This document shows, piece by piece, positions 1 to 64,000 of a stretch of 64,000 bases of DNA. The position numbers and the translations under genes were made by a program. Each line of letters begins with the position of its first letter. The stretch's first letter is position 1. Below the pieces are notes generated by a model that was not told the DNA's origin, searched no databases, and saw nothing but the letters and a program-made list of their open reading frames with translations. Source of the DNA: Aurantiacibacter poecillastricola (GTDB lineage: Bacteria; Pseudomonadota; Alphaproteobacteria; Sphingomonadales; Sphingomonadaceae); assembly GCF_030730945.1 (NCBI RefSeq), contig NZ_JAVAMS010000002.1, positions 682,001 through 746,000 on the forward strand. The letters run 5' to 3'.

Positions 1-1
1 G

Positions 2-856
2 GTCGCGGTCTACCTGATGCCGGCCTTTTTCGTGCTGCTGGTGGGTATCACGGTCTATGGCCTTTTTGGCGGAGCGATCGACCAGACGTGGGATTACCTC
101 TTCACGTTCGAGCCGGAAAAGCTGACCGGCCCGGTCATGCTGGCAGCGGTCGGGCAGGCGTTCTTCTCGCTGTCCCTGGGCGTTGCCGGAATGGTCACCT
201 ACGGCGCCTATGTGGGGCGCAACGTCAATCTTGGGGTCACTTCCGGGGTGATCGCGACTGCCGATACGCTGGTGGCGCTGCTTGCAGGACTGTGCATCTT
301 CCCCATCGTGTTTGCTGCGGGCCTGTCGCCCAATGGCGGCCTGGGCCTGATGTTCCAGACCTTGCCCCATGCCTTCCAGGAGATTCCCGGCGGGACGCTG
401 ATCGGTCTCGCCTTCTTCATCATGGTCGGCTTTGCCGCATTGACGAGTTCGGTCAGCCTGCTCGAGGCTCCGACGGCATGGGTAATCGACCGTTTCCGTT
501 TTACCCGCCCCGTGGCGACGGTGATGGTGTCCGTATGCGCAGCGATCGTCGGCACGCTGTGCGCCCTGTCGACAGGTTCACTCGCATGGTTCCAGCCCCT
601 GGGCTTTATCCCGATGTTCGAGGGGATGGGTGTGCTCGATACGCTCGACACCCTCACCGGCAAGATCACCATGCCGGTTGGCGCCCTCTTGACCTCGATC
701 TTCATTGGCTGGGTGGCGAACAAGCGGCTGGTGGATCTGGAGAATGGCCTCGGCGGCGTCTTGCACGTGTTCTGGCGTTTCCTCGTTTGCTGGCTGTGCC
801 CCATCGCTCTTTCCGCGATCCTGCTGGTGGGAATATTCCCGAGCATCATCGAGTAG
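2..856 (+). CDS. Sodium-dependent transporter, SNF/NSS family (5' end outside window)
   Basis: This is the C-terminal part of a neurotransmitter:sodium symporter (SNF) family transporter, an inner-membrane protein that couples solute uptake to Na+ entry. The frame is already open at the window edge, so the start lies upstream. The visible 284 residues are a run of hydrophobic helices. They include FFSLSLGVAGMVTYGAYVG, which fits the conserved helix-6 region of the family, and a later SVSLLEAPTAWVID segment. The protein ends in a hydrophobic helix and a short polar tail. The substrate cannot be read from the sequence; in bacteria these proteins usually carry amino acids. A strong hairpin terminator follows at 887-922. 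Confidence 0.85.
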   Translation, partial: VAVYLMPAFFVLLVGITVYGLFGGAIDQTWDYLFTFEPEKLTGPVMLAAVGQAFFSLSLGVAGMVTYGAYVGRNVNLGVTSGVIATADTLVALLAGLCIFPIVFAAGLSPNGGLGLMFQTLPHAFQEIPGGTLIGLAFFIMVGFAALTSSVSLLEAPTAWVIDRFRFTRPVATVMVSVCAAIVGTLCALSTGSLAWFQPLGFIPMFEGMGVLDTLDTLTGKITMPVGALLTSIFIGWVANKRLVDLENGLGGVLHVFWRFLVCWLCPIALSAILLVGIFPSIIE

Positions 857-886
857 GGGTTCTGCCCTGCCTGATGCAGGTACATG

Positions 887-922
887 AAAGGCCGCCGTTC
901 CGTTGGGAGCGGCGGCCTTTTC
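887..922. terminator. Hairpin terminator between convergent genes
   Basis: The hairpin has arms AAAGGCCGCCG and CGGCGGCCTTT around a short loop. It is followed by a T-rich run on the plus strand and preceded by A residues, so it can serve both the symporter gene and the converging oxidase-like gene. Confidence 0.85.
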
Positions 923-942
923 CTTTTGATGATAGCGCTGGC

Positions 943-1413
943 TTACAGCACCGTCTGCGTATGCTCTTCGCGGCCTTCTTCGCGCACGTCGAAGCCGAAC
1001 AACATCTTGGCATTGTCGACGAAACCAAGGTCGCTGTTCCAGATCTCCGCTTCCCCAAGGTCCATGCGCAGCATCAAGATGTTGGGATCGTCCTTGCCGC
1101 CGGGGAACCACGCCTCGACCACGCTGCTCCACTGCTTCTCGAAGCGTTCGCGGCTCGTCTCTTCGCGGAGCGTGCCGCCGAAGCGGGCGAACATGTCGTG
1201 GCCCTTGCCGGCAAAAGTGGCGGTGGCGGGACCGCCCTGTGCGAAAGTATGGTCCCGGCTGGTGAAGAACCAGATCGCGCTGTTGGCATCCTTGTCGAGC
1301 TGTGCGGTCATCGGCACGGCAGTCTTGGGATCAGCGTCCAGCTCCAGGAAGATGAAGGGGCTGTCGGCCAGCGATTTCCAGAATTTCTGCTTGAGATCAT
1401 GGGTCGAGGTCAT
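943..1413 (-). CDS. Pyridoxamine 5'-phosphate oxidase family / general stress protein 26-like
   Basis: This 156-residue protein has the split-barrel flavin-binding fold of pyridoxamine-phosphate-oxidase-like proteins. It resembles the general stress protein 26 group: an N-terminal helix (DLKQKFWKSLADSPFIFLEL), a strand with PMTAQLD, then a segment with IWFFTSRDH, and later W and GGKDD residues typical of the group. A longer open frame exists, but the ATG at 1413 is preceded by an AAGGAG ribosome site at good spacing, and the family N-terminus begins there. The biochemical activity (flavin, F420 or heme binding) cannot be decided from sequence. It is transcribed divergently from imuA, and the intergenic region holds the LexA operator. 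Confidence 0.8.
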   Translation of the reverse strand: MTSTHDLKQKFWKSLADSPFIFLELDADPKTAVPMTAQLDKDANSAIWFFTSRDHTFAQGGPATATFAGKGHDMFARFGGTLREETSRERFEKQWSSVVEAWFPGGKDDPNILMLRMDLGEAEIWNSDLGFVDNAKMLFGFDVREEGREEHTQTVL

Positions 1414-1465
1414 TCGCGTTCTCCTTTCCCTCCCCAACGGCAGGAGAGAGCGAGAGGTTCCAAGC

Positions 1466-1500
1466 TTGCCCCTTGGTCCATGATGGAACATAATAAGAAC
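1466..1500 (+). promoter_or_regulatory. LexA operator and promoter of imuA-imuB
   Basis: GAAC-N7-GAAC (1486-1500) is a perfect match to the alphaproteobacterial LexA direct-repeat operator. A TTGCCC hexamer (1466-1471) lies 17 bp before CATAAT (1489-1494), so the -10 element sits inside the operator. Transcription would start near 1501, and an AGGAG ribosome site precedes the ATG at 1518. LexA binding would block RNA polymerase directly. Confidence 0.85.
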
Positions 1501-1517
1501 ACAGGAGTCGATTCGTC

Positions 1518-2276
1518 ATGGATACCAGCACACTGCCGAAAGCGGCGGAGCTGGCCTGCCGTGCTGCCCGCAACCAACGCTGGCAGCCGGATGCGCCGCT
1601 GCCGTTGCATAGCGAGATTTTCGCACCCGCCACGCAAGGCGCGGGGGCAGGGGCGGCGCTTGCGTTCGCAAGGGATGCCCTGTGCGGCGGAAACGGGCGT
1701 GTCGACACTAACGCGGCTGCCTCGCTGGAAGAGCGCAGCGTGCTGTGGGTCCAGGATGCCCGCGCCATCAATCTGGGCGGTCGCCCCTACCGTGCGGGCC
1801 TTCCTGAAACAATTCGCCACCGCCTGATCCATGTCGCTGCCGAGACGCCGGAAGACGCGCTCTTCGCCATGGAGGAAGGGCTGCGTTGCCGCGACCTCGC
1901 CGCCGTGGTCGGAGAGGTGATGGGCAATCCCCGTGCGCTCGATTTCACCGCTTCGCGCCGGCTCACTCTCACGGCCGAGAAGCACGGTGTGCCGCTGCTA
2001 CTCGTCCGCCTCGATGCCGAGGCCGATCTCAGCTCCGCTCGCATGCGCTGGCGGCTGACGGCTGCACCTTCCGCCCCGCCGCGCTGGAACATCGCCGCGC
2101 CTGGACGCCCTTCCTGGCGTGCCGAGCTGTTCCGCGCCCGCTCTCACCCCCCTGGAGAATGGATCCTGCGCGATGAGCCCGAACGCCTCGCTGCAGAGCG
2201 CTTCTCCGCAACCACCACGCCGGATCATGGCGATCTGGTGCGCGGACCTGGCGCTCGATCGCTGGCGGCACTCTGA
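1518..2276 (+). CDS. imuA: ImuA, SOS mutagenesis accessory protein
   Basis: This 252-residue protein is ImuA, a RecA/SulA-like accessory factor that works with ImuB and DnaE2 in damage-induced mutagenesis. Support comes from its position directly before imuB, from the LexA operator 17 bases before its start, and from its sequence: an N-terminal helix, the LPLHSEIFAP-type motif usual near the start of ImuA, a VLWVQDARAINLGG strand in the position of a RecA-fold core, and AAVVGEVMGNPRALDFTASRRL. No intact Walker A motif is seen, as expected for ImuA. The ATG at 1518 has AGGAG about 10 bases upstream. The 3' end overlaps imuB by about 100 bases, so the two are probably translationally coupled. 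Confidence 0.85.
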   Translation: MDTSTLPKAAELACRAARNQRWQPDAPLPLHSEIFAPATQGAGAGAALAFARDALCGGNGRVDTNAAASLEERSVLWVQDARAINLGGRPYRAGLPETIRHRLIHVAAETPEDALFAMEEGLRCRDLAAVVGEVMGNPRALDFTASRRLTLTAEKHGVPLLLVRLDAEADLSSARMRWRLTAAPSAPPRWNIAAPGRPSWRAELFRARSHPPGEWILRDEPERLAAERFSATTTPDHGDLVRGPGARSLAAL

Positions 2277-3801
2277 AGGCTGCCAGCGCGGGGAGGGCGC
2301 GGATGCCGCCCCGCTGGTGCTGATCACCGAGACTGCGCATGGCCCGCGTATCGACGCGGCCAATCGTGCCGCCAGTGCCCATGGCGCAGCGCGCGGGATG
2401 ATGCTGGCCGATGCGCGTACGCTGTGCCCTGCCATCCAAACCCGTCCCAGCGATCCCGCGGGTGATCTCGCTTTCCTCGAACGCCTTGCTGTGTGGGCAC
2501 AGCGCTGGGGACCGTGGAGCGCCATGGATGCACCCGATGGCCTGCTGGTGGACGTTACCGCCGTCGCCCACCTGTTTGGTGGAGAACGCCGCCTGCTTGC
2601 CGATGTGGAGAAGCGCTGCACCGCGCGGGGCCTCACCGTGCGCACTGCCGTCGCACCCACGGCCGGTGCAGCCTGGGCGCTGGCGCATTTTGGCCCCTCT
2701 TCCGCGATCCTTGCGCCCGATGACGATATGACTGCACGCCTTGCAGACCTGCCGGTAGCGGCGCTTCGTCTCGATAATGACGTGCTGTTGGTCCTCAAGC
2801 GCCTCGGCCTCAAGCGTCTGGGCGACCTTGTCGGGATCGAGGAGGGGCGCGAGCGCAGTAACCGGCAGGACAATCACGGCCGCGATTCCATCCAGCGCCG
2901 CTTCCGTAACCGCAAGTCGCCCGCTGCCAACCCGCTGGTCCGGATGGACCAGTTGCTCGGCCGCGTGCCCGAGCCATTGCTGCCCGTCGTCCCCGTCACT
3001 GCGCCCATGGTGCAGCGCCGCCTGCTCGAGCCGATCCGTCATCGCCCGCTTCTCGACAAGGTGGTGGAGGATCTTGCTGAGGACATGGCCCGTACGCTGG
3101 AGGCGAAGGGGCAGGGCGCGCGCCGCCTGCAATTGGGTTTGTGGCGGGTGGACGGCGAAGTGATCCTGCGCGAACTGGAACTCGCCGCCGCCACCCGCTC
3201 GCCCGAGCATATCTGCCGTCTCTTCGCCGAGAGGCTGGACGATGTGGATGCGGGTTTCGGCATAGAGATGCTGCGCCTGCGCGCTGCCTGGTCGCAGCCC
3301 CTCGCGCTGGACCAGTCCGACCTCGAAGCAGCGGCGGAGCAGCATGGCACCTCGCTCGCCGCCTGCATTGACCGACTGACCACGCGGCTTGGCCCCAAGG
3401 CCGTGCAGCGCCCGGTGCCGCGTGCCAGCCACATTCCTGAGCGTGCGCAGGGCTGGCAACCTCCGCTCGAACCGGAGCCCGCCTTGCAGGGCGAACTCGC
3501 TTTTCATACGCGCCCGCTGAAACTGCTCGACCGGCCCGAGCGCATTTCCGTCCTCTACGCTGCGCCCGAGGGCTATCCGCGCCGCTTCAGCTGGCGCGGG
3601 CAAGTATGCGAAGTGGCCCGCGTCGAAGGCCCCGAACGCATCGCGCCCGAGTGGTGGCGCGAGAAAGGCACTGCTCGCCTGCGTGACTATTACCGAGTGG
3701 AAGACGAGGAAGGTCGCCGCTACTGGATCTACCGCAACGGTCTCGCAACAGACGGGCGTGGGGGCATGCCTGACTGGTATTTACAGGGACTGTTCGCTTG
3801 A
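2173..3801 (+). CDS. imuB: ImuB, catalytically inactive Y-family DNA polymerase
   Basis: ImuB is the hub of the ImuA-ImuB-DnaE2 mutasome: it binds the sliding clamp and recruits DnaE2 to damaged DNA. The protein (542 residues from 2173) begins with RRIMAIWCADLALDRW, the degenerate version of the Y-family first motif. Where active polymerases have an SxDE motif, this one has GLLVDVTAVAHLFGGE, so the catalytic acids are missing, as is usual for ImuB. A little-finger-like and C-terminal region follows, with RRFSWRG and PEWWRE motifs. The start is uncertain: ATG at 2173 keeps the conserved RRI, but ATG 2227 and the longer frame from 2119 are possible. It shares the LexA-controlled transcript of imuA. 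Confidence 0.85.
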   Translation: MSPNASLQSASPQPPRRIMAIWCADLALDRWRHSEGCQRGEGADAAPLVLITETAHGPRIDAANRAASAHGAARGMMLADARTLCPAIQTRPSDPAGDLAFLERLAVWAQRWGPWSAMDAPDGLLVDVTAVAHLFGGERRLLADVEKRCTARGLTVRTAVAPTAGAAWALAHFGPSSAILAPDDDMTARLADLPVAALRLDNDVLLVLKRLGLKRLGDLVGIEEGRERSNRQDNHGRDSIQRRFRNRKSPAANPLVRMDQLLGRVPEPLLPVVPVTAPMVQRRLLEPIRHRPLLDKVVEDLAEDMARTLEAKGQGARRLQLGLWRVDGEVILRELELAAATRSPEHICRLFAERLDDVDAGFGIEMLRLRAAWSQPLALDQSDLEAAAEQHGTSLAACIDRLTTRLGPKAVQRPVPRASHIPERAQGWQPPLEPEPALQGELAFHTRPLKLLDRPERISVLYAAPEGYPRRFSWRGQVCEVARVEGPERIAPEWWREKGTARLRDYYRVEDEEGRRYWIYRNGLATDGRGGMPDWYLQGLFA

Positions 3802-3803
3802 CG

Positions 3804-3830
3804 ATCGTGCATCGGTCGACCCTGCACGAT
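3804..3830. repeat. Inverted repeat after imuB
   Basis: ATCGTGCA and TGCACGAT are perfect 8-base arms around an 11-base loop, directly after the imuB stop and before the end of the converging PilZ gene. There is no T-run, so a terminator role is plausible but not shown. Confidence 0.4.
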
Positions 3831-3856
3831 GCCATGCCGCTGCCTGCACTGATGTC

Positions 3857-4261
3857 TCAGCCTACAAATCGCGCAGGCGGGGCAGGGCGACATCCCTTCT
3901 CCGGATCGGTGCCGTCGTCCGCCATGCGCTGCACCAGACGGGGTCCTGCGGGCGCCGCCCCGGCCAGATCATCCACCACCTTCGCAGGGATCGGACGATC
4001 GAATTCCACGCCGCACATACCCGGCTTCGTCCAGATTATGTGACAATAGGCATCGTGGCTGTGCCACTCGAGGATCGCGCTCACGTCCCTTGCAGGGGGA
4101 TCCTGCGTCACGAAGCGCGCGCCATGGGTGGAAATGTCGAACAACCGCCCGGCGCGATTGCCGCTCGGCATGATCAGCATGGCAACGCAGTCGACCCGCA
4201 CGCGCGCGATGCTCCGGCGATCTGGCACGGTAGCCGGCTTCCTGCGTGCGAACATTTTCAT
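3857..4261 (-). CDS. PilZ domain protein
   Basis: This 134-residue single-domain protein looks like a PilZ cyclic-di-GMP receptor. The N-terminal RRSIARVRVD carries the basic RxxxR arm, and DISTHGARF matches the (D/N)xSxxG motif about 20 residues later; together these bind c-di-GMP in PilZ domains. The rest is a short beta barrel (AILEWHS, CHIIWTKPGMCGVEF). The last 30 residues are rich in Pro, Gly and Ala and look unstructured. The gene sits alone on the minus strand between two SOS operons, converging on imuB and diverging from the radical SAM gene. It has no visible partner, so its target (motility, polysaccharide or other) is unknown. Confidence 0.85.
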   Translation of the reverse strand: MKMFARRKPATVPDRRSIARVRVDCVAMLIMPSGNRAGRLFDISTHGARFVTQDPPARDVSAILEWHSHDAYCHIIWTKPGMCGVEFDRPIPAKVVDDLAGAAPAGPRLVQRMADDGTDPEKGCRPAPPARFVG

Positions 4262-4403
4262 GACGGTGCCCTTTTATTGTTCTGAGCCCTTGCGTGAAGC
4301 CGCGTTGGTTAAATCCGCTTCATGAAATATGCTTAATTTCGAATTTCGCCTTCCTCCTCTCACGCAATTCATCGCGAAATTCTCGTCACTTGGCTTTGTC
4401 GGC

Positions 4404-4436
4404 TTGGCGAATCGCAGACGAGAACATATATGGAAC
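4404..4436 (+). promoter_or_regulatory. LexA operator and promoter of the radical SAM-udgX-dnaE2 operon
   Basis: GAAC-N7-GAAC (4422-4436) is a second perfect LexA operator. TTGGCG (4404-4409) and TATATG (4427-4432) are 17 bp apart and form a good promoter with the -10 inside the operator. The predicted transcription start (about 4438-4439) coincides with the ATG at 4439, so the message is probably leaderless. Confidence 0.8.
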
Positions 4437-4438
4437 GA

Positions 4439-5683
4439 ATGGCCGTTCTCGATACTATCCAGAAACTCGAAATTCTTGCCGATGCGGCGAAATACGATGC
4501 GTCCTGTGCATCATCGGGCACGGCCAAGCGCAATTCGGCAGGGGGCAAAGGCATCGGCTCGACCGAGGGCATGGGCATCTGCCACGCCTACGCGCCGGAC
4601 GGGCGCTGCATCTCGTTGCTGAAGATCCTGCTGACCAATCACTGCATCTTCGATTGCCACTACTGCATCAACCGCAAGAGCAGCAACGTGCGCCGCGCGA
4701 AGTTCACCCCGCGCGAAGTGGCGGACCTGACGCTGACCTTCTATCGCCGCAATTATATCGAGGGGCTGTTCCTTTCGTCGGGCATCATCAAAAGCTCCAA
4801 CCACACGATGGAATTGCTGGTGGAAACCGCCCGCATCCTGCGCGAGGAGCATGATTTTCGCGGTTACATTCATTTGAAGACGATCCCCGAGGCGGACGGG
4901 GAACTGGCGCACCAGGCAGGCCTTTATGCCGACCGTGTCTCGATCAATGTCGAACTGCCTACCGATACCGGGCTGACCCGCCTCGCGCCCGACAAGGATT
5001 CACGCCAGATCGAAGGCGCGATGGGGGGCATGAAGATGGCAATCCGCCAGTCGAAGGACGAGCGCAAGCGGTTCAAGCATGCCCCGCGTTTCGCTCCAGG
5101 TGGGCAGTCGACGCAGATGATAGTCGGCGCCGATGCCGCGACAGATGCCGATATCGTGGGAAAGGCGAGCCGCCTCTACGACAATTTCCGCCTGCGCCGT
5201 GTGTACTATTCGGCTTTCTCGCCCATTCCCGATGCCAGCGCGGTTCTTCCACTAAAGCGCCCGCCGCTGATGCGCGAGCACCGGCTTTACCAGTCGGACT
5301 GGCTGATGCGCTTCTACGGTTTTGCCCCGCGCGAGGTGATGCAGGCGACCGAGGCGGACGGCAATTTGCCGCTCGATATTGATCCGAAGCTGGCCTGGGC
5401 CTTGAAATTTCGTGAGCGTTTTCCGGTGGATGTGAACCGTTCTTCGCGCGAGGATTTGCTGCGCGTACCAGGTCTGGGCACACGGGCGGTGGGGCAGATC
5501 CTCGCTTCGCGTCGCCATCGGACATTGCGACTGGACGATGTGGCGAAGCTCACCGTCTCGATCACCCGTGTACGGCCTTTCATATGCACCGCCGATTGGC
5601 GTCCCACATTGCTCACTGACCGCGCCGATCTTCGCGGCATCCTCGCCCCGAAACAGGAGCAGCTGGAGCTGTTCGCGGCATGA
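4439..5683 (+). CDS. Putative DNA modification/repair radical SAM protein (TIGR03916-like)
   Basis: This is a radical S-adenosylmethionine enzyme of the group that is regularly paired with UdgX-type proteins. The 4Fe-4S cluster motif CxxxCxxC is CIFDCHYC, with cysteines near residues 69, 73 and 76. The N-terminus KLEILADAAKYDASCASSG is characteristic of the family. The C-terminus has a helix-hairpin-helix region (DLLRVPGLGTRAVGQIL), a common DNA-binding element. An ATG at 4430 is also in frame, but it lies inside the LexA operator and promoter, so ATG 4439 is preferred; there is no ribosome site. The stop overlaps the udgX start as ATGA. The chemical reaction of this family is not known to me; a role in DNA repair is inferred from context. 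Confidence 0.8.
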   Translation: MAVLDTIQKLEILADAAKYDASCASSGTAKRNSAGGKGIGSTEGMGICHAYAPDGRCISLLKILLTNHCIFDCHYCINRKSSNVRRAKFTPREVADLTLTFYRRNYIEGLFLSSGIIKSSNHTMELLVETARILREEHDFRGYIHLKTIPEADGELAHQAGLYADRVSINVELPTDTGLTRLAPDKDSRQIEGAMGGMKMAIRQSKDERKRFKHAPRFAPGGQSTQMIVGADAATDADIVGKASRLYDNFRLRRVYYSAFSPIPDASAVLPLKRPPLMREHRLYQSDWLMRFYGFAPREVMQATEADGNLPLDIDPKLAWALKFRERFPVDVNRSSREDLLRVPGLGTRAVGQILASRRHRTLRLDDVAKLTVSITRVRPFICTADWRPTLLTDRADLRGILAPKQEQLELFAA

Positions 5684-7113
5684 CAGCGCTACAACATGTG
5701 AAGCTCGGCACCTATTACGTCGTGCATATGCCCGAGCCCGACGATTTCGCCTTCTGGCGGGAGCGGGCGCGGCAGCTCGTGCAGTGCGATGTTCCGCCCG
5801 ACCGTGTCGCTTGGGTGGAGCCGGGTGGCAATGGCTCGCTGTTCAGCCATGGTGACAAGCGGCTGCCGGTGCCGGAGGACGAAAACCGCGTGATCCGCGC
5901 CAGCAAGCGGTTCCTGACCCTTGCCAGGAACGTGGCACATCATTCTGATCCGGAACGATTTTCCCTATTGTACGCGATGCTCTGGCGGCTCCAGTCCAAT
6001 CCGCGCATCCTGGAGGACAAGGCCGACAATCAGGTCCGCCGTCTGGAAGACATGGACAAGGCCGTGCGCCGCGACGCGCACAAGATGCATGCTTTCGTCC
6101 GCTTCCGCATGGTGGAAACCGAGGGCGGTGGAGAGCACTACGTCGCTTGGTTCGAGCCCGATCATCACATCGTGCGACGCGAGGCGGGCTTCTTCGTGCG
6201 CCGCTTTGCCAACATGCACTGGTCCATCCTGACGCCGAAAGGCTGCATCCACTGGGACGGCGAGACGCTGCGCGAGAGCGGTCCGGCGCAGAAGTCCGAC
6301 GCGCCGCAGGGCGATCCGGCGGAGGATCTCTGGCGGAAATATTACGCATCCATCTTCAACCCCGCGCGTTTGAAGATTGGGGCAATGCTGAAGGAAATGC
6401 CCCGCAAATACTGGAAGAACATGCCGGAAGCCGCCCTCATCCCCGAATTGGTGGCCGGTGCGCAGAAACGGGAAAGCGACATGGTGGATGCAGGTAGCCT
6501 CGAATTCGAGGATCGACCCGAAACGCTTGGGGCGATCGACAAGGCCATCCATGCCTGTCGCAAGTGCCCTATCGGCTCGCTCGACAACCAGGCGGTGATG
6601 GGGGAGGGGCCTGCGGATGCTTCCTTGATGATCGTGGGTGAGCAGCCAGGCGATCAGGAGGACCAAGCTGGAAAGCCTTTCGTCGGACCTGCGGGGCAGG
6701 TGCTGGACGCGGCGCTCGAAACTGCCGGGATCGAGCGGCGCGAAACCTATGTCACCAATGCGGTGAAGCATTTCAAATACGTCCAGCGCGGCAAGCGCCG
6801 CCTGCATCAGTCGCCGACCGCCAAGGAGATCGATGTGTGCCGCTGGTGGCACGAGGCCGAGCGCGCCATTGTCAAGCCGAAGGTCGTGCTCGCCATGGGG
6901 GCCAGCGCCGCGCGCGCCATGCTGGGCAAGACAGTGAGTATTTCGAAAGCTCGCGGCGAACCAATCGCGCTGGAGGACGGCAGCGAGCTGTGGGTCACGG
7001 CGCACCCTTCCTATCTCCTGCGCCTCGATGGCGATGCCAAGGCCGAGCAGGAGCGGCTGTTCGCTGCCGATCTCGCTGCGGTGAAGGAGCGCCTGGCGGA
7101 GCTGGCGGAGTGA
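5680..7113 (+). CDS. udgX: DUF4130-UdgX fusion, uracil-DNA cross-linking glycosylase family
   Basis: This 477-residue protein has two parts. Residues 1 to about 270 match the DUF4130 (TIGR03915) domain usually linked to the radical SAM partner, starting near LGTYYVVHMPEPDDF. Residues about 280-477 are a UdgX-type uracil-DNA glycosylase: four-Cys iron-sulfur pattern (beginning CRKCPIGSLD), the GEQPGDQED motif at about 320-328, and the R-loop KRRLHQSP with His376. In characterised UdgX proteins this His forms a covalent bond with the deoxyribose after uracil removal, so the enzyme stays attached to DNA. It lies in one operon with the radical SAM gene (ATGA overlap) and dnaE2 (1-base gap), under the LexA promoter at 4404-4436. 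Confidence 0.88.
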   Translation: MTALQHVKLGTYYVVHMPEPDDFAFWRERARQLVQCDVPPDRVAWVEPGGNGSLFSHGDKRLPVPEDENRVIRASKRFLTLARNVAHHSDPERFSLLYAMLWRLQSNPRILEDKADNQVRRLEDMDKAVRRDAHKMHAFVRFRMVETEGGGEHYVAWFEPDHHIVRREAGFFVRRFANMHWSILTPKGCIHWDGETLRESGPAQKSDAPQGDPAEDLWRKYYASIFNPARLKIGAMLKEMPRKYWKNMPEAALIPELVAGAQKRESDMVDAGSLEFEDRPETLGAIDKAIHACRKCPIGSLDNQAVMGEGPADASLMIVGEQPGDQEDQAGKPFVGPAGQVLDAALETAGIERRETYVTNAVKHFKYVQRGKRRLHQSPTAKEIDVCRWWHEAERAIVKPKVVLAMGASAARAMLGKTVSISKARGEPIALEDGSELWVTAHPSYLLRLDGDAKAEQERLFAADLAAVKERLAELAE

Positions 7114-7114
7114 A

Positions 7115-10100
7115 GTGCCCGACAGCGACGTTCTCCCCAAGCGCACGATCGAGCTCGATCCCGAGAGCATAGACGCACCGTCTCGCGCGCAGTTTGTCGA
7201 GCTGGGTCTCGTCAGCTGCTTCAGCTTCCTGCGCGGCGCGTCCGACGCGGTGGACCTGGTGCTGACTGCGCGGACCCTCGGTTACGATGCCATCGGGATT
7301 GCCGATGCGAACTCCATGGCAGGTGTGGTGCGCGTCCACAGCGAGGCGAAGACTCTGAAAATGCGCCCGATCATCGGTTGCCGGATCGAGACGGTGGAAG
7401 GCTTCGCTTTTCTCGCCTATCCGAAGAACCGGACCGCCTATGGTCGCCTATGCACGCTGATCTCAGCGGGACGGATGGCCACTCTGGAGGGCGAATGGCA
7501 GGAGAAAGGCGTGTGCGAGATCAGCCTCGCCATGCTGGCCGAACATGGCGAGGACGTGCAGCTCATCCTCATCCCGCCGCGTGACCTGAATGAAAAATTC
7601 ACCATCTCGGTGCCCAGCAATGTCGTGCCGTTCCCCACGCTCCGCCAGCCCGAACGCGATAGGGGAAGGACGGAGATAACCGCCTCCCTGTCCGAGCTCC
7701 TGCCCCATCTCACCCAGATGCTGCCCAGTCTGCGACACCTTGCCGCCAGCTACCTCTATACCGGCAACGATATCGCCCGGATCGACCGGCTCGACGCACT
7801 GGCGAGGGCCAACGGCCTCACGTTGCTGGCCACGAACGACGTGCATTACCACGCGCCCGACCGTCGTCCGTTGCAGGATGTGATGACCGCCATCCGCCAC
7901 AAGACCACGGTGGCGCGCGCGGGCCACCTGCTGCACGCGAATGCGGAGCGGCACCTCAAAAGCCCCGCGACCATGGCGCGCCTGTTCGACCGCTGGCCCC
8001 ATGCCATCGCAGCCGCGCGCGCCGTGGCCGATGCCTGCGACTTTAGTCTCGACGAGCTCAAATACGAGTATCCCGAGGAAATCTATCCCGACGGCATGAG
8101 TCCGCAGGCTTTCCTCGAAAGCGAAACCTGGAAGGGTGCGAAACGTCGCTATCCCGATGGCCTGCCGGACTCAGTGAAGACGACGCTGGAGCGCGAACTG
8201 GAGCTGATCGGCAAGCTGGAGCTGGCGCGCTACTTCCTCACCATCAAGGACATCGTCGACTATGCGCGCAGCGTCGATCCGCCGATCCTGTGTCAGGGGC
8301 GCGGCAGTGCGGCCAATTCGGCGGTGTGTTTCGTGCTCGGCATCACCAGTGTGGATCCTGCCAAGCACCAGTTGCTGTTCGACCGTTTCATCTCCGAGGA
8401 GCGCAAGGAGCCGCCTGATATCGATGTCGATTTCGAGCATGAGCGGCGCGAGGAGGTGATCCAGCACATCTACAAGAAGTATGGCCGCCACCGCGCCGGC
8501 CTCACCGCCACCGTCATCCACTACCGCCCGCGCATGGCGATCCGCGAGGTGGGCAAGGCGATGGGTCTGTCCGAGGATGTCACTAGCGCTCTGGCACGCA
8601 CCGTGTGGGGAGGGTGGGGCAAGGAGGTGAGCGAGAAGCACGTCGCCGAAACGGGCATGGACGTCACCGATCCGCACCTCAGGCGAGTACTCAAACTTAC
8701 CGAACAAATGGTTGGAATGCCGCGACATCTCTCGCAGCATGTCGGCGGTTTTATCCTGACAGACGGACCGCTGACGCAGACCGTTCCCATCGGCAATGGC
8801 GCCATGCCCGATCGCAGTTTCATCGAGTGGGACAAGGACGATATCGAGGCGCTCGGCATCCTCAAGGTCGACGTGCTGGCGCTGGGCATGCTCACCTGCA
8901 TCAGGAAGTGCCTCGACCTGCTGGAGGATCACCACGACCGTCAGCTGACTCTCGCCACCGTGCCGCGAGAGGATCCTGAAACCTACGAGATGCTGCGCAA
9001 GGGCGATTCCCTAGGCGTGTTCCAGGTGGAAAGCCGCGCCCAGATGAACATGCTGCCGCGCCTGCGCCCGCGCGAGTTCTACGACCTCGTCATCCAGGTT
9101 GCCATCGTGCGGCCCGGCCCGATCCAGGGCGACATGGTACATCCCTATCTCAAGCGCCGCCGGGGCGCGGAGCAGGTGCAGATCCCCGCGCCATCGCCCG
9201 ATCATGGCCCGCCTGACGAACTCTCCAGCATTCTCGAACGCACGTTGGGCGTGCCTATCTTCCAAGAGCAGGCGATGAAAATCGCGCTCGATGCCGCGAA
9301 ATTCTCCAGCGCAGAGGCCAACCGCTTGCGCAAGGCCATGGCTACCTTCCGCAGCCGCGGCATGGTGGACGAATTGCAGGACATGATGGTGGAGCGCATG
9401 GTAAATCGCGGTTACGATCGCGACTTCGCCCAGCGCTGCTTCAACCAGATACGTGGCTTTGGCGAATACGGCTTTCCCGAAAGCCACGCCGCGAGCTTTG
9501 CGCATCTCGTATATGTCAGCAGCTGGCTCAAATGCCATTTCCCCGCCGCGTTCGCCTGCGCGCTGCTCAATTCCCAACCCATGGGCTTCTACGCTCCTGC
9601 GCAGATCGTGCGCGATGCGCGCGAGCACGGGGTGGAAGTGTTGCCGGTGGATGTGAACCGCAGTGATTGGGATTGTACACTGGAAGTGACCGGAAAGGCG
9701 GACAACACAACGGGTGGAGGACGGCTTGACCACCACATCGCCATGCGCCTGGGCCTGCGCCAGGTAGACGGCCTGCCCGAACACGTCGCCGCCGCCTTGG
9801 TCACCGCCCGTGCGGAGGGCGGAGCCTTCGCCGATGTCGCCGAACTGCGGGACCGGGCGCGTGTGCCGGTGGGCCATGTCGAGCGGCTTGCCAGCGCCGA
9901 TGCCTTCGGTTCGCTCGACATGACGCGCAGGCAGGCGCTGTGGGATGCACGCAGTCTGGTGGGGGGCATGGACCTGCCGCTCTTCGCTCATGCCGACGAG
10001 CGCGACGAAGGTGCCGAGCAGGGCAGGGCGATCCTGCCGAAGATGCCGCTCTCCGAGGAAGTGGTGGCCGATTACCAGACCACGCGCCTCAGTCTGAAAG

Positions 10101-10681
10101 CGCACCCCATGTCGTTCCTGCGCGCCAGCCTGGCAGAGCGTGGCTTCGTGCGCGCCTGCGACCTGCGAGATCGCAAGTTCCGCTCCCTGGTGCATGTCGC
10201 GGGGGTGGTTCTGATCCGCCAGCGGCCGGGCAGCGCCAAGGGTGTGTGCTTCATCACGCTGGAGGACGAGACCGGCGTCATCAACCTCGTGGTGTGGCCG
10301 GACCTCAAGGAAAAGCAGCGTACCGTGGTAATGGGCGCGCGGTTGATGGAGGTGCGCGGCCGCGTTGAATATGATGACGAGGTGATCCACGTCATCGCCC
10401 ACCACATGACCGATGCGACGCCCGAACTGCATCGCCTCTCGGACGATTTGCTGAACGCGCCCGTTGCACGGGCGGACCATGTAAACAGTCCGCTATCGGG
10501 CAGGCTCAACCCGCGCGACGACCTGAAGAGCGGAGCGGACGATCCTCATGGGAAATCGCAAGCGGTCGAGCCGTGGCAGGATCCGCCGCCGGGCAATCGG
10601 GAATGTGGCTACCACGGTCCCAATTCGCGGGGACATCCACGCGATGTGCGGATCATTCCCAAGTCTCGCGACTTCCATTGA
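7115..10681 (+). CDS. dnaE2: Error-prone DNA polymerase DnaE2 (C-family)
   Basis: DnaE2 is the non-essential alpha-subunit homologue that performs damage-induced translesion synthesis with ImuA and ImuB. The 1188-residue length fits. A PHP domain opens the protein (LVSCFSFLRGAS); the catalytic aspartates are in PPDIDVDF (D437, D439) and LKVDVL (D586). A helix-hairpin-helix region and a C-terminal OB fold (VHVAGVVLIRQRPGSAKG) follow. The start is GTG at 7115, one base after the udgX stop. Unlike the common imuA-imuB-dnaE2 cassette, dnaE2 here is separated from imuAB and placed behind udgX, but both operons carry LexA operators, so co-induction is kept. Confidence 0.95.
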   Translation: MPDSDVLPKRTIELDPESIDAPSRAQFVELGLVSCFSFLRGASDAVDLVLTARTLGYDAIGIADANSMAGVVRVHSEAKTLKMRPIIGCRIETVEGFAFLAYPKNRTAYGRLCTLISAGRMATLEGEWQEKGVCEISLAMLAEHGEDVQLILIPPRDLNEKFTISVPSNVVPFPTLRQPERDRGRTEITASLSELLPHLTQMLPSLRHLAASYLYTGNDIARIDRLDALARANGLTLLATNDVHYHAPDRRPLQDVMTAIRHKTTVARAGHLLHANAERHLKSPATMARLFDRWPHAIAAARAVADACDFSLDELKYEYPEEIYPDGMSPQAFLESETWKGAKRRYPDGLPDSVKTTLERELELIGKLELARYFLTIKDIVDYARSVDPPILCQGRGSAANSAVCFVLGITSVDPAKHQLLFDRFISEERKEPPDIDVDFEHERREEVIQHIYKKYGRHRAGLTATVIHYRPRMAIREVGKAMGLSEDVTSALARTVWGGWGKEVSEKHVAETGMDVTDPHLRRVLKLTEQMVGMPRHLSQHVGGFILTDGPLTQTVPIGNGAMPDRSFIEWDKDDIEALGILKVDVLALGMLTCIRKCLDLLEDHHDRQLTLATVPREDPETYEMLRKGDSLGVFQVESRAQMNMLPRLRPREFYDLVIQVAIVRPGPIQGDMVHPYLKRRRGAEQVQIPAPSPDHGPPDELSSILERTLGVPIFQEQAMKIALDAAKFSSAEANRLRKAMATFRSRGMVDELQDMMVERMVNRGYDRDFAQRCFNQIRGFGEYGFPESHAASFAHLVYVSSWLKCHFPAAFACALLNSQPMGFYAPAQIVRDAREHGVEVLPVDVNRSDWDCTLEVTGKADNTTGGGRLDHHIAMRLGLRQVDGLPEHVAAALVTARAEGGAFADVAELRDRARVPVGHVERLASADAFGSLDMTRRQALWDARSLVGGMDLPLFAHADERDEGAEQGRAILPKMPLSEEVVADYQTTRLSLKAHPMSFLRASLAERGFVRACDLRDRKFRSLVHVAGVVLIRQRPGSAKGVCFITLEDETGVINLVVWPDLKEKQRTVVMGARLMEVRGRVEYDDEVIHVIAHHMTDATPELHRLSDDLLNAPVARADHVNSPLSGRLNPRDDLKSGADDPHGKSQAVEPWQDPPPGNRECGYHGPNSRGHPRDVRIIPKSRDFH

Positions 10682-10683
10682 GG

Positions 10684-11409
10684 ATGGCGCGCAAACGCAA
10701 ATGGCCGCGGGCTCCTCGCGATGACCGCAGGCTGGCGGCGGCCTTCGTGATCCTCGCCCTGCTCCTGTCGGCACGGGTATTCCTGGCCGAGAATCCGCGA
10801 CACAACCCCTGGGCGCCGCTCGACCTGCGCGACGAACGGGGCTGGGCGACGCAGACCAAGCTCGCCGGTTTGCAGGGCGATATCGAGGCGTGCCGCGGCG
10901 TTTTGGATCGCAGCGAAGTCGCATTCACGGCGCTGCCCGTGAGCGGTGAGGGCGAGTGTCGCCGGGACGATCGGCTGACGCTGGACGAACGGCCCTTCGC
11001 GCCGCGCTTTCCGCAAATGACCTGCCCGGTGGCTGCAGGGCTGGAACTGTGGCTCGAGAAGGACGTGCAACCCCTTGCGCAGGAGATCCTCGGCAGCCGA
11101 GTCACCCGTGTCGAGCAACTCGGCACCTACAGTTGCCGCCGCATGTACAATGATGAAAGCGCTCCGCGGAGCGAGCATGCGACCGGCAATGCGATCGACA
11201 TCGGTGCATTCCTCCTCGAGGATGGCAGGCGCATCAGTGTATTGGAGGACTGGGATGGATCGAACGACCGGGCCGCGTTCCTGGAAGCCGCGCGTGACGC
11301 TGCCTGCGCCAGCTTTGGCACGGTGCTTTCACCCGACTACAATGCGGCCCATGCCGATCACTTCCACCTCGACCAAGGGCGGCGCCCTGGATCGGGAGCT
11401 TGTCGCTGA
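10684..11409 (+). CDS. Extensin-like family protein, membrane-anchored
   Basis: This 241-residue protein has a short basic N-terminus and one hydrophobic segment (AAAFVILALLLSARVFLA, about residues 19-36), so it is probably anchored in the inner membrane with its body in the periplasm. The C-terminal part is the extensin-like domain (Pfam Extensin-like_C): YSCRRMYNDESAPRSEHATG, GNAIDIGAF, and HADHFHLDQG. The conserved His and Asp pattern resembles peptidoglycan-cleaving M15-type folds, but activity is not established. ATG 10684 follows the dnaE2 stop by 2 bases; in-frame upstream codons lie inside dnaE2. It may be carried along by read-through from the SOS operon. Confidence 0.8.
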   Translation: MARKRKWPRAPRDDRRLAAAFVILALLLSARVFLAENPRHNPWAPLDLRDERGWATQTKLAGLQGDIEACRGVLDRSEVAFTALPVSGEGECRRDDRLTLDERPFAPRFPQMTCPVAAGLELWLEKDVQPLAQEILGSRVTRVEQLGTYSCRRMYNDESAPRSEHATGNAIDIGAFLLEDGRRISVLEDWDGSNDRAAFLEAARDAACASFGTVLSPDYNAAHADHFHLDQGRRPGSGACR

Positions 11410-11425
11410 CCGGCAGAAGGCAAAG

Positions 11426-11458
11426 AAAAACCCCCGCCGAAGCAGGGGTTCTCTCTAT
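11426..11458 (-). terminator. Terminator for the 11477-11707 gene
   Basis: On the minus strand AACCCCTGC-TTCG-GCGGGGGTT forms a stable tetraloop hairpin followed by TTTCTTT. It lies between two convergent genes and may work in both directions. Confidence 0.85.
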
Positions 11459-11476
11459 TTCGCGTCTGCTGGTAGC

Positions 11477-11707
11477 TTAGGCGCTGACAGGCACGTCCTC
11501 ATCTTCCTCGTTCTCGACGAGAATGACTACGCCAGCAGCGATGGCGGCAGCAGCCAGAACGAGCAGAACGGGGCCACCGCCCTCTTCACCAAGCTCTTCG
11601 CCCTGTGCAACGTTGGCGGCATCGCGGATTGCCGGGGCGGCAGTCGCGGTGAGGGTCGTGCCGGCGATAAGGCCTGCTGCGATGGTGCTGGCGATGATCT
11701 TTTTCAT
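11477..11707 (-). CDS. Small secreted or membrane hypothetical protein
   Basis: I do not recognise a named family. The 76-residue product starts MKKIIASTIAAGLIAGTTLT and has a signal-peptide-like N-terminus ending near ATAAPA. A short region with EELGEEGGG follows, then a hydrophobic segment (VLLVLAAAAIAAGVVILV, about residues 46-63) and an acidic tail (ENEEDEDVPVSA). This layout suggests a small exported protein with one membrane span, or an inner-membrane protein with two. The ATG at 11707 is preceded by GAGAGG; the longer frame upstream has no support. A strong terminator follows, which suggests a single-gene transcript. The 218-base region upstream, to the phoB end, holds no further gene. 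Confidence 0.7.
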   Translation of the reverse strand: MKKIIASTIAAGLIAGTTLTATAAPAIRDAANVAQGEELGEEGGGPVLLVLAAAAIAAGVVILVENEEDEDVPVSA

Positions 11708-11925
11708 TACTAAGCCTCTCAAATTTGAGGTTTTCAATATCTCTGCCCGTCTACGACAAGCCTGCAGCAATGTGAAGCTCCGATGCCGATAAACGTTCCC
11801 GAACCGTCGCTTTACGACACGACGTTGCAAATTGGTCACGTAAATCGTTCCGAACGAAACACCCTGCAATCAATTGTGTTGATACCAGCAAGGTCATCGC
11901 CTCGCAAGCGGGAGGGACTAGGTAT

Positions 11926-12615
11926 CTATACGGGTTCGAGCGCATATCCGGCAGAGCGCACCGTACGAATCGGATCGCGGGTATTCTCCACCGCGATGGC
12001 CTTGCGCAGTCGGCGGATATGCACGTCAACCGTGCGCTCCTCGATTTCGCTGCCGGTGCCCCAGACCGCGTCGAGAAGCTGGCTACGCGAGAATACGCGC
12101 CGGGGATGCTCCATGAAAAACTTGATCAGCCGGTATTCGGTAGGGCCGATCTGCAATTGGCGGCCGCGGCGTTCCACGCGGTGAGCCACGGGATCGAGTC
12201 GGAGGTCGCCGGCCTCGATCGTCTCACCTGCCAGCGCCGGTCGCACCCGGCGTAATACCGCCGAAACGCGGGCCAGCAACTCCCGAGGGGAGAAGGGTTT
12301 GGTGATGTAGTCATCGGCCCCAGTTTCAAGGCCGCGCACGCGGTCGTCCTCCGCTTCTCGCGCGGTCAGCATGATGATGGGAACATGGGCCGTCACCTTG
12401 TCGCGGCGCAGGCGGCGGCAGACCTCGATGCCGCTGGTCCCCTCGATCATCCAGTCGAGGATGACCAAATCCGGCGGATCTTCCGATGCCATCATCATCG
12501 CATCGTCGCCATCGGCGCTGACACGGACATCGTATCCTTCGCTCTCGAACCTGTATTCAAGCAGTTCGGCGAGCGCTGTATCGTCCTCGACCAGCAGCAG
12601 TTTCGGCGTGGACAT
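11926..12615 (-). CDS. phoB: Phosphate regulon response regulator PhoB
   Basis: PhoB is the OmpR-family regulator phosphorylated by PhoR under phosphate limitation; it binds Pho boxes and activates the regulon. The receiver domain has the acidic pair (LLVEDD), the phospho-acceptor Asp in DLVILDWMI, and Lys in YITKPFSPREL. A winged-helix DNA-binding domain follows (IGPTEYRLIKFFMEHPRRVFSR, then VDVHIRRLRKAI). Length is 229 residues from ATG 12615; a TTG two codons earlier is less likely, and AAGGGG lies upstream of the ATG. It is the last gene of the cluster that runs phoR-porin-pstS-pstC-pstA-pstB-phoU-phoB on the minus strand. Confidence 0.95.
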   Translation of the reverse strand: MSTPKLLLVEDDTALAELLEYRFESEGYDVRVSADGDDAMMMASEDPPDLVILDWMIEGTSGIEVCRRLRRDKVTAHVPIIMLTAREAEDDRVRGLETGADDYITKPFSPRELLARVSAVLRRVRPALAGETIEAGDLRLDPVAHRVERRGRQLQIGPTEYRLIKFFMEHPRRVFSRSQLLDAVWGTGSEIEERTVDVHIRRLRKAIAVENTRDPIRTVRSAGYALEPV

Positions 12616-12728
12616 CAATCACGGCCCCTTGAAATTCCGGCATCTCCTTCGATGCCGCTGGACCTGCGATATTTCAATTCTGTGTCAGATTTGTTGCAAT
12701 CGACCAGAGCAATTTAGTTGGCTGTGCA

Positions 12729-13397
12729 TTACCGTTCGATATCGTCCGGATAGCTGCCGGTAGCTGCATAATGCACCATCTCGGCAACGTTCGTCGCATG
12801 GTCGCCGATCCGCTCCAGGTTGCGAGCCACGAAGAGCAGTTGCGCAGCACTGGAAATGGTCGAAGGATTTTCCACCATGTGGCTGACGAGGTTGCGGAAG
12901 ATGCTGTCGTAGAACGCGTCGACCTTGGCATCCCGTTCGATCACCTCGCGTGCCACGACAGGGTCACGCGCGGCATAGGCGGTGAGCACGTCATGGACCA
13001 TTTCAGCGGCCATCTCGCCCATTGCCGGGAGCAGCAGCAGCGGCTCGAACCGGCTTCGGCCTTCGATACGCCCGGTACGCTTAGCGATGTTCTTGGCGTA
13101 GTCGCCGATCCGCTCCACCACGCCGCCGATCTTGAGCGCCGCCACGATCTCTCGCAGGTCGTCTGCCATCGGCGCACGCAGGGCAAGTATGCGCACGGCC
13201 ATCGCATCGACTTCGGTTTCCAGCGCATCGAGCTTGAGGTCGCGCTCCACGACTTCGGCAGCCAGCGCTTCGTCGCCATGGACGAGAGCATGGAGAGCCT
13301 GCTCAATGGCGACCTCGGCCAATCCGCCCATCTCCGCGATCAGGCCGCGCAGGCGAGTGATGTCCTCGTCGAATGCCTTGACGGTGTGTTCGACCAT
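12729..13397 (-). CDS. phoU: Phosphate signalling protein PhoU
   Basis: PhoU links the PstSCAB importer to PhoR and shuts off the regulon when phosphate is plentiful. The 222-residue all-helical protein shows the two repeated three-helix units, each with acidic motifs (DLKLDALETEVD in the first and ERDAKVDAFYDSIF in the second) and the RIGDYAKNIAKR and RIGDHATNVAE helices that contribute metal-binding Asp and Glu residues. Its ATG overlaps the pstB stop by one base (TAATG), showing translational coupling. phoB follows after 113 bases. Confidence 0.95.
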   Translation of the reverse strand: MVEHTVKAFDEDITRLRGLIAEMGGLAEVAIEQALHALVHGDEALAAEVVERDLKLDALETEVDAMAVRILALRAPMADDLREIVAALKIGGVVERIGDYAKNIAKRTGRIEGRSRFEPLLLLPAMGEMAAEMVHDVLTAYAARDPVVAREVIERDAKVDAFYDSIFRNLVSHMVENPSTISSAAQLLFVARNLERIGDHATNVAEMVHYAATGSYPDDIER

Positions 13398-14227
13398 TAG
13401 CCGTAGCGTCCTGTAATGTAATCCTGGGTGCGTTGCTCCACCGGATTAGTGAATATGTCTGACGTGTGTCCATACTCGACAAGATTGCCGAGGTGGAAAA
13501 ACGCCGTGCGCTGCGAAACGCGCGCGGCTTGCTGCATGGAATGGGTTACGATCACTATACCGTAACGACCCCGCAGCTCGTCGATAAGTTCCTCGATTTT
13601 CGCCGTGGCGATGGGATCGAGCGCGGAGCACGGCTCGTCCATGAGGATGACTTCCGGGTCAACCGCGATGGCCCGGGCGATGCACAGGCGTTGCTGCTGA
13701 CCGCCGGAAAGCGCCGTTCCGGAATCGGAGAGGCGATCCTTCACCTCTTCCCACAGGCCTGCGCGGCGAAGACTCTTCTCAACCACCTTGTCGAGATCCG
13801 CCTTGCTTTCGGCCAGGCCGTGAATTTTCGGACCATAGGCGATGTTGTCGTAGATCGACTTGGGGAAGGGATTGGGCTTCTGGAACACCATGCCCACCCG
13901 GGCGCGAAGCTGCACGACGTCCATGCCGCTGGAATAGATGTCCTCGCCATCGAGTTCGATAGTGCCGGTTACCCGGGCAGAGGGAATCGTATCATTCATG
14001 CGATTGAGCGCGCGCAGGAAGGTCGACTTGCCGCAGCCGGAGGGGCCGATGAACGCGGTGACATATTCGGTGTAGACGTCGATATCGACGCCATCGATAG
14101 CCTGCTTGCTGCCGTAATAGACGTCAACGTCGCGCGCGCGCATCTTCGGTTCGCCGACTTCGACGTTTTCGTGCTCGAGCGACTTCTGCGCCTGGTTTGC
14201 AAGGGGGCTGTCGGCCGTTTCGGACAT
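13397..14227 (-). CDS. pstB: Phosphate ABC transporter ATP-binding protein PstB
   Basis: PstB is the ATPase of the high-affinity phosphate importer PstSCAB. It has Walker A (GPSGCGKST), the Q-loop region ([11 protein letters not shown]), the signature [14 protein letters not shown], Walker B ([13 protein letters not shown]) and the switch His ([13 protein letters not shown]). ATG 14227 is chosen because it overlaps the pstA stop as TAATG, like the next junction, and has AGAAGAG six bases upstream; ATG 14233 is an alternative. The N-terminus carries about 30 extra residues before the ABC domain. Confidence 0.95.
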
Positions 14228-15486
14228 TACCATCTCTTCTCGAAGCGATTGCGCAGATAGATGGCAAGGCCATTCATCAGCAGGAGGAACACCAATAGCA
14301 CGATAATCGCCGCGCTGGTGCGTTCCACGAAGCCGCGGTCGATTTCATCGGACCACAGGAAGATTTGCATCGGTAGCACGGTGGCATTGTCGGTAAAGCC
14401 GTCGGGCGGACTGGCGACGAATGCACGCATGCCGATCAGCAGCAGCGGCGCCGTTTCCCCCAGCGCGCGGGCCATGCCGATGATTGTCCCTGTCAGGATG
14501 CCGGGAAGGGCCAGCGGCAGGACGTGGTGGAACACCACCTGCACCGGCGAGGCACCGATGGCCAGAGCGCCGTCGCGGATGGAAGGCGGCACCGCCTTGA
14601 TCGCGTTGCGTCCGGCGATGACGATCACCGGCATCGTCATCAGCGCCAGCGTCATGCCGCCGATCAGCGGGGCGGAACGATAGCTTGGGAAAATCCAGAG
14701 GAACACCGCCAGGCCGAGCAGGCCGAAGATGATCGAAGGCACCGCGGCAAGGTTGTTGATCGATACCTCGATAAGATCCGTCCAGCGGTTCTTGGGTGCG
14801 TATTCCTCGAGGTAGAGGGCTGCCAGCACGCCGATGGGGAAAGCGAGGGCAAGGGTGACGATCATCGTCAGGATCGAGCCCTTCAGTGCGCCCCAGATCC
14901 CCACCAACTGCGGATCGGTCGCGTCGGACCGTTCAAGGAAGCCAGTGTCGAACCGGTCTGCCAGAACGCCGTCCGCTGCGAGGCGCTGGGCAAGAGGCTG
15001 GAGATCTGCACTGCCATCTCCCGAAAGGGCACTTGCCAGCGATTCGGTGGTCGGCAGGGAGAACGTCTCCTGGCTGCGCAGAAGGGTGGGGTCTTCCGCC
15101 AGGTCGCTGGCGACGATGCGCCAAGCTTCGCTGTTGAGCTCCGCTGCTGCTTCCTCGCCAAGCGCCTGCTCTGCGCTGAATTCCACAACTGCGGGAAGGC
15201 CTTGCGATTCGAGAGAGCGCGCGATGGCCCGTTCGTCCTCGAGCGAGGGATCGATCGAGAGACCTGCCTGCGTGAAGTCAATCGGTACGCTCATCTCCGC
15301 GCGCTGGAAGCCGCCGATGCCGTTCAACGTCATCGTGACCAGCAGAAAGACGAGTACCGCTACCGAGAAGATGATGGCCGACAGGCCAGCGATCTTGAAG
15401 CGCCGCTCTGCCTGGTAGCGCTTCTTCAGCCGGGCCTCGAAAGCCGGTGTTCGCGTGGGACGAACCCTGTGCCGTGTCTCACTCAT
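14227..15486 (-). CDS. pstA: Phosphate ABC transporter permease PstA (with N-terminal extension)
   Basis: PstA is one of the two inner-membrane channel subunits of the phosphate importer. The 419-residue protein is longer than classic PstA because of a periplasmic N-terminal domain (about residues 60-190, the DUF3333-type extension seen in alphaproteobacteria) between the first membrane helix and the permease core. The core shows a run of helices and the EAA-like cytoplasmic loop ([20 protein letters not shown]) that contacts PstB. It overlaps pstC by 8 bases and pstB by 1 base. Confidence 0.93.
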
Positions 15487-16864
15487 AAGCTTCGCGGAAC
15501 CTCTTCACGACGCGCAGCGCGATGATGTTGAGCACCAGCGTCACCATGAACAGCACGAAGCCCAGTGCAAAGGCGGCAAGCGTCGCGGGATGGTCGAAAC
15601 TGCCTTCGCCCGTCAGCAGAGCGACGATTTGCACCGTCACCGTAGTCATGGCTTCCAGTGGATTGGCAGACAGGTTGGCGGCGAAACTGGCGGCCATCAC
15701 CACGATCATCGTCTCACCGATGGCGCGGCTGATGGCGAGCATGATCCCGGCGACGATACCGGGCAGGGCGGCAGGGACGAGCACCCGCTTGATCGTCTCG
15801 TTCTGCGTCGCGCCCATGGCGAGCGAACCGTCCTTCATCGCCTGCGGAACGGCCGCGATGGAATCGTCGGCCATGGAGGAAACGAAGGGAATGATCATCA
15901 CGCCCATCACGAGGCCCGCGGCGAGCGCGCTCTCGCTAGATGGATTGGAAACGCCCAGCGACAGGGCGATGTCGCGAATGGCGGGCGCGATGGTCAGGGC
16001 GGCGAAATAGCCGTAGACCACCGTGGGCACGCCCGCGAGAATCTCCAGCATCGGCTTCACCCAGGTGCGCACCCTGGGGGCGGCATACTGGTTGAGGTAG
16101 ATCGCGCTCATCATGCCAAGCGGAATGGCCACGATCATGGCGATGATCGCGCCGATGAACAGCGTACCCCAGAATAGCGGGATGGCGCCGTAGCGGCTCC
16201 CATCGGGATCGCTTGCGCTGCTCATGGGATCGGGCGACCAGTTGGTGCCGAACAGGAAGTCGAGCGGATTGACCATGCTGAAGAAGCGCACGGTCTCGAA
16301 CACCAGGCTGACAAGAATGCCAAGCGTGGTGAGAATGGCCACGAGCGAGGCGATCAGCAAGGTGGTGAGCACAGCCCGTTCCACCCGTGTGCGGGCGCGG
16401 AAATCGGGTTTCAGGCGGAGGAAGGCAAAGCCCGCACCAGCGCCAGCTACCAGCAAGGAGACGACGAAGCCGATGATCGAGTAGCGGGTTATCGCCTCCT
16501 CGAATGGCTCGATCAGCGGAGCGGCGTCCTGATTGAATACACCGTTCGCAGCGCCCGACGCGACGGCGCGCGCTTCAGATAGCAGTGTCTCGCGCTGCAT
16601 GCCGAACGAAGGCAGGCCGTCCGCCGCTGGACTGGCGAGCACGTGCTGGATGATCAGCTGCTCGGAAATCGAGGACCACGCGATGAGGAACACGAGCGTG
16701 GGGACGACGATCCACAGCGCGGCGTACCAGCCGTGATAGACCGGCAGGGAGGCGATGCGGCCGTCCCCGCTCGCGCGGCGAAACATCGCGGCGCGCGAGC
16801 GGGCGACCAGCCAGCCGGCCAGCCCCAGTCCAAGGACGAGCAGGATTAGGGTGCTGACCGACAT
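15479..16864 (-). CDS. pstC: Phosphate ABC transporter permease PstC
   Basis: PstC is the second channel subunit of the phosphate importer. At 461 residues it is longer than the E. coli protein and has extra N-terminal membrane helices and a periplasmic loop before the permease core. The core carries the EAA loop (DGSLAMGATQNETIKRVLVP) and helices such as GEILAGVPTVVYGYFAAL in reverse order of the strand. It starts 18 bases after pstS and overlaps pstA by 8 bases, which fits a single transcript. Confidence 0.93.
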   Translation of the reverse strand: MSVSTLILLVLGLGLAGWLVARSRAAMFRRASGDGRIASLPVYHGWYAALWIVVPTLVFLIAWSSISEQLIIQHVLASPAADGLPSFGMQRETLLSEARAVASGAANGVFNQDAAPLIEPFEEAITRYSIIGFVVSLLVAGAGAGFAFLRLKPDFRARTRVERAVLTTLLIASLVAILTTLGILVSLVFETVRFFSMVNPLDFLFGTNWSPDPMSSASDPDGSRYGAIPLFWGTLFIGAIIAMIVAIPLGMMSAIYLNQYAAPRVRTWVKPMLEILAGVPTVVYGYFAALTIAPAIRDIALSLGVSNPSSESALAAGLVMGVMIIPFVSSMADDSIAAVPQAMKDGSLAMGATQNETIKRVLVPAALPGIVAGIMLAISRAIGETMIVVMAASFAANLSANPLEAMTTVTVQIVALLTGEGSFDHPATLAAFALGFVLFMVTLVLNIIALRVVKRFREAYE

Positions 16865-16882
16865 TTTCGCTGAAAGGTTTCC

Positions 16883-17926
16883 CTAGTCGAGGTCGGATGC
16901 GGCAAGCGCGGTGAAGTCGCTCGCGGCGGTGTTGCTGCGCGCCATAGCGGCTTCAGGATTGGGCACAAGCCCCACCTCGGCCAACGGACCGCCCGATCCC
17001 CAGTTGTTCGCCCACTCGGCCACGAATTCGCGAAGGCCGGGAATGGCGTCCAGATGGGCATTCTTGACGTAGATGAACAGTGGGCGGGCACCGATGTAAT
17101 CGAAGTTCGAAATATTTTCGTAGGTCGGCTCCACCCCGTTCATGGTGAGGCCGTGCACGCGATCCGAATTTGCATCGAGGTAGGAGAAACCGAAGATGCC
17201 GATCGCATCGGCGTTGCCTTCGATCTTCTGCACGATCAGGTTGTCCTGCTCGCCCTGTTCGACAAAGGCACCATCGTTGCGCAGTTCGGTGCAGACCGTT
17301 TCGAAGCGGTCCTCGTCCTGCTCTTCGAGTTCGGCCATGCCTTCGCCCGATTCGCATCCGACCATCAGCACCAGCTCGTTCAGCGCATCACGTGTGCCAG
17401 AGGTGGAGGGCGGGCCGTAGACGAGGATGGGCTTGTTCGGGAGCGACGGATCGATATCGCTCCACATCTCGTTCGTCTGCTCCTCGCCATAGGGGTTGGC
17501 GGCGATGGCCTCGTAGACGATTTCGGGAGTTAGGTCGAAATCGATGCCCCCATTGGCGCTGGCGAACGCAATGCCGTCGAGGCCGACCTGGATTTCGGTG
17601 ATCTCCTCGACACCGTTCTGCCGGCAGGTCTCGAACTCGCTGGCCTTCATGCGGCGCGAAGCGTTGACGATGTCGGGCGTCTCGGGGCCGACACCCTGAC
17701 AGAACAGCGCCACGCCGCCACCGGTGCCGGTCGATTCGATGATCGGCGAGGCAAAGTCGTAATTGCGGGTGAAGCTCTCGGCAATCCGCGTCGCAAACGG
17801 GTATACGGTGGACGAGCCGACGGCGCGCACCGCGTCACGCGTCTCGCCGCCGCCACCGGCATTGTTACACGCCGCAAGCGCGAGAAGCGCGACGGCAGAA
17901 GCGGCAGTGCTCAGTTTCAAAGTCAT
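16883..17926 (-). CDS. pstS: Phosphate-binding lipoprotein PstS
   Basis: PstS captures phosphate in the periplasm and delivers it to PstCA. The N-terminus is a lipoprotein signal with lipobox LAAC (Cys19). The mature part has phosphate-binding protein motifs: RAVGSSTVYPF with the first loop, ESTGTGGG, DIVNASRRMK, and a PSTSGTRDAL loop, all of which line the anion site in the family. Length is 347 residues. A candidate Pho box lies 47-64 bases before its ATG, and a perfect hairpin lies between that box and the gene. Confidence 0.95.
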   Translation of the reverse strand: MTLKLSTAASAVALLALAACNNAGGGGETRDAVRAVGSSTVYPFATRIAESFTRNYDFASPIIESTGTGGGVALFCQGVGPETPDIVNASRRMKASEFETCRQNGVEEITEIQVGLDGIAFASANGGIDFDLTPEIVYEAIAANPYGEEQTNEMWSDIDPSLPNKPILVYGPPSTSGTRDALNELVLMVGCESGEGMAELEEQDEDRFETVCTELRNDGAFVEQGEQDNLIVQKIEGNADAIGIFGFSYLDANSDRVHGLTMNGVEPTYENISNFDYIGARPLFIYVKNAHLDAIPGLREFVAEWANNWGSGGPLAEVGLVPNPEAAMARSNTAASDFTALAASDLD

Positions 17927-17951
17927 GGTGATCCTCGTTTCGGTGTAGATG

Positions 17952-17969
17952 GCAGACCGCTAGGTCTGC
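17952..17969 (-). repeat. Perfect hairpin in the pstS leader
   Basis: GCAGACC and GGTCTGC are perfect 7-base arms around GCTA, 26-43 bases before the pstS ATG. There is no T-run. It could be an mRNA stability or control element of the pst transcript. Confidence 0.5.
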
Positions 17970-17972
17970 TGT

Positions 17973-17990
17973 ATGACGTCAATGCGACAG
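17973..17990 (-). promoter_or_regulatory. Candidate Pho box before pstS
   Basis: On the minus strand CTGTCGC-ATTG-ACGTCAT fits the PhoB direct repeat CTGTCAT-N4-CTGTCAT with five of seven bases in each half. Position (47-64 bases before pstS) and context support it. Confidence 0.65.
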
Positions 17991-18046
17991 AAAACGGTTC
18001 GATGCGTGACTGTATGTCACACGGTCTGGACTGGCGAAGCGCGCTC

Positions 18047-19414
18047 CTAGAAATCGATCTGCGCGCGCATGCCGATCACGTCGACAGCATAGTCTGTGCT
18101 GCCCGAGGTAGTGGGATATGCAGCGTCGTCATATTCCAGACGGCCGTAATTCACCAGCAGGCGGGTGTAATCGGTCGGCACCCAGACGAGCGAGGCAAAA
18201 TAGCCATTCTGCTTGCCGCCGATGATCCCGGCATCGTTCAGATCGAGATAGTCGTAACGCAGGTTCACCTGCAGCGCGCCCATTCCGCCTTCGTCAACCG
18301 GATTGGCAGGCCGGGTACGTTCGAACTTGCCTCCGCGATAGCCGCGCGAATCGCCTGGCGTCAGGAACAGGCCGGCCTCTGCGTAGCCGCCGAAGAAGGA
18401 CGGTTCCGCAAAGGCAGGGTCGACGCGCTCGGCGCTCTGCCAGAACCCCTCGGCCACTGCATGGAACGGGCCGGTGATCACGCCCGCCTCCAGCCCCGCA
18501 CCCAGTTCGCTCTCGGCATCGAAATTCCGGGTGTCGACGAAGCGTTCGGAGGTAAAATGGACCAACGGTCGCTGGCGATAGCGCGCCGTTTCGTCGTCGC
18601 CGAGCTCGGTATAATGCACCGAGCCGCCAAAATGGAGCTGGGCATCGCCAACCACCGGACTGGCGACCGCGCGAAGGTCCCCGCTCCAGCTATCGTCGGG
18701 GAGGTCGGCGATATTGTCGCGGAACAGGCCGGCCTGCAGCAGGATGCCCTCGGCAATGTCCACCTCGGCGGAGACACCCAGGCGACGCTCGAACCCGAAG
18801 GCATCGGTAAAGGCGGCGCGCTCGATGAAAGAGGACCAGCGGCTGCTGGTCAGTTCTTCCAGCGACTGGAAATTGTTGTGCTGGCCTACGTTAACGGTGA
18901 GCGGACCGTCCTCATAAGTGATGATGGCGTCGGTTACCGTGACCTCGTTGCCTGCGAAGTCGACCTCGATCTTGTAGCCGAATCCGCCGGGAATGTCGCC
19001 ACTCATGCCAAGACGCGCGCGGCGGATCTCGCTGCCGAAGCCATCTTCGCGACTGGTCGAATCGGGCGCGTTGACCGTGCCGGCATCGATGTTGAGACGT
19101 CCGAAGGGCTTGAAGGACCAGCCGCCCTCGGCCTCGATGGTTCGCGCGCCGCCAAACGCGATGGCAGGCGCAGGCGCGGCTGCGACGACGGGAGCGACGC
19201 TCTCCAGGGGCTCGGGCGGCGCCACGACCTCATTCGACGGCGCTCGAGTGGCCGAACGCTCGGCCTCGAGTTCCTGCACGCGCTGCGACAATCGTTCGAT
19301 CTCGGCCTGCATCGCGGCAAGCTGGTCTTCGACGCTTGGCGTATCCTGCGCGAAAGCGGGTGCCGGGGTGAGGGCGCTCCCGAGAAGCAGGGGGAGGAGG
19401 AGCTGTTTCTTCAT
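18047..19414 (-). CDS. Phosphate-selective porin, OprP/OprO family
   Basis: This is a predicted outer-membrane trimeric channel of the polyphosphate/phosphate porin family. The 455-residue protein starts with a signal peptide (ending ALTPAPAFAQ), then a coiled-coil segment (VEDQLAAMQAEIERLSQRVQ) that commonly trims these porins, an Ala/Pro linker, and a 16-strand-type beta barrel starting near GWSFKPFGRLNID. The C-terminal residue is Phe, as required for outer-membrane assembly. It lies between phoR and pstS on the same strand, with its own Pho box 43-60 bases before the ATG, so it probably supplies phosphate to PstS. Confidence 0.9.
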   Translation of the reverse strand: MKKQLLLPLLLGSALTPAPAFAQDTPSVEDQLAAMQAEIERLSQRVQELEAERSATRAPSNEVVAPPEPLESVAPVVAAAPAPAIAFGGARTIEAEGGWSFKPFGRLNIDAGTVNAPDSTSREDGFGSEIRRARLGMSGDIPGGFGYKIEVDFAGNEVTVTDAIITYEDGPLTVNVGQHNNFQSLEELTSSRWSSFIERAAFTDAFGFERRLGVSAEVDIAEGILLQAGLFRDNIADLPDDSWSGDLRAVASPVVGDAQLHFGGSVHYTELGDDETARYRQRPLVHFTSERFVDTRNFDAESELGAGLEAGVITGPFHAVAEGFWQSAERVDPAFAEPSFFGGYAEAGLFLTPGDSRGYRGGKFERTRPANPVDEGGMGALQVNLRYDYLDLNDAGIIGGKQNGYFASLVWVPTDYTRLLVNYGRLEYDDAAYPTTSGSTDYAVDVIGMRAQIDF

Positions 19415-19456
19415 GACGGTTATGTTTCACTCATGTGGCCGAGCCGTGTGCCCGCT

Positions 19457-19474
19457 ATGACCGCATTATGACGC
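19457..19474 (-). promoter_or_regulatory. Candidate Pho box before the porin gene
   Basis: On the minus strand GCGTCAT-AATG-CGGTCAT matches the PhoB direct repeat with five and six of seven bases. It lies 43-60 bases before the porin ATG, almost the same distance as the box before pstS. Confidence 0.72.
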
Positions 19475-19543
19475 CTTTGTTACAAATACGCCGGAGGCTT
19501 TCTCCAGTCGCTGGAAAGCTGTGATAAGAGTTTCTCGAGGCGC

Positions 19544-20731
19544 CTATTCGGCGGAGGGGATCAGCGGGATTCGCACGGTGACCGTGGTACCCCGGCCCCG
19601 TGTGCTGTCGATATCCAGCCTGCCGCGATGCCGCTCCACGATATGCTTGCAGATCGCCAGACCGAGGCCCGTCCCGCCCGCCGCGCGGCTGCGCCCCGGA
19701 TCGGTGCGATAGAAGCGCCGCGTGAGGTGAGGGAGGTGCTCGCGTGCGATGCCTTCACCTCGGTCGCGCACCGTCAGGATCGCCATGTCGCGTTGCCCAT
19801 GTTCGAGCGAGACGGTTACCGGCTGGTCCTTGTCTCCATATTTCAGCGCATTGTCGACGAGGTTGCGCACCAGTTGCTCGAGCTGGCGCGGATCACCCCG
19901 CACGGAGAGGTCGCCATCGGGCATCTCGATCTCGACCCGGTCGAACCTGTCTGCACCGGCACCGTCGCGCGCGGCCGATTGCACCAGCGGCCCGAGAAGC
20001 ACGACTTCCCGCGGCTGGTCGTGCTTCTCCGCTTCCACGCGGCTGAGGGACATGAGATCGTCCACTAGCGTCTGCAACCGCCGCGCCTCGCGCAGCACGG
20101 TGGCGTAGAATTTCTCCGCCTGTTTCGGATCGATGCTGGCGCCTTCGTCCTCCAGCGTTTCCATGTAGCCGATGATGGAGGCGAGGGGGGTGCGCAGCTC
20201 GTGGCTGGCATTGGCGACGAAATCGGTATGCGCGCGGCTGACGTCCGCTTCAGAGGTGCGGTTGATGAGCTCGATCAGGGAGTAACGGTCGTCGATCTGC
20301 TGGCTGGTCATCTGCCAGTTGCTCTTGGGCCCGGTAAGCCCCTGCACCGTCACGCTGCCACCGCCCGGGCGCGAAAGGAGGTCCACCGCGGCAGGATGGC
20401 GCAAGGCCACGCGCGCGTCCTGACCGACGATGTGCTTGCCGATTGCCTCGCGCGCATTGCCGTTGGCGACGACGATACGGTTGTTGTCGAGTAGCAGCAG
20501 CGGCAATCCCGAATGTTCGATGAGGTCGCGCATCCCCGAGCGGGTGATCTGCATCCCCTCCTCGGGCATGCGCTGCATTTCCGGTATCGGCGGCGGTACC
20601 AGCCAGAAAGACAGGATCCATACGCCCACCAGCGCCAGCGTCAGGCCGATGCCCACGCCGGACGAGATCAGGACGACGCCGCACACCGCCGCCAGGGCGA
20701 TGCCAGCAAAGGGAATACGAGACCCCGACAT
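19544..20731 (-). CDS. phoR: Phosphate regulon sensor histidine kinase PhoR
   Basis: PhoR phosphorylates PhoB when phosphate is scarce. The 395-residue protein has an N-terminal membrane hairpin (two hydrophobic stretches within residues 9-45), a PAS domain (about 70-165), the HisKA dimerisation domain with H-box NASHELRTPLASI, and an ATPase domain with the N box (LVRNLVDNALKYGD), G1 (VRDRGEGI), F box (RRFYRTD) and G2 (GGTGLGLAICK). The short N-terminus lacks a large periplasmic sensor domain, as expected for PhoR, which reads phosphate through PstSCAB and PhoU. It is the most upstream gene of the locus, far from phoB at the other end. Confidence 0.93.
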   Translation of the reverse strand: MSGSRIPFAGIALAAVCGVVLISSGVGIGLTLALVGVWILSFWLVPPPIPEMQRMPEEGMQITRSGMRDLIEHSGLPLLLLDNNRIVVANGNAREAIGKHIVGQDARVALRHPAAVDLLSRPGGGSVTVQGLTGPKSNWQMTSQQIDDRYSLIELINRTSEADVSRAHTDFVANASHELRTPLASIIGYMETLEDEGASIDPKQAEKFYATVLREARRLQTLVDDLMSLSRVEAEKHDQPREVVLLGPLVQSAARDGAGADRFDRVEIEMPDGDLSVRGDPRQLEQLVRNLVDNALKYGDKDQPVTVSLEHGQRDMAILTVRDRGEGIAREHLPHLTRRFYRTDPGRSRAAGGTGLGLAICKHIVERHRGRLDIDSTRGRGTTVTVRIPLIPSAE

Positions 20732-20829
20732 AGGGACGCCTCATGCGCGAGAATTGTGACGGTTGCCACCCGGGAATGACAATTCATCCCCGCCTGCCGC
20801 GTGCTGGAATGTAAGCTACCGATGGAGGA

Positions 20830-20904
20830 TGGTGACCCCTACGGGAATCGAACCCGTGTTTCAGCCGTGAGAGGGCCGCGTCCTGACCGCTAGACGAAGG
20901 GGCC
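20830..20904 (-). tRNA. tRNA-Glu (anticodon CTC)
   Basis: The cloverleaf has a 7-bp acceptor (GGCCCCT/AGGGGTC), a D arm, an anticodon arm CGGCC-CTCTCAC-GGCTG reading CTC, and a T arm ACGGG-TTCGATT-CCCGT. The CCA end is encoded. It differs from the neighbouring tRNA-Glu at only two positions, one of them the first anticodon base. Confidence 0.95.
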
Positions 20905-20938
20905 ATTGCCGATAGTGTCGGGAAGGCATCTGCATCGC

Positions 20939-21013
20939 TGGTGACCCCTACGGGAATCGAACCCGTGTTTCAGCCGTGAAAGGGCCGCGTCCTAACCGCT
21001 AGACGAAGGGGCC
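20939..21013 (-). tRNA. tRNA-Glu (anticodon TTC)
   Basis: Same cloverleaf as the copy 34 bases downstream, with anticodon loop CTTTCAC reading TTC and an encoded CCA. It is transcribed first of the pair, from the promoter at 21032-21060. Confidence 0.95.
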
Positions 21014-21031
21014 ACGCGCGATGGAGCGGCG

Positions 21032-21060
21032 CAATTACGGGCATGTTCCGGCGCGGTCAA
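21032..21060 (-). promoter_or_regulatory. Likely promoter of the tRNA-Glu pair
   Basis: TTGACC and TAATTG are 17 bp apart on the minus strand and end 18 bases before the tRNA 5' end, a normal distance for a stable-RNA promoter. Confidence 0.5.
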
Positions 21061-21092
21061 GCCCTGGTTGCAACAATATTGCAGATTCGCGT

Positions 21093-22874
21093 TCAGTCGG
21101 CCCAAGCGGCGTCTTCAAGGTGCAATTCCGCCGCCGGTCGCGCGCCCCAGTCGTCGAGTTTGACCCGTCCTGCCAGCCACAACCGCCGCCCGCGCGCGCC
21201 ATGAAGAATCGACTGGCCCATCGTGCTCTGGGCGGCGCGGAAGGCGATAGCCTTGAAGCTGCGTCCGTCCTGTCCGGCAGCGATGATACGCAAGTGATCG
21301 TTGCCCACCACGTCGGCTTTCACAACGTGGACCGGACCCACGGCCACGCGTGGGCCGGGCCAGCCGACGCCGTAGGGCCCGGCGCTGTCGAGTGTTTCGA
21401 CGAGTTCCGGCGTAAGCCCTCCCGGTGCTACGGAGAGATCGAGCAACATGACCTGTTCCGCACTGGCCCTCGCGACAGCTCGCGCGAGGTTTTCGTCCAG
21501 CCACTCGGCGAACTCGTCCACTCTATCGCTCTCGACTGTGAGGCCAGCGGCCATCGCGTGCCCGCCGCCCGCTACAAGCATGCCCGCCTCGCGCGCATTG
21601 ATGATCGCTGCGCCAAGGTCCACGCCCGTGATCGAGCGGCCCGAACCCTTGCCCTGGCCGGTCTGGGCATCAAGGGCGATGACGAGGCTCGGCTTGCCGG
21701 TCTTTTCCTTGATGCGTCCTGCCACGATGCCGATCACGCCGGGATGCCACCCGCTACCGGCAACACACACGACGGAACGATTGTGCTGAGCAGCAAGCTG
21801 CGCCTCCGCCTCCTCCTGCACCGCCGCCTCGATCGCGCGGCGCTCCTCGTTCAGTTGCGAAAGCTGGGCGGCAATCGCGCAGGCTTCTTCCGCATCTTCG
21901 GTGGTGAGCAGGCGGACGCCCAACGTAGCCTCGCCCACTCGCCCGCCGGCATTGATGCGCGGCCCAAGCGCAAAACCGAGGTCACTGCACTTGGGAGCGG
22001 CTTTCAGGCGGCTCGCATCGATCAGGGCGGCCATGCCCGTATTGGCGCGCTTGCCCATGACCTTGAGACCCTGGGCAACGAAGGCACGATTGAGCCCGTG
22101 GATCGCCGCGACGTCGGCCACCGTGCCCAAGGCCACGAGGTCGAGCAGCGCCATCAGGCTCGGCTCCTTGCGCCCGGCGAAATAGTCGCGTTCCCGCAAG
22201 GTCCGCACGACGGCCACCGCCAGGATGAAGGCGACGCCGACCGCAGCGAGGTGGCCATGACCTGCGGCAAGGTCGTTCTCATCCAATCGGTTGGGATTGA
22301 CCAGAGCATAGGTGCGCGGGAGATCGGGCGAACATTTATGGTGATCCACCACGATCACGTCGATCCCGGCGTCGTGCGCCATGCCCAGCGCCTCGTGCGC
22401 CATCGCGCCGCAATCGACGGTAATTATCAGGCTGGAACCGTCCTCACCTAGCATCAACAGCGCCTCGCCGCTTGGGCCATAGCCTTCGAGGAGACGGTCG
22501 GGAATGTAGTGCCGCGCATCGTGGCCCAGCATCCGCAGCAGGCGGATCAGCAGGGCGGCGCTGGTCGCTCCGTCCACGTCGTAATCGCCGTAGACGGTGA
22601 TCGTCTCCTGACTGAGGACGGCATCGGCGATGCGTTCAGCGGCGCGGTCCATATCCTGGAACTGGGAGGGATCTGGTAGAAACTCACGCAACGAGGGTTG
22701 GCGATGGCGGTCCAGATCCTCGCGAGCGACGCCGCGTGATAACAGCAGCTGCGTGGCGATATCGTTGCCCAGTGCGTCGATATCGCCTTCGATCTGCATG
22801 TTGCCACCGCGCCATTGCCAGGCCTTGCCGGACAGGGACCTGTCCACGCCAAGAATTGCCGATCGGGTTGCCAT
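21093..22874 (-). CDS. recJ: Single-stranded-DNA-specific exonuclease RecJ
   Basis: RecJ degrades single-stranded DNA 5' to 3' in recombination and mismatch repair. The 593-residue protein has the DHH phosphoesterase motifs: I (VYGDYDVDGATSAALL), II (LIITVDCG), III (VIVVDHHKC) and the later DLVALGTVADVA, then DHHA1 with GGGHAMAAG, and a C-terminal OB-like domain. ATG 22874 is chosen; a GTG two codons earlier is also in frame and neither has a clear ribosome site. It is separate from the genes around it. Confidence 0.95.
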   Translation of the reverse strand: MATRSAILGVDRSLSGKAWQWRGGNMQIEGDIDALGNDIATQLLLSRGVAREDLDRHRQPSLREFLPDPSQFQDMDRAAERIADAVLSQETITVYGDYDVDGATSAALLIRLLRMLGHDARHYIPDRLLEGYGPSGEALLMLGEDGSSLIITVDCGAMAHEALGMAHDAGIDVIVVDHHKCSPDLPRTYALVNPNRLDENDLAAGHGHLAAVGVAFILAVAVVRTLRERDYFAGRKEPSLMALLDLVALGTVADVAAIHGLNRAFVAQGLKVMGKRANTGMAALIDASRLKAAPKCSDLGFALGPRINAGGRVGEATLGVRLLTTEDAEEACAIAAQLSQLNEERRAIEAAVQEEAEAQLAAQHNRSVVCVAGSGWHPGVIGIVAGRIKEKTGKPSLVIALDAQTGQGKGSGRSITGVDLGAAIINAREAGMLVAGGGHAMAAGLTVESDRVDEFAEWLDENLARAVARASAEQVMLLDLSVAPGGLTPELVETLDSAGPYGVGWPGPRVAVGPVHVVKADVVGNDHLRIIAAGQDGRSFKAIAFRAAQSTMGQSILHGARGRRLWLAGRVKLDDWGARPAAELHLEDAAWAD

Positions 22875-22920
22875 GCGCACGCTTTAGCCGGTCCTATGAG
22901 TGTCGCCAAGATCGAGACGC

Positions 22921-22938
22921 CAACTCTAGACAGAGTTG
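22921..22938. repeat. Small inverted repeat between recJ and the receiver-like gene
   Basis: CAACTCT and AGAGTTG are perfect 7-base arms around AGAC. It lies after the receiver-like gene and before recJ; no T-run follows, so its role is open. Confidence 0.35.
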
Positions 22939-23024
22939 ATCGCTGGCGAGATCGAAGTCGCGAGTGACGATTTGCGATCGGCTGGAGCGACCGGAAAATG
23001 CGAATCGCGCCCAGCGCCGCCCGA

Positions 23025-23759
23025 CTATCGCGGTAAAGGCAGATTGGCGGGAGCCGGGTGTGTCCAACGTGCCAGTTCGCGCGCCACCGCCAAGGGAGTG
23101 ATGGGTTCTTCAATATGGGACTGCATTCCCGCCGCAGGGAAGGCCTCGACATCGTTCTGAAAGCCTTTGGGAACGAGGGCGATGACCGGCAGGCTGTTTG
23201 CGTCGAACCCAAGGGCGCGCAGCAGGCGAGTCGCCTCGAGCCCGCCGACACCAGGCATTTGCGTGTTCATGAGCACGACGGTGAAAGGACTGCGCGCCCG
23301 CTTCGCTTCGACCACGGCGCGAACTGCGTCCTCGCCGCTGCATACGACGTGTGCTGTCATTCCCAACGAGGTTGCCAGGAATAGCGCTTGTTGCTGTTTG
23401 TCCGCCCGGCTTTCGGCAATCAGCAGCTTTGCATGGCCAAGGCGCGTGGGACCGCCAGAGAACGGCGAAGTTGCATTCGTTGGTTCTCGACCGCTTTCGA
23501 TTGCAGGGTATTGCGGGGTGGCGTTCGTGCCATTGCTACCAGCCATTTCGGTCATTCTGCCGAGCGCTTCCGGACCAAGGCTCCGTGTCATGCCAGCCGC
23601 GCCGTTTTGTGCGCTGCGGATCATTCGTGACAGGTTTCCTGCACGGATCGTCGGCTCGGCGGTTGACCGCATGGACCACATGGCACGGACGAGCACGGCC
23701 GCTAGCAGGCCCGTTGCAGTCAGCAGGGCGAATGCGGGAACGAGAGCGGGTTCGAACAT
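23025..23759 (-). CDS. Membrane-anchored degenerate receiver (pseudo-REC) protein
   Basis: The 244-residue product has one N-terminal membrane helix (LVPAFALLTATGLLAAVLV, about residues 6-24), a polar linker rich in Ser, Asn and Gly (about 30-108), and a response-regulator receiver fold (about 109-232). The fold is clear (TQMPGVGGLEATRLLRAL and the AAGMQSHIEEPI end), but the phospho-acceptor Asp is Asn165, the first acidic-pocket residue is Ala115, the Thr/Ser switch is Val196, and the conserved Lys is Glu218. It therefore cannot work by normal phosphorylation. ATG 23759 is chosen; a longer frame from a TTG at 23813 exists. There is no kinase gene beside it. The domain is most like receivers of hybrid histidine kinases, so it may be a relic or a protein-binding module. 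Confidence 0.75.
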   Translation of the reverse strand: MFEPALVPAFALLTATGLLAAVLVRAMWSMRSTAEPTIRAGNLSRMIRSAQNGAAGMTRSLGPEALGRMTEMAGSNGTNATPQYPAIESGREPTNATSPFSGGPTRLGHAKLLIAESRADKQQQALFLATSLGMTAHVVCSGEDAVRAVVEAKRARSPFTVVLMNTQMPGVGGLEATRLLRALGFDANSLPVIALVPKGFQNDVEAFPAAGMQSHIEEPITPLAVARELARWTHPAPANLPLPR

Positions 23760-23851
23760 CGGGTAATCCGCATGAGGGTAGCTCACGCAAGATACCCTGT
23801 CAGACCGTAGCAATCGCCAAGGAGCGCCCCCGCATTGCTACCTACTCCGTT

Positions 23852-25549
23852 TCAGAAACGCTGCGTTCCCGGTCCGTGTGCCGCTGCGTTGGCGGCAGAA
23901 AGGATAGCCCGCACGCCAGCAGTCGCAACATCCTCGTCGATACCGACGCCCCAGCCGGTCCTGCCGTCGGGCTGCACCCATTCGATATAGGCCGCCGCCC
24001 GCGCGTCTACCCCGCTGCCGAGCGCATGTTCGGAGTAGTCGCATACCTCGAAATCAAGCCCGTAGGTCTCGCGAATGGTTGCGAGGACCGAAGAGATAAG
24101 ACCCTTTCCGCGTCCCGAAACGCGCTGTTCTTCTCCGTCCACCTCGATCGTACCGCTGAACACGCGGTCGCCATCGGCGGTGCGGCCTTCTTCGTAGTTG
24201 ACAAGGCGGAACTTGCGCTTGTCGACCTTGAGGTAATAGGTCTGCTTGAAGCATTCCCAGATGTCTGCGGCGTTGATCTCGCGGCCCGTATTGTCGGCCA
24301 TGAATTGCACGTGGCGGGAGAAATCGGCCTGCAGTTTCTTCGGCAATTTCAGGCCCTGCGTCTGTTGCACCACCCACGCGAACCCGCCCTTGCCGGACTG
24401 CGAATTGACGCGGATCACCGCCTCGTAATCGCGGCCGAGATCGGCGGGATCGATGGGCAGGTAGGGAATGCGCCACTGCTCATCATTCTGCTGCTCGCGC
24501 GCCTCGAAACCCTTCTTGATCGCATCCTGGTGGCTACCGGAAAAGGCCGTGAATACCAGTTCCCCGCCATAGGGGTGACGCTGGTGGACGGGCAGCTCGT
24601 TGCAATATTCCACCGTCTCGATCACCTTGTCGATGTCCGAAAAGTCGAGGCCGGGATCGACGCCTTGCGTGTACATATTGAGCGCCACCGTCACGAGGCA
24701 GCAATTGCCGGTCCGCTCGCCATTGCCGAACAGGCAGCCTTCCACGCGGTCCGCGCCGGCCATCAGGCCGAGCTCGGCCGCCGCGACGCCGGTCCCGCGG
24801 TCGTTGTGGGTGTGGAGGCTGATCACCGCCGCTTCGCGGCCCGGCAGGTTGCGGCAGAAATACTCGATCTGGTCGGCGTAGATGTTGGGAGTCGCCGCCT
24901 CCACAGTGGCGGGCAGGTTGAGGATGATGGGCCAGTCTTCCGTCGGACCTACAACCTCCATCACCGCTTCACAAACTTCGAGGCTGAAATCCAGCTCTGC
25001 TGTAGAGAAAGTCTCGGGCGAGTACTGGAAGTGCCACCTGGTACCGGGCCGCTTGGCCGCCTCATCCACCAGTTGCTGCGCGCCGCGCACGGCGATCTGC
25101 TTCACCTCCTCGCGGCTCATGCGAAAGACGATGTCGCGCCACGCGGGGCTGACGGCGTTGTAGAGGTGGACGATCGCCGAATGCGCGCCTTCGAGGCTTT
25201 CGAAGCTGCGACGGATCAGGTCCTCTCGCGACTGGGTGAGGACCTGCACGGTTACGTCCTCCGGCACCTTGCCTGATTGCACCAGCCAGCTGATGAAATC
25301 GAACTCGGTCTGACCGGCAGCGGGGAAACCTACCTCGATCTCCTTCGCGCCGACTTCCAGGAGCAAGTCGAAGAAGCGCGTCTTCTTCGCCCGGTCCATC
25401 GGATCGATGATTGACTGGTTGCCGTCGCGAAGATCGGTGCTGAGCCAGCGGGGCGGGGCGGTAATCGTGCGGGAGGGCCATTGCCGGTCGGGCAGGTCAA
25501 CCTGCGGGAACGGGCGGTACTTGGCTGAGGGGTCGGTCAGCATGGGCAT
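23852..25549 (-). CDS. leuA: 2-isopropylmalate synthase (long form, LeuA2 type)
   Basis: LeuA condenses acetyl-CoA with 2-oxoisovalerate in the first committed step of leucine synthesis. The 565-residue length and opening (PRWLSTDLRDGNQSIIDPM) are those of the longer LeuA type. The TIM-barrel catalytic part includes the metal-binding HTHND motif in SLHTHNDRGTGVAAAELG. The C-terminal third is the leucine-binding regulatory domain (RGKGLISSVLATIRETYGL, GSGVDARAAAYIEW). ATG 25549 is used; ATG 25543 is equally readable. A leader with a small Leu-rich ORF and a hairpin lies upstream, suggesting leucine control. Confidence 0.93.
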   Translation of the reverse strand: MPMLTDPSAKYRPFPQVDLPDRQWPSRTITAPPRWLSTDLRDGNQSIIDPMDRAKKTRFFDLLLEVGAKEIEVGFPAAGQTEFDFISWLVQSGKVPEDVTVQVLTQSREDLIRRSFESLEGAHSAIVHLYNAVSPAWRDIVFRMSREEVKQIAVRGAQQLVDEAAKRPGTRWHFQYSPETFSTAELDFSLEVCEAVMEVVGPTEDWPIILNLPATVEAATPNIYADQIEYFCRNLPGREAAVISLHTHNDRGTGVAAAELGLMAGADRVEGCLFGNGERTGNCCLVTVALNMYTQGVDPGLDFSDIDKVIETVEYCNELPVHQRHPYGGELVFTAFSGSHQDAIKKGFEAREQQNDEQWRIPYLPIDPADLGRDYEAVIRVNSQSGKGGFAWVVQQTQGLKLPKKLQADFSRHVQFMADNTGREINAADIWECFKQTYYLKVDKRKFRLVNYEEGRTADGDRVFSGTIEVDGEEQRVSGRGKGLISSVLATIRETYGLDFEVCDYSEHALGSGVDARAAAYIEWVQPDGRTGWGVGIDEDVATAGVRAILSAANAAAHGPGTQRF

Positions 25550-25619
25550 TTCGGAAGACAGCCTTTTCGACTTTCGCGCAAAGTTCGGTGCGCGAGGGTT
25601 TTCAACTCGTGATGGTGAA

Positions 25620-25673
25620 GCCCTTAGGCGAAACCCCTGTCAGACAGGCAGGGGCAGTTCCACGCCTAAGGGC
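25620..25673 (-). promoter_or_regulatory. Nested hairpin in the leuA leader
   Basis: GCCCTTAGGCG and CGCCTAAGGGC are perfect 11-base arms. Nested inside is a second hairpin, CCCCTG/CAGGGG (25634-25654), followed by TTT. The stop codon of the upstream leader ORF lies inside the first arm, so a translating ribosome would disturb the structure. Confidence 0.65.
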
Positions 25674-25713
25674 GTGTAAGTCGAAGCAGGGATAGGCTGT
25701 AGGCCTGCGTCAT
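25666..25713 (-). CDS. Putative leuA leader peptide (15 codons)
   Basis: The ORF encodes MTQAYSLSLLRLTRP and then stops. Four of its 15 codons are Leu (CTA, CTG, CTT, CTT), clustered as LSLLRL just before the leader hairpin, and the stop lies in the hairpin arm. This is the usual design of an amino-acid leader peptide. No clear ribosome site is seen before its ATG, which lowers confidence. Confidence 0.6.
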   Translation of the reverse strand: MTQAYSLSLLRLTRP

Positions 25714-25772
25714 GAGAGCTTGTCTAGGAGGGATTGCCTGCCAGGTCCAGAAGCAATTGCCGGAAACGAATA

Positions 25773-25804
25773 GGGGTGCGCCGGCCTTGTCCGCTGCGCA
25801 CCCC
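25773..25804 (-). terminator. Terminator of the YceI-family gene
   Basis: GGGGTGCGC and GCGCACCCC are perfect 9-base arms around a 14-base loop, followed by TATTCGTTT on the minus strand, 19 bases after the YceI-family stop. Confidence 0.7.
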
Positions 25805-25822
25805 CGATGTTTCGCGAAAGGA

Positions 25823-26470
25823 TCAGTCCTTTTCGAAGGCGGCGGTGATTTCCAGCTCCACCTCGTCGCCCAGGCCGAACTGCGTGCCCCAGTCGAGGCC
25901 CCATTCGGAACGGGTGATGGTGGTGGTGCCGTGGAAGCCGACGGTCTCCTTCTGGTTCATGCCATTGGTGCCCATCCCGGCGAGCTCCGCCTCGATGGTG
26001 ATCGGATTGGTCTCGCCGTTGAAGGTGAGATCGCCCATGATGTGCGCGCTTTGGTCGCCGGTCCGATGGACGGCGGTGGAGACGAAGCGTGCAGGCTCGG
26101 GATCGGGGCCGAAGAAATCGGGCTCCGCGCCATCCTGCCCTGCACGAAGCAGGTGGTCCCTTAGGCCTTCACTGGCAACGGTAACCTGCGATATCGGTAT
26201 CGTCATCTCGACGGAAGAATTTGAGATATCGTCCGTATCAAGTTGCAGCGTACCGGTAATGTCACCGAAAATGCCGAAATAGTCGTTGAAGCCAAGGTGA
26301 TCGAGGCCCCACACGACAAGCGTGTGCGCCGGGTCGGCGGAATAAGTGCCCGACGTGATGGCGGTCGTGTCCATTTCCGCGGCATCGGGAGCACCCTGGG
26401 CATTGAGCCCAGTAATGGCAAGAGTAGTGCAGGCGGCCGCGCCGGCCAGGGCCAGAAACGTCTTACGCAT
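25823..26470 (-). CDS. YceI-family periplasmic protein
   Basis: This 215-residue protein has a signal peptide (MRKTFLALAGAAACTTLAITGLNA) and one YceI lipocalin-like domain: SGTYSADPAHTLVVWGLDHLG at the start, FGDITGTLQLD, and the closing LGDEVELEITAAFEKD. The family binds isoprenoid-like lipids in its barrel; its role here is unknown and may be in envelope stress. ATG 26470 begins the signal peptide. It is a single-gene unit between ilvC and leuA with its own terminator. Confidence 0.88.
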   Translation of the reverse strand: MRKTFLALAGAAACTTLAITGLNAQGAPDAAEMDTTAITSGTYSADPAHTLVVWGLDHLGFNDYFGIFGDITGTLQLDTDDISNSSVEMTIPISQVTVASEGLRDHLLRAGQDGAEPDFFGPDPEPARFVSTAVHRTGDQSAHIMGDLTFNGETNPITIEAELAGMGTNGMNQKETVGFHGTTTITRSEWGLDWGTQFGLGDEVELEITAAFEKD

Positions 26471-26567
26471 GGTTTGTCTCCTGGTTGATCACTTCGTGCG
26501 CGCAAGATGGCGGCGACAATGCACATTGTCCACCGCCATTAGCTTTACTGGACGAAAGGTCAGGTGA

Positions 26568-28172
<1,605 letters not shown>

Positions 28173-28176
<4 letters not shown>

Positions 28177-28343
28177 GGGTGTATCCGCGAGGAAAACTGG
28201 GCGCCCCAGCTGGCGCTCTTGAACAATACCGGGCATTTCGCAGCACGGCGGCTGCGTTTGGCCGGCGAGAGATCGCGCGCATCGCAGCACGAGAAGACCG
28301 CACAATATTCGGGGCTAAGACGAATGGGCTTGTGCTTCGCCAT
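28173..28343 (-). CDS. Small ORF interlocked between ilvB and ilvN
   Basis: This 56-codon frame starts at ATG 28343, overlapping the ilvB stop by one base (TGATG), and ends in a TGA that overlaps the ilvN ATG (ATGA). It fills the 166-base ilvB-ilvN gap exactly. The product is basic, with four Cys (SPEYCAVFSCCDARDLSP and RRAAKCPVLFKS), and no recognised domain. Third codon positions are mostly G or C, as in neighbouring genes. It may be a real peptide, or only a frame that lets ribosomes pass from ilvB to ilvN. Confidence 0.45.
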
Positions 28344-30085
28344 CACACAAGCGCCTTCGCTTCGTCGGCCATGGTGCCGCCATGCTGGTCGCCATAGAGC
28401 AGCATTTCGGTATGCGCCGCGCCCGATGGGATCATCGGGAAGCAGTTTGCGTCCTTCGACACCTGGCAATCGACGATCACCGGCCCGTCATGCTCGAGCA
28501 TGGCGCGGATGCCGTCCTCCAGTTCGTTCTCCCCGGTGATGCGGATGCCTTTCCAGCCATAGCTCTCGGCAAGCTTCACGAAATCGGGCAGGCTGTCGGA
28601 ATAGCTGTTCGAATAGCGGCTTTCATAGGTCAGCTCCTGCCACTGGCGGACCATGCCCATATATTCGTTGTTGAGGATGAACACTTTCACAGGCAGGCGG
28701 AACTGGCTGGCGGTGCCCAGTTCCTGAATGTTCATCTGGATGCTGGCCTCGCCGGCAATGTCGATGACAAGATCATCGGGATTGCCCAGTTGCGCGCCGA
28801 TGGCGGCGGGCAGGCCATAGCCCATCGTGCCAAGGCCGCCGCTGGTGAGCCACTTGTTCGGGCCCATGAAACCGAAATACTGCGCCGCCCACATCTGGTG
28901 CTGGCCCACCTCGGTGGTGATGATGGGATCGCGGTGCTTCGTCATGGCGAACAGCGTCTCGACCGCCTTTTGCGGCATGAGTGCTTCGCCCTTTTCCGGG
29001 TAAGCGAGGCTGTCGCGCGCCTTCCAGCCGGCGATGCGTGCCTTCCATTCGCCGAGATCAGCGGAGCGGCGCTCGCCCCAGCACTCGATCATCTGTTCGA
29101 GCACGGTACCGCAATCGCCCACGATGCCGAGATCGACCTGCACCACCTTGTTGATGCTGGCGCGGTCGATATCGATGTGGATCTTCTTCGAGGCGGGCGC
29201 GAACGCGTCGAGCCGCCCGGTCACCCGGTCGTCGAACCGCGCGCCCACGCACACCATCACGTCGCACTGGTTCATCGCCATGTTGGCTTCGAGCGTGCCA
29301 TGCATGCCCAGCATGCCGAGCCAGTCGGGATGGTCGGCGGGAAAGGCGCCTAGGCCCATCAGCGTGGAGGTGAGCGGCGCACCCGTCAACTGCTGCAGGC
29401 GGCGCAGCGCCTCTGAGGCTGCAAAGCCGGAATTGATGACGCCGCCACCGGTATAGAGGATCGGTCGCTCTGCCCGCGCGATCATCTCGACCGCCTCGGC
29501 AATTTCCTCGGGCGCGGCTACGGTACGTGGCTGGTAGCGCTTCTTCCGCTCTGCCGCGCCTGCGGGCATGGTGGCGGTAGCGATCTGAACGTTCTTGGGG
29601 ATGTCGACCACGACAGGGCCCGGCCGTCCGGTGGAGGCAATCTCGAACGCCTCCTCTATCGTTGCGGCGAGGTCTTCCGGGTCCTTCACCAGATAGTTGT
29701 GCTTGGAGCAGTGGCGCGTCAGGCCGACCGTGTCGGCTTCCTGGAAGGCGTCGGTGCCGATCAGGTTCGTCGGAACCTGCCCGGTGATCACCACCAGCGG
29801 GATCGAATCGAGAAACGCATCGGCAATGCCCGTGATGGCGTTGGTCGCGCCCGGACCGGAGGTGACGAGCACCACGCCGGGCTTGCCGGTGGAGCGGGCA
29901 TATCCCTCCGCCGCATGAGCCGCGCCGGCCTCGTGGCGGACGAGGATGTGGCGGATACGGCTATCCGAAAACAGTTCGTCGTAAATCGGCAGCACCGCGC
30001 CGCCGGGATAGCCGAACACGAATTCGACACCCTGCCGCACGAGGCTCTCGACCAGTATCGCAGCACCGCTGCGTTCATCGGACAC
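28343..30085 (-). CDS. ilvB: Acetolactate synthase large subunit
   Basis: IlvB is the thiamine-diphosphate enzyme that makes acetolactate or acetohydroxybutyrate from pyruvate. The 580-residue protein has the N-terminal PYR domain with catalytic Glu ([15 protein letters not shown]), the central FAD-binding domain, and the C-terminal PP domain with the ThDP motif (AGEASIQMN to FILNNEY). The start is GTG 30085, preceded by CAGGAG. Upstream are a promoter, a tiny ORF and a terminator-like hairpin, which suggests control by attenuation. Confidence 0.95.
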
Positions 30086-30104
30086 GTTACTCTCCTGTGT
30101 TCCC

Positions 30105-30140
30105 GGAAAAGATTAACCCGGCGCAATCGCTTGCGCCGGG
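30105..30140 (-). terminator. Terminator-like hairpin in the ilvB leader
   Basis: CCCGGCGCAA-GCGA-TTGCGCCGGG is a perfect 10-bp hairpin followed on the minus strand by TTAATCTTTT. It lies between the ilvB promoter and the ilvB start, so it may act as an attenuator; it could also end miaA transcripts. Confidence 0.7.
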
Positions 30141-30145
30141 CTCAT
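30113..30145 (-). CDS. Possible 10-codon leader ORF before ilvB
   Basis: The frame encodes MSPAQAIAPG and overlaps the whole hairpin. AGGAG lies just before the ATG. It contains only one Ile and no Leu or Val, so a classic branched-chain leader peptide is doubtful. It could still couple translation to the hairpin. Confidence 0.3.
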   Translation of the reverse strand: MSPAQAIAPG

Positions 30146-30167
30146 CCTCTCCTACTCACCGCATGTC

Positions 30168-30196
30168 GGGATATGAGGAACAATCTGTCTTGTCAA
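30168..30196 (-). promoter_or_regulatory. Promoter of ilvB
   Basis: TTGACA (30191-30196) is a perfect -35. TATCCC (30168-30173) lies 17 bp downstream. The promoter sits between the miaA stop and the leader hairpin. Confidence 0.65.
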
Positions 30197-30199
30197 CAC

Positions 30200-31162
30200 C
30201 TAATCAGAGAATAATATTTCAAAATCTGTCGGCAAAGAGATATTTTCTGGTATTTTGAGAGGCCAGTGATCCGGGGGTTGGTGACGTAGCCAAGTATATT
30301 GTCGTTTCGCATATTGCCGCGTCACCTGCTGTCCGTGCGCGATTGCCTCCTCACGTGACGTCGCACCGCGCAGGTAATCGGCGATCTGAGGCACGCCGAT
30401 AGCGCGCATTACAGGAAGGTCTGCCGACAGCTCGCGCGCCAGGAGCTTTTCGACCTCGTGCACCGCTCCATGTTGCATCATCCAGGCGAAACGCTGGTTG
30501 CAGCGTTCGTAAAGCCATTCGCGCTCGGGAAGGATGATAAGCGGGGCCAGTTGCACGCTGTCGCCGATGCCACCGGCCTTTTCGTCGCGCTGCCAAGCCA
30601 GCAGGGAGCGCCCTGTGGAACGGACCACTTCCAGCGCCCGCGCCAGCCGCTGCCGGTCTGCCGGGCGCAGGCTTCGGGCGTATTCCGGGTCCTCCCGCTG
30701 CACCGCATCGTAAAGGTCCGCCGTCTCCATTGCACGCACGGCTTCGCGCACATGCTCGTGAATGGGCGGCACAGGAGCGATACCGTCGAGCAGGGTGCGG
30801 ATATAGAGGCCGGTGCCGCCTACCAGGATCGGCACCATCTCTGCGAGGTGGGCATTCTCGATCTCGCGCTTGGCGGCGTCGGCCCACTCAGCGGCTGAGC
30901 ACGCCTCCGCGCCGTCCCACACGCCGAACAGTCGGTGCGGCACGCCGCGCATTTCGTCTTCGGTCGGGCGGGCGCTCAGGATCCTGAGATCGGCATAGAC
31001 CTGCGCGCTGTCAGCGTTGATGACGACCGCTTGCTTGCCTGCCTTCTCCAGCGCCAGTGCGAGTTCGACGGCGCAATCGCTCTTGCCGCTGGCGGTCGGC
31101 CCTGCAATGAGCGCCAGCCGACCCTTTGGCGGTTTCGCATTTGGAGAAGCAGACTTGCTCAT
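30200..31162 (-). CDS. miaA: tRNA dimethylallyltransferase MiaA
   Basis: MiaA adds an isopentenyl group to A37 of tRNAs that read UNN codons. The 320-residue protein has the P-loop (AGPTASGKSD), the tRNA-recognition region with INADSAQVYADL, LVGGTGLYIRTLL and a C-terminal RQYAKRQYTWLR helix. ATG 31162 is chosen since the P-loop lies 18 residues in; the much longer upstream frame lies antisense inside serB. The 5' end overlaps the divergent serB start by 8 bases. Confidence 0.93.
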   Translation of the reverse strand: MSKSASPNAKPPKGRLALIAGPTASGKSDCAVELALALEKAGKQAVVINADSAQVYADLRILSARPTEDEMRGVPHRLFGVWDGAEACSAAEWADAAKREIENAHLAEMVPILVGGTGLYIRTLLDGIAPVPPIHEHVREAVRAMETADLYDAVQREDPEYARSLRPADRQRLARALEVVRSTGRSLLAWQRDEKAGGIGDSVQLAPLIILPEREWLYERCNQRFAWMMQHGAVHEVEKLLARELSADLPVMRAIGVPQIADYLRGATSREEAIAHGQQVTRQYAKRQYTWLRHQPPDHWPLKIPENISLPTDFEILFSD

Positions 31163-32039
31163 AGCCCGGCTGATAGCAGACCCCGTCACACTGGAAAGCC
31201 GCCTCGAGGCGCTTACCGCGCGGCTCGTCGATAGCAGCGTGCCGGTGGCCCATGCAGCGATGCTCGATTTCTGTGGCGAGGTTCTGCAACTCGAGACACC
31301 GGGCGACGACTTGGAAGTCTTGCGTAGCGCGATCGATGAATGCTTTGCTCCTTCCGATGCGATCATCGCGCGCGATGCGATCCGTGTGCCCGACCTGTTC
31401 GTATCGGACATGGACTCCACGATGATCGGTCAGGAATGCATCGATGAACTGGCGGACTATGCGAACCTGAAGAGCGAGGTCGCGGCCATCACCGAACGCG
31501 CCATGCAGGGCGAACTCGATTTCGAAGGCGCATTGCGCGAACGGGTCGCGTTGCTCGAAGGGCTGGAGGAAGATGCCATCCGCCGCTGTCTGGATGAACG
31601 CATTCGCCCGAACGAAGGTGCTCGTACGCTGGTGGAGACGCTAAAGGCCAAAGGCTGCCGCACCGTGCTGGTGACTGGCGGCTTCCATCATTTCGCCGAC
31701 GTGGTGGCGGAACAGATCGGTTTCGAGCGAGTGGCCGGCAACCGGCTCGCAGTATCGGAAGGCAAGCTGACCGGCGGTCTCGTTGGCGGAATTACGGACA
31801 GTTCCACCAAGCAGTCCGTACTTCAGGAGGAACTGGGCAAGCTCGGCGAAAGGGCTGTCTCCATGGCTGCGGGCGACGGGGCGAATGACATTCCCATGAT
31901 CGAGGCCGCGCACTACGGCATCGCCTACCGCGCGAAACCGAAGGCGCGCGCAGCGGCCAATGGCTGGGTGGAGCGGGGCGACCTTACTGCGCTGCTCAAG
32001 TTGCTCGAGATCCGCGAAGAGGAATGGGTGGCTGGCTAG
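31155..32039 (+). CDS. serB: Phosphoserine phosphatase SerB
   Basis: SerB removes phosphate from phosphoserine in the last step of serine synthesis. The 294-residue protein has an N-terminal ACT-like part and a HAD phosphatase domain with the nucleophile motif DMDSTMI, the LVTGGFHHF motif with its Thr, Lys in STKQSVLQEE, and GDGANDIPMI. The start chosen is TTG 31155, which has GGAG at 31143-31146 and begins LLIARLIAD, the family N-terminus; the longer frame lies antisense inside miaA. The start regions of serB and miaA overlap head to head. Confidence 0.9.
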   Translation: MLIARLIADPVTLESRLEALTARLVDSSVPVAHAAMLDFCGEVLQLETPGDDLEVLRSAIDECFAPSDAIIARDAIRVPDLFVSDMDSTMIGQECIDELADYANLKSEVAAITERAMQGELDFEGALRERVALLEGLEEDAIRRCLDERIRPNEGARTLVETLKAKGCRTVLVTGGFHHFADVVAEQIGFERVAGNRLAVSEGKLTGGLVGGITDSSTKQSVLQEELGKLGERAVSMAAGDGANDIPMIEAAHYGIAYRAKPKARAAANGWVERGDLTALLKLLEIREEEWVAG

Positions 32040-32049
32040 CGAGCCGCGT

Positions 32050-32733
32050 CTAGAACCAGCTCGAGATTTGCTCCAGCGGCTTCTTCGCCAGCGCATGCTC
32101 GGGAACGGTCGCGCCAGGGGCGGGGTGCCCTACGACGACGATCATCAGCGGCTTCTCGTTCGCTGGCCGCCTGCATATCTCGCGTAGGAACGCCATAGGG
32201 GAGGGGGTGTGCGTCAACGTGGCAAGCCCCGCCTCGTGCAGGGTCGCAATCAGCATTCCACAGGCGATGCCGACGCTCTCCGTCACATAGTAGTTCTGCG
32301 TCTGTCCGTCTTCCGCGATACCGCCGGTGCGCTGGGCAAAGCAGGCGATCAGCCAAGGCGCGGTTTCGAGGAAAGGCTTCGCCGCGTTTGTGCCGATGGG
32401 GGCGAGGGCGTTCAGCCATTCCCCGCTCGCCTTGGGCCTTTCGCCATCTTCGCCGTAGAAGCGACGTTCTTCAGCCTCCGCCGCCTCGCGAATAGCGCGC
32501 TTGGTTTCGCCCGAAGCTATCGCGGCGAAATGCCAGGGCTGGTGGTTCGCGCCGCTCGGTGCCGTTCCGGCAGCGCGGATGGCGTATTCGATCACCTCCC
32601 GGGGAACGGGTGTGTCGGCAAAGGCGCGGCAGGAGTGGCGCGTCTTCAGGCGCTCGAATGCAGCGCGGGCGCGGACGATGCGCTCTCGGTCCGAGAATGC
32701 GGGGAGCGGCGGAAAGGGCTGCTGCTGGCTCAC
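32050..32733 (-). CDS. Nitroreductase family flavoprotein
   Basis: This 227-residue protein belongs to the nitroreductase superfamily of FMN-dependent oxidoreductases. The N-terminal RHSCRAFADTPVP motif binds FMN phosphate, and GTAPSGANHQPWHFAAI is the second FMN motif. Spacing and sequence look closest to the bacterial relatives of iodotyrosine deiodinase and BluB, but the substrate is unknown. GTG 32733 is chosen because it overlaps the upstream gene's stop as GTGA. It probably shares a transcript with purL and the DUF3052 gene. Confidence 0.85.
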   Translation of the reverse strand: MSQQQPFPPLPAFSDRERIVRARAAFERLKTRHSCRAFADTPVPREVIEYAIRAAGTAPSGANHQPWHFAAIASGETKRAIREAAEAEERRFYGEDGERPKASGEWLNALAPIGTNAAKPFLETAPWLIACFAQRTGGIAEDGQTQNYYVTESVGIACGMLIATLHEAGLATLTHTPSPMAFLREICRRPANEKPLMIVVVGHPAPGATVPEHALAKKPLEQISSWF

Positions 32734-33137
32734 CGCAGGTTCTTGCGGATGACGAGTTTCAGGCCGGACCACGTCTCGTCCACCGCGCATTTCTTCGTGT
32801 CGACGAAGCCCAGCGCAAGACCTGCTTCGCGCACATCGTGCTCGTCGATTTCGGTTTCGACTCCCGAGCCCTTCTTTGGCCAGCTAACCCAGACCTGCCC
32901 ATCCTTGGCGAGGCTTTCGCGCAGTTCCATCAACTTGGTCTCCAGCGCGAGATGCTCGGTCACGAATATGTGCGCGGCATCGACCTCGTCGGCCGGGCCA
33001 TTAGTGCCGGTAAGCTCAAGCGCATATTCGCCGATCTCGTCCTGAACACTTTCCGGCATTCCATCGAACCACACGCGCTGCCCATCCCTCAGGTTTAGCT
33101 TCTTCGCAAGCGGCGTCCCGGAATAGCCGGAGGGCAA
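32730..33137 (-). CDS. DUF3052-family protein
   Basis: This 135-residue protein matches the DUF3052 family: GYSGTPLAKKLNLRDGQRVW at the N-terminus, VDAAHIFVTE in the middle and GQVWVSWPKKGSG near residue 85. Function is unknown. The start is TTG 33137, directly after the purL stop, with GGAGG five bases upstream inside purL. It is translationally linked to both neighbours: adjoining purL and a GTGA overlap with the nitroreductase gene. Confidence 0.85.
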   Translation of the reverse strand: MPSGYSGTPLAKKLNLRDGQRVWFDGMPESVQDEIGEYALELTGTNGPADEVDAAHIFVTEHLALETKLMELRESLAKDGQVWVSWPKKGSGVETEIDEHDVREAGLALGFVDTKKCAVDETWSGLKLVIRKNLR

Positions 33138-35372
<2,235 letters not shown>

Positions 35373-35518
35373 AGGGCGCGCCTTAGCCCCGCTCTTTGCG
35401 CTTCGCTAGTCCCGCAAGACGCCCATCAGGGCAGTTATGGCGATAATCCACGGCGGAAGGCCGGCGCCGCTCTTCTGTCAGCTTGACCCTGCGCCTTGCC
35501 ACCGCCAATGGTCAATCC

Positions 35519-35767
35519 ATGGCAGAGGACGGACCCGACATTTCCGCGATGAGCTTTGAAGAGGCGCTCAAGAGTCTCGAGGATACGGTGCGCAGGCTGG
35601 AAGGCGGCGACGTGCCGCTCGATGAAAGCATCGCGCTTTATGAACGCGGCGAAGCGCTGCGCCGCCATTGCCAGGCGCGTCTGGACGCTGCTCAGGAGAG
35701 GATCGAGAAGATCGTTGCCGGGCCGGACGGCAAGCCCTCGGGCACCGCGCCCTTCGATGCGGGCTAG
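35519..35767 (+). CDS. xseB: Exodeoxyribonuclease VII small subunit
   Basis: XseB is the small subunit of exonuclease VII, which trims single-stranded DNA. The 82-residue protein has the family core MSFEEALKSLEDTVRRLEGG and LDESIALYERGEALRRHC, two helices that wrap XseA. ATG 35519 is chosen; an earlier in-frame start would add 12 residues not found in the family. It is the first gene of xseB-ispA-coaD; xseA is not in the window. Confidence 0.93.
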   Translation: MAEDGPDISAMSFEEALKSLEDTVRRLEGGDVPLDESIALYERGEALRRHCQARLDAAQERIEKIVAGPDGKPSGTAPFDAG

Positions 35768-35770
35768 GCG

Positions 35771-36676
35771 ATGGGGCTTGTGATGGCAGACGACGTGCTC
35801 GGCCGGGGCCTTCAGCGTATCCAGCGTGAGGTTGATGCCTGCTTCGACCAGTTGCTGCCCATTCCCGCTGACGCCCGCGCCCCGCTGATAGAGGCGATGC
35901 GCTACGCCGCCATCGACGGGGGCAAACGCGTGCGGCCGATGCTGCTCGTTACCGTGGCGGAAATGTACGGGGCGAGCCGTGATGCCGCTGTACGGGCTGG
36001 CTGCGCCATCGAAGCGATCCATGTCTACTCGCTCATTCATGATGACCTGCCCTGCATGGACGACGACGACATGCGGCGTGGCAAGCCGACGCTGCACCGC
36101 CACTATGACGAGGCGACCGCCGTGCTGGCAGGCGATTCGCTACATGCGCTGGCGTTCGAGATCCTGGGCGGCGACCTCGTCAGCGCCGATCCCTTCATCC
36201 GCATCGAACTGGTGCGCGCACTTGCCACGGCCAGCGGTCACGACGGTATGGCAGGCGGGCAGATGATGGATCTTGCCGCCGAGAAGCAGAAGTTCGACCT
36301 GCCCGGCGTCACCCGGCTGCAGCAGTTGAAAACCGGCGCTCTGCTTGGCGCGGCGGTGGAAATGGGCGCGATCCTCGCCAAGGTGCCCGAGGAAAGCCGC
36401 GGACACCTACGGAACTACGCCCGCGACATCGGCGTAGCCTTCCAGATCGCCGACGATCTGCTGGACGAGGAAGGCGACGAGGAGCTGGCGGGCAAGGCGC
36501 TGCGCAAGGATGCCGATGCCGGGAAGGCAACTTTCGTCTCGCTGATGGGTGTCGATGGCGCACGAGCGCAGGCTCATGCACTTTCGGAGCAGGCCATCGG
36601 GCACTTGTCGGGCCATGGGGAGGAAGCAGACCTGCTGCGGGCATTGGCGCACTTCATCGTGGAAAGGGATCGGTGA
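35771..36676 (+). CDS. ispA: Farnesyl diphosphate synthase / short-chain polyprenyl synthetase
   Basis: This prenyltransferase extends isopentenyl diphosphate to farnesyl diphosphate. Motifs are GGKRVRPML, the first Asp-rich motif DDLPCMDDDD with the four-residue spacing typical of bacterial farnesyl synthases, GGQMMDLAAE, KTGALLGAAVEMGA and the second Asp-rich motif IADDLLDEEGD. Length is 301 residues from ATG 35771; ATG 35783 would also work. It starts 3 bases after xseB, and its stop overlaps the coaD start. Confidence 0.93.
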   Translation: MGLVMADDVLGRGLQRIQREVDACFDQLLPIPADARAPLIEAMRYAAIDGGKRVRPMLLVTVAEMYGASRDAAVRAGCAIEAIHVYSLIHDDLPCMDDDDMRRGKPTLHRHYDEATAVLAGDSLHALAFEILGGDLVSADPFIRIELVRALATASGHDGMAGGQMMDLAAEKQKFDLPGVTRLQQLKTGALLGAAVEMGAILAKVPEESRGHLRNYARDIGVAFQIADDLLDEEGDEELAGKALRKDADAGKATFVSLMGVDGARAQAHALSEQAIGHLSGHGEEADLLRALAHFIVERDR

Positions 36677-37188
36677 TGGCAGAACGCATCGGCCTTTATC
36701 CGGGCACTTTCGATCCCTGCACGCTGGGCCATGCCGACATCATCCGGCGCGGGGCGAAGCTGGTGGACCGGCTGGTGATCGGCGTCACCACCAATCCCAG
36801 CAAGAACCCCATGTTCACCCCGGACGAGCGAATGGCGATGATGAAATCGGAGGTGAAGCGCCTCGGCCTTGCCAATGTCGAGATCCGGGGGTTCGACGCA
36901 TTGCTGATGAAATTCGCCGAGCATGTGGGCGCCAGCGTGATCGTTCGCGGGCTGCGCGCGGTGGCGGACTTCGAGTACGAATACCAGATGGCCGGCATGA
37001 ACCAGCAGATCGACGATTCGATCGAAACGGTGTTTCTCATGGCCGATATCTCGCTCCAGCCCATCGCCTCCAAGCTGGTGAAGGAAATCGCACTCTATGG
37101 CGGCGATATCAGCCCCTTTGTCAGCCCCGCAGTTAAAGACCTCGTCGTCAAGCGCGTCGGCGAAGTCGGCAGGCGCGGAGAATTGTAG
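36676..37188 (+). CDS. coaD: Phosphopantetheine adenylyltransferase
   Basis: CoaD adds AMP to 4'-phosphopantetheine in coenzyme A synthesis. The 170-residue protein starts with IGLYPGTFDPCTLGHADII, which holds the (T/H)xGH nucleotidyltransferase motif, and has the RGLRAVADFEYEYQMAGMN segment and a C-terminal LVKEIALYGGDIS helix. ATG 36676 overlaps the ispA stop as TGATG. Confidence 0.96.
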   Translation: MAERIGLYPGTFDPCTLGHADIIRRGAKLVDRLVIGVTTNPSKNPMFTPDERMAMMKSEVKRLGLANVEIRGFDALLMKFAEHVGASVIVRGLRAVADFEYEYQMAGMNQQIDDSIETVFLMADISLQPIASKLVKEIALYGGDISPFVSPAVKDLVVKRVGEVGRRGEL

Positions 37189-37267
37189 ACCCCGCATATG
37201 TTCATTGAACTGTCAGGCCCCAGCCGATAGGGCCGCAAGCCATTCATTTTAAGAACCGGACCCTACC

Positions 37268-37972
37268 ATGATCCGCCACGTCGCGCTGTCGGCAATTGCT
37301 GCCGTATTCACCTTCACTGCCACGCCTGCCAGCGCGCAGGATACCCTGACGCCGGCCGTCGAGTCCGTGGAAGCTACCAACGCGCAGAACCGCCAACTTC
37401 CGCTGACGGTAAATTTCGACATGCAGGAAGACCGCGAGAACATTCTCCTGCTCGACCTGTCGACGGGAGAACGGGTGGCAATCCGCCTCGTACCGGAATG
37501 GGCACCCAACCATGTGGAGCGTATCAAGACGCTGACGCGCGAGGGGTTCTACGATGGTGTTCCCTTTCACCGCGTGATCGACGGCTTCATGGCCCAGACC
37601 GGCGATCCTACCGGCACCGGGCAGGGCGGCTCCACGCTTCCCGATCTCGAGGAGGAGTTCAACTTCCTCCCGCATGTGCGTGGCACGGTCTCAATGGCGC
37701 GCGCGCAGGAGGAGGACAGTGCCAACAGCCAGTTCTTCATCGTCTTCTATCCGCGCTTTGCACTGGACCGTAATTATACCAATTTCGGACGCGTGATCTC
37801 CAACATGGCCGCCGTCGATGCCATCCAGCGCGGCGAGCCGCCCAGCAATCCCACGCGCATCCTGCAGGCCAGCATCGCGGCGGATAATGTGGCGCAGGTC
37901 ATGCCTGGCCAGCTTGCGACGCAGCGGGAGCGGATCACTGCCGACATGCTGAACGCAGCGGACGGCGAGTAG
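37268..37972 (+). CDS. Periplasmic peptidyl-prolyl cis-trans isomerase (cyclophilin)
   Basis: This exported cyclophilin helps proline isomerisation during periplasmic protein folding. It has a signal peptide ending at ATPASAQ, a 45-residue linker, then the cyclophilin domain: FYDGVPFHRVIDGFMAQTGD with the catalytic Arg, GTVSMARAQ, SANSQFFI and NYTNFGRVI. Length is 234 residues. The ATG at 37268 begins the signal peptide. Confidence 0.9.
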   Translation: MIRHVALSAIAAVFTFTATPASAQDTLTPAVESVEATNAQNRQLPLTVNFDMQEDRENILLLDLSTGERVAIRLVPEWAPNHVERIKTLTREGFYDGVPFHRVIDGFMAQTGDPTGTGQGGSTLPDLEEEFNFLPHVRGTVSMARAQEEDSANSQFFIVFYPRFALDRNYTNFGRVISNMAAVDAIQRGEPPSNPTRILQASIAADNVAQVMPGQLATQRERITADMLNAADGE

Positions 37973-38035
37973 GGCTCTCCCGGGCGCGGCTTTGCGCGTC
38001 CTTCGCGGACCCTGCGGATATCCGGCTGCCAGATA

Positions 38036-39064
38036 ATGCGCGTCGACCTCTTCGATTTCGATCTTCCTGCCGAACTGATTGCGCTTCGTCCGGCGCGACC
38101 GCGCGATGCCGCGCGCATGCTGGTGGTCCAGGGCGACGAGCCTTTTGCCGATCGCGGCGTCCTCGATCTGCCGGGCCTGCTGCGGGCGGGCGACGTGCTG
38201 GTGTTCAACGACACCCGCGTCATTCCCGCGCAGCTGGATGGCCGTCGCGGTGAGGCGCGCATCGGGGCGACGCTGCACAAGCGGCTCGACCTCAGGCGCT
38301 GGCAGGCTTTCATCCGCAACGCGAAGCGGCTGAAGCCCGGAGACCAGGTCGAATTTGGTGCCGATGTTACCGCCATCGCCGAAGAGCGGCACGACGATGG
38401 CAGCTTTACCCTCGCTTTCGAAGGTGAGGAGCCGGTCGAGGTCTTGCTGGAGCGGGCAGGGCGCATGCCGCTGCCGCCCTATATCGCGGGCAAGCGCGCT
38501 ACGGATGAGCAGGACCGTGAGGACTACCAGACGATGTTCGCAGCGCGGGACGGCGCTGTCGCTGCGCCTACTGCCGCGCTGCATTTCACCGATCGCCTGG
38601 TCGGCGCGCTGGACGAAGCCGGAATCGCCCGCGAGACGCTGACCCTGCATGTCGGCGCCGGTACCTTTCTGCCCGTGAAGGCCGAGGATACCGACGATCA
38701 CCGCATGCACGCCGAGTTCGGGACGATCGACGAAGCCACCGCAGACCGCCTCAACGCGGCAAAGGGTCGAGGCGGAAGGTTGATCGCGGTAGGCACTACC
38801 AGTTTGCGCCTGCTGGAAAGCGCGGCGGATGAGGCGGGGAAGATCCAACCCTTCTCAGCCGATACGGATATTTTCATCACCCCCGGCTACCGGTTCCGCG
38901 CGGTGGATGGACTGATGACCAATTTCCATCTTCCGAAATCCACCTTGATGATGCTGGTCTCGGCCCTGATGGGGCGCGAGCGCATGCAGGCCGCTTACGC
39001 CCACGCCATTGCCAAGGGTTACCGCTTCTACAGCTATGGCGATTCGAGCCTGCTGCTGCCCTGA
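38036..39064 (+). CDS. queA: S-adenosylmethionine:tRNA ribosyltransferase-isomerase QueA
   Basis: QueA transfers and rearranges the ribose of SAM onto preQ1-tRNA to form epoxyqueuosine. The 342-residue protein has the family motifs [58 protein letters not shown] and SLRLLESA, and ends [12 protein letters not shown]. tgt, which acts one step earlier, lies 2.8 kb downstream behind an ABC transporter and a DUF481 gene. Confidence 0.95.
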
Positions 39065-39234
39065 CGGTACCTCCGGTGCCGACGGAACGGGAAAAGAGAC
39101 TATCTGAGCACAATCGGTTCAGGTCCCTCTGGTGAACTGCCCTGCAGCATCGGACATGTCCCAATTGCCGCGCCGCAGGGAGCTGCAAATCGGAGTATCT
39201 TGCAATTCCCCTCGCCAGCCCCACAAGGGCTGAC

Positions 39235-40179
39235 ATGTCCGACCCGATTCTCGACATTCGTGGCCTCGAAAAGACCTATAAGGGCGGGGTAAAGGCGCTG
39301 GACGGCGTCGATCTTACAATCAGGCGGGGCGAGATTTTCGCTTTGCTGGGGCCGAACGGCGCGGGCAAAACCACACTGATCGGTGCGGTCTGCGGCATGG
39401 TTCGCCCGACGGGCGGTGTGATCGAGGCTTTCGGCAAGGATCTCTCCAGACACTGGAAAAGCTTGCGGCGAGATATCGGTCTCGTGCCGCAGGAACTCAG
39501 TTTCGACATGTTCGACAAGGTCATTCGCCAGGTCCGCTATTCGCGTGGCATGTTCGGCTGTCCGGCCGACGAGGACCGGATCGAGGAAGTGCTGCGAAGT
39601 CTCAGCCTGTGGGACAAGCGCGACAGCTCGATCCGCGAGCTTTCCGGCGGCATGAAGCGCCGGGTGATGATTGCAAAGGCGCTGGCGCACGATCCCAAGC
39701 TCCTCTTCCTCGACGAGCCAACCGCCGGCGTCGATGTGGAGCTTCGCCGCGACATGTGGCGGCAGATCGACGCCCTGCGCGAACGCGGTGTGACCATCAT
39801 TCTCACCACGCATTACATCGAGGAAGCCGAGGAAATGGCCGACCGGGTGGGCGTGATCAACAAGGGCCGCATCCTGCTTGTCGACGACAAGGACGCGATC
39901 ATGGCGAAGCTCGGCAGGACGGAGGCGCATTTCACCTTCGATGCTCCGCTGGCAGGCATTCCCGCCAGCCTGCAATCCTATTCGCTTCACCTCGAAGAGG
40001 GCGGCACATGCCTCGTCTATCGGGGCGGAGACGGCACCGGCAAGGGCAAGCGCGAGGTGGCCGAAATCGCCCAGATCATGACGCGCGAAGGCATCGCCTT
40101 TACCGGCATCGACACGCGCGAAAGCACGCTGGAAGACATCTTCGTCGACCTCCTGAACGAGCCGGAGGTGCAGGCATGA
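39235..40179 (+). CDS. ABC-2 type transporter ATP-binding protein
   Basis: This 314-residue ATPase pairs with the permease that overlaps it. It has Walker A (GPNGAGKTT), the signature [15 protein letters not shown], Walker B ([12 protein letters not shown]) and the switch His ([12 protein letters not shown]). About 80 residues after the ATPase domain may bind the partner or substrate. It belongs to the ABC-2/CcmA-like export group (NodI, DrrA-like). The substrate is not known. ATG 39235 is chosen. Confidence 0.9.
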
Positions 40180-40943
40180 CTTTCAACGCACGCGGCGCAT
40201 TCGCCATCTTCAAGAACGAGCTGATGCGCATGTTCCGCACCATTTTTGGCTCGATCCTATCTCCCGTCATCACGACCTCGCTCTATTTCATCGTCTTCGG
40301 CGCGGCTATCGGCGGGCGCATGCAGGAGGTGGACGGCGTGCCCTACGGCTCGTTCATCGTGCCGGGCCTGCTCATGCTGACCTTGCTCACCGAAAGCACC
40401 AGCAACGCCAGTTTCGGCATCTACATGCCCAAGTTCACCGGCGCGATCTACGAACTGCTTTCCGCTCCGGTGGGCGTCGCGGAGACGCTGATCGGCTTCG
40501 TGGGCGCGGCGGCGGTGAAGTCGTTGATCCTCGCCACGATCATCCTCGCGACGGCCCTGCTGTTCGTGGACTATTCCATCGCCCATCCTTTGCTCGCCTT
40601 CGGCTACATCCTGCTGGTCTCGGCCACCTTCTCGCTCTTCGGTTTCATCCTCGGCCTTTGGGCGACCAGTTTCGAGAAATTGCAGATCGTGCCGCTGCTG
40701 CTGCTGACCCCGCTCACATTCCTGGGCGGCACCTTCTACTCGATCGACATGCTGGCAGAACCGTGGCGAACCATCGCGCTGTTCAACCCCATCGTTTACC
40801 TGGTGAACGGCCTTCGCTGGACTTTCTTCGGACAGGCGGAGGTGGATATCGCCCTCAGCTTCGGCATGACGCTCGCGTTCCTGCTGATTTGCATCGGCAT
40901 CATCGCATGGATCTTCAAGACGGGCTGGCGATTGCGCAGTTGA
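40176..40943 (+). CDS. ABC-2 type transporter permease
   Basis: This 255-residue inner-membrane protein has six hydrophobic segments and an ABC-2 membrane domain. It begins [19 protein letters not shown], and the later [14 protein letters not shown] segment fits the family C-terminal motif. ATG 40176 overlaps the ATPase stop (ATGA). With the preceding gene it forms a two-gene exporter. Confidence 0.9.
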
Positions 40944-40962
40944 CGCGCTAGCGGGTTTTCGC

Positions 40963-41910
40963 ATGAAGAATCTCGCACTTCTTGCTGCGTCGCTTGCGCT
41001 GCTTGCGGCCCCCGCTCACGCCCAGGACTTGCCCGACGCTGCCCGATCCATGATCGATGCCGCCATTGCTTCCGGCGACAAAGAACGCGTGGAAGCGGTG
41101 ATAGAAACCGCGCGGGCCGCCTTCCCGGAGGGGCGCGCTGAAATCGACGAGATCTGGTCCGCCTACAGGGCAGAGCAGGCCGAACTCGCGGCGGCCGCGG
41201 CGGCGCGTAAGGAAGCGGAGCTGCGCCAGGCGAGCCTGTTCGACAACTGGAGCGGGGAAGGCCAGATCGGTGCCTTCCAGTCTTCGGGCAACACCGACGA
41301 ATTCGGCGTGACCGCAGCGCTTCAATTGGAGCGGGACGGCATCGACTGGGAGCATCACTTGCGCGTGACTGCCGATTACCGGCGACAGGACGGCACGACC
41401 TCGCGAGAGCAATTCCTCGCCCGGTACGAGCCGCGCTACCAGATCAGCGAACGATTGTTCGCCTATGGCCTCGCCCAATACGAGCGCGACACTCGGCAGG
41501 GCTATTCCGCTCGCTATGCCCTGTCCGGCGGCATCGGCTACAAGGTGGTGGACGCCGATGACGTCGAGCTCTCGATCAAGGCCGGCCCCGCCTACCGCGT
41601 CACGCAATTTGTCAACGGCCCGGATTCGAGCCGCGTTGCAGGCTTGTTCGGTCTCGATTTCGACTGGGATGTGTCCGACAGGATCACGTTGACGCAAAAC
41701 GCCAATTCCACTGTGGAAACCGGGGGCGATGCTCTGCTGATCGTGGACAGCACGAACACCAGCCTCTCGGCGACGACGGGGCTTGAGGCGGGTATCAGCG
41801 ACAAGCTCAGCACGCGCCTGTCGTGGACCATCGAATATGACAGCAATCCCCCTCCGGGCGCTGTCAGCACCGATACACTAACGCGCTTTACGCTTGTCTA
41901 TGGCTTCTGA
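40963..41910 (+). CDS. DUF481-family outer membrane protein
   Basis: This 315-residue protein has a signal peptide (ending APAHAQ), a helical segment of about 80 residues rich in Ala, Glu and Arg, and a DUF481 beta-barrel-like domain from about residue 95 ([36 protein letters not shown]), ending in TLVYGF with the aromatic C-terminus of outer-membrane barrels. Function is unknown; relatives include YdiY. It starts 19 bases after the permease stop and overlaps tgt by 11 bases. Confidence 0.85.
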
Positions 41911-43033
41911 ACGTCCCCGGTTCCGGTTCTCGGTAAGCGCAACTGACGGCAAGGCCCGCACCGGGGAGATCGCCATGCGGCGGGGCGTCATTCGCACGCC
42001 CGCCTTCATGCCCGTGGGTACCGCGGCGACGGTAAAGGCGATGAAGCCCGAAGCCGTGCGCGCTACGGGCGCGGACATCATCCTCGGCAACACCTACCAC
42101 CTCATGTTGCGCCCGGGTGCGGAGCGGGTGGCAAGGCTGGGCGGGCTGCACCAGTTCATGCGCTGGGATCGCCCGATCCTTACCGATAGCGGCGGCTACC
42201 AGGTGATGAGCCTTTCCGACCTCAGGAAACTGACCGAGGCTGGCGTGGAGTTTCGCAGCCATATCGACGGTTCGAAGCACATGCTGAGCCCAGAGCGCAG
42301 CATGGAGATCCAGCGCCTGCTCGGCTCCGACATCGTCATGTGCTTCGACGAATGCCCGCGCGCTGACCGCCCGCTGGAGGAGATCGAGGCGAGCATGGAG
42401 CTCTCGATGCGCTGGGCGAGGCGTAGCCGCGACGCTTTCGATGCAGGCGGCGAGCACGCGGCAAACAGCGCCTTGTTCGGCATCCAGCAGGGCGCTCTCG
42501 ATAAGCGCCTCCGCGCCCGCTCGGCCGACGCACTGCGAGCCATCGGTTTCGACGGGTACGCAATCGGCGGCCTGGCTGTGGGCGAAGGGCAGGATGCGAT
42601 GTTCGGAGTCCTGGATTACGCCCCCGGCCAATTGCCCCAAGACGCTCCTCGCTATCTCATGGGTGTGGGCAAGCCCGACGATCTGGTCGGCGCGGTCGAG
42701 CGCGGAGTGGACTTGTTCGACTGCGTGCTGCCTACACGCTCCGGCCGGAACGGGCAGGCGTTTACGTGGGATGGCCCCGTCAACCTGCGAAATGCGCGCC
42801 ATGCGGAGGACGAGAGCGCGCTCGACCCGCGCTGCTCCTGTCCTACCTGCGCCAGCTATTCTCGCGCTTATCTCCACCACCTGCAGAAATCCGGAGAAAT
42901 ACTCGGCGCCATGCTGGTGACCGAACACAATCTCTCTTTCTACCAGGAGCTGATGCAGTCCATGCGCGATGCCATAGCCAGAGGCGGCTTTACAGAATTT
43001 GCTGCCGTTTTCAGAAGAGACTATCTTTCTTAA
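41900..43033 (+). CDS. tgt: Queuine tRNA-ribosyltransferase (TGT)
   Basis: TGT swaps guanine-34 of tRNAs for preQ1. The 377-residue protein has [29 protein letters not shown], the [12 protein letters not shown] motif with its catalytic Asp, GLAVGEGQ, the nucleophile region [16 protein letters not shown], and the zinc site [20 protein letters not shown] 41900 is chosen; a TTG two codons earlier is in frame. It overlaps the end of the DUF481 gene. Confidence 0.95.
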
Positions 43034-43071
43034 CCTGATTGTGATGCATTGTCCTCGCAAACGGAGGGACA

Positions 43072-45096
43072 ATGAATTTCAAAGCGTTGTGGGGCAGTGC
43101 TGCCATGGTTGCCATGGTCGCATCGGGACAGGCATGGGCTCAGCAGAGCGAGGCGGAGGAACTGGCGGCACGCTTCGGCGCGCGTCCCACGGTTCTCGAT
43201 ATCAGCCTTTCTCCATCGGGAGACCAGGTCGCCTATATCTCGTCGGACAATTCGACGACAGAGGTTGTCTATGTCGTCGACCTGACGAGCGAGGGAGAGC
43301 CGCGCGCGCTTACCTCGCTCGCGGAAAGCGATGCCGAGCTTACGAACTGCGACTGGGTCAATGAGATCTGGTTGGTGTGCCGGGTGCTCGGCGTTTCCGA
43401 GAGCGGCGGCAGGGTGCCTCTCTATTATACGCGCATGCTGTCCATAGCGACGGACGGGTCCGAGCCGAATCTGTTGACCGCGCCCCAATCCTTTTCGTCA
43501 TACGGCGTGATGCAGGATGGCGGCAGCGTGATCGCGCTGGATGTCGAGGGCGAGGAAAATCGCATCCTCATGACCCGCGATTTTCTCCCAGAAGTCACCA
43601 TCAGGACGAACCTTGCGAACGACGAACCCGGCCTTGGCGTCGAGCTGGTCGACGTGGCCCGCGTACGTCGTCGGACGGTGGAAGACCCCGACGAATTCGC
43701 TACGCGCTATATCGCGGACGAGAACGGCGAAATTCGTCTCAAGGTTCGCCGACCGATGAACGACAATGGCCGGCTGACAGGCGAGTCTGAGTTTCTTTAT
43801 CGCGAAGCTGGCTCGAGCCGTTGGCAGATGTTCGAAGAAGGCCTCTCGGATTTCAGCCCGGTTGCGGTCGATGCGAGAAGCAACAGTGCCTACGGGTTCC
43901 GGCAACGCGGCGGCTTCCAGGCGCTGTATCGCGTACCACTGGACGGCACTTCGGAAAGCGAGCTGGTCATTGCGCGCGACGATGTGGATATCGACCGACT
44001 CATCCGCATTGGTCGGCAGCAACGCGTCGTCGGCGTCAGCTATGCAACCGAAAAGCGGCAGGTGGAATATCTGGACGAAGACCTTGGCAGGCTGGCTGAG
44101 CAGCTGGAAGAGGCGCTACCGGGCAACCCGCTGATTTCCATCGTCGACGCCTCGGCCGACGAGCGGACGCTGCTCATCGTCGCGTCCAGCGATGTCGATC
44201 CCGGCATGTCCTACCTGCTGGAGCGAGACAGCAATTCGCTCTCGCCGCTCTTGCCGCTTCGCGATCACCTCGTCGACAGGGCGATGGCGCCGATGCGGCC
44301 TGTCACATTCCCGGCGGCGGACGGAACGCAGATCCCAGGCTATCTCACCCTGCCTGAAGGTGCGGAAGGTCCAATGCCCGCCATTGTCCTGCCGCATGGC
44401 GGACCTGGGTCGCGGGACGAATGGGGGTTCGACTGGCTGGTGCAATTCCTTGCCTCACGCGGTTACGCCGTTCTCCAGCCCAATTTCCGCGGTTCGTCAG
44501 GCTATGGCGAAGCCTGGTTCGGCCGAAACGGCTTCCAGGAATGGGAGACCGCCATCGGCGATGTGAACGATGCTGGCCGCTGGCTGGTGGAAGAGGGGCT
44601 GGCCGATCCTTCGCAGATGGGCGTTATGGGCTGGTCCTATGGCGGCTATGCGGCACTGCAGTCCCAGGTGCTCGATCCGTCTCTCTACAAGGCCGTGGTC
44701 GCGATCGCCCCGGTAACGGATCTCGACCTGCTGGTTGAGCAGTCACGCGATTATACCAATTACCAGTTGGTCCGTCGCTTCGTGGGGTCGGGCCCGCATG
44801 TCGATGCCGGCAGTCCGGCGGAACATGCCGACCGCTTTCAGGCACCTGTCCTGCTATTCCACGGGACGCGCGATCTCAATACCAGCCACCTGCAATCGCG
44901 CCGGATGGAGGAGCGGTTGAAGAGCGCCGGTGCCGATGTTCAATATGTCGAGTTCGACGGTTACGATCACTATCTCGATAACGGCCTGCTGCGCGGCAAC
45001 ATGCTCTACCGGATTGACGGATTTCTTGCCCAGCACCTCGGCGGAGGTGGTGACGTCGTCGCGGCAGCGCAGTCATCTTCTTCGCCGGAAATGTAA
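43072..45096 (+). CDS. Exported S9-family prolyl oligopeptidase / acylaminoacyl peptidase-like
   Basis: This 674-residue enzyme has a signal peptide (ending SGQAWA), a beta-propeller region (about residues 40-390) and an alpha/beta hydrolase domain. The catalytic triad reads as Ser522 in GWSYGGYAAL, Asp601 in FHGTRDLN and His633 in DGYDHYLDN, with the oxyanion region VLPHGGPGSRDEWGF. It most likely cleaves small peptides in the periplasm; exact specificity is open. It follows tgt by 38 bases. Confidence 0.9.
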   Translation: MNFKALWGSAAMVAMVASGQAWAQQSEAEELAARFGARPTVLDISLSPSGDQVAYISSDNSTTEVVYVVDLTSEGEPRALTSLAESDAELTNCDWVNEIWLVCRVLGVSESGGRVPLYYTRMLSIATDGSEPNLLTAPQSFSSYGVMQDGGSVIALDVEGEENRILMTRDFLPEVTIRTNLANDEPGLGVELVDVARVRRRTVEDPDEFATRYIADENGEIRLKVRRPMNDNGRLTGESEFLYREAGSSRWQMFEEGLSDFSPVAVDARSNSAYGFRQRGGFQALYRVPLDGTSESELVIARDDVDIDRLIRIGRQQRVVGVSYATEKRQVEYLDEDLGRLAEQLEEALPGNPLISIVDASADERTLLIVASSDVDPGMSYLLERDSNSLSPLLPLRDHLVDRAMAPMRPVTFPAADGTQIPGYLTLPEGAEGPMPAIVLPHGGPGSRDEWGFDWLVQFLASRGYAVLQPNFRGSSGYGEAWFGRNGFQEWETAIGDVNDAGRWLVEEGLADPSQMGVMGWSYGGYAALQSQVLDPSLYKAVVAIAPVTDLDLLVEQSRDYTNYQLVRRFVGSGPHVDAGSPAEHADRFQAPVLLFHGTRDLNTSHLQSRRMEERLKSAGADVQYVEFDGYDHYLDNGLLRGNMLYRIDGFLAQHLGGGGDVVAAAQSSSSPEM

Positions 45097-45147
45097 GCAG
45101 GGTCTGTCAAAGAGGCTTGTTTCGTACCGGCCTCCGTCAAACGGGGG

Positions 45148-45312
45148 CTACGGCCTGTTGCGCAGTTCGAGGACTGTTCCGCGATAGGCCACGAACTGGC
45201 CTGCCCGGTCCAGGAATCCTGCTCCGATGCGCTCGGCGTAAGTCTGTGCGCTGGACAGGCAATCGTACCACTTGCCGATACGATTGGGGGTGATGAAGCG
45301 ATACTGTGTCAT
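45148..45312 (-). CDS. Conserved small hypothetical protein
   Basis: The 54-residue product (MTQYRFITPNRIGKWYDCL, ending RGTVLELRNRP) looks like a compact globular protein with several aromatic residues. I recall similar short proteins in sphingomonads but cannot name a family. ATG 45312 is used because 14 extra upstream codons run through the inverted repeat of the rpsD terminator region. It sits downstream of rpsD on the same strand, beyond a terminator. Confidence 0.55.
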   Translation of the reverse strand: MTQYRFITPNRIGKWYDCLSSAQTYAERIGAGFLDRAGQFVAYRGTVLELRNRP

Positions 45313-45331
45313 GCCGAACAAGCTACTCCGA

Positions 45332-45376
45332 TTTTTCGTTTCGGTTCCCCGCAAAGCGCTGAGCCGAAACGAAAAA
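45332..45376. repeat. Perfect 13-base inverted repeat overlapping the rpsD terminator tail
   Basis: TTTTTCGTTTCGG and CCGAAACGAAAAA are perfect 13-base arms separated by 19 bases. The second arm includes the T-tract of the rpsD terminator (as read on the minus strand), so two hairpins compete for the same bases. Confidence 0.7.
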
Positions 45377-45400
45377 GGGCGGCCCCGAAGGACCGCCCCA
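45372..45400 (-). terminator. rpsD terminator
   Basis: GGGCGGTCC-TTCG-GGGCCGCCC forms a near-perfect tetraloop hairpin followed by TTTTTCGTTT on the minus strand, 24 bases after the rpsD stop. Confidence 0.9.
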
Positions 45401-45423
45401 TTTCGTCGTAAGTGGCTTGCGAA

Positions 45424-46038
45424 TCAGCGCGAGTAGAACTCGACAACCAGGTTCGGTTCCATCTGTACGGGGTAGGGTACCTCGTCCAGCGTGGGGACGC
45501 GGTTGAAGGTTACCGAGTCATTGCCATCCTGCGCAACGTAGTCGGGCACTTCACGCTCGGGCAGGCTCTGCGCTTCGATGATCAGCGCCATTTCCTTGGC
45601 CTTGTCGCCCAGCGAGATCACATCACCCACGTCGCAGCGACGTGAGGCGATGTTGCACTTCACCCCGTTCACCTTGATGTGGCCGTGGCTGACAATCTGG
45701 CGGGCGGCGAAGATCGTCGGCGCAAACTTGGCGCGGTAGACAATCATGTCGAGACGACGCTCGAGCAGGCCGATGAGGTTCTGGCCGGTGTCACCCTTCA
45801 TCCGGGTGGCATCCTTGTAGGTGGCGCGGAACTGCTTCTCGGTGACGTCGCCGTAATAGCCCTTAAGCTTCTGCTTGGCACGCAGCTGCAGACCGAAGTC
45901 CGACATCTTGCCCTTGCGGCGCTGGCCGTGCTGGCCGGGGCCGTAGGAACGCTTGTTCACCGGGGAATTGGGACGACCCCAGATGTTTTCGCCCATCCGG
46001 CGGTCGAGTTTGTGCTTGGCGCGCGTGCGCTTCGACAT
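45424..46038 (-). CDS. rpsD: 30S ribosomal protein S4
   Basis: S4 is a primary 16S rRNA binder that nucleates small-subunit assembly. The 204-residue protein has the S4 opening ([20 protein letters not shown]), the basic [20 protein letters not shown] segment and the S4 RNA-binding domain ([33 protein letters not shown]). It is a single-gene unit with its own promoter (46170-46197), a long structured leader and a terminator. Confidence 0.97.
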
Positions 46039-46100
46039 AAGTCGTTTCCTTCAATTTGCTATCACCGCCCCACTGGCGGCGCTTCAACCCGGTATCGCAC

Positions 46101-46121
46101 CACCCGACCGTGCATCGGGTG
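46101..46121 (-). promoter_or_regulatory. Hairpin in the rpsD leader
   Basis: CACCCGA and TCGGGTG are perfect 7-base arms around a 7-base loop in the 125-base leader. S4 represses its own translation in many bacteria, so a structured leader is a candidate binding site; this is inference. Confidence 0.4.
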
Positions 46122-46169
46122 TGGTCACCGCTTCACCGGGGTGCGGGACCAATTTTCAGCGAAGGCGCG

Positions 46170-46197
46170 CATTTAGCGCAGGCCGCGCTCAAGTCAA
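46170..46197 (-). promoter_or_regulatory. Promoter of rpsD
   Basis: TTGACT (46192-46197) and TAAATG (46170-46175) are 16 bp apart on the minus strand, about 130 bases before the rpsD ATG. Confidence 0.5.
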
Positions 46198-46222
46198 GAG
46201 TGCTTGCTCGGGCGAGAACACC

Positions 46223-46561
46223 TCAGCAGCTGGGCTGGAGAGGATTGGTTGGAATGCACTGACCGCCTGCCGCCCTGCTGCCCGAGCGGATCATGTCGTC
46301 GCGCGTGCGCGATTCCAGCGCAGCCCATTCGTCGCGCGTCATGCAGGTGCGGCGCCTGCGGGTAAGAGATCCGGTAACGCGCTCCGTCCGGCATACCACT
46401 TCATCGCCGCGATCCTCTTCGCCGAGACCCTCGTCCTCGTCGGCTCGCGAGGAACTGGCGGCGCTGGTCGCCTTCTCGTCTTCGCGCTCATCGCTGTCCT
46501 GTGCAAGTGCGACGCTGCTTCCCACAAGCAGGGCCGCAGCGCCAATAATGCCGAGTTTCAT
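46223..46561 (-). CDS. Small exported Cys-containing hypothetical protein
   Basis: The 112-residue product has a signal peptide (MKLGIIGAAALLVGSSVALA), a highly acidic and Ser-rich stretch (residues 21-55), and a C-terminal part with four Cys (57, 73, 102, 112). The motif C-x15-C-M-T-R-D-E-W is shared with the gene just upstream. Disulfide bonding in the periplasm is likely. ATG 46561 has GGGAGG seven bases upstream. The family is familiar from sphingomonad genomes but has no function I can name. Confidence 0.7.
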   Translation of the reverse strand: MKLGIIGAAALLVGSSVALAQDSDEREDEKATSAASSSRADEDEGLGEEDRGDEVVCRTERVTGSLTRRRRTCMTRDEWAALESRTRDDMIRSGSRAAGGQCIPTNPLQPSC

Positions 46562-46626
46562 GTAATCCTCCCCATCCATGTACGAGTGGATCGTATCACA
46601 TGGGAAGCGCAAGTCAGCCCCGGCAA

Positions 46627-46920
46627 TCAGAACCTGCTGTAATAGTCGGCAATCTGCATCGCACGCTGGCGTGCTTCGACCGACTCTTCCTGTGAGACGC
46701 GCCCAAAGACCTCCAGCCACTCGTTTCGGGTGAGGCAGACGCGCGCGCCGTTCGGATGGTGCTGCGGGAGGTCAAGGCAGTGCAACCGGTCGACCGAACC
46801 CGCCCCGATGGCCGCTTGTGCCGCTTCGGATACGAAGGTCTCTTCAGCCTGGAGGAGGGGATCGTCGAGCGCGACGGGTTGAAGAAGCACTGCGGACGTC
46901 GCGGCGAGAAGGAAACTCAT
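46627..46920 (-). CDS. Small exported Cys-containing hypothetical protein, relative of the next gene
   Basis: The 97-residue product has a hydrophobic, signal-like N-terminus (MSFLLAATSAVLLQPVA) and two Cys (48 and 62) in C-x13-C-L-T-R-N-E-W, the same pattern as in the 46223-46561 gene, 65 bases downstream on the same strand. The two probably form a pair from an old duplication. ATG 46920 has GGGAGA upstream. Function unknown. Confidence 0.65.
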   Translation of the reverse strand: MSFLLAATSAVLLQPVALDDPLLQAEETFVSEAAQAAIGAGSVDRLHCLDLPQHHPNGARVCLTRNEWLEVFGRVSQEESVEARQRAMQIADYYSRF

Positions 46921-46975
46921 AAGTCATCTCCCTGTTTTACCGTACAATGCTCTGCCCCAGTCCGTGAACGGCTGA

Positions 46976-47713
46976 TTAATCGCTGCCCTTTCGAGATTTT
47001 CTCTCCAGCGATGACAGGACACCGCGCAAGGTGCGCACCTCCAGGTGGTTCCAGCCCGGCTTCGTCAGCACGCCGCGCAAGGTTCGCCGGGTTGCTTCCG
47101 CGCGAGTCTTGGGAAGAAAATAGCCCTTCGGCTCTAGCATCCGTTCGAGGTGCGCGATCAGTCCGTCGAGCTCGTCCTGCGGGGCAGGGGGCAGCAATTC
47201 CTCCCGCGTGGGCATGACGAGATTGGCGTTCTTGGACAGCTCGTAGGCTACGAGGATCACCGCTTGGGCAAGGTTGAGCGAGCCGAATTCGGGGTTGATC
47301 GGCGCGGTAATGATCGTGCGGGCAAGCGCGACGTCTTCCGTTTCCAAACCCGAGCGCTCCGGCCCAAACAGCACCGCTGTTCGGCCCGGAAGCTCCGGGA
47401 TGGCGCGCGCGGCTTCTTCCGGCGTCTGTACTGGCTTGGTGACACCGCGTTTGCGCACCGTGGTTGCGAAGACATTGGCGCAATCGGCCACGGCCTCCGC
47501 GGTCGTGTCGAACACCTGCGCGCCTTCCAGCACCACGTCCGCGCCCGCAGCGGCAGGCCCGGCAGAGGGGTTGGGCCAGCCATCGCGAGGGGCGACAAGC
47601 CGCATCTCGGTAAGCCCAAAGTTGAGCATGGCCCGCGCTGCCTTGCCGATATTCTCGCCCAGTTGCGGACGTACGAGCACGATGACGGGGCTGGGGGCGT
47701 CAGTTGCCGCCAT
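46976..47713 (-). CDS. TrmJ/TrmH-type RNA methyltransferase (SpoU family)
   Basis: This 245-residue protein is a SPOUT 2'-O-methyltransferase. Motif 1 is [22 protein letters not shown], motif 2 is [14 protein letters not shown] and motif 3 is [21 protein letters not shown], which together form the trefoil-knot SAM site. The C-terminal extension ([12 protein letters not shown] and the Arg-rich RRTLRGVL) fits TrmJ, which methylates position 32 of tRNA; the exact target is inferred. ATG 47713 overlaps the nrdR end by 14 bases. Confidence 0.88.
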
Positions 47714-48185
47714 TGCCGCCCGCCTGTTGCACGGTGCTGGCAAATTCCTCGAAATCGCGGGCCTCCGAAAAATCGCGATAGACCGAGGCAAAGCGGATAT
47801 AGGCGACCGTGTCGAGCTGGCGCAGGCCTTCCATCACCATCTCGCCGATGCGGGCCGACGGTATCTCGCTCTCGCCCATCGTCTCCACTTGCCGCTGGAT
47901 GCCCGAGACGAGCTGGTCGATCCGCTCCTGCTCGATCCCGCGTTTGCGGCAGGCGAGGGCAACCGATTGCTCGATCTTGGAACGGTCGAAGCTCTCACGG
48001 CGCACGGGCGTTCCGTCGGCCGCGGATTTCACCACGGTGACATCGCGCAGCTGCACGCGTTCGAAGGTGGTGAAGCGCGCACCGCAGCCCTCGCACTGGC
48101 GGCGACGGCGGATCGCGGTGTTATCTTCGGTGGGGCGCGAATCCTTTACCTGGCTGTCGTCATGCGCGCAAAAGGGGCAGCGCAT
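47700..48185 (-). CDS. nrdR: Transcriptional repressor NrdR
   Basis: NrdR senses ATP and dATP and represses ribonucleotide reductase genes. The 161-residue protein starts with a zinc ribbon ([10 protein letters not shown], then [13 protein letters not shown]) followed by the ATP-cone domain ([21 protein letters not shown] to [13 protein letters not shown]). It lies in a rpiB-glyA-small-nrdR-trmJ run of tightly packed genes. Confidence 0.96.
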
Positions 48186-48189
48186 GGAT

Positions 48190-48411
48190 CTAGGGCCGGA
48201 TCCGCTTGTAGAGCATGAAGCCCGCGCCGGCGACCAACCCGATCGGCCATGTGACGACCGGCAGCAATCCCGCCGCAACCGCGCCGACCGCGGCGCCGAC
48301 GAGCACGGGCTTGGACGACGGATGCTCCATCCCCTCGCGGCCCATGGCTTTCACCTCGTCGACTGCATCGACGAGAATACGGTTGTCGATCGGCTTTTCG
48401 GGATCGGTCAT
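48190..48411 (-). CDS. Small membrane protein, hypothetical
   Basis: The 73-residue product has a polar N-terminal third ([20 protein letters not shown]) and two adjoining hydrophobic segments ([19 protein letters not shown] and [14 protein letters not shown]) ending in KRIRP, so it is probably an inner-membrane hairpin. Both ends are packed against neighbours: 4 bases after the glyA stop and 4 bases before nrdR. I do not recognise the family. Confidence 0.65.
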
Positions 48412-48415
48412 CAGC

Positions 48416-49732
48416 TTACCTTCCGGGATAGACTGGAAATGCCGCGCACAGCTCGCCCACCTCGCGGCGGACGCGCTCTTCCACCTGCGCATCCCCATCG
48501 TCGCCATTGCGGGCCATACCATCAACAACCTGCGCGATCAGCGCGCCGACCTGGCGGAATTCTGCCGGACCGAAGCCGCGCGTGGTCCCCGCCGGGGTGC
48601 CAAGACGTACGCCGCTGGTGACGAAGGGCGAGCGGGGCTCGAACGGAATCGCGTTCTTGTTGCAGGTGATGAGGGCACGATCGAGACCCTTTTCGGCGGC
48701 CTTGCCGGTCACGTCCTTGGGCGTGAGGTCGGCCAGCATCAGGTGGTTGTCCGTCCCGCCCGAGACGATGGAAATGCCTGCTTCGGACAGACTGGAGGCC
48801 AGCGCCTTGGCATTCTCCGCCACCGATTGCGCGTAAACGCGGAATTCCGGGCGCAGCGCCTCGCCGAATGCCACCGCCTTGCCGGCGATGGTGTGCATCA
48901 ACGGTCCGCCCTGCATGCCGGGAAATACCGCCATGTTGAGCGGCTTGGTCAGCTCTTCGTCGTTCCACAGGATGATCCCGGAGCGTGGGCCTCGCAGGCT
49001 CTTATGCGTAGTGCTGGTGACCACATGCGCATGAGGGAAGGGCGAGGGGTGGACGCCGCCCACCACCAGGCCCGAGAAATGCGATATATCCGCCAGCAGG
49101 TAGGCGCCAACCTCATCGGCGATTTTGCGGAACTCGGCAAAGTCCCACACGCGCGGATAGGCGGTGCCGCCGCTGATGATCAGCTTGGGCTTGTGCTCGT
49201 GGGCGAGGCGGCGGACCTCTTCCATGTCGATCCGGCTGTTCTCGCGGTGCACGCCATAGGGCACCGCATTGAACCACTTGCCGCTCATGTTCACAGGCGA
49301 GCCGTGCGTCAGGTGCCCGCCGCTGGCAAGATCAAGGCCGAGGAACGTGTCGCCAGGATTCAGAAGAGCGAGGAACACCGCCTGGTTCATCTGGCTGCCG
49401 GAATTGGGTTGCACATTGGCGAAGTCGCAACCGAACAACTGCTTGGCGCGCTCTATGGCGAGCGTCTCCACCTCGTCCGCATATTCGCAGCCGCCGTAGT
49501 AGCGCTTGCCAGGATAGCCTTCCGCATACTTGTTCGTGAACACGCTGCCGCAGGCTTCCAGCACGGCGGGGCTGGCGATGTTCTCGCTGGCAATGAGCTC
49601 GATCCCGTCACGCTGGCGACCCAGTTCCCGGCCGATGATGGCGGCTACCTCGGGATCGGCGTCCTCCAGGCTGTCGCTCCAGAAGCGGTCGAGCCAGTTG
49701 GCGTTTGCGGCGGCTTTGGTTGCGGTGGTCAT
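48416..49732 (-). CDS. glyA: Serine hydroxymethyltransferase
   Basis: GlyA converts serine and tetrahydrofolate to glycine and methylene-tetrahydrofolate. The 438-residue protein has the N-terminal [43 protein letters not shown], the pyridoxal-phosphate Asp in [11 protein letters not shown] and the PLP lysine in [12 protein letters not shown]. It follows rpiB by 11 bases. Confidence 0.97.
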
Positions 49733-49743
49733 CGTAGGGTCTT

Positions 49744-50178
49744 TCAGGACGGATTGGACAGTTTGTCGACGCGGCGCTGGTGCCTGCCGCCTTCGAACTC
49801 CGTATTCAGGAAGGCTGCAATACAGGCTTTGGCCATTTCAGGGCCGATGATGCGCGCGCCCATGGCAATCATGTTGGCATCGTTGTGACTGCGGGCAAAG
49901 GTGGCCGAGAGCGGCTCCGACACCATCGCGCAGCGCACTGCCGGATTGCGATTGGCGGCGATGGAAATGCCGAGGCCAGAGCCGCAAAGCGCGACGCCAC
50001 GCTCCACCGTGCCTTCAGCGACGACATCGGCGATCTTGTAGCCGTAATCGGGGTAATCCACGCTCTCGGCGGTGTCCGGACCGAGGTCGGCGACTTCATG
50101 ACCCAACTCGATGAGCCACTCGCGCAGCTCGGCCTTGAGATCGAGCGCGGCGTGATCGGATGCGATGGCAATCTTCAT
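49744..50178 (-). CDS. rpiB: Ribose 5-phosphate isomerase B
   Basis: RpiB interconverts ribose 5-phosphate and ribulose 5-phosphate. The 144-residue protein begins [18 protein letters not shown] and has [11 protein letters not shown], the catalytic Cys loop [15 protein letters not shown], and the [12 protein letters not shown] motif. ATG 50178 is chosen; the longer frame lies in the divergent promoter region. It is first in the tight rpiB-glyA cluster. Confidence 0.94.
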
Positions 50179-50263
50179 GGGCTCGCACATAGTCGCGAGA
50201 GCCTCGCTTCGCCACCCGAAAAGCCCTTTCTCCACGACAAGCAGGGCTGTAGTGTGCCCGCTC

Positions 50264-50680
50264 ATGGATGAAGCCGATTACCACCGCTATCTCGCTGCCT
50301 TCAACACGAAGGACTATGCCACGCTGGAGAGCTTCTTCACCGACGACTTCGTGCTTGAAAACGCAGGATTTGCCGTACGCGGAAAGCCCGCCTTCCGGGA
50401 ATTCTATCGCTTTTTTCACGAGTACTGCCGGGAGGAAGTGGCCTTTCGCGAATTCTTCCCCGGCAATCAGGGCTTCGTCGCGAATGTCGTGATAACCTTC
50501 ACCGGCCTGAAGGAACTGTCGCAGGCCGAGCTGGACCGGCGCGGCTATTCGGGGATGACGCCAATACCGGTCGGCACCAGCATTCCGGTGGAATTCTATA
50601 TCCACTACCTGCTGAACGAGGCAGGCCTGATCCGCTATATCAAGGGCGCGGTGTGGGTGCCCGAGTCTTCCCCCGTTTAG
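50264..50680 (+). CDS. NTF2-like / SnoaL-like small protein
   Basis: The 138-residue product has the profile of the NTF2-like superfamily cone fold: an N-terminal helix (YHRYLAAFNTKDYATLESFF), then TDDFVLENAGFAVRGKPAFREFYRFF and several beta strands, closing with YIKGAVWV. Members bind or isomerise small molecules, often steroids or polyketides; no function can be assigned here. ATG 50264 is chosen because the earlier frame lies in the divergent rpiB region. Its stop overlaps the stop of the converging ParA-like gene. Confidence 0.7.
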   Translation: MDEADYHRYLAAFNTKDYATLESFFTDDFVLENAGFAVRGKPAFREFYRFFHEYCREEVAFREFFPGNQGFVANVVITFTGLKELSQAELDRRGYSGMTPIPVGTSIPVEFYIHYLLNEAGLIRYIKGAVWVPESSPV

Positions 50681-51297
50681 GGCAAGGCCTTCTTCACCCA
50701 CTTCCACAGCGCCTTGACCTCGCCAGCCGCCTTGCCATCCGCATCGACCTCACTTGCCACTTCGCCTTTCGACGAGGAACGGTGGAAATCCGCCCGCTTT
50801 CCGAAAGTGACGGGGCATGTCTCGAGACCGAGCTCGGCTACAGCTTTTTTCGCCTCTTCCAGCATCTTCGATGCGCGCGCGGGAACCCCGTTGAAGACGA
50901 CATGGGCGGGGGTACCGGTATAACTCACGAGATCCGCAATCCCCTCCAGCGCATGCAGGTCGAATGCACGCGGACGGGTGGGGATGAGAACGAGATCCGC
51001 GGCCTTGATAGCCTCCCGCATCGCCGCCTCCGCATGGGGCGGCGTGTCGATGACCAGCAGATCCACACCCTGTTTCTGCGCATTTTCTATCGTGCGCGCG
51101 AGCCGCGCGGGCGGGCTGGTGACGACGGCAGGCAGGAAATCACCGCGCCAGTCACCCCAGGCGGCGGCGGTGGCCTGCGGATCGGTGTCGATCACGCAGG
51201 TCTGCTGCTTGGCATAGGCGGCACAGGTAGCAAGATGCAGGGCGAGCGTGGTCTTGCCCGAGCCGCCCTTCTGGCTGACGATTGCGATGACGGACAT
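50677..51297 (-). CDS. ParA/MinD-like ATPase
   Basis: This 206-residue single-domain ATPase has the deviant Walker A of the ParA family (KGGSGKTT), TCVIDTDPQATAAAWGDW (switch I and Walker A'), and LLVIDTPPH (Walker B). It lacks the N-terminal DNA-binding domain of plasmid ParA and has no ParB gene beside it, so it may position some cell component rather than a chromosome. The last 40 residues are Lys- and Ala-rich. It is not the chromosomal parA of a parAB locus. Confidence 0.85.
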   Translation of the reverse strand: MSVIAIVSQKGGSGKTTLALHLATCAAYAKQQTCVIDTDPQATAAAWGDWRGDFLPAVVTSPPARLARTIENAQKQGVDLLVIDTPPHAEAAMREAIKAADLVLIPTRPRAFDLHALEGIADLVSYTGTPAHVVFNGVPARASKMLEEAKKAVAELGLETCPVTFGKRADFHRSSSKGEVASEVDADGKAAGEVKALWKWVKKALP

Positions 51298-51369
51298 GCG
51301 GACCTTCTCCGTGAGACTGCGCCTGTCCTCTCCCTGAGGCGCGTAAGTGCCACGATGCGAAGTGCGAGT

Positions 51370-51924
51370 CTATCGCGCCGGGTCGACCTCGCGCCATTTG
51401 CCGGGGGAAAGTCCGTCCAGTGACCACTCGTTGATACCCCAGCGCACGAGGCGCAGGGTAGGATGGCCGACTGCCGCCGTCATGCGCCGCACCTGGCGGT
51501 TCCTTCCCTCGGTAATCGTGAGGCGCAGCCAGGTATCGGGCACGGTCTTGCGGAACCTAACAGGAGGATCGCGCGGCCAGAGCTGCGGATCGTCGACCCG
51601 TTCGATACGGGCAGGGCGCGTGAGGCCGTCCTTCAACTGGACGCCGTTTGCGAGCGCGGCGATGGCGACATCATCCGGCTCGCCCTCGACCTGCACGAGA
51701 TAGGTCTTTGGCAGCTTGAACTTCGGATCGGCAATGCGCGCCTGCAGCCTGCCGTCATCGGTGAGGAGCAGCAGCCCCTCGCTGTCCCGGTCAAGTCTGC
51801 CTGCGGGATAGACGCCGGGAATGTCGATGAAGTCGGAGAGCGTAGAGCGCTTCGTCGGACTGCCGCGATCGGTGAATTGCGACAGCACGTTCATCGGCTT
51901 GTTGAAGAGAAGCAGGCGGGGCAT
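51370..51924 (-). CDS. RluE-type pseudouridine synthase
   Basis: This 184-residue protein has the short RsuA/RluE-type catalytic domain without an N-terminal S4 domain: [14 protein letters not shown] at the start, the catalytic Asp in [30 protein letters not shown] and [23 protein letters not shown]. By resemblance it modifies 23S rRNA (position 2457 in E. coli), but the target is inferred. It starts 20 bases before the end of a DUF2059 gene on the same strand. Confidence 0.88.
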
Positions 51925-51943
51925 CGTTCCGGACCCGCGAGGC

Positions 51944-52507
51944 CTATTGGTCCTCGGCCACCTCTACAAGGGCCGCGATCAGATCGGGCATGCGCGTCTG
52001 CATCAGCGCCATCGTCTCGTCCAAATAGGCCTGATTCGCGCTGGCGAAGGCTGGATCGGAGATGATGTCGTTCGATTTCAGCATGAAGGTGCTGCCGGTA
52101 TCTGTCTGCACGAAAGCGAGGATGTCGCGCAATTCAGCTTCGCTGAAGACGCTGGCATAGGACACTGCCCAGGCCTCCATGAGAGCCGGGATATGACGGC
52201 GCAGGATATCGCGCTGTTCGCCGCTCACCGAAGTCTGCCAGTCGTTGATGACCTTGCGCGCGCCTGTTGGAATATCGCCAAGCTGCTGCATGACCGATGT
52301 CATGACCTGCTGCTCCATTTGGTCGGCCACCGCGAGGAACATCGGTTCGCGCACCTCTTGCGGATAGGCAGTCGCGAGGATTTCCTGTGCAAGATCTAGC
52401 GAGGCTTGCGAGACCGCTGCGGGTTGCGTGCTGTCCTGCGCAAGGGCTGGCACAGGGCCAGTGACAGCCAGCATGGTCGCGGCGAGCGCGATGGCTATTC
52501 TCATCAT
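51944..52507 (-). CDS. DUF2059-family exported protein
   Basis: The 187-residue product has a signal peptide (ending VPALAQ) and a helical DUF2059 domain: [21 protein letters not shown], then the conserved [28 protein letters not shown] segment around residue 120, TGSTFMLKS. Function is unknown; members are often near the cell envelope. ATG 52507 or 52504 may start it. It follows rpoD by 19 bases on the same strand. Confidence 0.85.
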
Positions 52508-52526
52508 AGTCCCCCTCGGGCCCGTC

Positions 52527-54554
52527 CTACTGATCGAGGAACGAGCGCATCTTGCGGCTGCGGCTCGGGTGCTTGAGCTTGCGCAGCGCCTTCGCCTCGA
52601 TCTGACGGATACGTTCGCGCGTCACCGAGAACTGCTGTCCGACTTCCTCCAGCGTGTGATCGGTGTTCATGCCGATGCCGAAGCGCATGCGCAGCACGCG
52701 TTCTTCACGGGGGGTGAGCGAGGCCAGCACGCGGGTGACGGTTTCCTTGAGGTTCGCCTGGATCGCCGCATCCACCGGGATGATGGCGTTCTTGTCCTCG
52801 ATGAAATCGCCCAAGTGCGAGTCTTCCTCGTCGCCGATGGGCGTTTCGAGGCTGATCGGCTCCTTGGCGATCTTCATCACCTTGCGCACCTTTTCGAGCG
52901 GCATGGACAGGCGCTCGGCCATTTCCTCGGGCGTGGGCTCGCGGCCCTGCTCGTGCAGGAACTGGCGGGAAGTGCGCACCAGCTTGTTGATTGTCTCGAT
53001 CATGTGGACCGGAATACGGATCGTGCGCGCCTGGTCGGCAATCGAGCGGGTGATCGCCTGCCGAATCCACCACGTTGCATAGGTGCTGAACTTGTAACCG
53101 CGGCGATACTCGAACTTGTCGACCGCCTTCATCAGGCCGATATTGCCTTCCTGGATCAGGTCGAGGAATTGCAGCCCGCGATTGGTGTATTTCTTGGCGA
53201 TGGAGATCACCAGGCGCAGGTTCGCCTCGACCATCTCCTTCTTGGCTATACGCGCCTCGCGCTCGCCCTTCTGCACCATGTTCACGATGCGGCGGAATTC
53301 CTCGAGGCTCATGCCCGTCTGGCTGGCGATATCGGCGATCTCGGCGCGGATGCGCTCGACAGCGTCGGCTTCCTTCTCGGCAAAGGCGGCCCACTTCTTG
53401 TCCTTCTTGGACATTTCAGCGAGCCACGCCTCGTCCAGCTCGTTGCCGAGATAGCTGTCGAGGAAGTCCTTGCGCTTCACCTTGTGCCGTTCGGCCAGGC
53501 GCAGCATCTGTCCGCCCAGAGCCATCAGGCGGCGGTTGAAAGCGTAGAGATTGTCGACGAGATACTCGATCTTCGTCGCATGGAACTGCACGGATTCGAC
53601 CTCCGCGGTCAGCTCCTCGCGCAAGCTCTCGTACTTGTTTTCCTTGGCCTTGGGGAATTCGTTGCCATCGGCCAGCGTGTTCACCCGCTCCGCCTGCAGC
53701 TTCTCGAACTTCTTGAACAGGTCGGTGATGCGCGCGAAGCGTTCGATGGCATCGGGCTTCAGCGCCGCTTCCATCTGCGCGAGGGACATGGTGTTGTCTT
53801 CCTCGTCATCGTCGTCGCGCTTGCGGGACGAGCCTTCGCCGTCCTCGTCGTCGCCGTCCTCTTCATCCTCGTCATCCATGTCGTCATCGTCGTCACGGAT
53901 GGTGGGGCCGGCGGTCTCCTCGGAAATCTCGCCGCTGTCGTCGTCGTTCTCCTCTTCCATCTTGTCGACGGGAGGTTCCTTGGACAGCATGGCGTCGAGA
54001 TCGAGGATCTCGCGCAGCTGCATTTCCTCGTTGTTGAGCGCCTCGGACCAGGTAATGATCGCGTGGAAGGTGATCGGGCTTTCGCACAGCCCCATGATCA
54101 TCGTGTCGCGGCCGGCCTCGATCCGCTTGGCGATGGCGATCTCGCCCTCGCGGCTGAGCAGTTCGACAGCGCCCATCTCGCGAAGGTACATGCGGACCGG
54201 ATCATCGGTCCGCTCCGTCGTGGTGGGTTTCTTCTTCTCGGGGACGTTCTGCTTGGCGTCGCTTGCCTGCGAATCCGAGCCGGTCGGCGCGATTTCCTCG
54301 GGACCGTCGTCGTCATCCTCTTCCTGGGCTTCCTCGTCATTCTCGACGATCTGCACGCCCATGTCGGACAGCGCGGTCTGGATGTCCTCGATCTGGTCGG
54401 CGCTCATCTGGTCGGACGGCAGCGCCTCGTTCAGCTCATCATAGGTGATGTAGCCCTTGCGCTTCGCCTTCGCGATCATCTTCTTGATCGACGCCTCGTT
54501 GAGGTCGATCAGGGGAGCGTCGTCGTTCTGCTTGGTCTTGGCTTCGGATGCCAT
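52527..54554 (-). CDS. rpoD: Primary sigma factor RpoD (sigma-70)
   Basis: RpoD directs RNA polymerase to housekeeping promoters. The 675-residue protein has region 1.1 (residues about 12-80), region 1.2 ([11 protein letters not shown]), a long non-conserved region with an extremely acidic stretch (about residues 215-255), region 2 ([36 protein letters not shown]), region 3 and region 4 ([16 protein letters not shown] to [15 protein letters not shown]). dnaG lies 9 bases upstream on the same strand, a remnant of the macromolecular synthesis operon. Confidence 0.97.
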
Positions 54555-54563
54555 AATAACGTG

Positions 54564-56456
54564 TCAGTCCGTTTCCTGTTCGGCCACCGAGTGCTCAGCG
54601 GCGTCAGCTATTTCGTTCTCAAACGCCTGCGAAGCGGCGCGTTTCCTTGTCATTTGCCCGAGTCGCGTATCGATTTCCAGTTTTCGTTTGCGCAAGCGCT
54701 GCTGCTCGGCAAACGCACCCTCCGGGTCTGTATCGAAGCGACGCGTGGCCGCGACAATTGCCGCCTCCAACGCTGGCCTCTCAACCAGCAGGGCAACGGC
54801 TTCGGCCAGATCCTCCCTTGCCTCTTCCGGATCGGAACCTTCCATCAGGAAGGAGAAACGGGTGTTATCCGGTGCAGGCGGCAGGACGTCGTTTGCGAAT
54901 ATGGGCGAATTGCCGCGGTCTTCAAGATCTTCTGAACTCTCCAGAAGAAAATCCACGGCCCGCGCCAATTGTGCATCACTCTTGGCCAGAGCCAGCAGAT
55001 TGTCCGAATGGCGATGGATCTCGGCGGGGTGCCGGGCAAGGCCACCCAGCACAGCCGCGGTCAGCATGTCCCGGAAAGCGCCGCTACTGGCTTCGCGCAG
55101 ACGCTTCGTTACATGGGGCGGTGTCGGTTGCGGTCCGTCGCGCCGGAAGAAAGCGCGTTTCTGGAAGGGCTCCTTGCGCGCGAAATCGCGCGGCGGATAA
55201 GCGAAACTGCCATAGCGATCGAGCAATTCGCGGCGGTAGAGCGACTTGATATCCGGGTGCTGGATCGTGTCGACATGCTCCATCAGCCGCGCCTTCAGCC
55301 CGGCCTTGTCCTCGGGCGAGGCGAGGGGCGAGGCCTCGCGCTCGTGCTCCCAGACGAGGTCGAGCAGGGACTTCGGCGCCTCCAGCAGCTTGTCCATGCC
55401 CTTGCGCCCGTCGCGCCCCAGGAGGTCGTCGGGGTCGAGACCCGCGGGGAGCTGCACCACCTGCAGCGAGTGACCGGGACGCAGCAGCGGCAGTGCCCGC
55501 TCCGCCGCGCGCATGGCTGCGCGGGTGCCGGCCTTGTCTCCATCGAAGCACAGCACCGGCTTGTCCACCATGCGCCAGAGCAGTTCGATCTGCTGTTCGG
55601 TAAGCGCGGTGCCCATCGGCGCGACTGCGTCCTCCAGTCCGGCGGCAGCGAGGGCGATAACGTCCATGTAGCCCTCTGCCACGATCACGCGGCCCGACTT
55701 GCGCGAGGCGGCAGCGGCGCGGTGGAGATTGTAGAGCGTGCGGCCCTTGTCGAAGAGCGGCGTGTCTGGGCTGTTCAGGTATTTCGCCACCCCGTCCCGG
55801 TCTTGCAGGATGCGTCCGCCAAAGGCGATTACGCGCTCGCGCGCGTCCTGGATCGGCAGCATTACGCGGCCCCGGAAGCGGGAGTAGGGAAGCTTCTCCT
55901 CCACCTCGATAAGCAGGCCCGCCTCGATCAGCAGCCGCTCGTCGAAATCGGAGAGCGCGGTCTTCAGCGCCTGCCTGTCATCGGGAGCCCAACCGAAGCC
56001 GAATCGGCGGATGGTGTGTTCGTCGAGACCGCGCCGCTCCAGATAAGCTCGCGCATCTGCTCCGCCCGGTGCGGCAAGCTGGGCGACGAACCACTCCTGC
56101 GCGGCCTTCATCACGTCATGCAAAGTGGCGCGCTGCTCGGCCTGCCTTGCGGCGCGCGGGTCGGGCGCGGGAACGTCCATCCCTGCCTCGCTCGCCAGTT
56201 CCTTCACCGCGTCCATGAAGGGCAGGCCGTGCTGCTCCATCATCCAGTCGATCGCACCGCCGTGCTGCTGGCAGCCGAAGCAGTGGTAGAAACCCTTCTG
56301 ATCGTTGACATAGAAGCTGGGCGTATTCTCGGAGTGGAACGGGCAGCACGCCTTCCACTCCCGCCCCGCGCGCTGGAGTTTCACCGAGCGCTGGATCAGC
56401 GCAGAGAGCGTGATCCGGCTCTTGAGTTCATCCAGCCATGCGGGGGAAAGCGCCAT
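54564..56456 (-). CDS. dnaG: DNA primase DnaG
   Basis: DnaG makes RNA primers for replication. The 630-residue protein has the zinc-binding N-terminus (CCPFHSENTPSFYV and CFGCQQHGGAID), the TOPRIM core (VIVAEGYMDVIAL and VLCFDGDKAGTRAA) and a C-terminal helicase-binding region of low complexity. It stands 9 bases before rpoD. Confidence 0.96.
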   Translation of the reverse strand: MALSPAWLDELKSRITLSALIQRSVKLQRAGREWKACCPFHSENTPSFYVNDQKGFYHCFGCQQHGGAIDWMMEQHGLPFMDAVKELASEAGMDVPAPDPRAARQAEQRATLHDVMKAAQEWFVAQLAAPGGADARAYLERRGLDEHTIRRFGFGWAPDDRQALKTALSDFDERLLIEAGLLIEVEEKLPYSRFRGRVMLPIQDARERVIAFGGRILQDRDGVAKYLNSPDTPLFDKGRTLYNLHRAAAASRKSGRVIVAEGYMDVIALAAAGLEDAVAPMGTALTEQQIELLWRMVDKPVLCFDGDKAGTRAAMRAAERALPLLRPGHSLQVVQLPAGLDPDDLLGRDGRKGMDKLLEAPKSLLDLVWEHEREASPLASPEDKAGLKARLMEHVDTIQHPDIKSLYRRELLDRYGSFAYPPRDFARKEPFQKRAFFRRDGPQPTPPHVTKRLREASSGAFRDMLTAAVLGGLARHPAEIHRHSDNLLALAKSDAQLARAVDFLLESSEDLEDRGNSPIFANDVLPPAPDNTRFSFLMEGSDPEEAREDLAEAVALLVERPALEAAIVAATRRFDTDPEGAFAEQQRLRKRKLEIDTRLGQMTRKRAASQAFENEIADAAEHSVAEQETD

Positions 56457-56489
56457 GCCTCCAGTGTGTCACGAAACGCCGTGATTCGG

Positions 56490-57188
56490 CTAGTCGATGC
56501 TGGCCTCTTCTCCAGAGCTTACGCCATCCACTTCCTCAGGTGCGGGAGGGAAGGGGCCGGTGCCGTAGGCGCGGCCGTTCTCGGTCGCGGCGGCATAGGC
56601 TTCGACGGGGCCTTCGGGTGGCAGCGTGGATTGCCAGAAGAAGGTGAGTTCCTCGCCGGCGTCCCAGCCGTCGCTCATTTCCACGCGCCAGGCGAGCGCG
56701 CCGTTATCCTCCTGCACGCGGATGGAATAGCCGTCGCCCAATACCGCCTCGCCCTGCTCGCGGTCGTAGCCGATATTGTTGGCAAAGCCGTGGGCCACAC
56801 GGGTGGTGCGGAAAGCGATCGGCGCGTCGAGCTGGTCCTCGGTTTCCACCGGAGTCACGCGGTGGACATAGGTATAGACGGTGCCCTCGGGCATTTCGCC
56901 CGGTACGCATTCCTCGGCCGGTTCCTCGTCGTCTGCCGGGGCGGGACAAGTGACATAGCTCACCAGGTCGGCGACCTTCCGACCGTCCAGCGTCAGTTCG
57001 CTCTCGACTTCGGAGCCTTCGGGGCCCGCAATTTTGGGACCGATCTGCTGGTCGTTGAAGCCGGACGCCACCAGCGTGCGCGGACCGGCAATGGTTTCGG
57101 TCGGCGTCGGCGTGGGATCGGGCGCCGGCTCGGAGCCGCAGGCGGCCAGGGCTGCGCAAAGCGGCACGGCGAGAGCGAGGGACCTCAC
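56490..57188 (-). CDS. Hypothetical lipoprotein
   Basis: The 232-residue product has a lipoprotein signal with lipobox LAAC (Cys17) followed by a Pro/Thr-rich linker (DPTPTPTETI) and an unrecognised beta-rich domain. Two Cys in the middle (VTCPAPADDEEPAEECVPG) may form a disulfide. The C-terminus is acidic. The start is GTG 57188, overlapping the yqeY stop as GTGA, so it is probably co-translated with yqeY. Confidence 0.65.
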   Translation of the reverse strand: MRSLALAVPLCAALAACGSEPAPDPTPTPTETIAGPRTLVASGFNDQQIGPKIAGPEGSEVESELTLDGRKVADLVSYVTCPAPADDEEPAEECVPGEMPEGTVYTYVHRVTPVETEDQLDAPIAFRTTRVAHGFANNIGYDREQGEAVLGDGYSIRVQEDNGALAWRVEMSDGWDAGEELTFFWQSTLPPEGPVEAYAAATENGRAYGTGPFPPAPEEVDGVSSGEEASID

Positions 57189-57634
57189 GAAAGCAATTCC
57201 TTCACCCAGCCGCTGGCCCGGCCCATGTCGAGCTGCGTGCCGTGGCGCGCCTTGAGCTCGCCCATCACCTTGCCCATGTCCTTCATGCCCTCGGCTCCGG
57301 TGTCGGCCTTGATCTGTTCGATTGCGGCCTTCGTCTCTTCCTCGCTCATCTGGCGGGGGAGGAATTCCTCGATCACGGCGAGTTCGTTCTTCTCCTGCTC
57401 GGCGAGTTCGGTGCGGCCGCCTTCCTCGTACATCTGGATCGATTCGCGGCGCTGCTTGGCCATCTTCTGCAGCACGTCGATCACCATCGCATCGTCGTCG
57501 CCGGCGTCCTTGCCGCGCAGCTCGATATCGCGGTCCTTGATCTTGGCCGAGATCAGACGAAGAGCGGCCGTGCGCTCCTTGTCCTTGGCCTTCATGGCGG
57601 TGACCGTTTCGGCCTTGATGGAGTCCCTCAACAT
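57185..57634 (-). CDS. GatB/YqeY domain protein
   Basis: This 149-residue protein is a free-standing YqeY domain, related to the tail of GatB that binds tRNA during amidation. It begins MLRDSIKAETVTAMKAKDKE and has RLISAKIKDRDIELR and LPRQMSEEETKAAIEQI. Whether it takes part in tRNA amidation is not known. It is divergent from carA and upstream of dnaG and rpoD, a layout common in alphaproteobacteria. ATG 57634 is chosen over the 13-residue longer frame. Confidence 0.92.
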   Translation of the reverse strand: MLRDSIKAETVTAMKAKDKERTAALRLISAKIKDRDIELRGKDAGDDDAMVIDVLQKMAKQRRESIQMYEEGGRTELAEQEKNELAVIEEFLPRQMSEEETKAAIEQIKADTGAEGMKDMGKVMGELKARHGTQLDMGRASGWVKELLS

Positions 57635-57784
57635 GGTTCTGCTAGTCTTTCCTGTGGATCGTTGGGCCCTCACTTAATGCAAGCTGCCACAAAGCCAAGT
57701 CTTGTGCTTGACGAGAGGGCAGGAGCGGCCTAGCCGCTGGGACTTAGCACACATTGCCGGTCCACTCATTCAACGGGAGCCACC

Positions 57785-58966
57785 ATGGCCTTTCTCGCCT
57801 CTTCGCGCGCGCAACCTCAAGATGCGACGGGTGTCCTCGTTCTTGCCGACGGTACCATCGTCTGGGGCAGGGGCTTCGGCGCCACCGGCAGCGCGGTGGG
57901 GGAGGTATGCTTCAACACCGCGATGACCGGCTACCAGGAAGTGATGACCGATCCTTCCTACGCCGCGCAGATCGTCACCTTCACCTTCCCGCATATCGGC
58001 AATGTCGGCGCCAATACGGAGGACGTGGAAAGCCGCGTCGAGGGCGCGGTGGGCTGTATCGTGCGCGAGGACGTGACGCGCCAGTCCAACTTCCGCTCCG
58101 AAGGCGAGTTCGTGGAGTGGATGGCGAACATGGGCAAGATCGGCCTGTCGGGCGTCGATACCCGCGCGCTCACTCGCCGCATCCGCTTGTCGGGCGCGCC
58201 CAATGCTGTGATCGCGCATGATCCCAAGGGCAGGTTCGACCTCGACGCGCTGCTGCAACGTGCGCAGGAGTGGCCGGGCCTCGAAGGCATGGACCTCGCC
58301 CAGCGCGTGTCCCGCGAACACCAGGAGGACTGGGAAGGCGGCTACTGGCGCCTCGGGCAGGGCTATGGCGCAGCGGAGCGTGAGGGCAAACCACATGTCG
58401 TCGCCATCGACTATGGCTCGAAGGACAACATCTTCCGCAATCTCGTGAAAGCGGGCGCGCGGGTAACGGTGGTGCCGGCGCGCACCTCGCTGGAAGATAT
58501 CCTCGCGCTGAAGCCCGATGGCGTATTCCTCTCAAACGGCCCCGGCGATCCGGCGGCGACAGGTGAATATGCTGTGCCGGTGATCAAGGCGCTGCTCGAT
58601 CAGGACATGCCGATCTTCGGCATCTGCCTCGGCCACCAGATGCTGGGACTGGCGGCAGGCGCGCGGACCGCCAAGATGCACCAGGGCCACCGCGGCGCGA
58701 ACCACCCGGTCCGGCGCGTGGGCGAGAGCTGGGGCGAAACGCAGGACCTCGTCGAGATCACCTCGATGAACCACGGCTTCGCCATCGACCCGGACTCGCT
58801 GCCCGAGGGCGTGGAGCAGACGCACGTCTCGCTGTTCGACGGCTCCAACTGCGGCATCGCGATCACCGGCAAGCGCGCCTTCGGGGTACAGTACCACCCG
58901 GAGGCTTCGCCGGGTCCGCAGGACAGCTTCTATCTGTTCGAGAAGTTCGTGGGGATGTTGGGGTGA
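57785..58966 (+). CDS. carA: Carbamoyl-phosphate synthase small subunit
   Basis: CarA hydrolyses glutamine and passes ammonia to CarB. The 393-residue protein has the N-terminal CPSase domain ([14 protein letters not shown] to [12 protein letters not shown]), then the class I glutamine amidotransferase with the nucleophile loop [13 protein letters not shown] and a His/Glu pair near [13 protein letters not shown]. Its stop overlaps a GTG that begins the cargo region between carA and carB. Confidence 0.96.
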
Positions 58967-59361
58967 AGGGCCGGAGACTAATCAAGCTTCAGGTCTGTTC
59001 GATCTTCTTCATGACACTTGTTCTAGCAAGCTGCGTAGACAGCATTGATGACATCGCCGACGACATTGAATTTGGGGGGAGCATCTCAGATTATGAGCGG
59101 AATGAGGTTCTCGTTTTTGAGCCCATGATGTTTGCTGAACGAGAGTGGCTCGGAGATACGAAGGCTTCTTCGAAGCGAGGAAAGTTCCGAGCGGAATGTA
59201 TCCTTGGGCCAATGGTGATACATTCCAAATTGCGCGCGAGAACGACGATAATGCCCAAACGCTCTGACACCTCCTCCATCCTCGTCATTGGCGCCGGTCC
59301 GATCATCATCGAGCAGGCCTGCGAGTTCGACTATTCCGACACCCAGGCGATCGAAGCGTAA
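58963..59361 (+). pseudogene. Lipoprotein-like ORF fused in frame to a decayed carB start (insertion cargo)
   Basis: The 132-codon frame starts at GTG 58963, overlapping the carA stop. Residues 1-95 begin with a lipoprotein signal (lipobox LASC, Cys24) and then an acidic segment ([18 protein letters not shown]) with no domain I recognise. From residue 97 it reads [19 protein letters not shown], a copy of the carB N-terminus, then stops at TAA 59359-59361. DNA from about 58970 to 59250 is visibly less GC-rich than its neighbours, which suggests transfer. A second forward frame is open from 59139 to TGA 59265, so the lipoprotein may have carried a different C-terminus before a frameshift. Confidence 0.7.
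59251..59361 (+). pseudogene. Partial duplicate of the carB 5' end (36 codons)
   Basis: Compared by eye with the intact carB start at 59939, the first 36 codons differ at 13 of 108 bases; 11 codons differ, 5 of them changing the amino acid. Two are Gly to Glu and Gly to Asp in the conserved [15 protein letters not shown] segment, which would break a functional CarB. It ends with TAA, so it is not expressed as CarB. Confidence 0.85.
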
Positions 59362-59363
59362 TC

Positions 59364-59938
59364 GTGAAGGCCGCGTTCGCCTTTCCCTTGGTCATGCTCG
59401 CCGCCTCCCCCGCCGCAGCGCAGGAGCTTGTGCAACTGCCGCTGTTTAGCGACACCCTCGTCCTGCAAGGCGAGTTTGGCGTCACTTCCTCCACCCTCCA
59501 GCCAGACACCGCCGAGGTCAGCTTCTGGCGACCCGTCACGCTGTACGATGATGACGAACCCGTAGGCGGACGCATGGACTGCCGCCTCGCCGGGGTGGTG
59601 CAGCCTTACACGGACGAGCTGTTCGACATCGCGGCGCGCTACGAGGCCAGCAAGACGCGGCGCGATTATGCGGGGCTCGATGACGATGGCGATCCCGATT
59701 ACTCCGAGGACGGCCTAGTCCGCCGCCTGCAGGTGACGGGCCGCTCAAACGATCCGCATCACCATTACGTGCTCACCTTCCTCGCCATCCATGCAGGCGA
59801 GGCGCTTTACGACATTCGCATCAATTGCGAATTCCGCCACCTCCACTCTCCCGACAACGATACCGACTATGCCGCCATTCAGGCACGCTATGTCGATCTC
59901 GCCATTCCCGTTCCAGCTGCCAGCCAAGAAGGCCAGTA

Positions 59939-59939
<1 letters not shown>
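59364..59939 (+). CDS. Exported hypothetical protein between carA and carB
   Basis: The 191-residue product has a signal peptide ([20 protein letters not shown]) and a beta-rich, acidic body with two Cys (RMDCRLAG and INCEFRHL) and a His cluster ([20 protein letters not shown]). No family is recognised. GTG 59364 starts it, three bases after the pseudo-carB stop; the same GTGAAGG heptamer occurs at the carA stop, suggesting the gene originally overlapped carA directly. Its TAA overlaps the carB ATG (TAATG), so it is translationally coupled to carB. Confidence 0.65.
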
Positions 59940-63262
<3,323 letters not shown>

Positions 63263-63358
63263 GACCTAATCCACTCTCCCACCATTCCGGTCCTTTCAGC
63301 CGCCCGCGGGCGGGGCAGGGTCGTTTTGACGGGATTGCATAGAAAGCAGGGTATACAG

Positions 63359-63826
63359 ATGCAGAAAGTGCCGATGCTCGCGGAGGGCTACGAGAAGCTG
63401 ACCGCAGATCTCAAGGCATTGCGCGACGAGCGCCCGCGTATCGTCGATGCGATCGAGGAAGCGCGCGCCCACGGCGACCTCTCGGAGAACGCCGAATACC
63501 ATGCGGCGAAGGAGCGGCAGGGCCAGGTCGAGGCCCAGATCGCCGAGCTGGAGGACAAGACGAGCCGCGCACAGATCATCGATCCCGCCACGCTTTCGGG
63601 CGACAGGGTCGTGTTCGGCGCCACTGTCACCGTGCTGGACGAGGATGACAAGCCGCTCACCTACCAGATCGTGGGCCAGGCAGAGAGCGATGCCAAGAAG
63701 GGCCGTATTTCCTACGAAAGCCCGCTGGCGCGCGCCCTGATCGGCAAGAGCGTTGGTGATGAAGTGGAAGTCACCGTGCCCAGCGGCGAGAAGTTCTACC
63801 TGATCGACAAGATCGAGTTCAAGTAG
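63359..63826 (+). CDS. greA: Transcription elongation factor GreA
   Basis: GreA rescues backtracked RNA polymerase by stimulating transcript cleavage. The 155-residue protein has the N-terminal coiled coil with the acidic tip ([38 protein letters not shown]) and a C-terminal FKBP-like domain ending [11 protein letters not shown] 63359 is chosen over an 11-codon longer frame; carB ends 97 bases upstream. Confidence 0.96.
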
Positions 63827-63842
63827 GGCTATAATCGGGGGA

Positions 63843-63871
63843 GGGGCAGCAGGCCTTTGGCCGCTGCGCCC
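63843..63871. terminator. Hairpin between greA and the next gene
   Basis: GGGGCAGC-A-GGCC and GGCC-GCTGC-GCCC pair with two single-base bulges around TTT. There is no good T-run, but it lies between convergent genes. Confidence 0.45.
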
Positions 63872-63886
63872 ATACCCCGCCGGTGC

Positions 63887-64000
63887 TTATTTGCCGGGCA
63901 GGTCCGGCTCGAGCAGCTTGTGCAGGTGGACGATGACGTATTTCATCTCCGCATCGTCGACCGTGCGCTGTGCCCAGCCGCGCCACGCTTCCTCTGCGCT
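63887..64000 (-). CDS. DUF4170-like protein (C-terminal end only)
   Basis: Only the last 37 codons are in the window. They read SAEEAWRGWAQRTVDDAEM, KYVIVHLHKLL and end LPGK. The W-x6-TVDDA pattern followed by a short basic strand fits the DUF4170 family of small alphaproteobacterial proteins, which is often near greA. The rest lies beyond the window. Confidence 0.5.
   Translation of the reverse strand, partial: SAEEAWRGWAQRTVDDAEMKYVIVHLHKLLEPDLPGK

Follow-up and report, generated by a model that had tools for sequence, protein, structure and literature searches.

How did a dead copy of the start of carB come to lie between two small genes in the carA-carB interval? The window, i.e. the whole stretch of DNA that was analysed, comprises 64,000 nt of Aurantiacibacter poecillastricola (GCF_030730945.1, contig NZ_JAVAMS010000002.1, positions 682,001-746,000, forward strand), and the locus reads as follows:

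57785..58966, + strand: carA, the left flank of the slot (ORF list; relatives in 80 genomes).
58963..59250, + strand: first cargo ORF, a lipoprotein-like orphan (ORF list; without a Pfam match).
58963..58969, + strand: GTGAAGG, a cassette start overlapping the carA stop (sequence; gap survey).
59251..59358, + strand: the stub, a dead copy of carB codons 1-36 (repeat search; alignment to the live start).
59359..59363, + strand: TAATC filler, with the in-frame stop of the stub (TAA, 59359-59361), followed by the next start (sequence).
59364..59370, + strand: GTGAAGG, the same type of cassette start, behind the stub (sequence; gap survey).
59364..59939, + strand: second cargo gene (the 59364 gene), encoding a predicted secreted protein (ORF list; the family adjoins carB elsewhere).
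59939..63262, + strand: live carB, the right flank (ORF list).

The carA stop codon (TGA, 58964-58966) shares bases with the GTG start (58963) of the first cargo ORF, which runs on in the same frame through the dead carB start and owes its lipoprotein-like label to an LVLASC box. At the other end the stop of the 59364 gene runs into the carB ATG (59939), forming TAATG. The lower-GC upstream segment of the original prediction is present (0.49-0.525 over 58900-59299 vs 0.625-0.695 over carA, in 200-base windows); in addition the codon-position GC pattern is absent from the 3' half of the first cargo ORF, which is perhaps decayed. The 36-codon carB copy, likewise predicted, is confirmed: counted from the ATG, 95 of its 108 bases (59251-59358) are identical to the live start and 13 differ, and the repeat search finds a direct repeat (59239-59358 and 59927-60046) that is 86% identical. 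The stub scores 151 in alignment against at most 31 in reverse-complement and shuffled controls of 176 gaps, a result far beyond chance, and it is unlikely to be an assembly echo because there are 13 mismatches between the copies and other genomes show a similar arrangement. A query of 147 carB N-terminal residues matches three places in its own genome at E <= 0.001; besides the live start and the stub it finds the second half of carB, with 43% identity. The 59364 protein has a predicted, mostly beta structure (mean pLDDT 81.8). No Rfam match at gathering score falls within 57500-60500, and promoter and terminator predictions in the window are about as frequent as in shuffled sequence. In a homology search the lipoprotein ORF matched 452 proteins; its own family was not recovered, since the best 120 of the 452 all carry the carB N-terminal Pfam domain, and matches in a plasmid search with this stretch were confined to the carB part.

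Among relatives this interval is strikingly changeable. In a first sample, the best 80 carA-matching loci of a larger number of matches, the carB start lies behind carA in 80/80, and the carA-carB gaps with two measurable ends span -1 to 1832 nt. A wider set of 241 loci, from which 21 were dropped because the script missed a flank and in which 33 duplicates were merged among the 220 placed, left 187 distinct intervals; flank order in this set holds by construction, the loci without both flanks having been dropped. These 187 intervals range from -1 to 2506 nt (>200 nt in 160, <=60 nt in 20); they bear out the cargo site that the original prediction had suggested for the carA-carB gap, and enlarge that claim. 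Control intervals are narrow: carB-greA measures 83-140 nt in 52/52 loci, and yqeY-carA 138-192 nt (5th-95th percentiles, n=123) with a maximum of 859. The carA matches of L027, L042, L053, L067, L082 and L089 are 60 to 120 nt longer than those of most relatives.

Gaps of at least 150 nt number 161, and 157 of them contain ORFs, the first of which has 4 nt in common with the end of carA in 112/157, while the last overlaps the carB ATG by one base of its stop in 86 and abuts it in 21; the chain carA-GTGA-gene-TAATG-carB foreseen for the window is thus the common layout of the family. The heptamer GTGAAGG does occur at both expected places, 58963-58969 and 59364-59370, but its interpretation as an insertion repeat marking short homology had to be rejected, since in the 161 gaps the overlap with the carA stop reads GTGA in 117, GTGAAG in 15 and GTGAAGG in 3, i.e. 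the heptamer is an ordinary cassette start. The 161 gaps, compared between species, hold 210 ORFs in about 87 clusters, most of them of orphans and 56 of them singletons, an approximate count inasmuch as some ORFs are antisense to DUF559 genes and the largest cluster mixes those with the 59364 family. Gap GC averages 0.545 vs 0.646 in the carA 3' end, and is lower in 156/161 gaps. A common gap cluster is found in 15/73 pairs with 90-95% identical flanks and in 1/5 pairs at >= 95%. Protein scans covered 73 gap proteins (72 of the 87 cluster representatives, the 15 left out being mostly short or antisense-looking, plus the 59364 protein): at most 5 have Pfam matches, the window's own stub included, PADLOC recognizes 0/73, and neither integrase nor transposase families appear among the 73. 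Gap families searched genome-wide sit mainly at this locus. The 59364 family adjoins carB in all 7 genomes with a match among 298, other genera included; a second family lies at the carA-carB locus in 3/3 places and a third in 2/3, each with matches in 2/199 genomes. The carA-carB junction of the Sphingomonadaceae/Erythrobacteraceae is therefore a variable slot with constant neighbours. The original view of its cargo as different exported proteins holds as to variety but is too narrow as to export, for FitA/PIN and DUF559 genes are also present. The gap genes of L020, L039 and L098 are orphans with a common GxxDGxCGxYS start, presumably reminiscent of cysteine peptidases.

The dead carB start also recurs. 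When each gap was aligned to the first 400 nt of its own carB (from the ATG), 17/176 gaps across several genera contained stubs at score >= 30, compared with 1 in reverse complement, 2 in shuffled sequence and 5 with the carA end as query. L137 has three carB-start copies besides the live start. Frequencies of 17/176 and 23/167 are overstated, as some loci, seven stretches among them, were picked for extra carB-start matches; less biased figures are 8/397 genomes by protein search (G000 and 7 of 12 others with three or more carB-start matches) and five clear cases (L022, L027, L039, L060, L075) in the 80-locus sample. At least 29/48 bases of the own carB start are matched by 20/1711 gap ATGs vs 4/28531 elsewhere. 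Copies upstream of carA were seen in 1/123 loci (1500 nt searched), and before greA in 0/52, but those gaps of only about 100 nt offer little room. Among 115 genomes across the class, two of the family, one besides the window's genome has a third carB-start match, and the best carB-start match of this genome begins at a contig edge; the class-wide query came from this family, and short stubs elsewhere could escape it. Contigs break within the first 37 carB codons in L036, L052, L132 and L140, a pattern that nearly identical start copies or a mixture of strains would be expected to cause during assembly.

Of these stubs 16/17 start at carB base 1 (where the query itself starts), and their ends are spread from 25 to at least 137 nt into carB. 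Taken by themselves, the window and L039 pointed to a fixed crossover at codon 36-38 of carB, an idea abandoned when further stubs with other end points came to light. The longest stub, L134, has at least 137 nt and about 20 more by eye; none much exceeds about 160 nt, though illegitimate joins could fall anywhere in carB. Repeats of 25 to >=137 nt that differ mostly at third positions are not the constant-length repeats of a target-site duplication.

Cargo behind the stubs is of three kinds, orphan genes (the window, L039), FitA/PIN modules and DUF559 elements, and Pfam confirmed all ten proteins submitted. Modules of a FitA-like antitoxin and a PIN toxin occupy seven gaps (L129, L130, L134, L137, L155, L156, L198), six with stubs by the filter and the seventh with one by alignment to its own carB. 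The free end is best displayed by these loci, because like modules at like distance from carB (module end 50-59 nt before it in 7/7) are combined with stubs whose ends, from 52 to at least 137 nt, differ in all seven. The left end in these loci is never more than about 40 nt away from the toxin match, a regularity not expected of random joins unless selection acted. In all seven the toxin C-terminus stops within a few tens of bases of the carB stub, and in L155 and L156 the toxin reads into the stub in antisense. DUF559 genes are found in 18 gaps, on the minus strand in 18/18, with a stub within 330 nt upstream in 10/18 and none at the thresholds used in the other eight; the element ends 36-52 nt before carB in 8/18. 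These nuclease genes lie between GC-rich palindromes in L022, L109, L060, L118, L223, L137, L155 and L126, about 560-600 nt separating the stub from the next start, and in L022, L109, L060 and L137 the left palindrome begins, by eye, 38-39 nt past the stub ATG. The small DUF559 element may be mobile.

Stub and live start usually differ as alleles do. In 17 ungapped cases the differences by codon position are 19/19/58, and the prediction that the two window copies are distinct alleles stands, with 34/185 foreign carB starts resembling the window stub more closely than the live start does. A foreign start is nearer than the own one for 12/18 stubs, in keeping with recombination that is homologous at one end and illegitimate at the other, and an allelic origin is well supported for the stubs of the window, the DUF559 loci and the signal peptides (mostly short). 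For the remaining 6/18 the own live start is nearest, and all are FitA/PIN stubs (L129, L130, L134, L137, L155, L156; the seventh, L198, has a nearer foreign start), which therefore look more like an insertion-made duplication or a near-kin import. As to which window copy is the older, the three nearest relatives by carB body, chosen among 98 loci long enough, agree with the stub at 88.9/91.7/83.3% of third positions and with the live start at 75.0/83.3/72.2% (36 sites), so that the lipoprotein ORF and dead start look resident; the argument is a weak one because only 36 sites are compared and the correlations with carB body similarity over the 98 loci, 0.47 and 0.45, are nearly alike for stub and live start. 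The newcomer is thus probably the 59364 gene together with the live start, which reverses the order originally proposed, in which a relative's carA-lipoprotein-carB fragment had arrived. A crossover map of the window carB has no clear switch point and locates no homologous crossover, and the five extra bases TAATC at the window junction are not explained by clean microhomology.

Severed starts need not be dead. The first 16 residues of CarB comprise a basic stretch and then a hydrophobic strand, so that a stub joined in frame to a secreted protein could act as its start and signal peptide. A carB N-terminus score >= 33 is reached by 20 gap start codons, compared with 2/52185 starts outside gaps (a null limited to starts free of stops for 20 codons); the best of 4279 reverse-strand gap starts scores 26. 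Several carB-like starts in gaps do not look dead, namely those of L231 (MPNRADISSILISAAALSVAMPAVASAED), L170 (MPKRTNNSSIFVIGAVLSLSAC), L027 and L137 (MPKRTAISYILPGITALTSAGC and MPKRSDIYCVLVTALGLGCAAC) and L075 (MPKRTGPSSVLPLLAAFGVAMPAAAQ). L170 and L231 have 40/48 bases in common with their own carB start, L027 and L137 30/48, and L075 29/48, a level attained by the same 4/28531 ATGs outside gaps; the L231, L170 and L027 genes terminate on the carB ATG. The protein P0132 reads MPKRTGISSILIIGAG-FLAVTSAHA, with 14 of its first 16 residues as in carB, and its homologues P0131 and P0133 retain a drifted form of that start. Three proteins were matched in a search with the L231 protein. One is the L231 protein itself (P0131, from Croceicoccus sediminis); another, from a metagenome, has its carB start nearly intact (MPKRTGISSILIIGAGFLAVTSAHA), and in the last the start has drifted. 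Mature domains of the L231 type occur right behind carA with ordinary signal peptides in L016 and L204 (E 2e-14, 1e-12), and L017 is an ordinary signal-peptide relative of L027 (E 5e-4). In at least three protein families, so counted because L075 belongs to the L231 family, the carB start thus looks like the independently captured signal peptide of an orphan; L126, L061 and L082 are possible further captures. Such fused carB-derived peptides would presumably work as export signals. P0125 was set aside, its carB likeness being by eye only, as were the 59364 relatives L162/L165, where the DNA score of L162 (27) is within the control range and the frame was not established.

The explanation to which we give slightly better than an even chance is a slot filled through one homologous and one illegitimate end, with stubs as scars of the swaps, some of them reused as signal peptides. 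Small fast-changing genes would ride on the carAB operon in this slot. DNA of relatives would enter by homologous recombination through the conserved carA end or the carB body, and its opposite end would be joined illegitimately; a join inside the carB start would sever one start as a dead stub, with a complete start arriving along with the new gene or remaining beyond. Either flank may be the homologous one, giving the same end sequence. In the window the stub and lipoprotein-like ORF would probably be the older layer, and the 59364 gene and live start the newer. A stub falling in frame with a secreted protein would become its start and signal peptide, and appears to have been retained so several times. 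Long direct repeats might delete the insert, and we suppose that long stubs are missing for this reason. The variable slot with its constant neighbours, the recurrent stubs, the allelic differences of most stubs and the in-frame fusions are observations; the recombination route and its polarity are what we infer from them. No donor was found, and the genomes, one per species, include no close-strain pair with and without the insert.

A different polarity is possible but distinctly less probable, namely that the relative's carA-lipoprotein-carB fragment came in from the side of carA, with its carB end becoming attached ahead of a resident 59364 gene. The final sequence would be identical, and the recurrence of the 59364 family beside carB in other genera suits a resident; the third-position comparison nevertheless favours the stub as the native allele, and the GC-poor, perhaps decayed lipoprotein ORF is as compatible with foreign DNA as with an older layer. 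It is rather unlikely that insertion itself duplicates the carB start, for example through the DUF559 nuclease element with its palindromic ends or together with FitA/PIN modules, the window being a derivative. The uniform strand of the DUF559 genes, their frequent upstream stubs, their preferred distance from carB, the position of the left palindrome in four loci and the finding that in six of seven FitA/PIN loci no carB start is nearer to the stub than the own live one all speak for such a process. However, eight DUF559 gaps lack a stub at the thresholds used, the window gap has neither a DUF559 match nor a Pfam match at the family cut-off, and varying stub lengths with mostly third-position differences are unlike a fresh duplication of constant length.

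Local tandem duplication of a gene together with the carB start, followed by divergence, would likewise put a carB start behind a gap gene, but is the least credible of these alternatives inasmuch as the two gap genes of the window fall in separate clusters and many foreign starts are nearer to the stub than its own live copy. Hardly more probable is convergence, any basic and hydrophobic N-terminus being taken to resemble carB. The weak gap matches (L061, L082 and the second match of L126) could be of this sort; yet 0 of 973 crude signal-peptide-like starts outside gaps reach a score of 24, vs 50 for L170 and 43 for L231, and the DNA-level match of the latter two and the carB residues of P0132 (for which no score was computed) are equally hard to reconcile with it.

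The swap scheme that we prefer has partial precedents. Saunders and Snyder reportedly introduced the minimal mobile elements of Neisseria in 2002. In these, different whole-gene cassettes are incorporated by homologous recombination between two conserved genes (PMC3082526). The carA-carB slot shares with the elements so described conserved flanks, constant order and differing whole-gene cassettes; unlike them it lies inside one operon, its cargo often overlaps both flanking genes, and it retains scars of the start of the downstream gene. The Neisseria cassettes differ between strains, whereas those at carA-carB were compared between species only. For the orphan immunity arrays of the Vibrio cholerae type VI secretion system (T6SS), the authors propose layers added through one homologous and one illegitimate end, with remnants of displaced genes, effector 3' ends and immunity genes, retained (PMC5361080). 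Successive layers and remnants are likewise found in the carA-carB slot (cf. PMC5361080), but here the remnant is the 5' end of a housekeeping gene and in some cases seems to serve again as a signal peptide. Homology-facilitated illegitimate recombination has been demonstrated in the laboratory (PMC3240628). It is the joining proposed for carA-carB, where it is inferred from sequence and where the variable stub ends fit an illegitimate join. A 1995 report is said to describe a variable carA-carB intergenic sequence of Neisseria, made of non-coding repeats; the two genes and the variable interval are the same, but coding cargo and carB-start scars distinguish the present locus. Integron cassettes are a poor parallel, no integrase having been found among the 73 gap proteins. 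Titles and abstract openings on carA-carB intervals, housekeeping-derived secreted proteins and the birth of orphans in operons contained no description of this locus.

The origins of bacterial orphan genes and of signal peptides are both obscure, and here one address in many genera gathers orphans and keeps the scars of swaps, with apparent intermediates between the start of an enzyme (MPKRTGISSILIIGAG) and signal peptides that have drifted away from it. Across the whole family, a translated insert is tolerated in the operon between the genes for the two subunits of one enzyme. Chances seem evenly balanced that the carB start is a recurrent portable start and secretion signal, and the locus a small factory of new exported orphan genes. 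If this is true, a carAB swap could leave behind a carB start, and an in-frame join would make the inserted coding DNA exported or lipid-anchored and translated with the operon.
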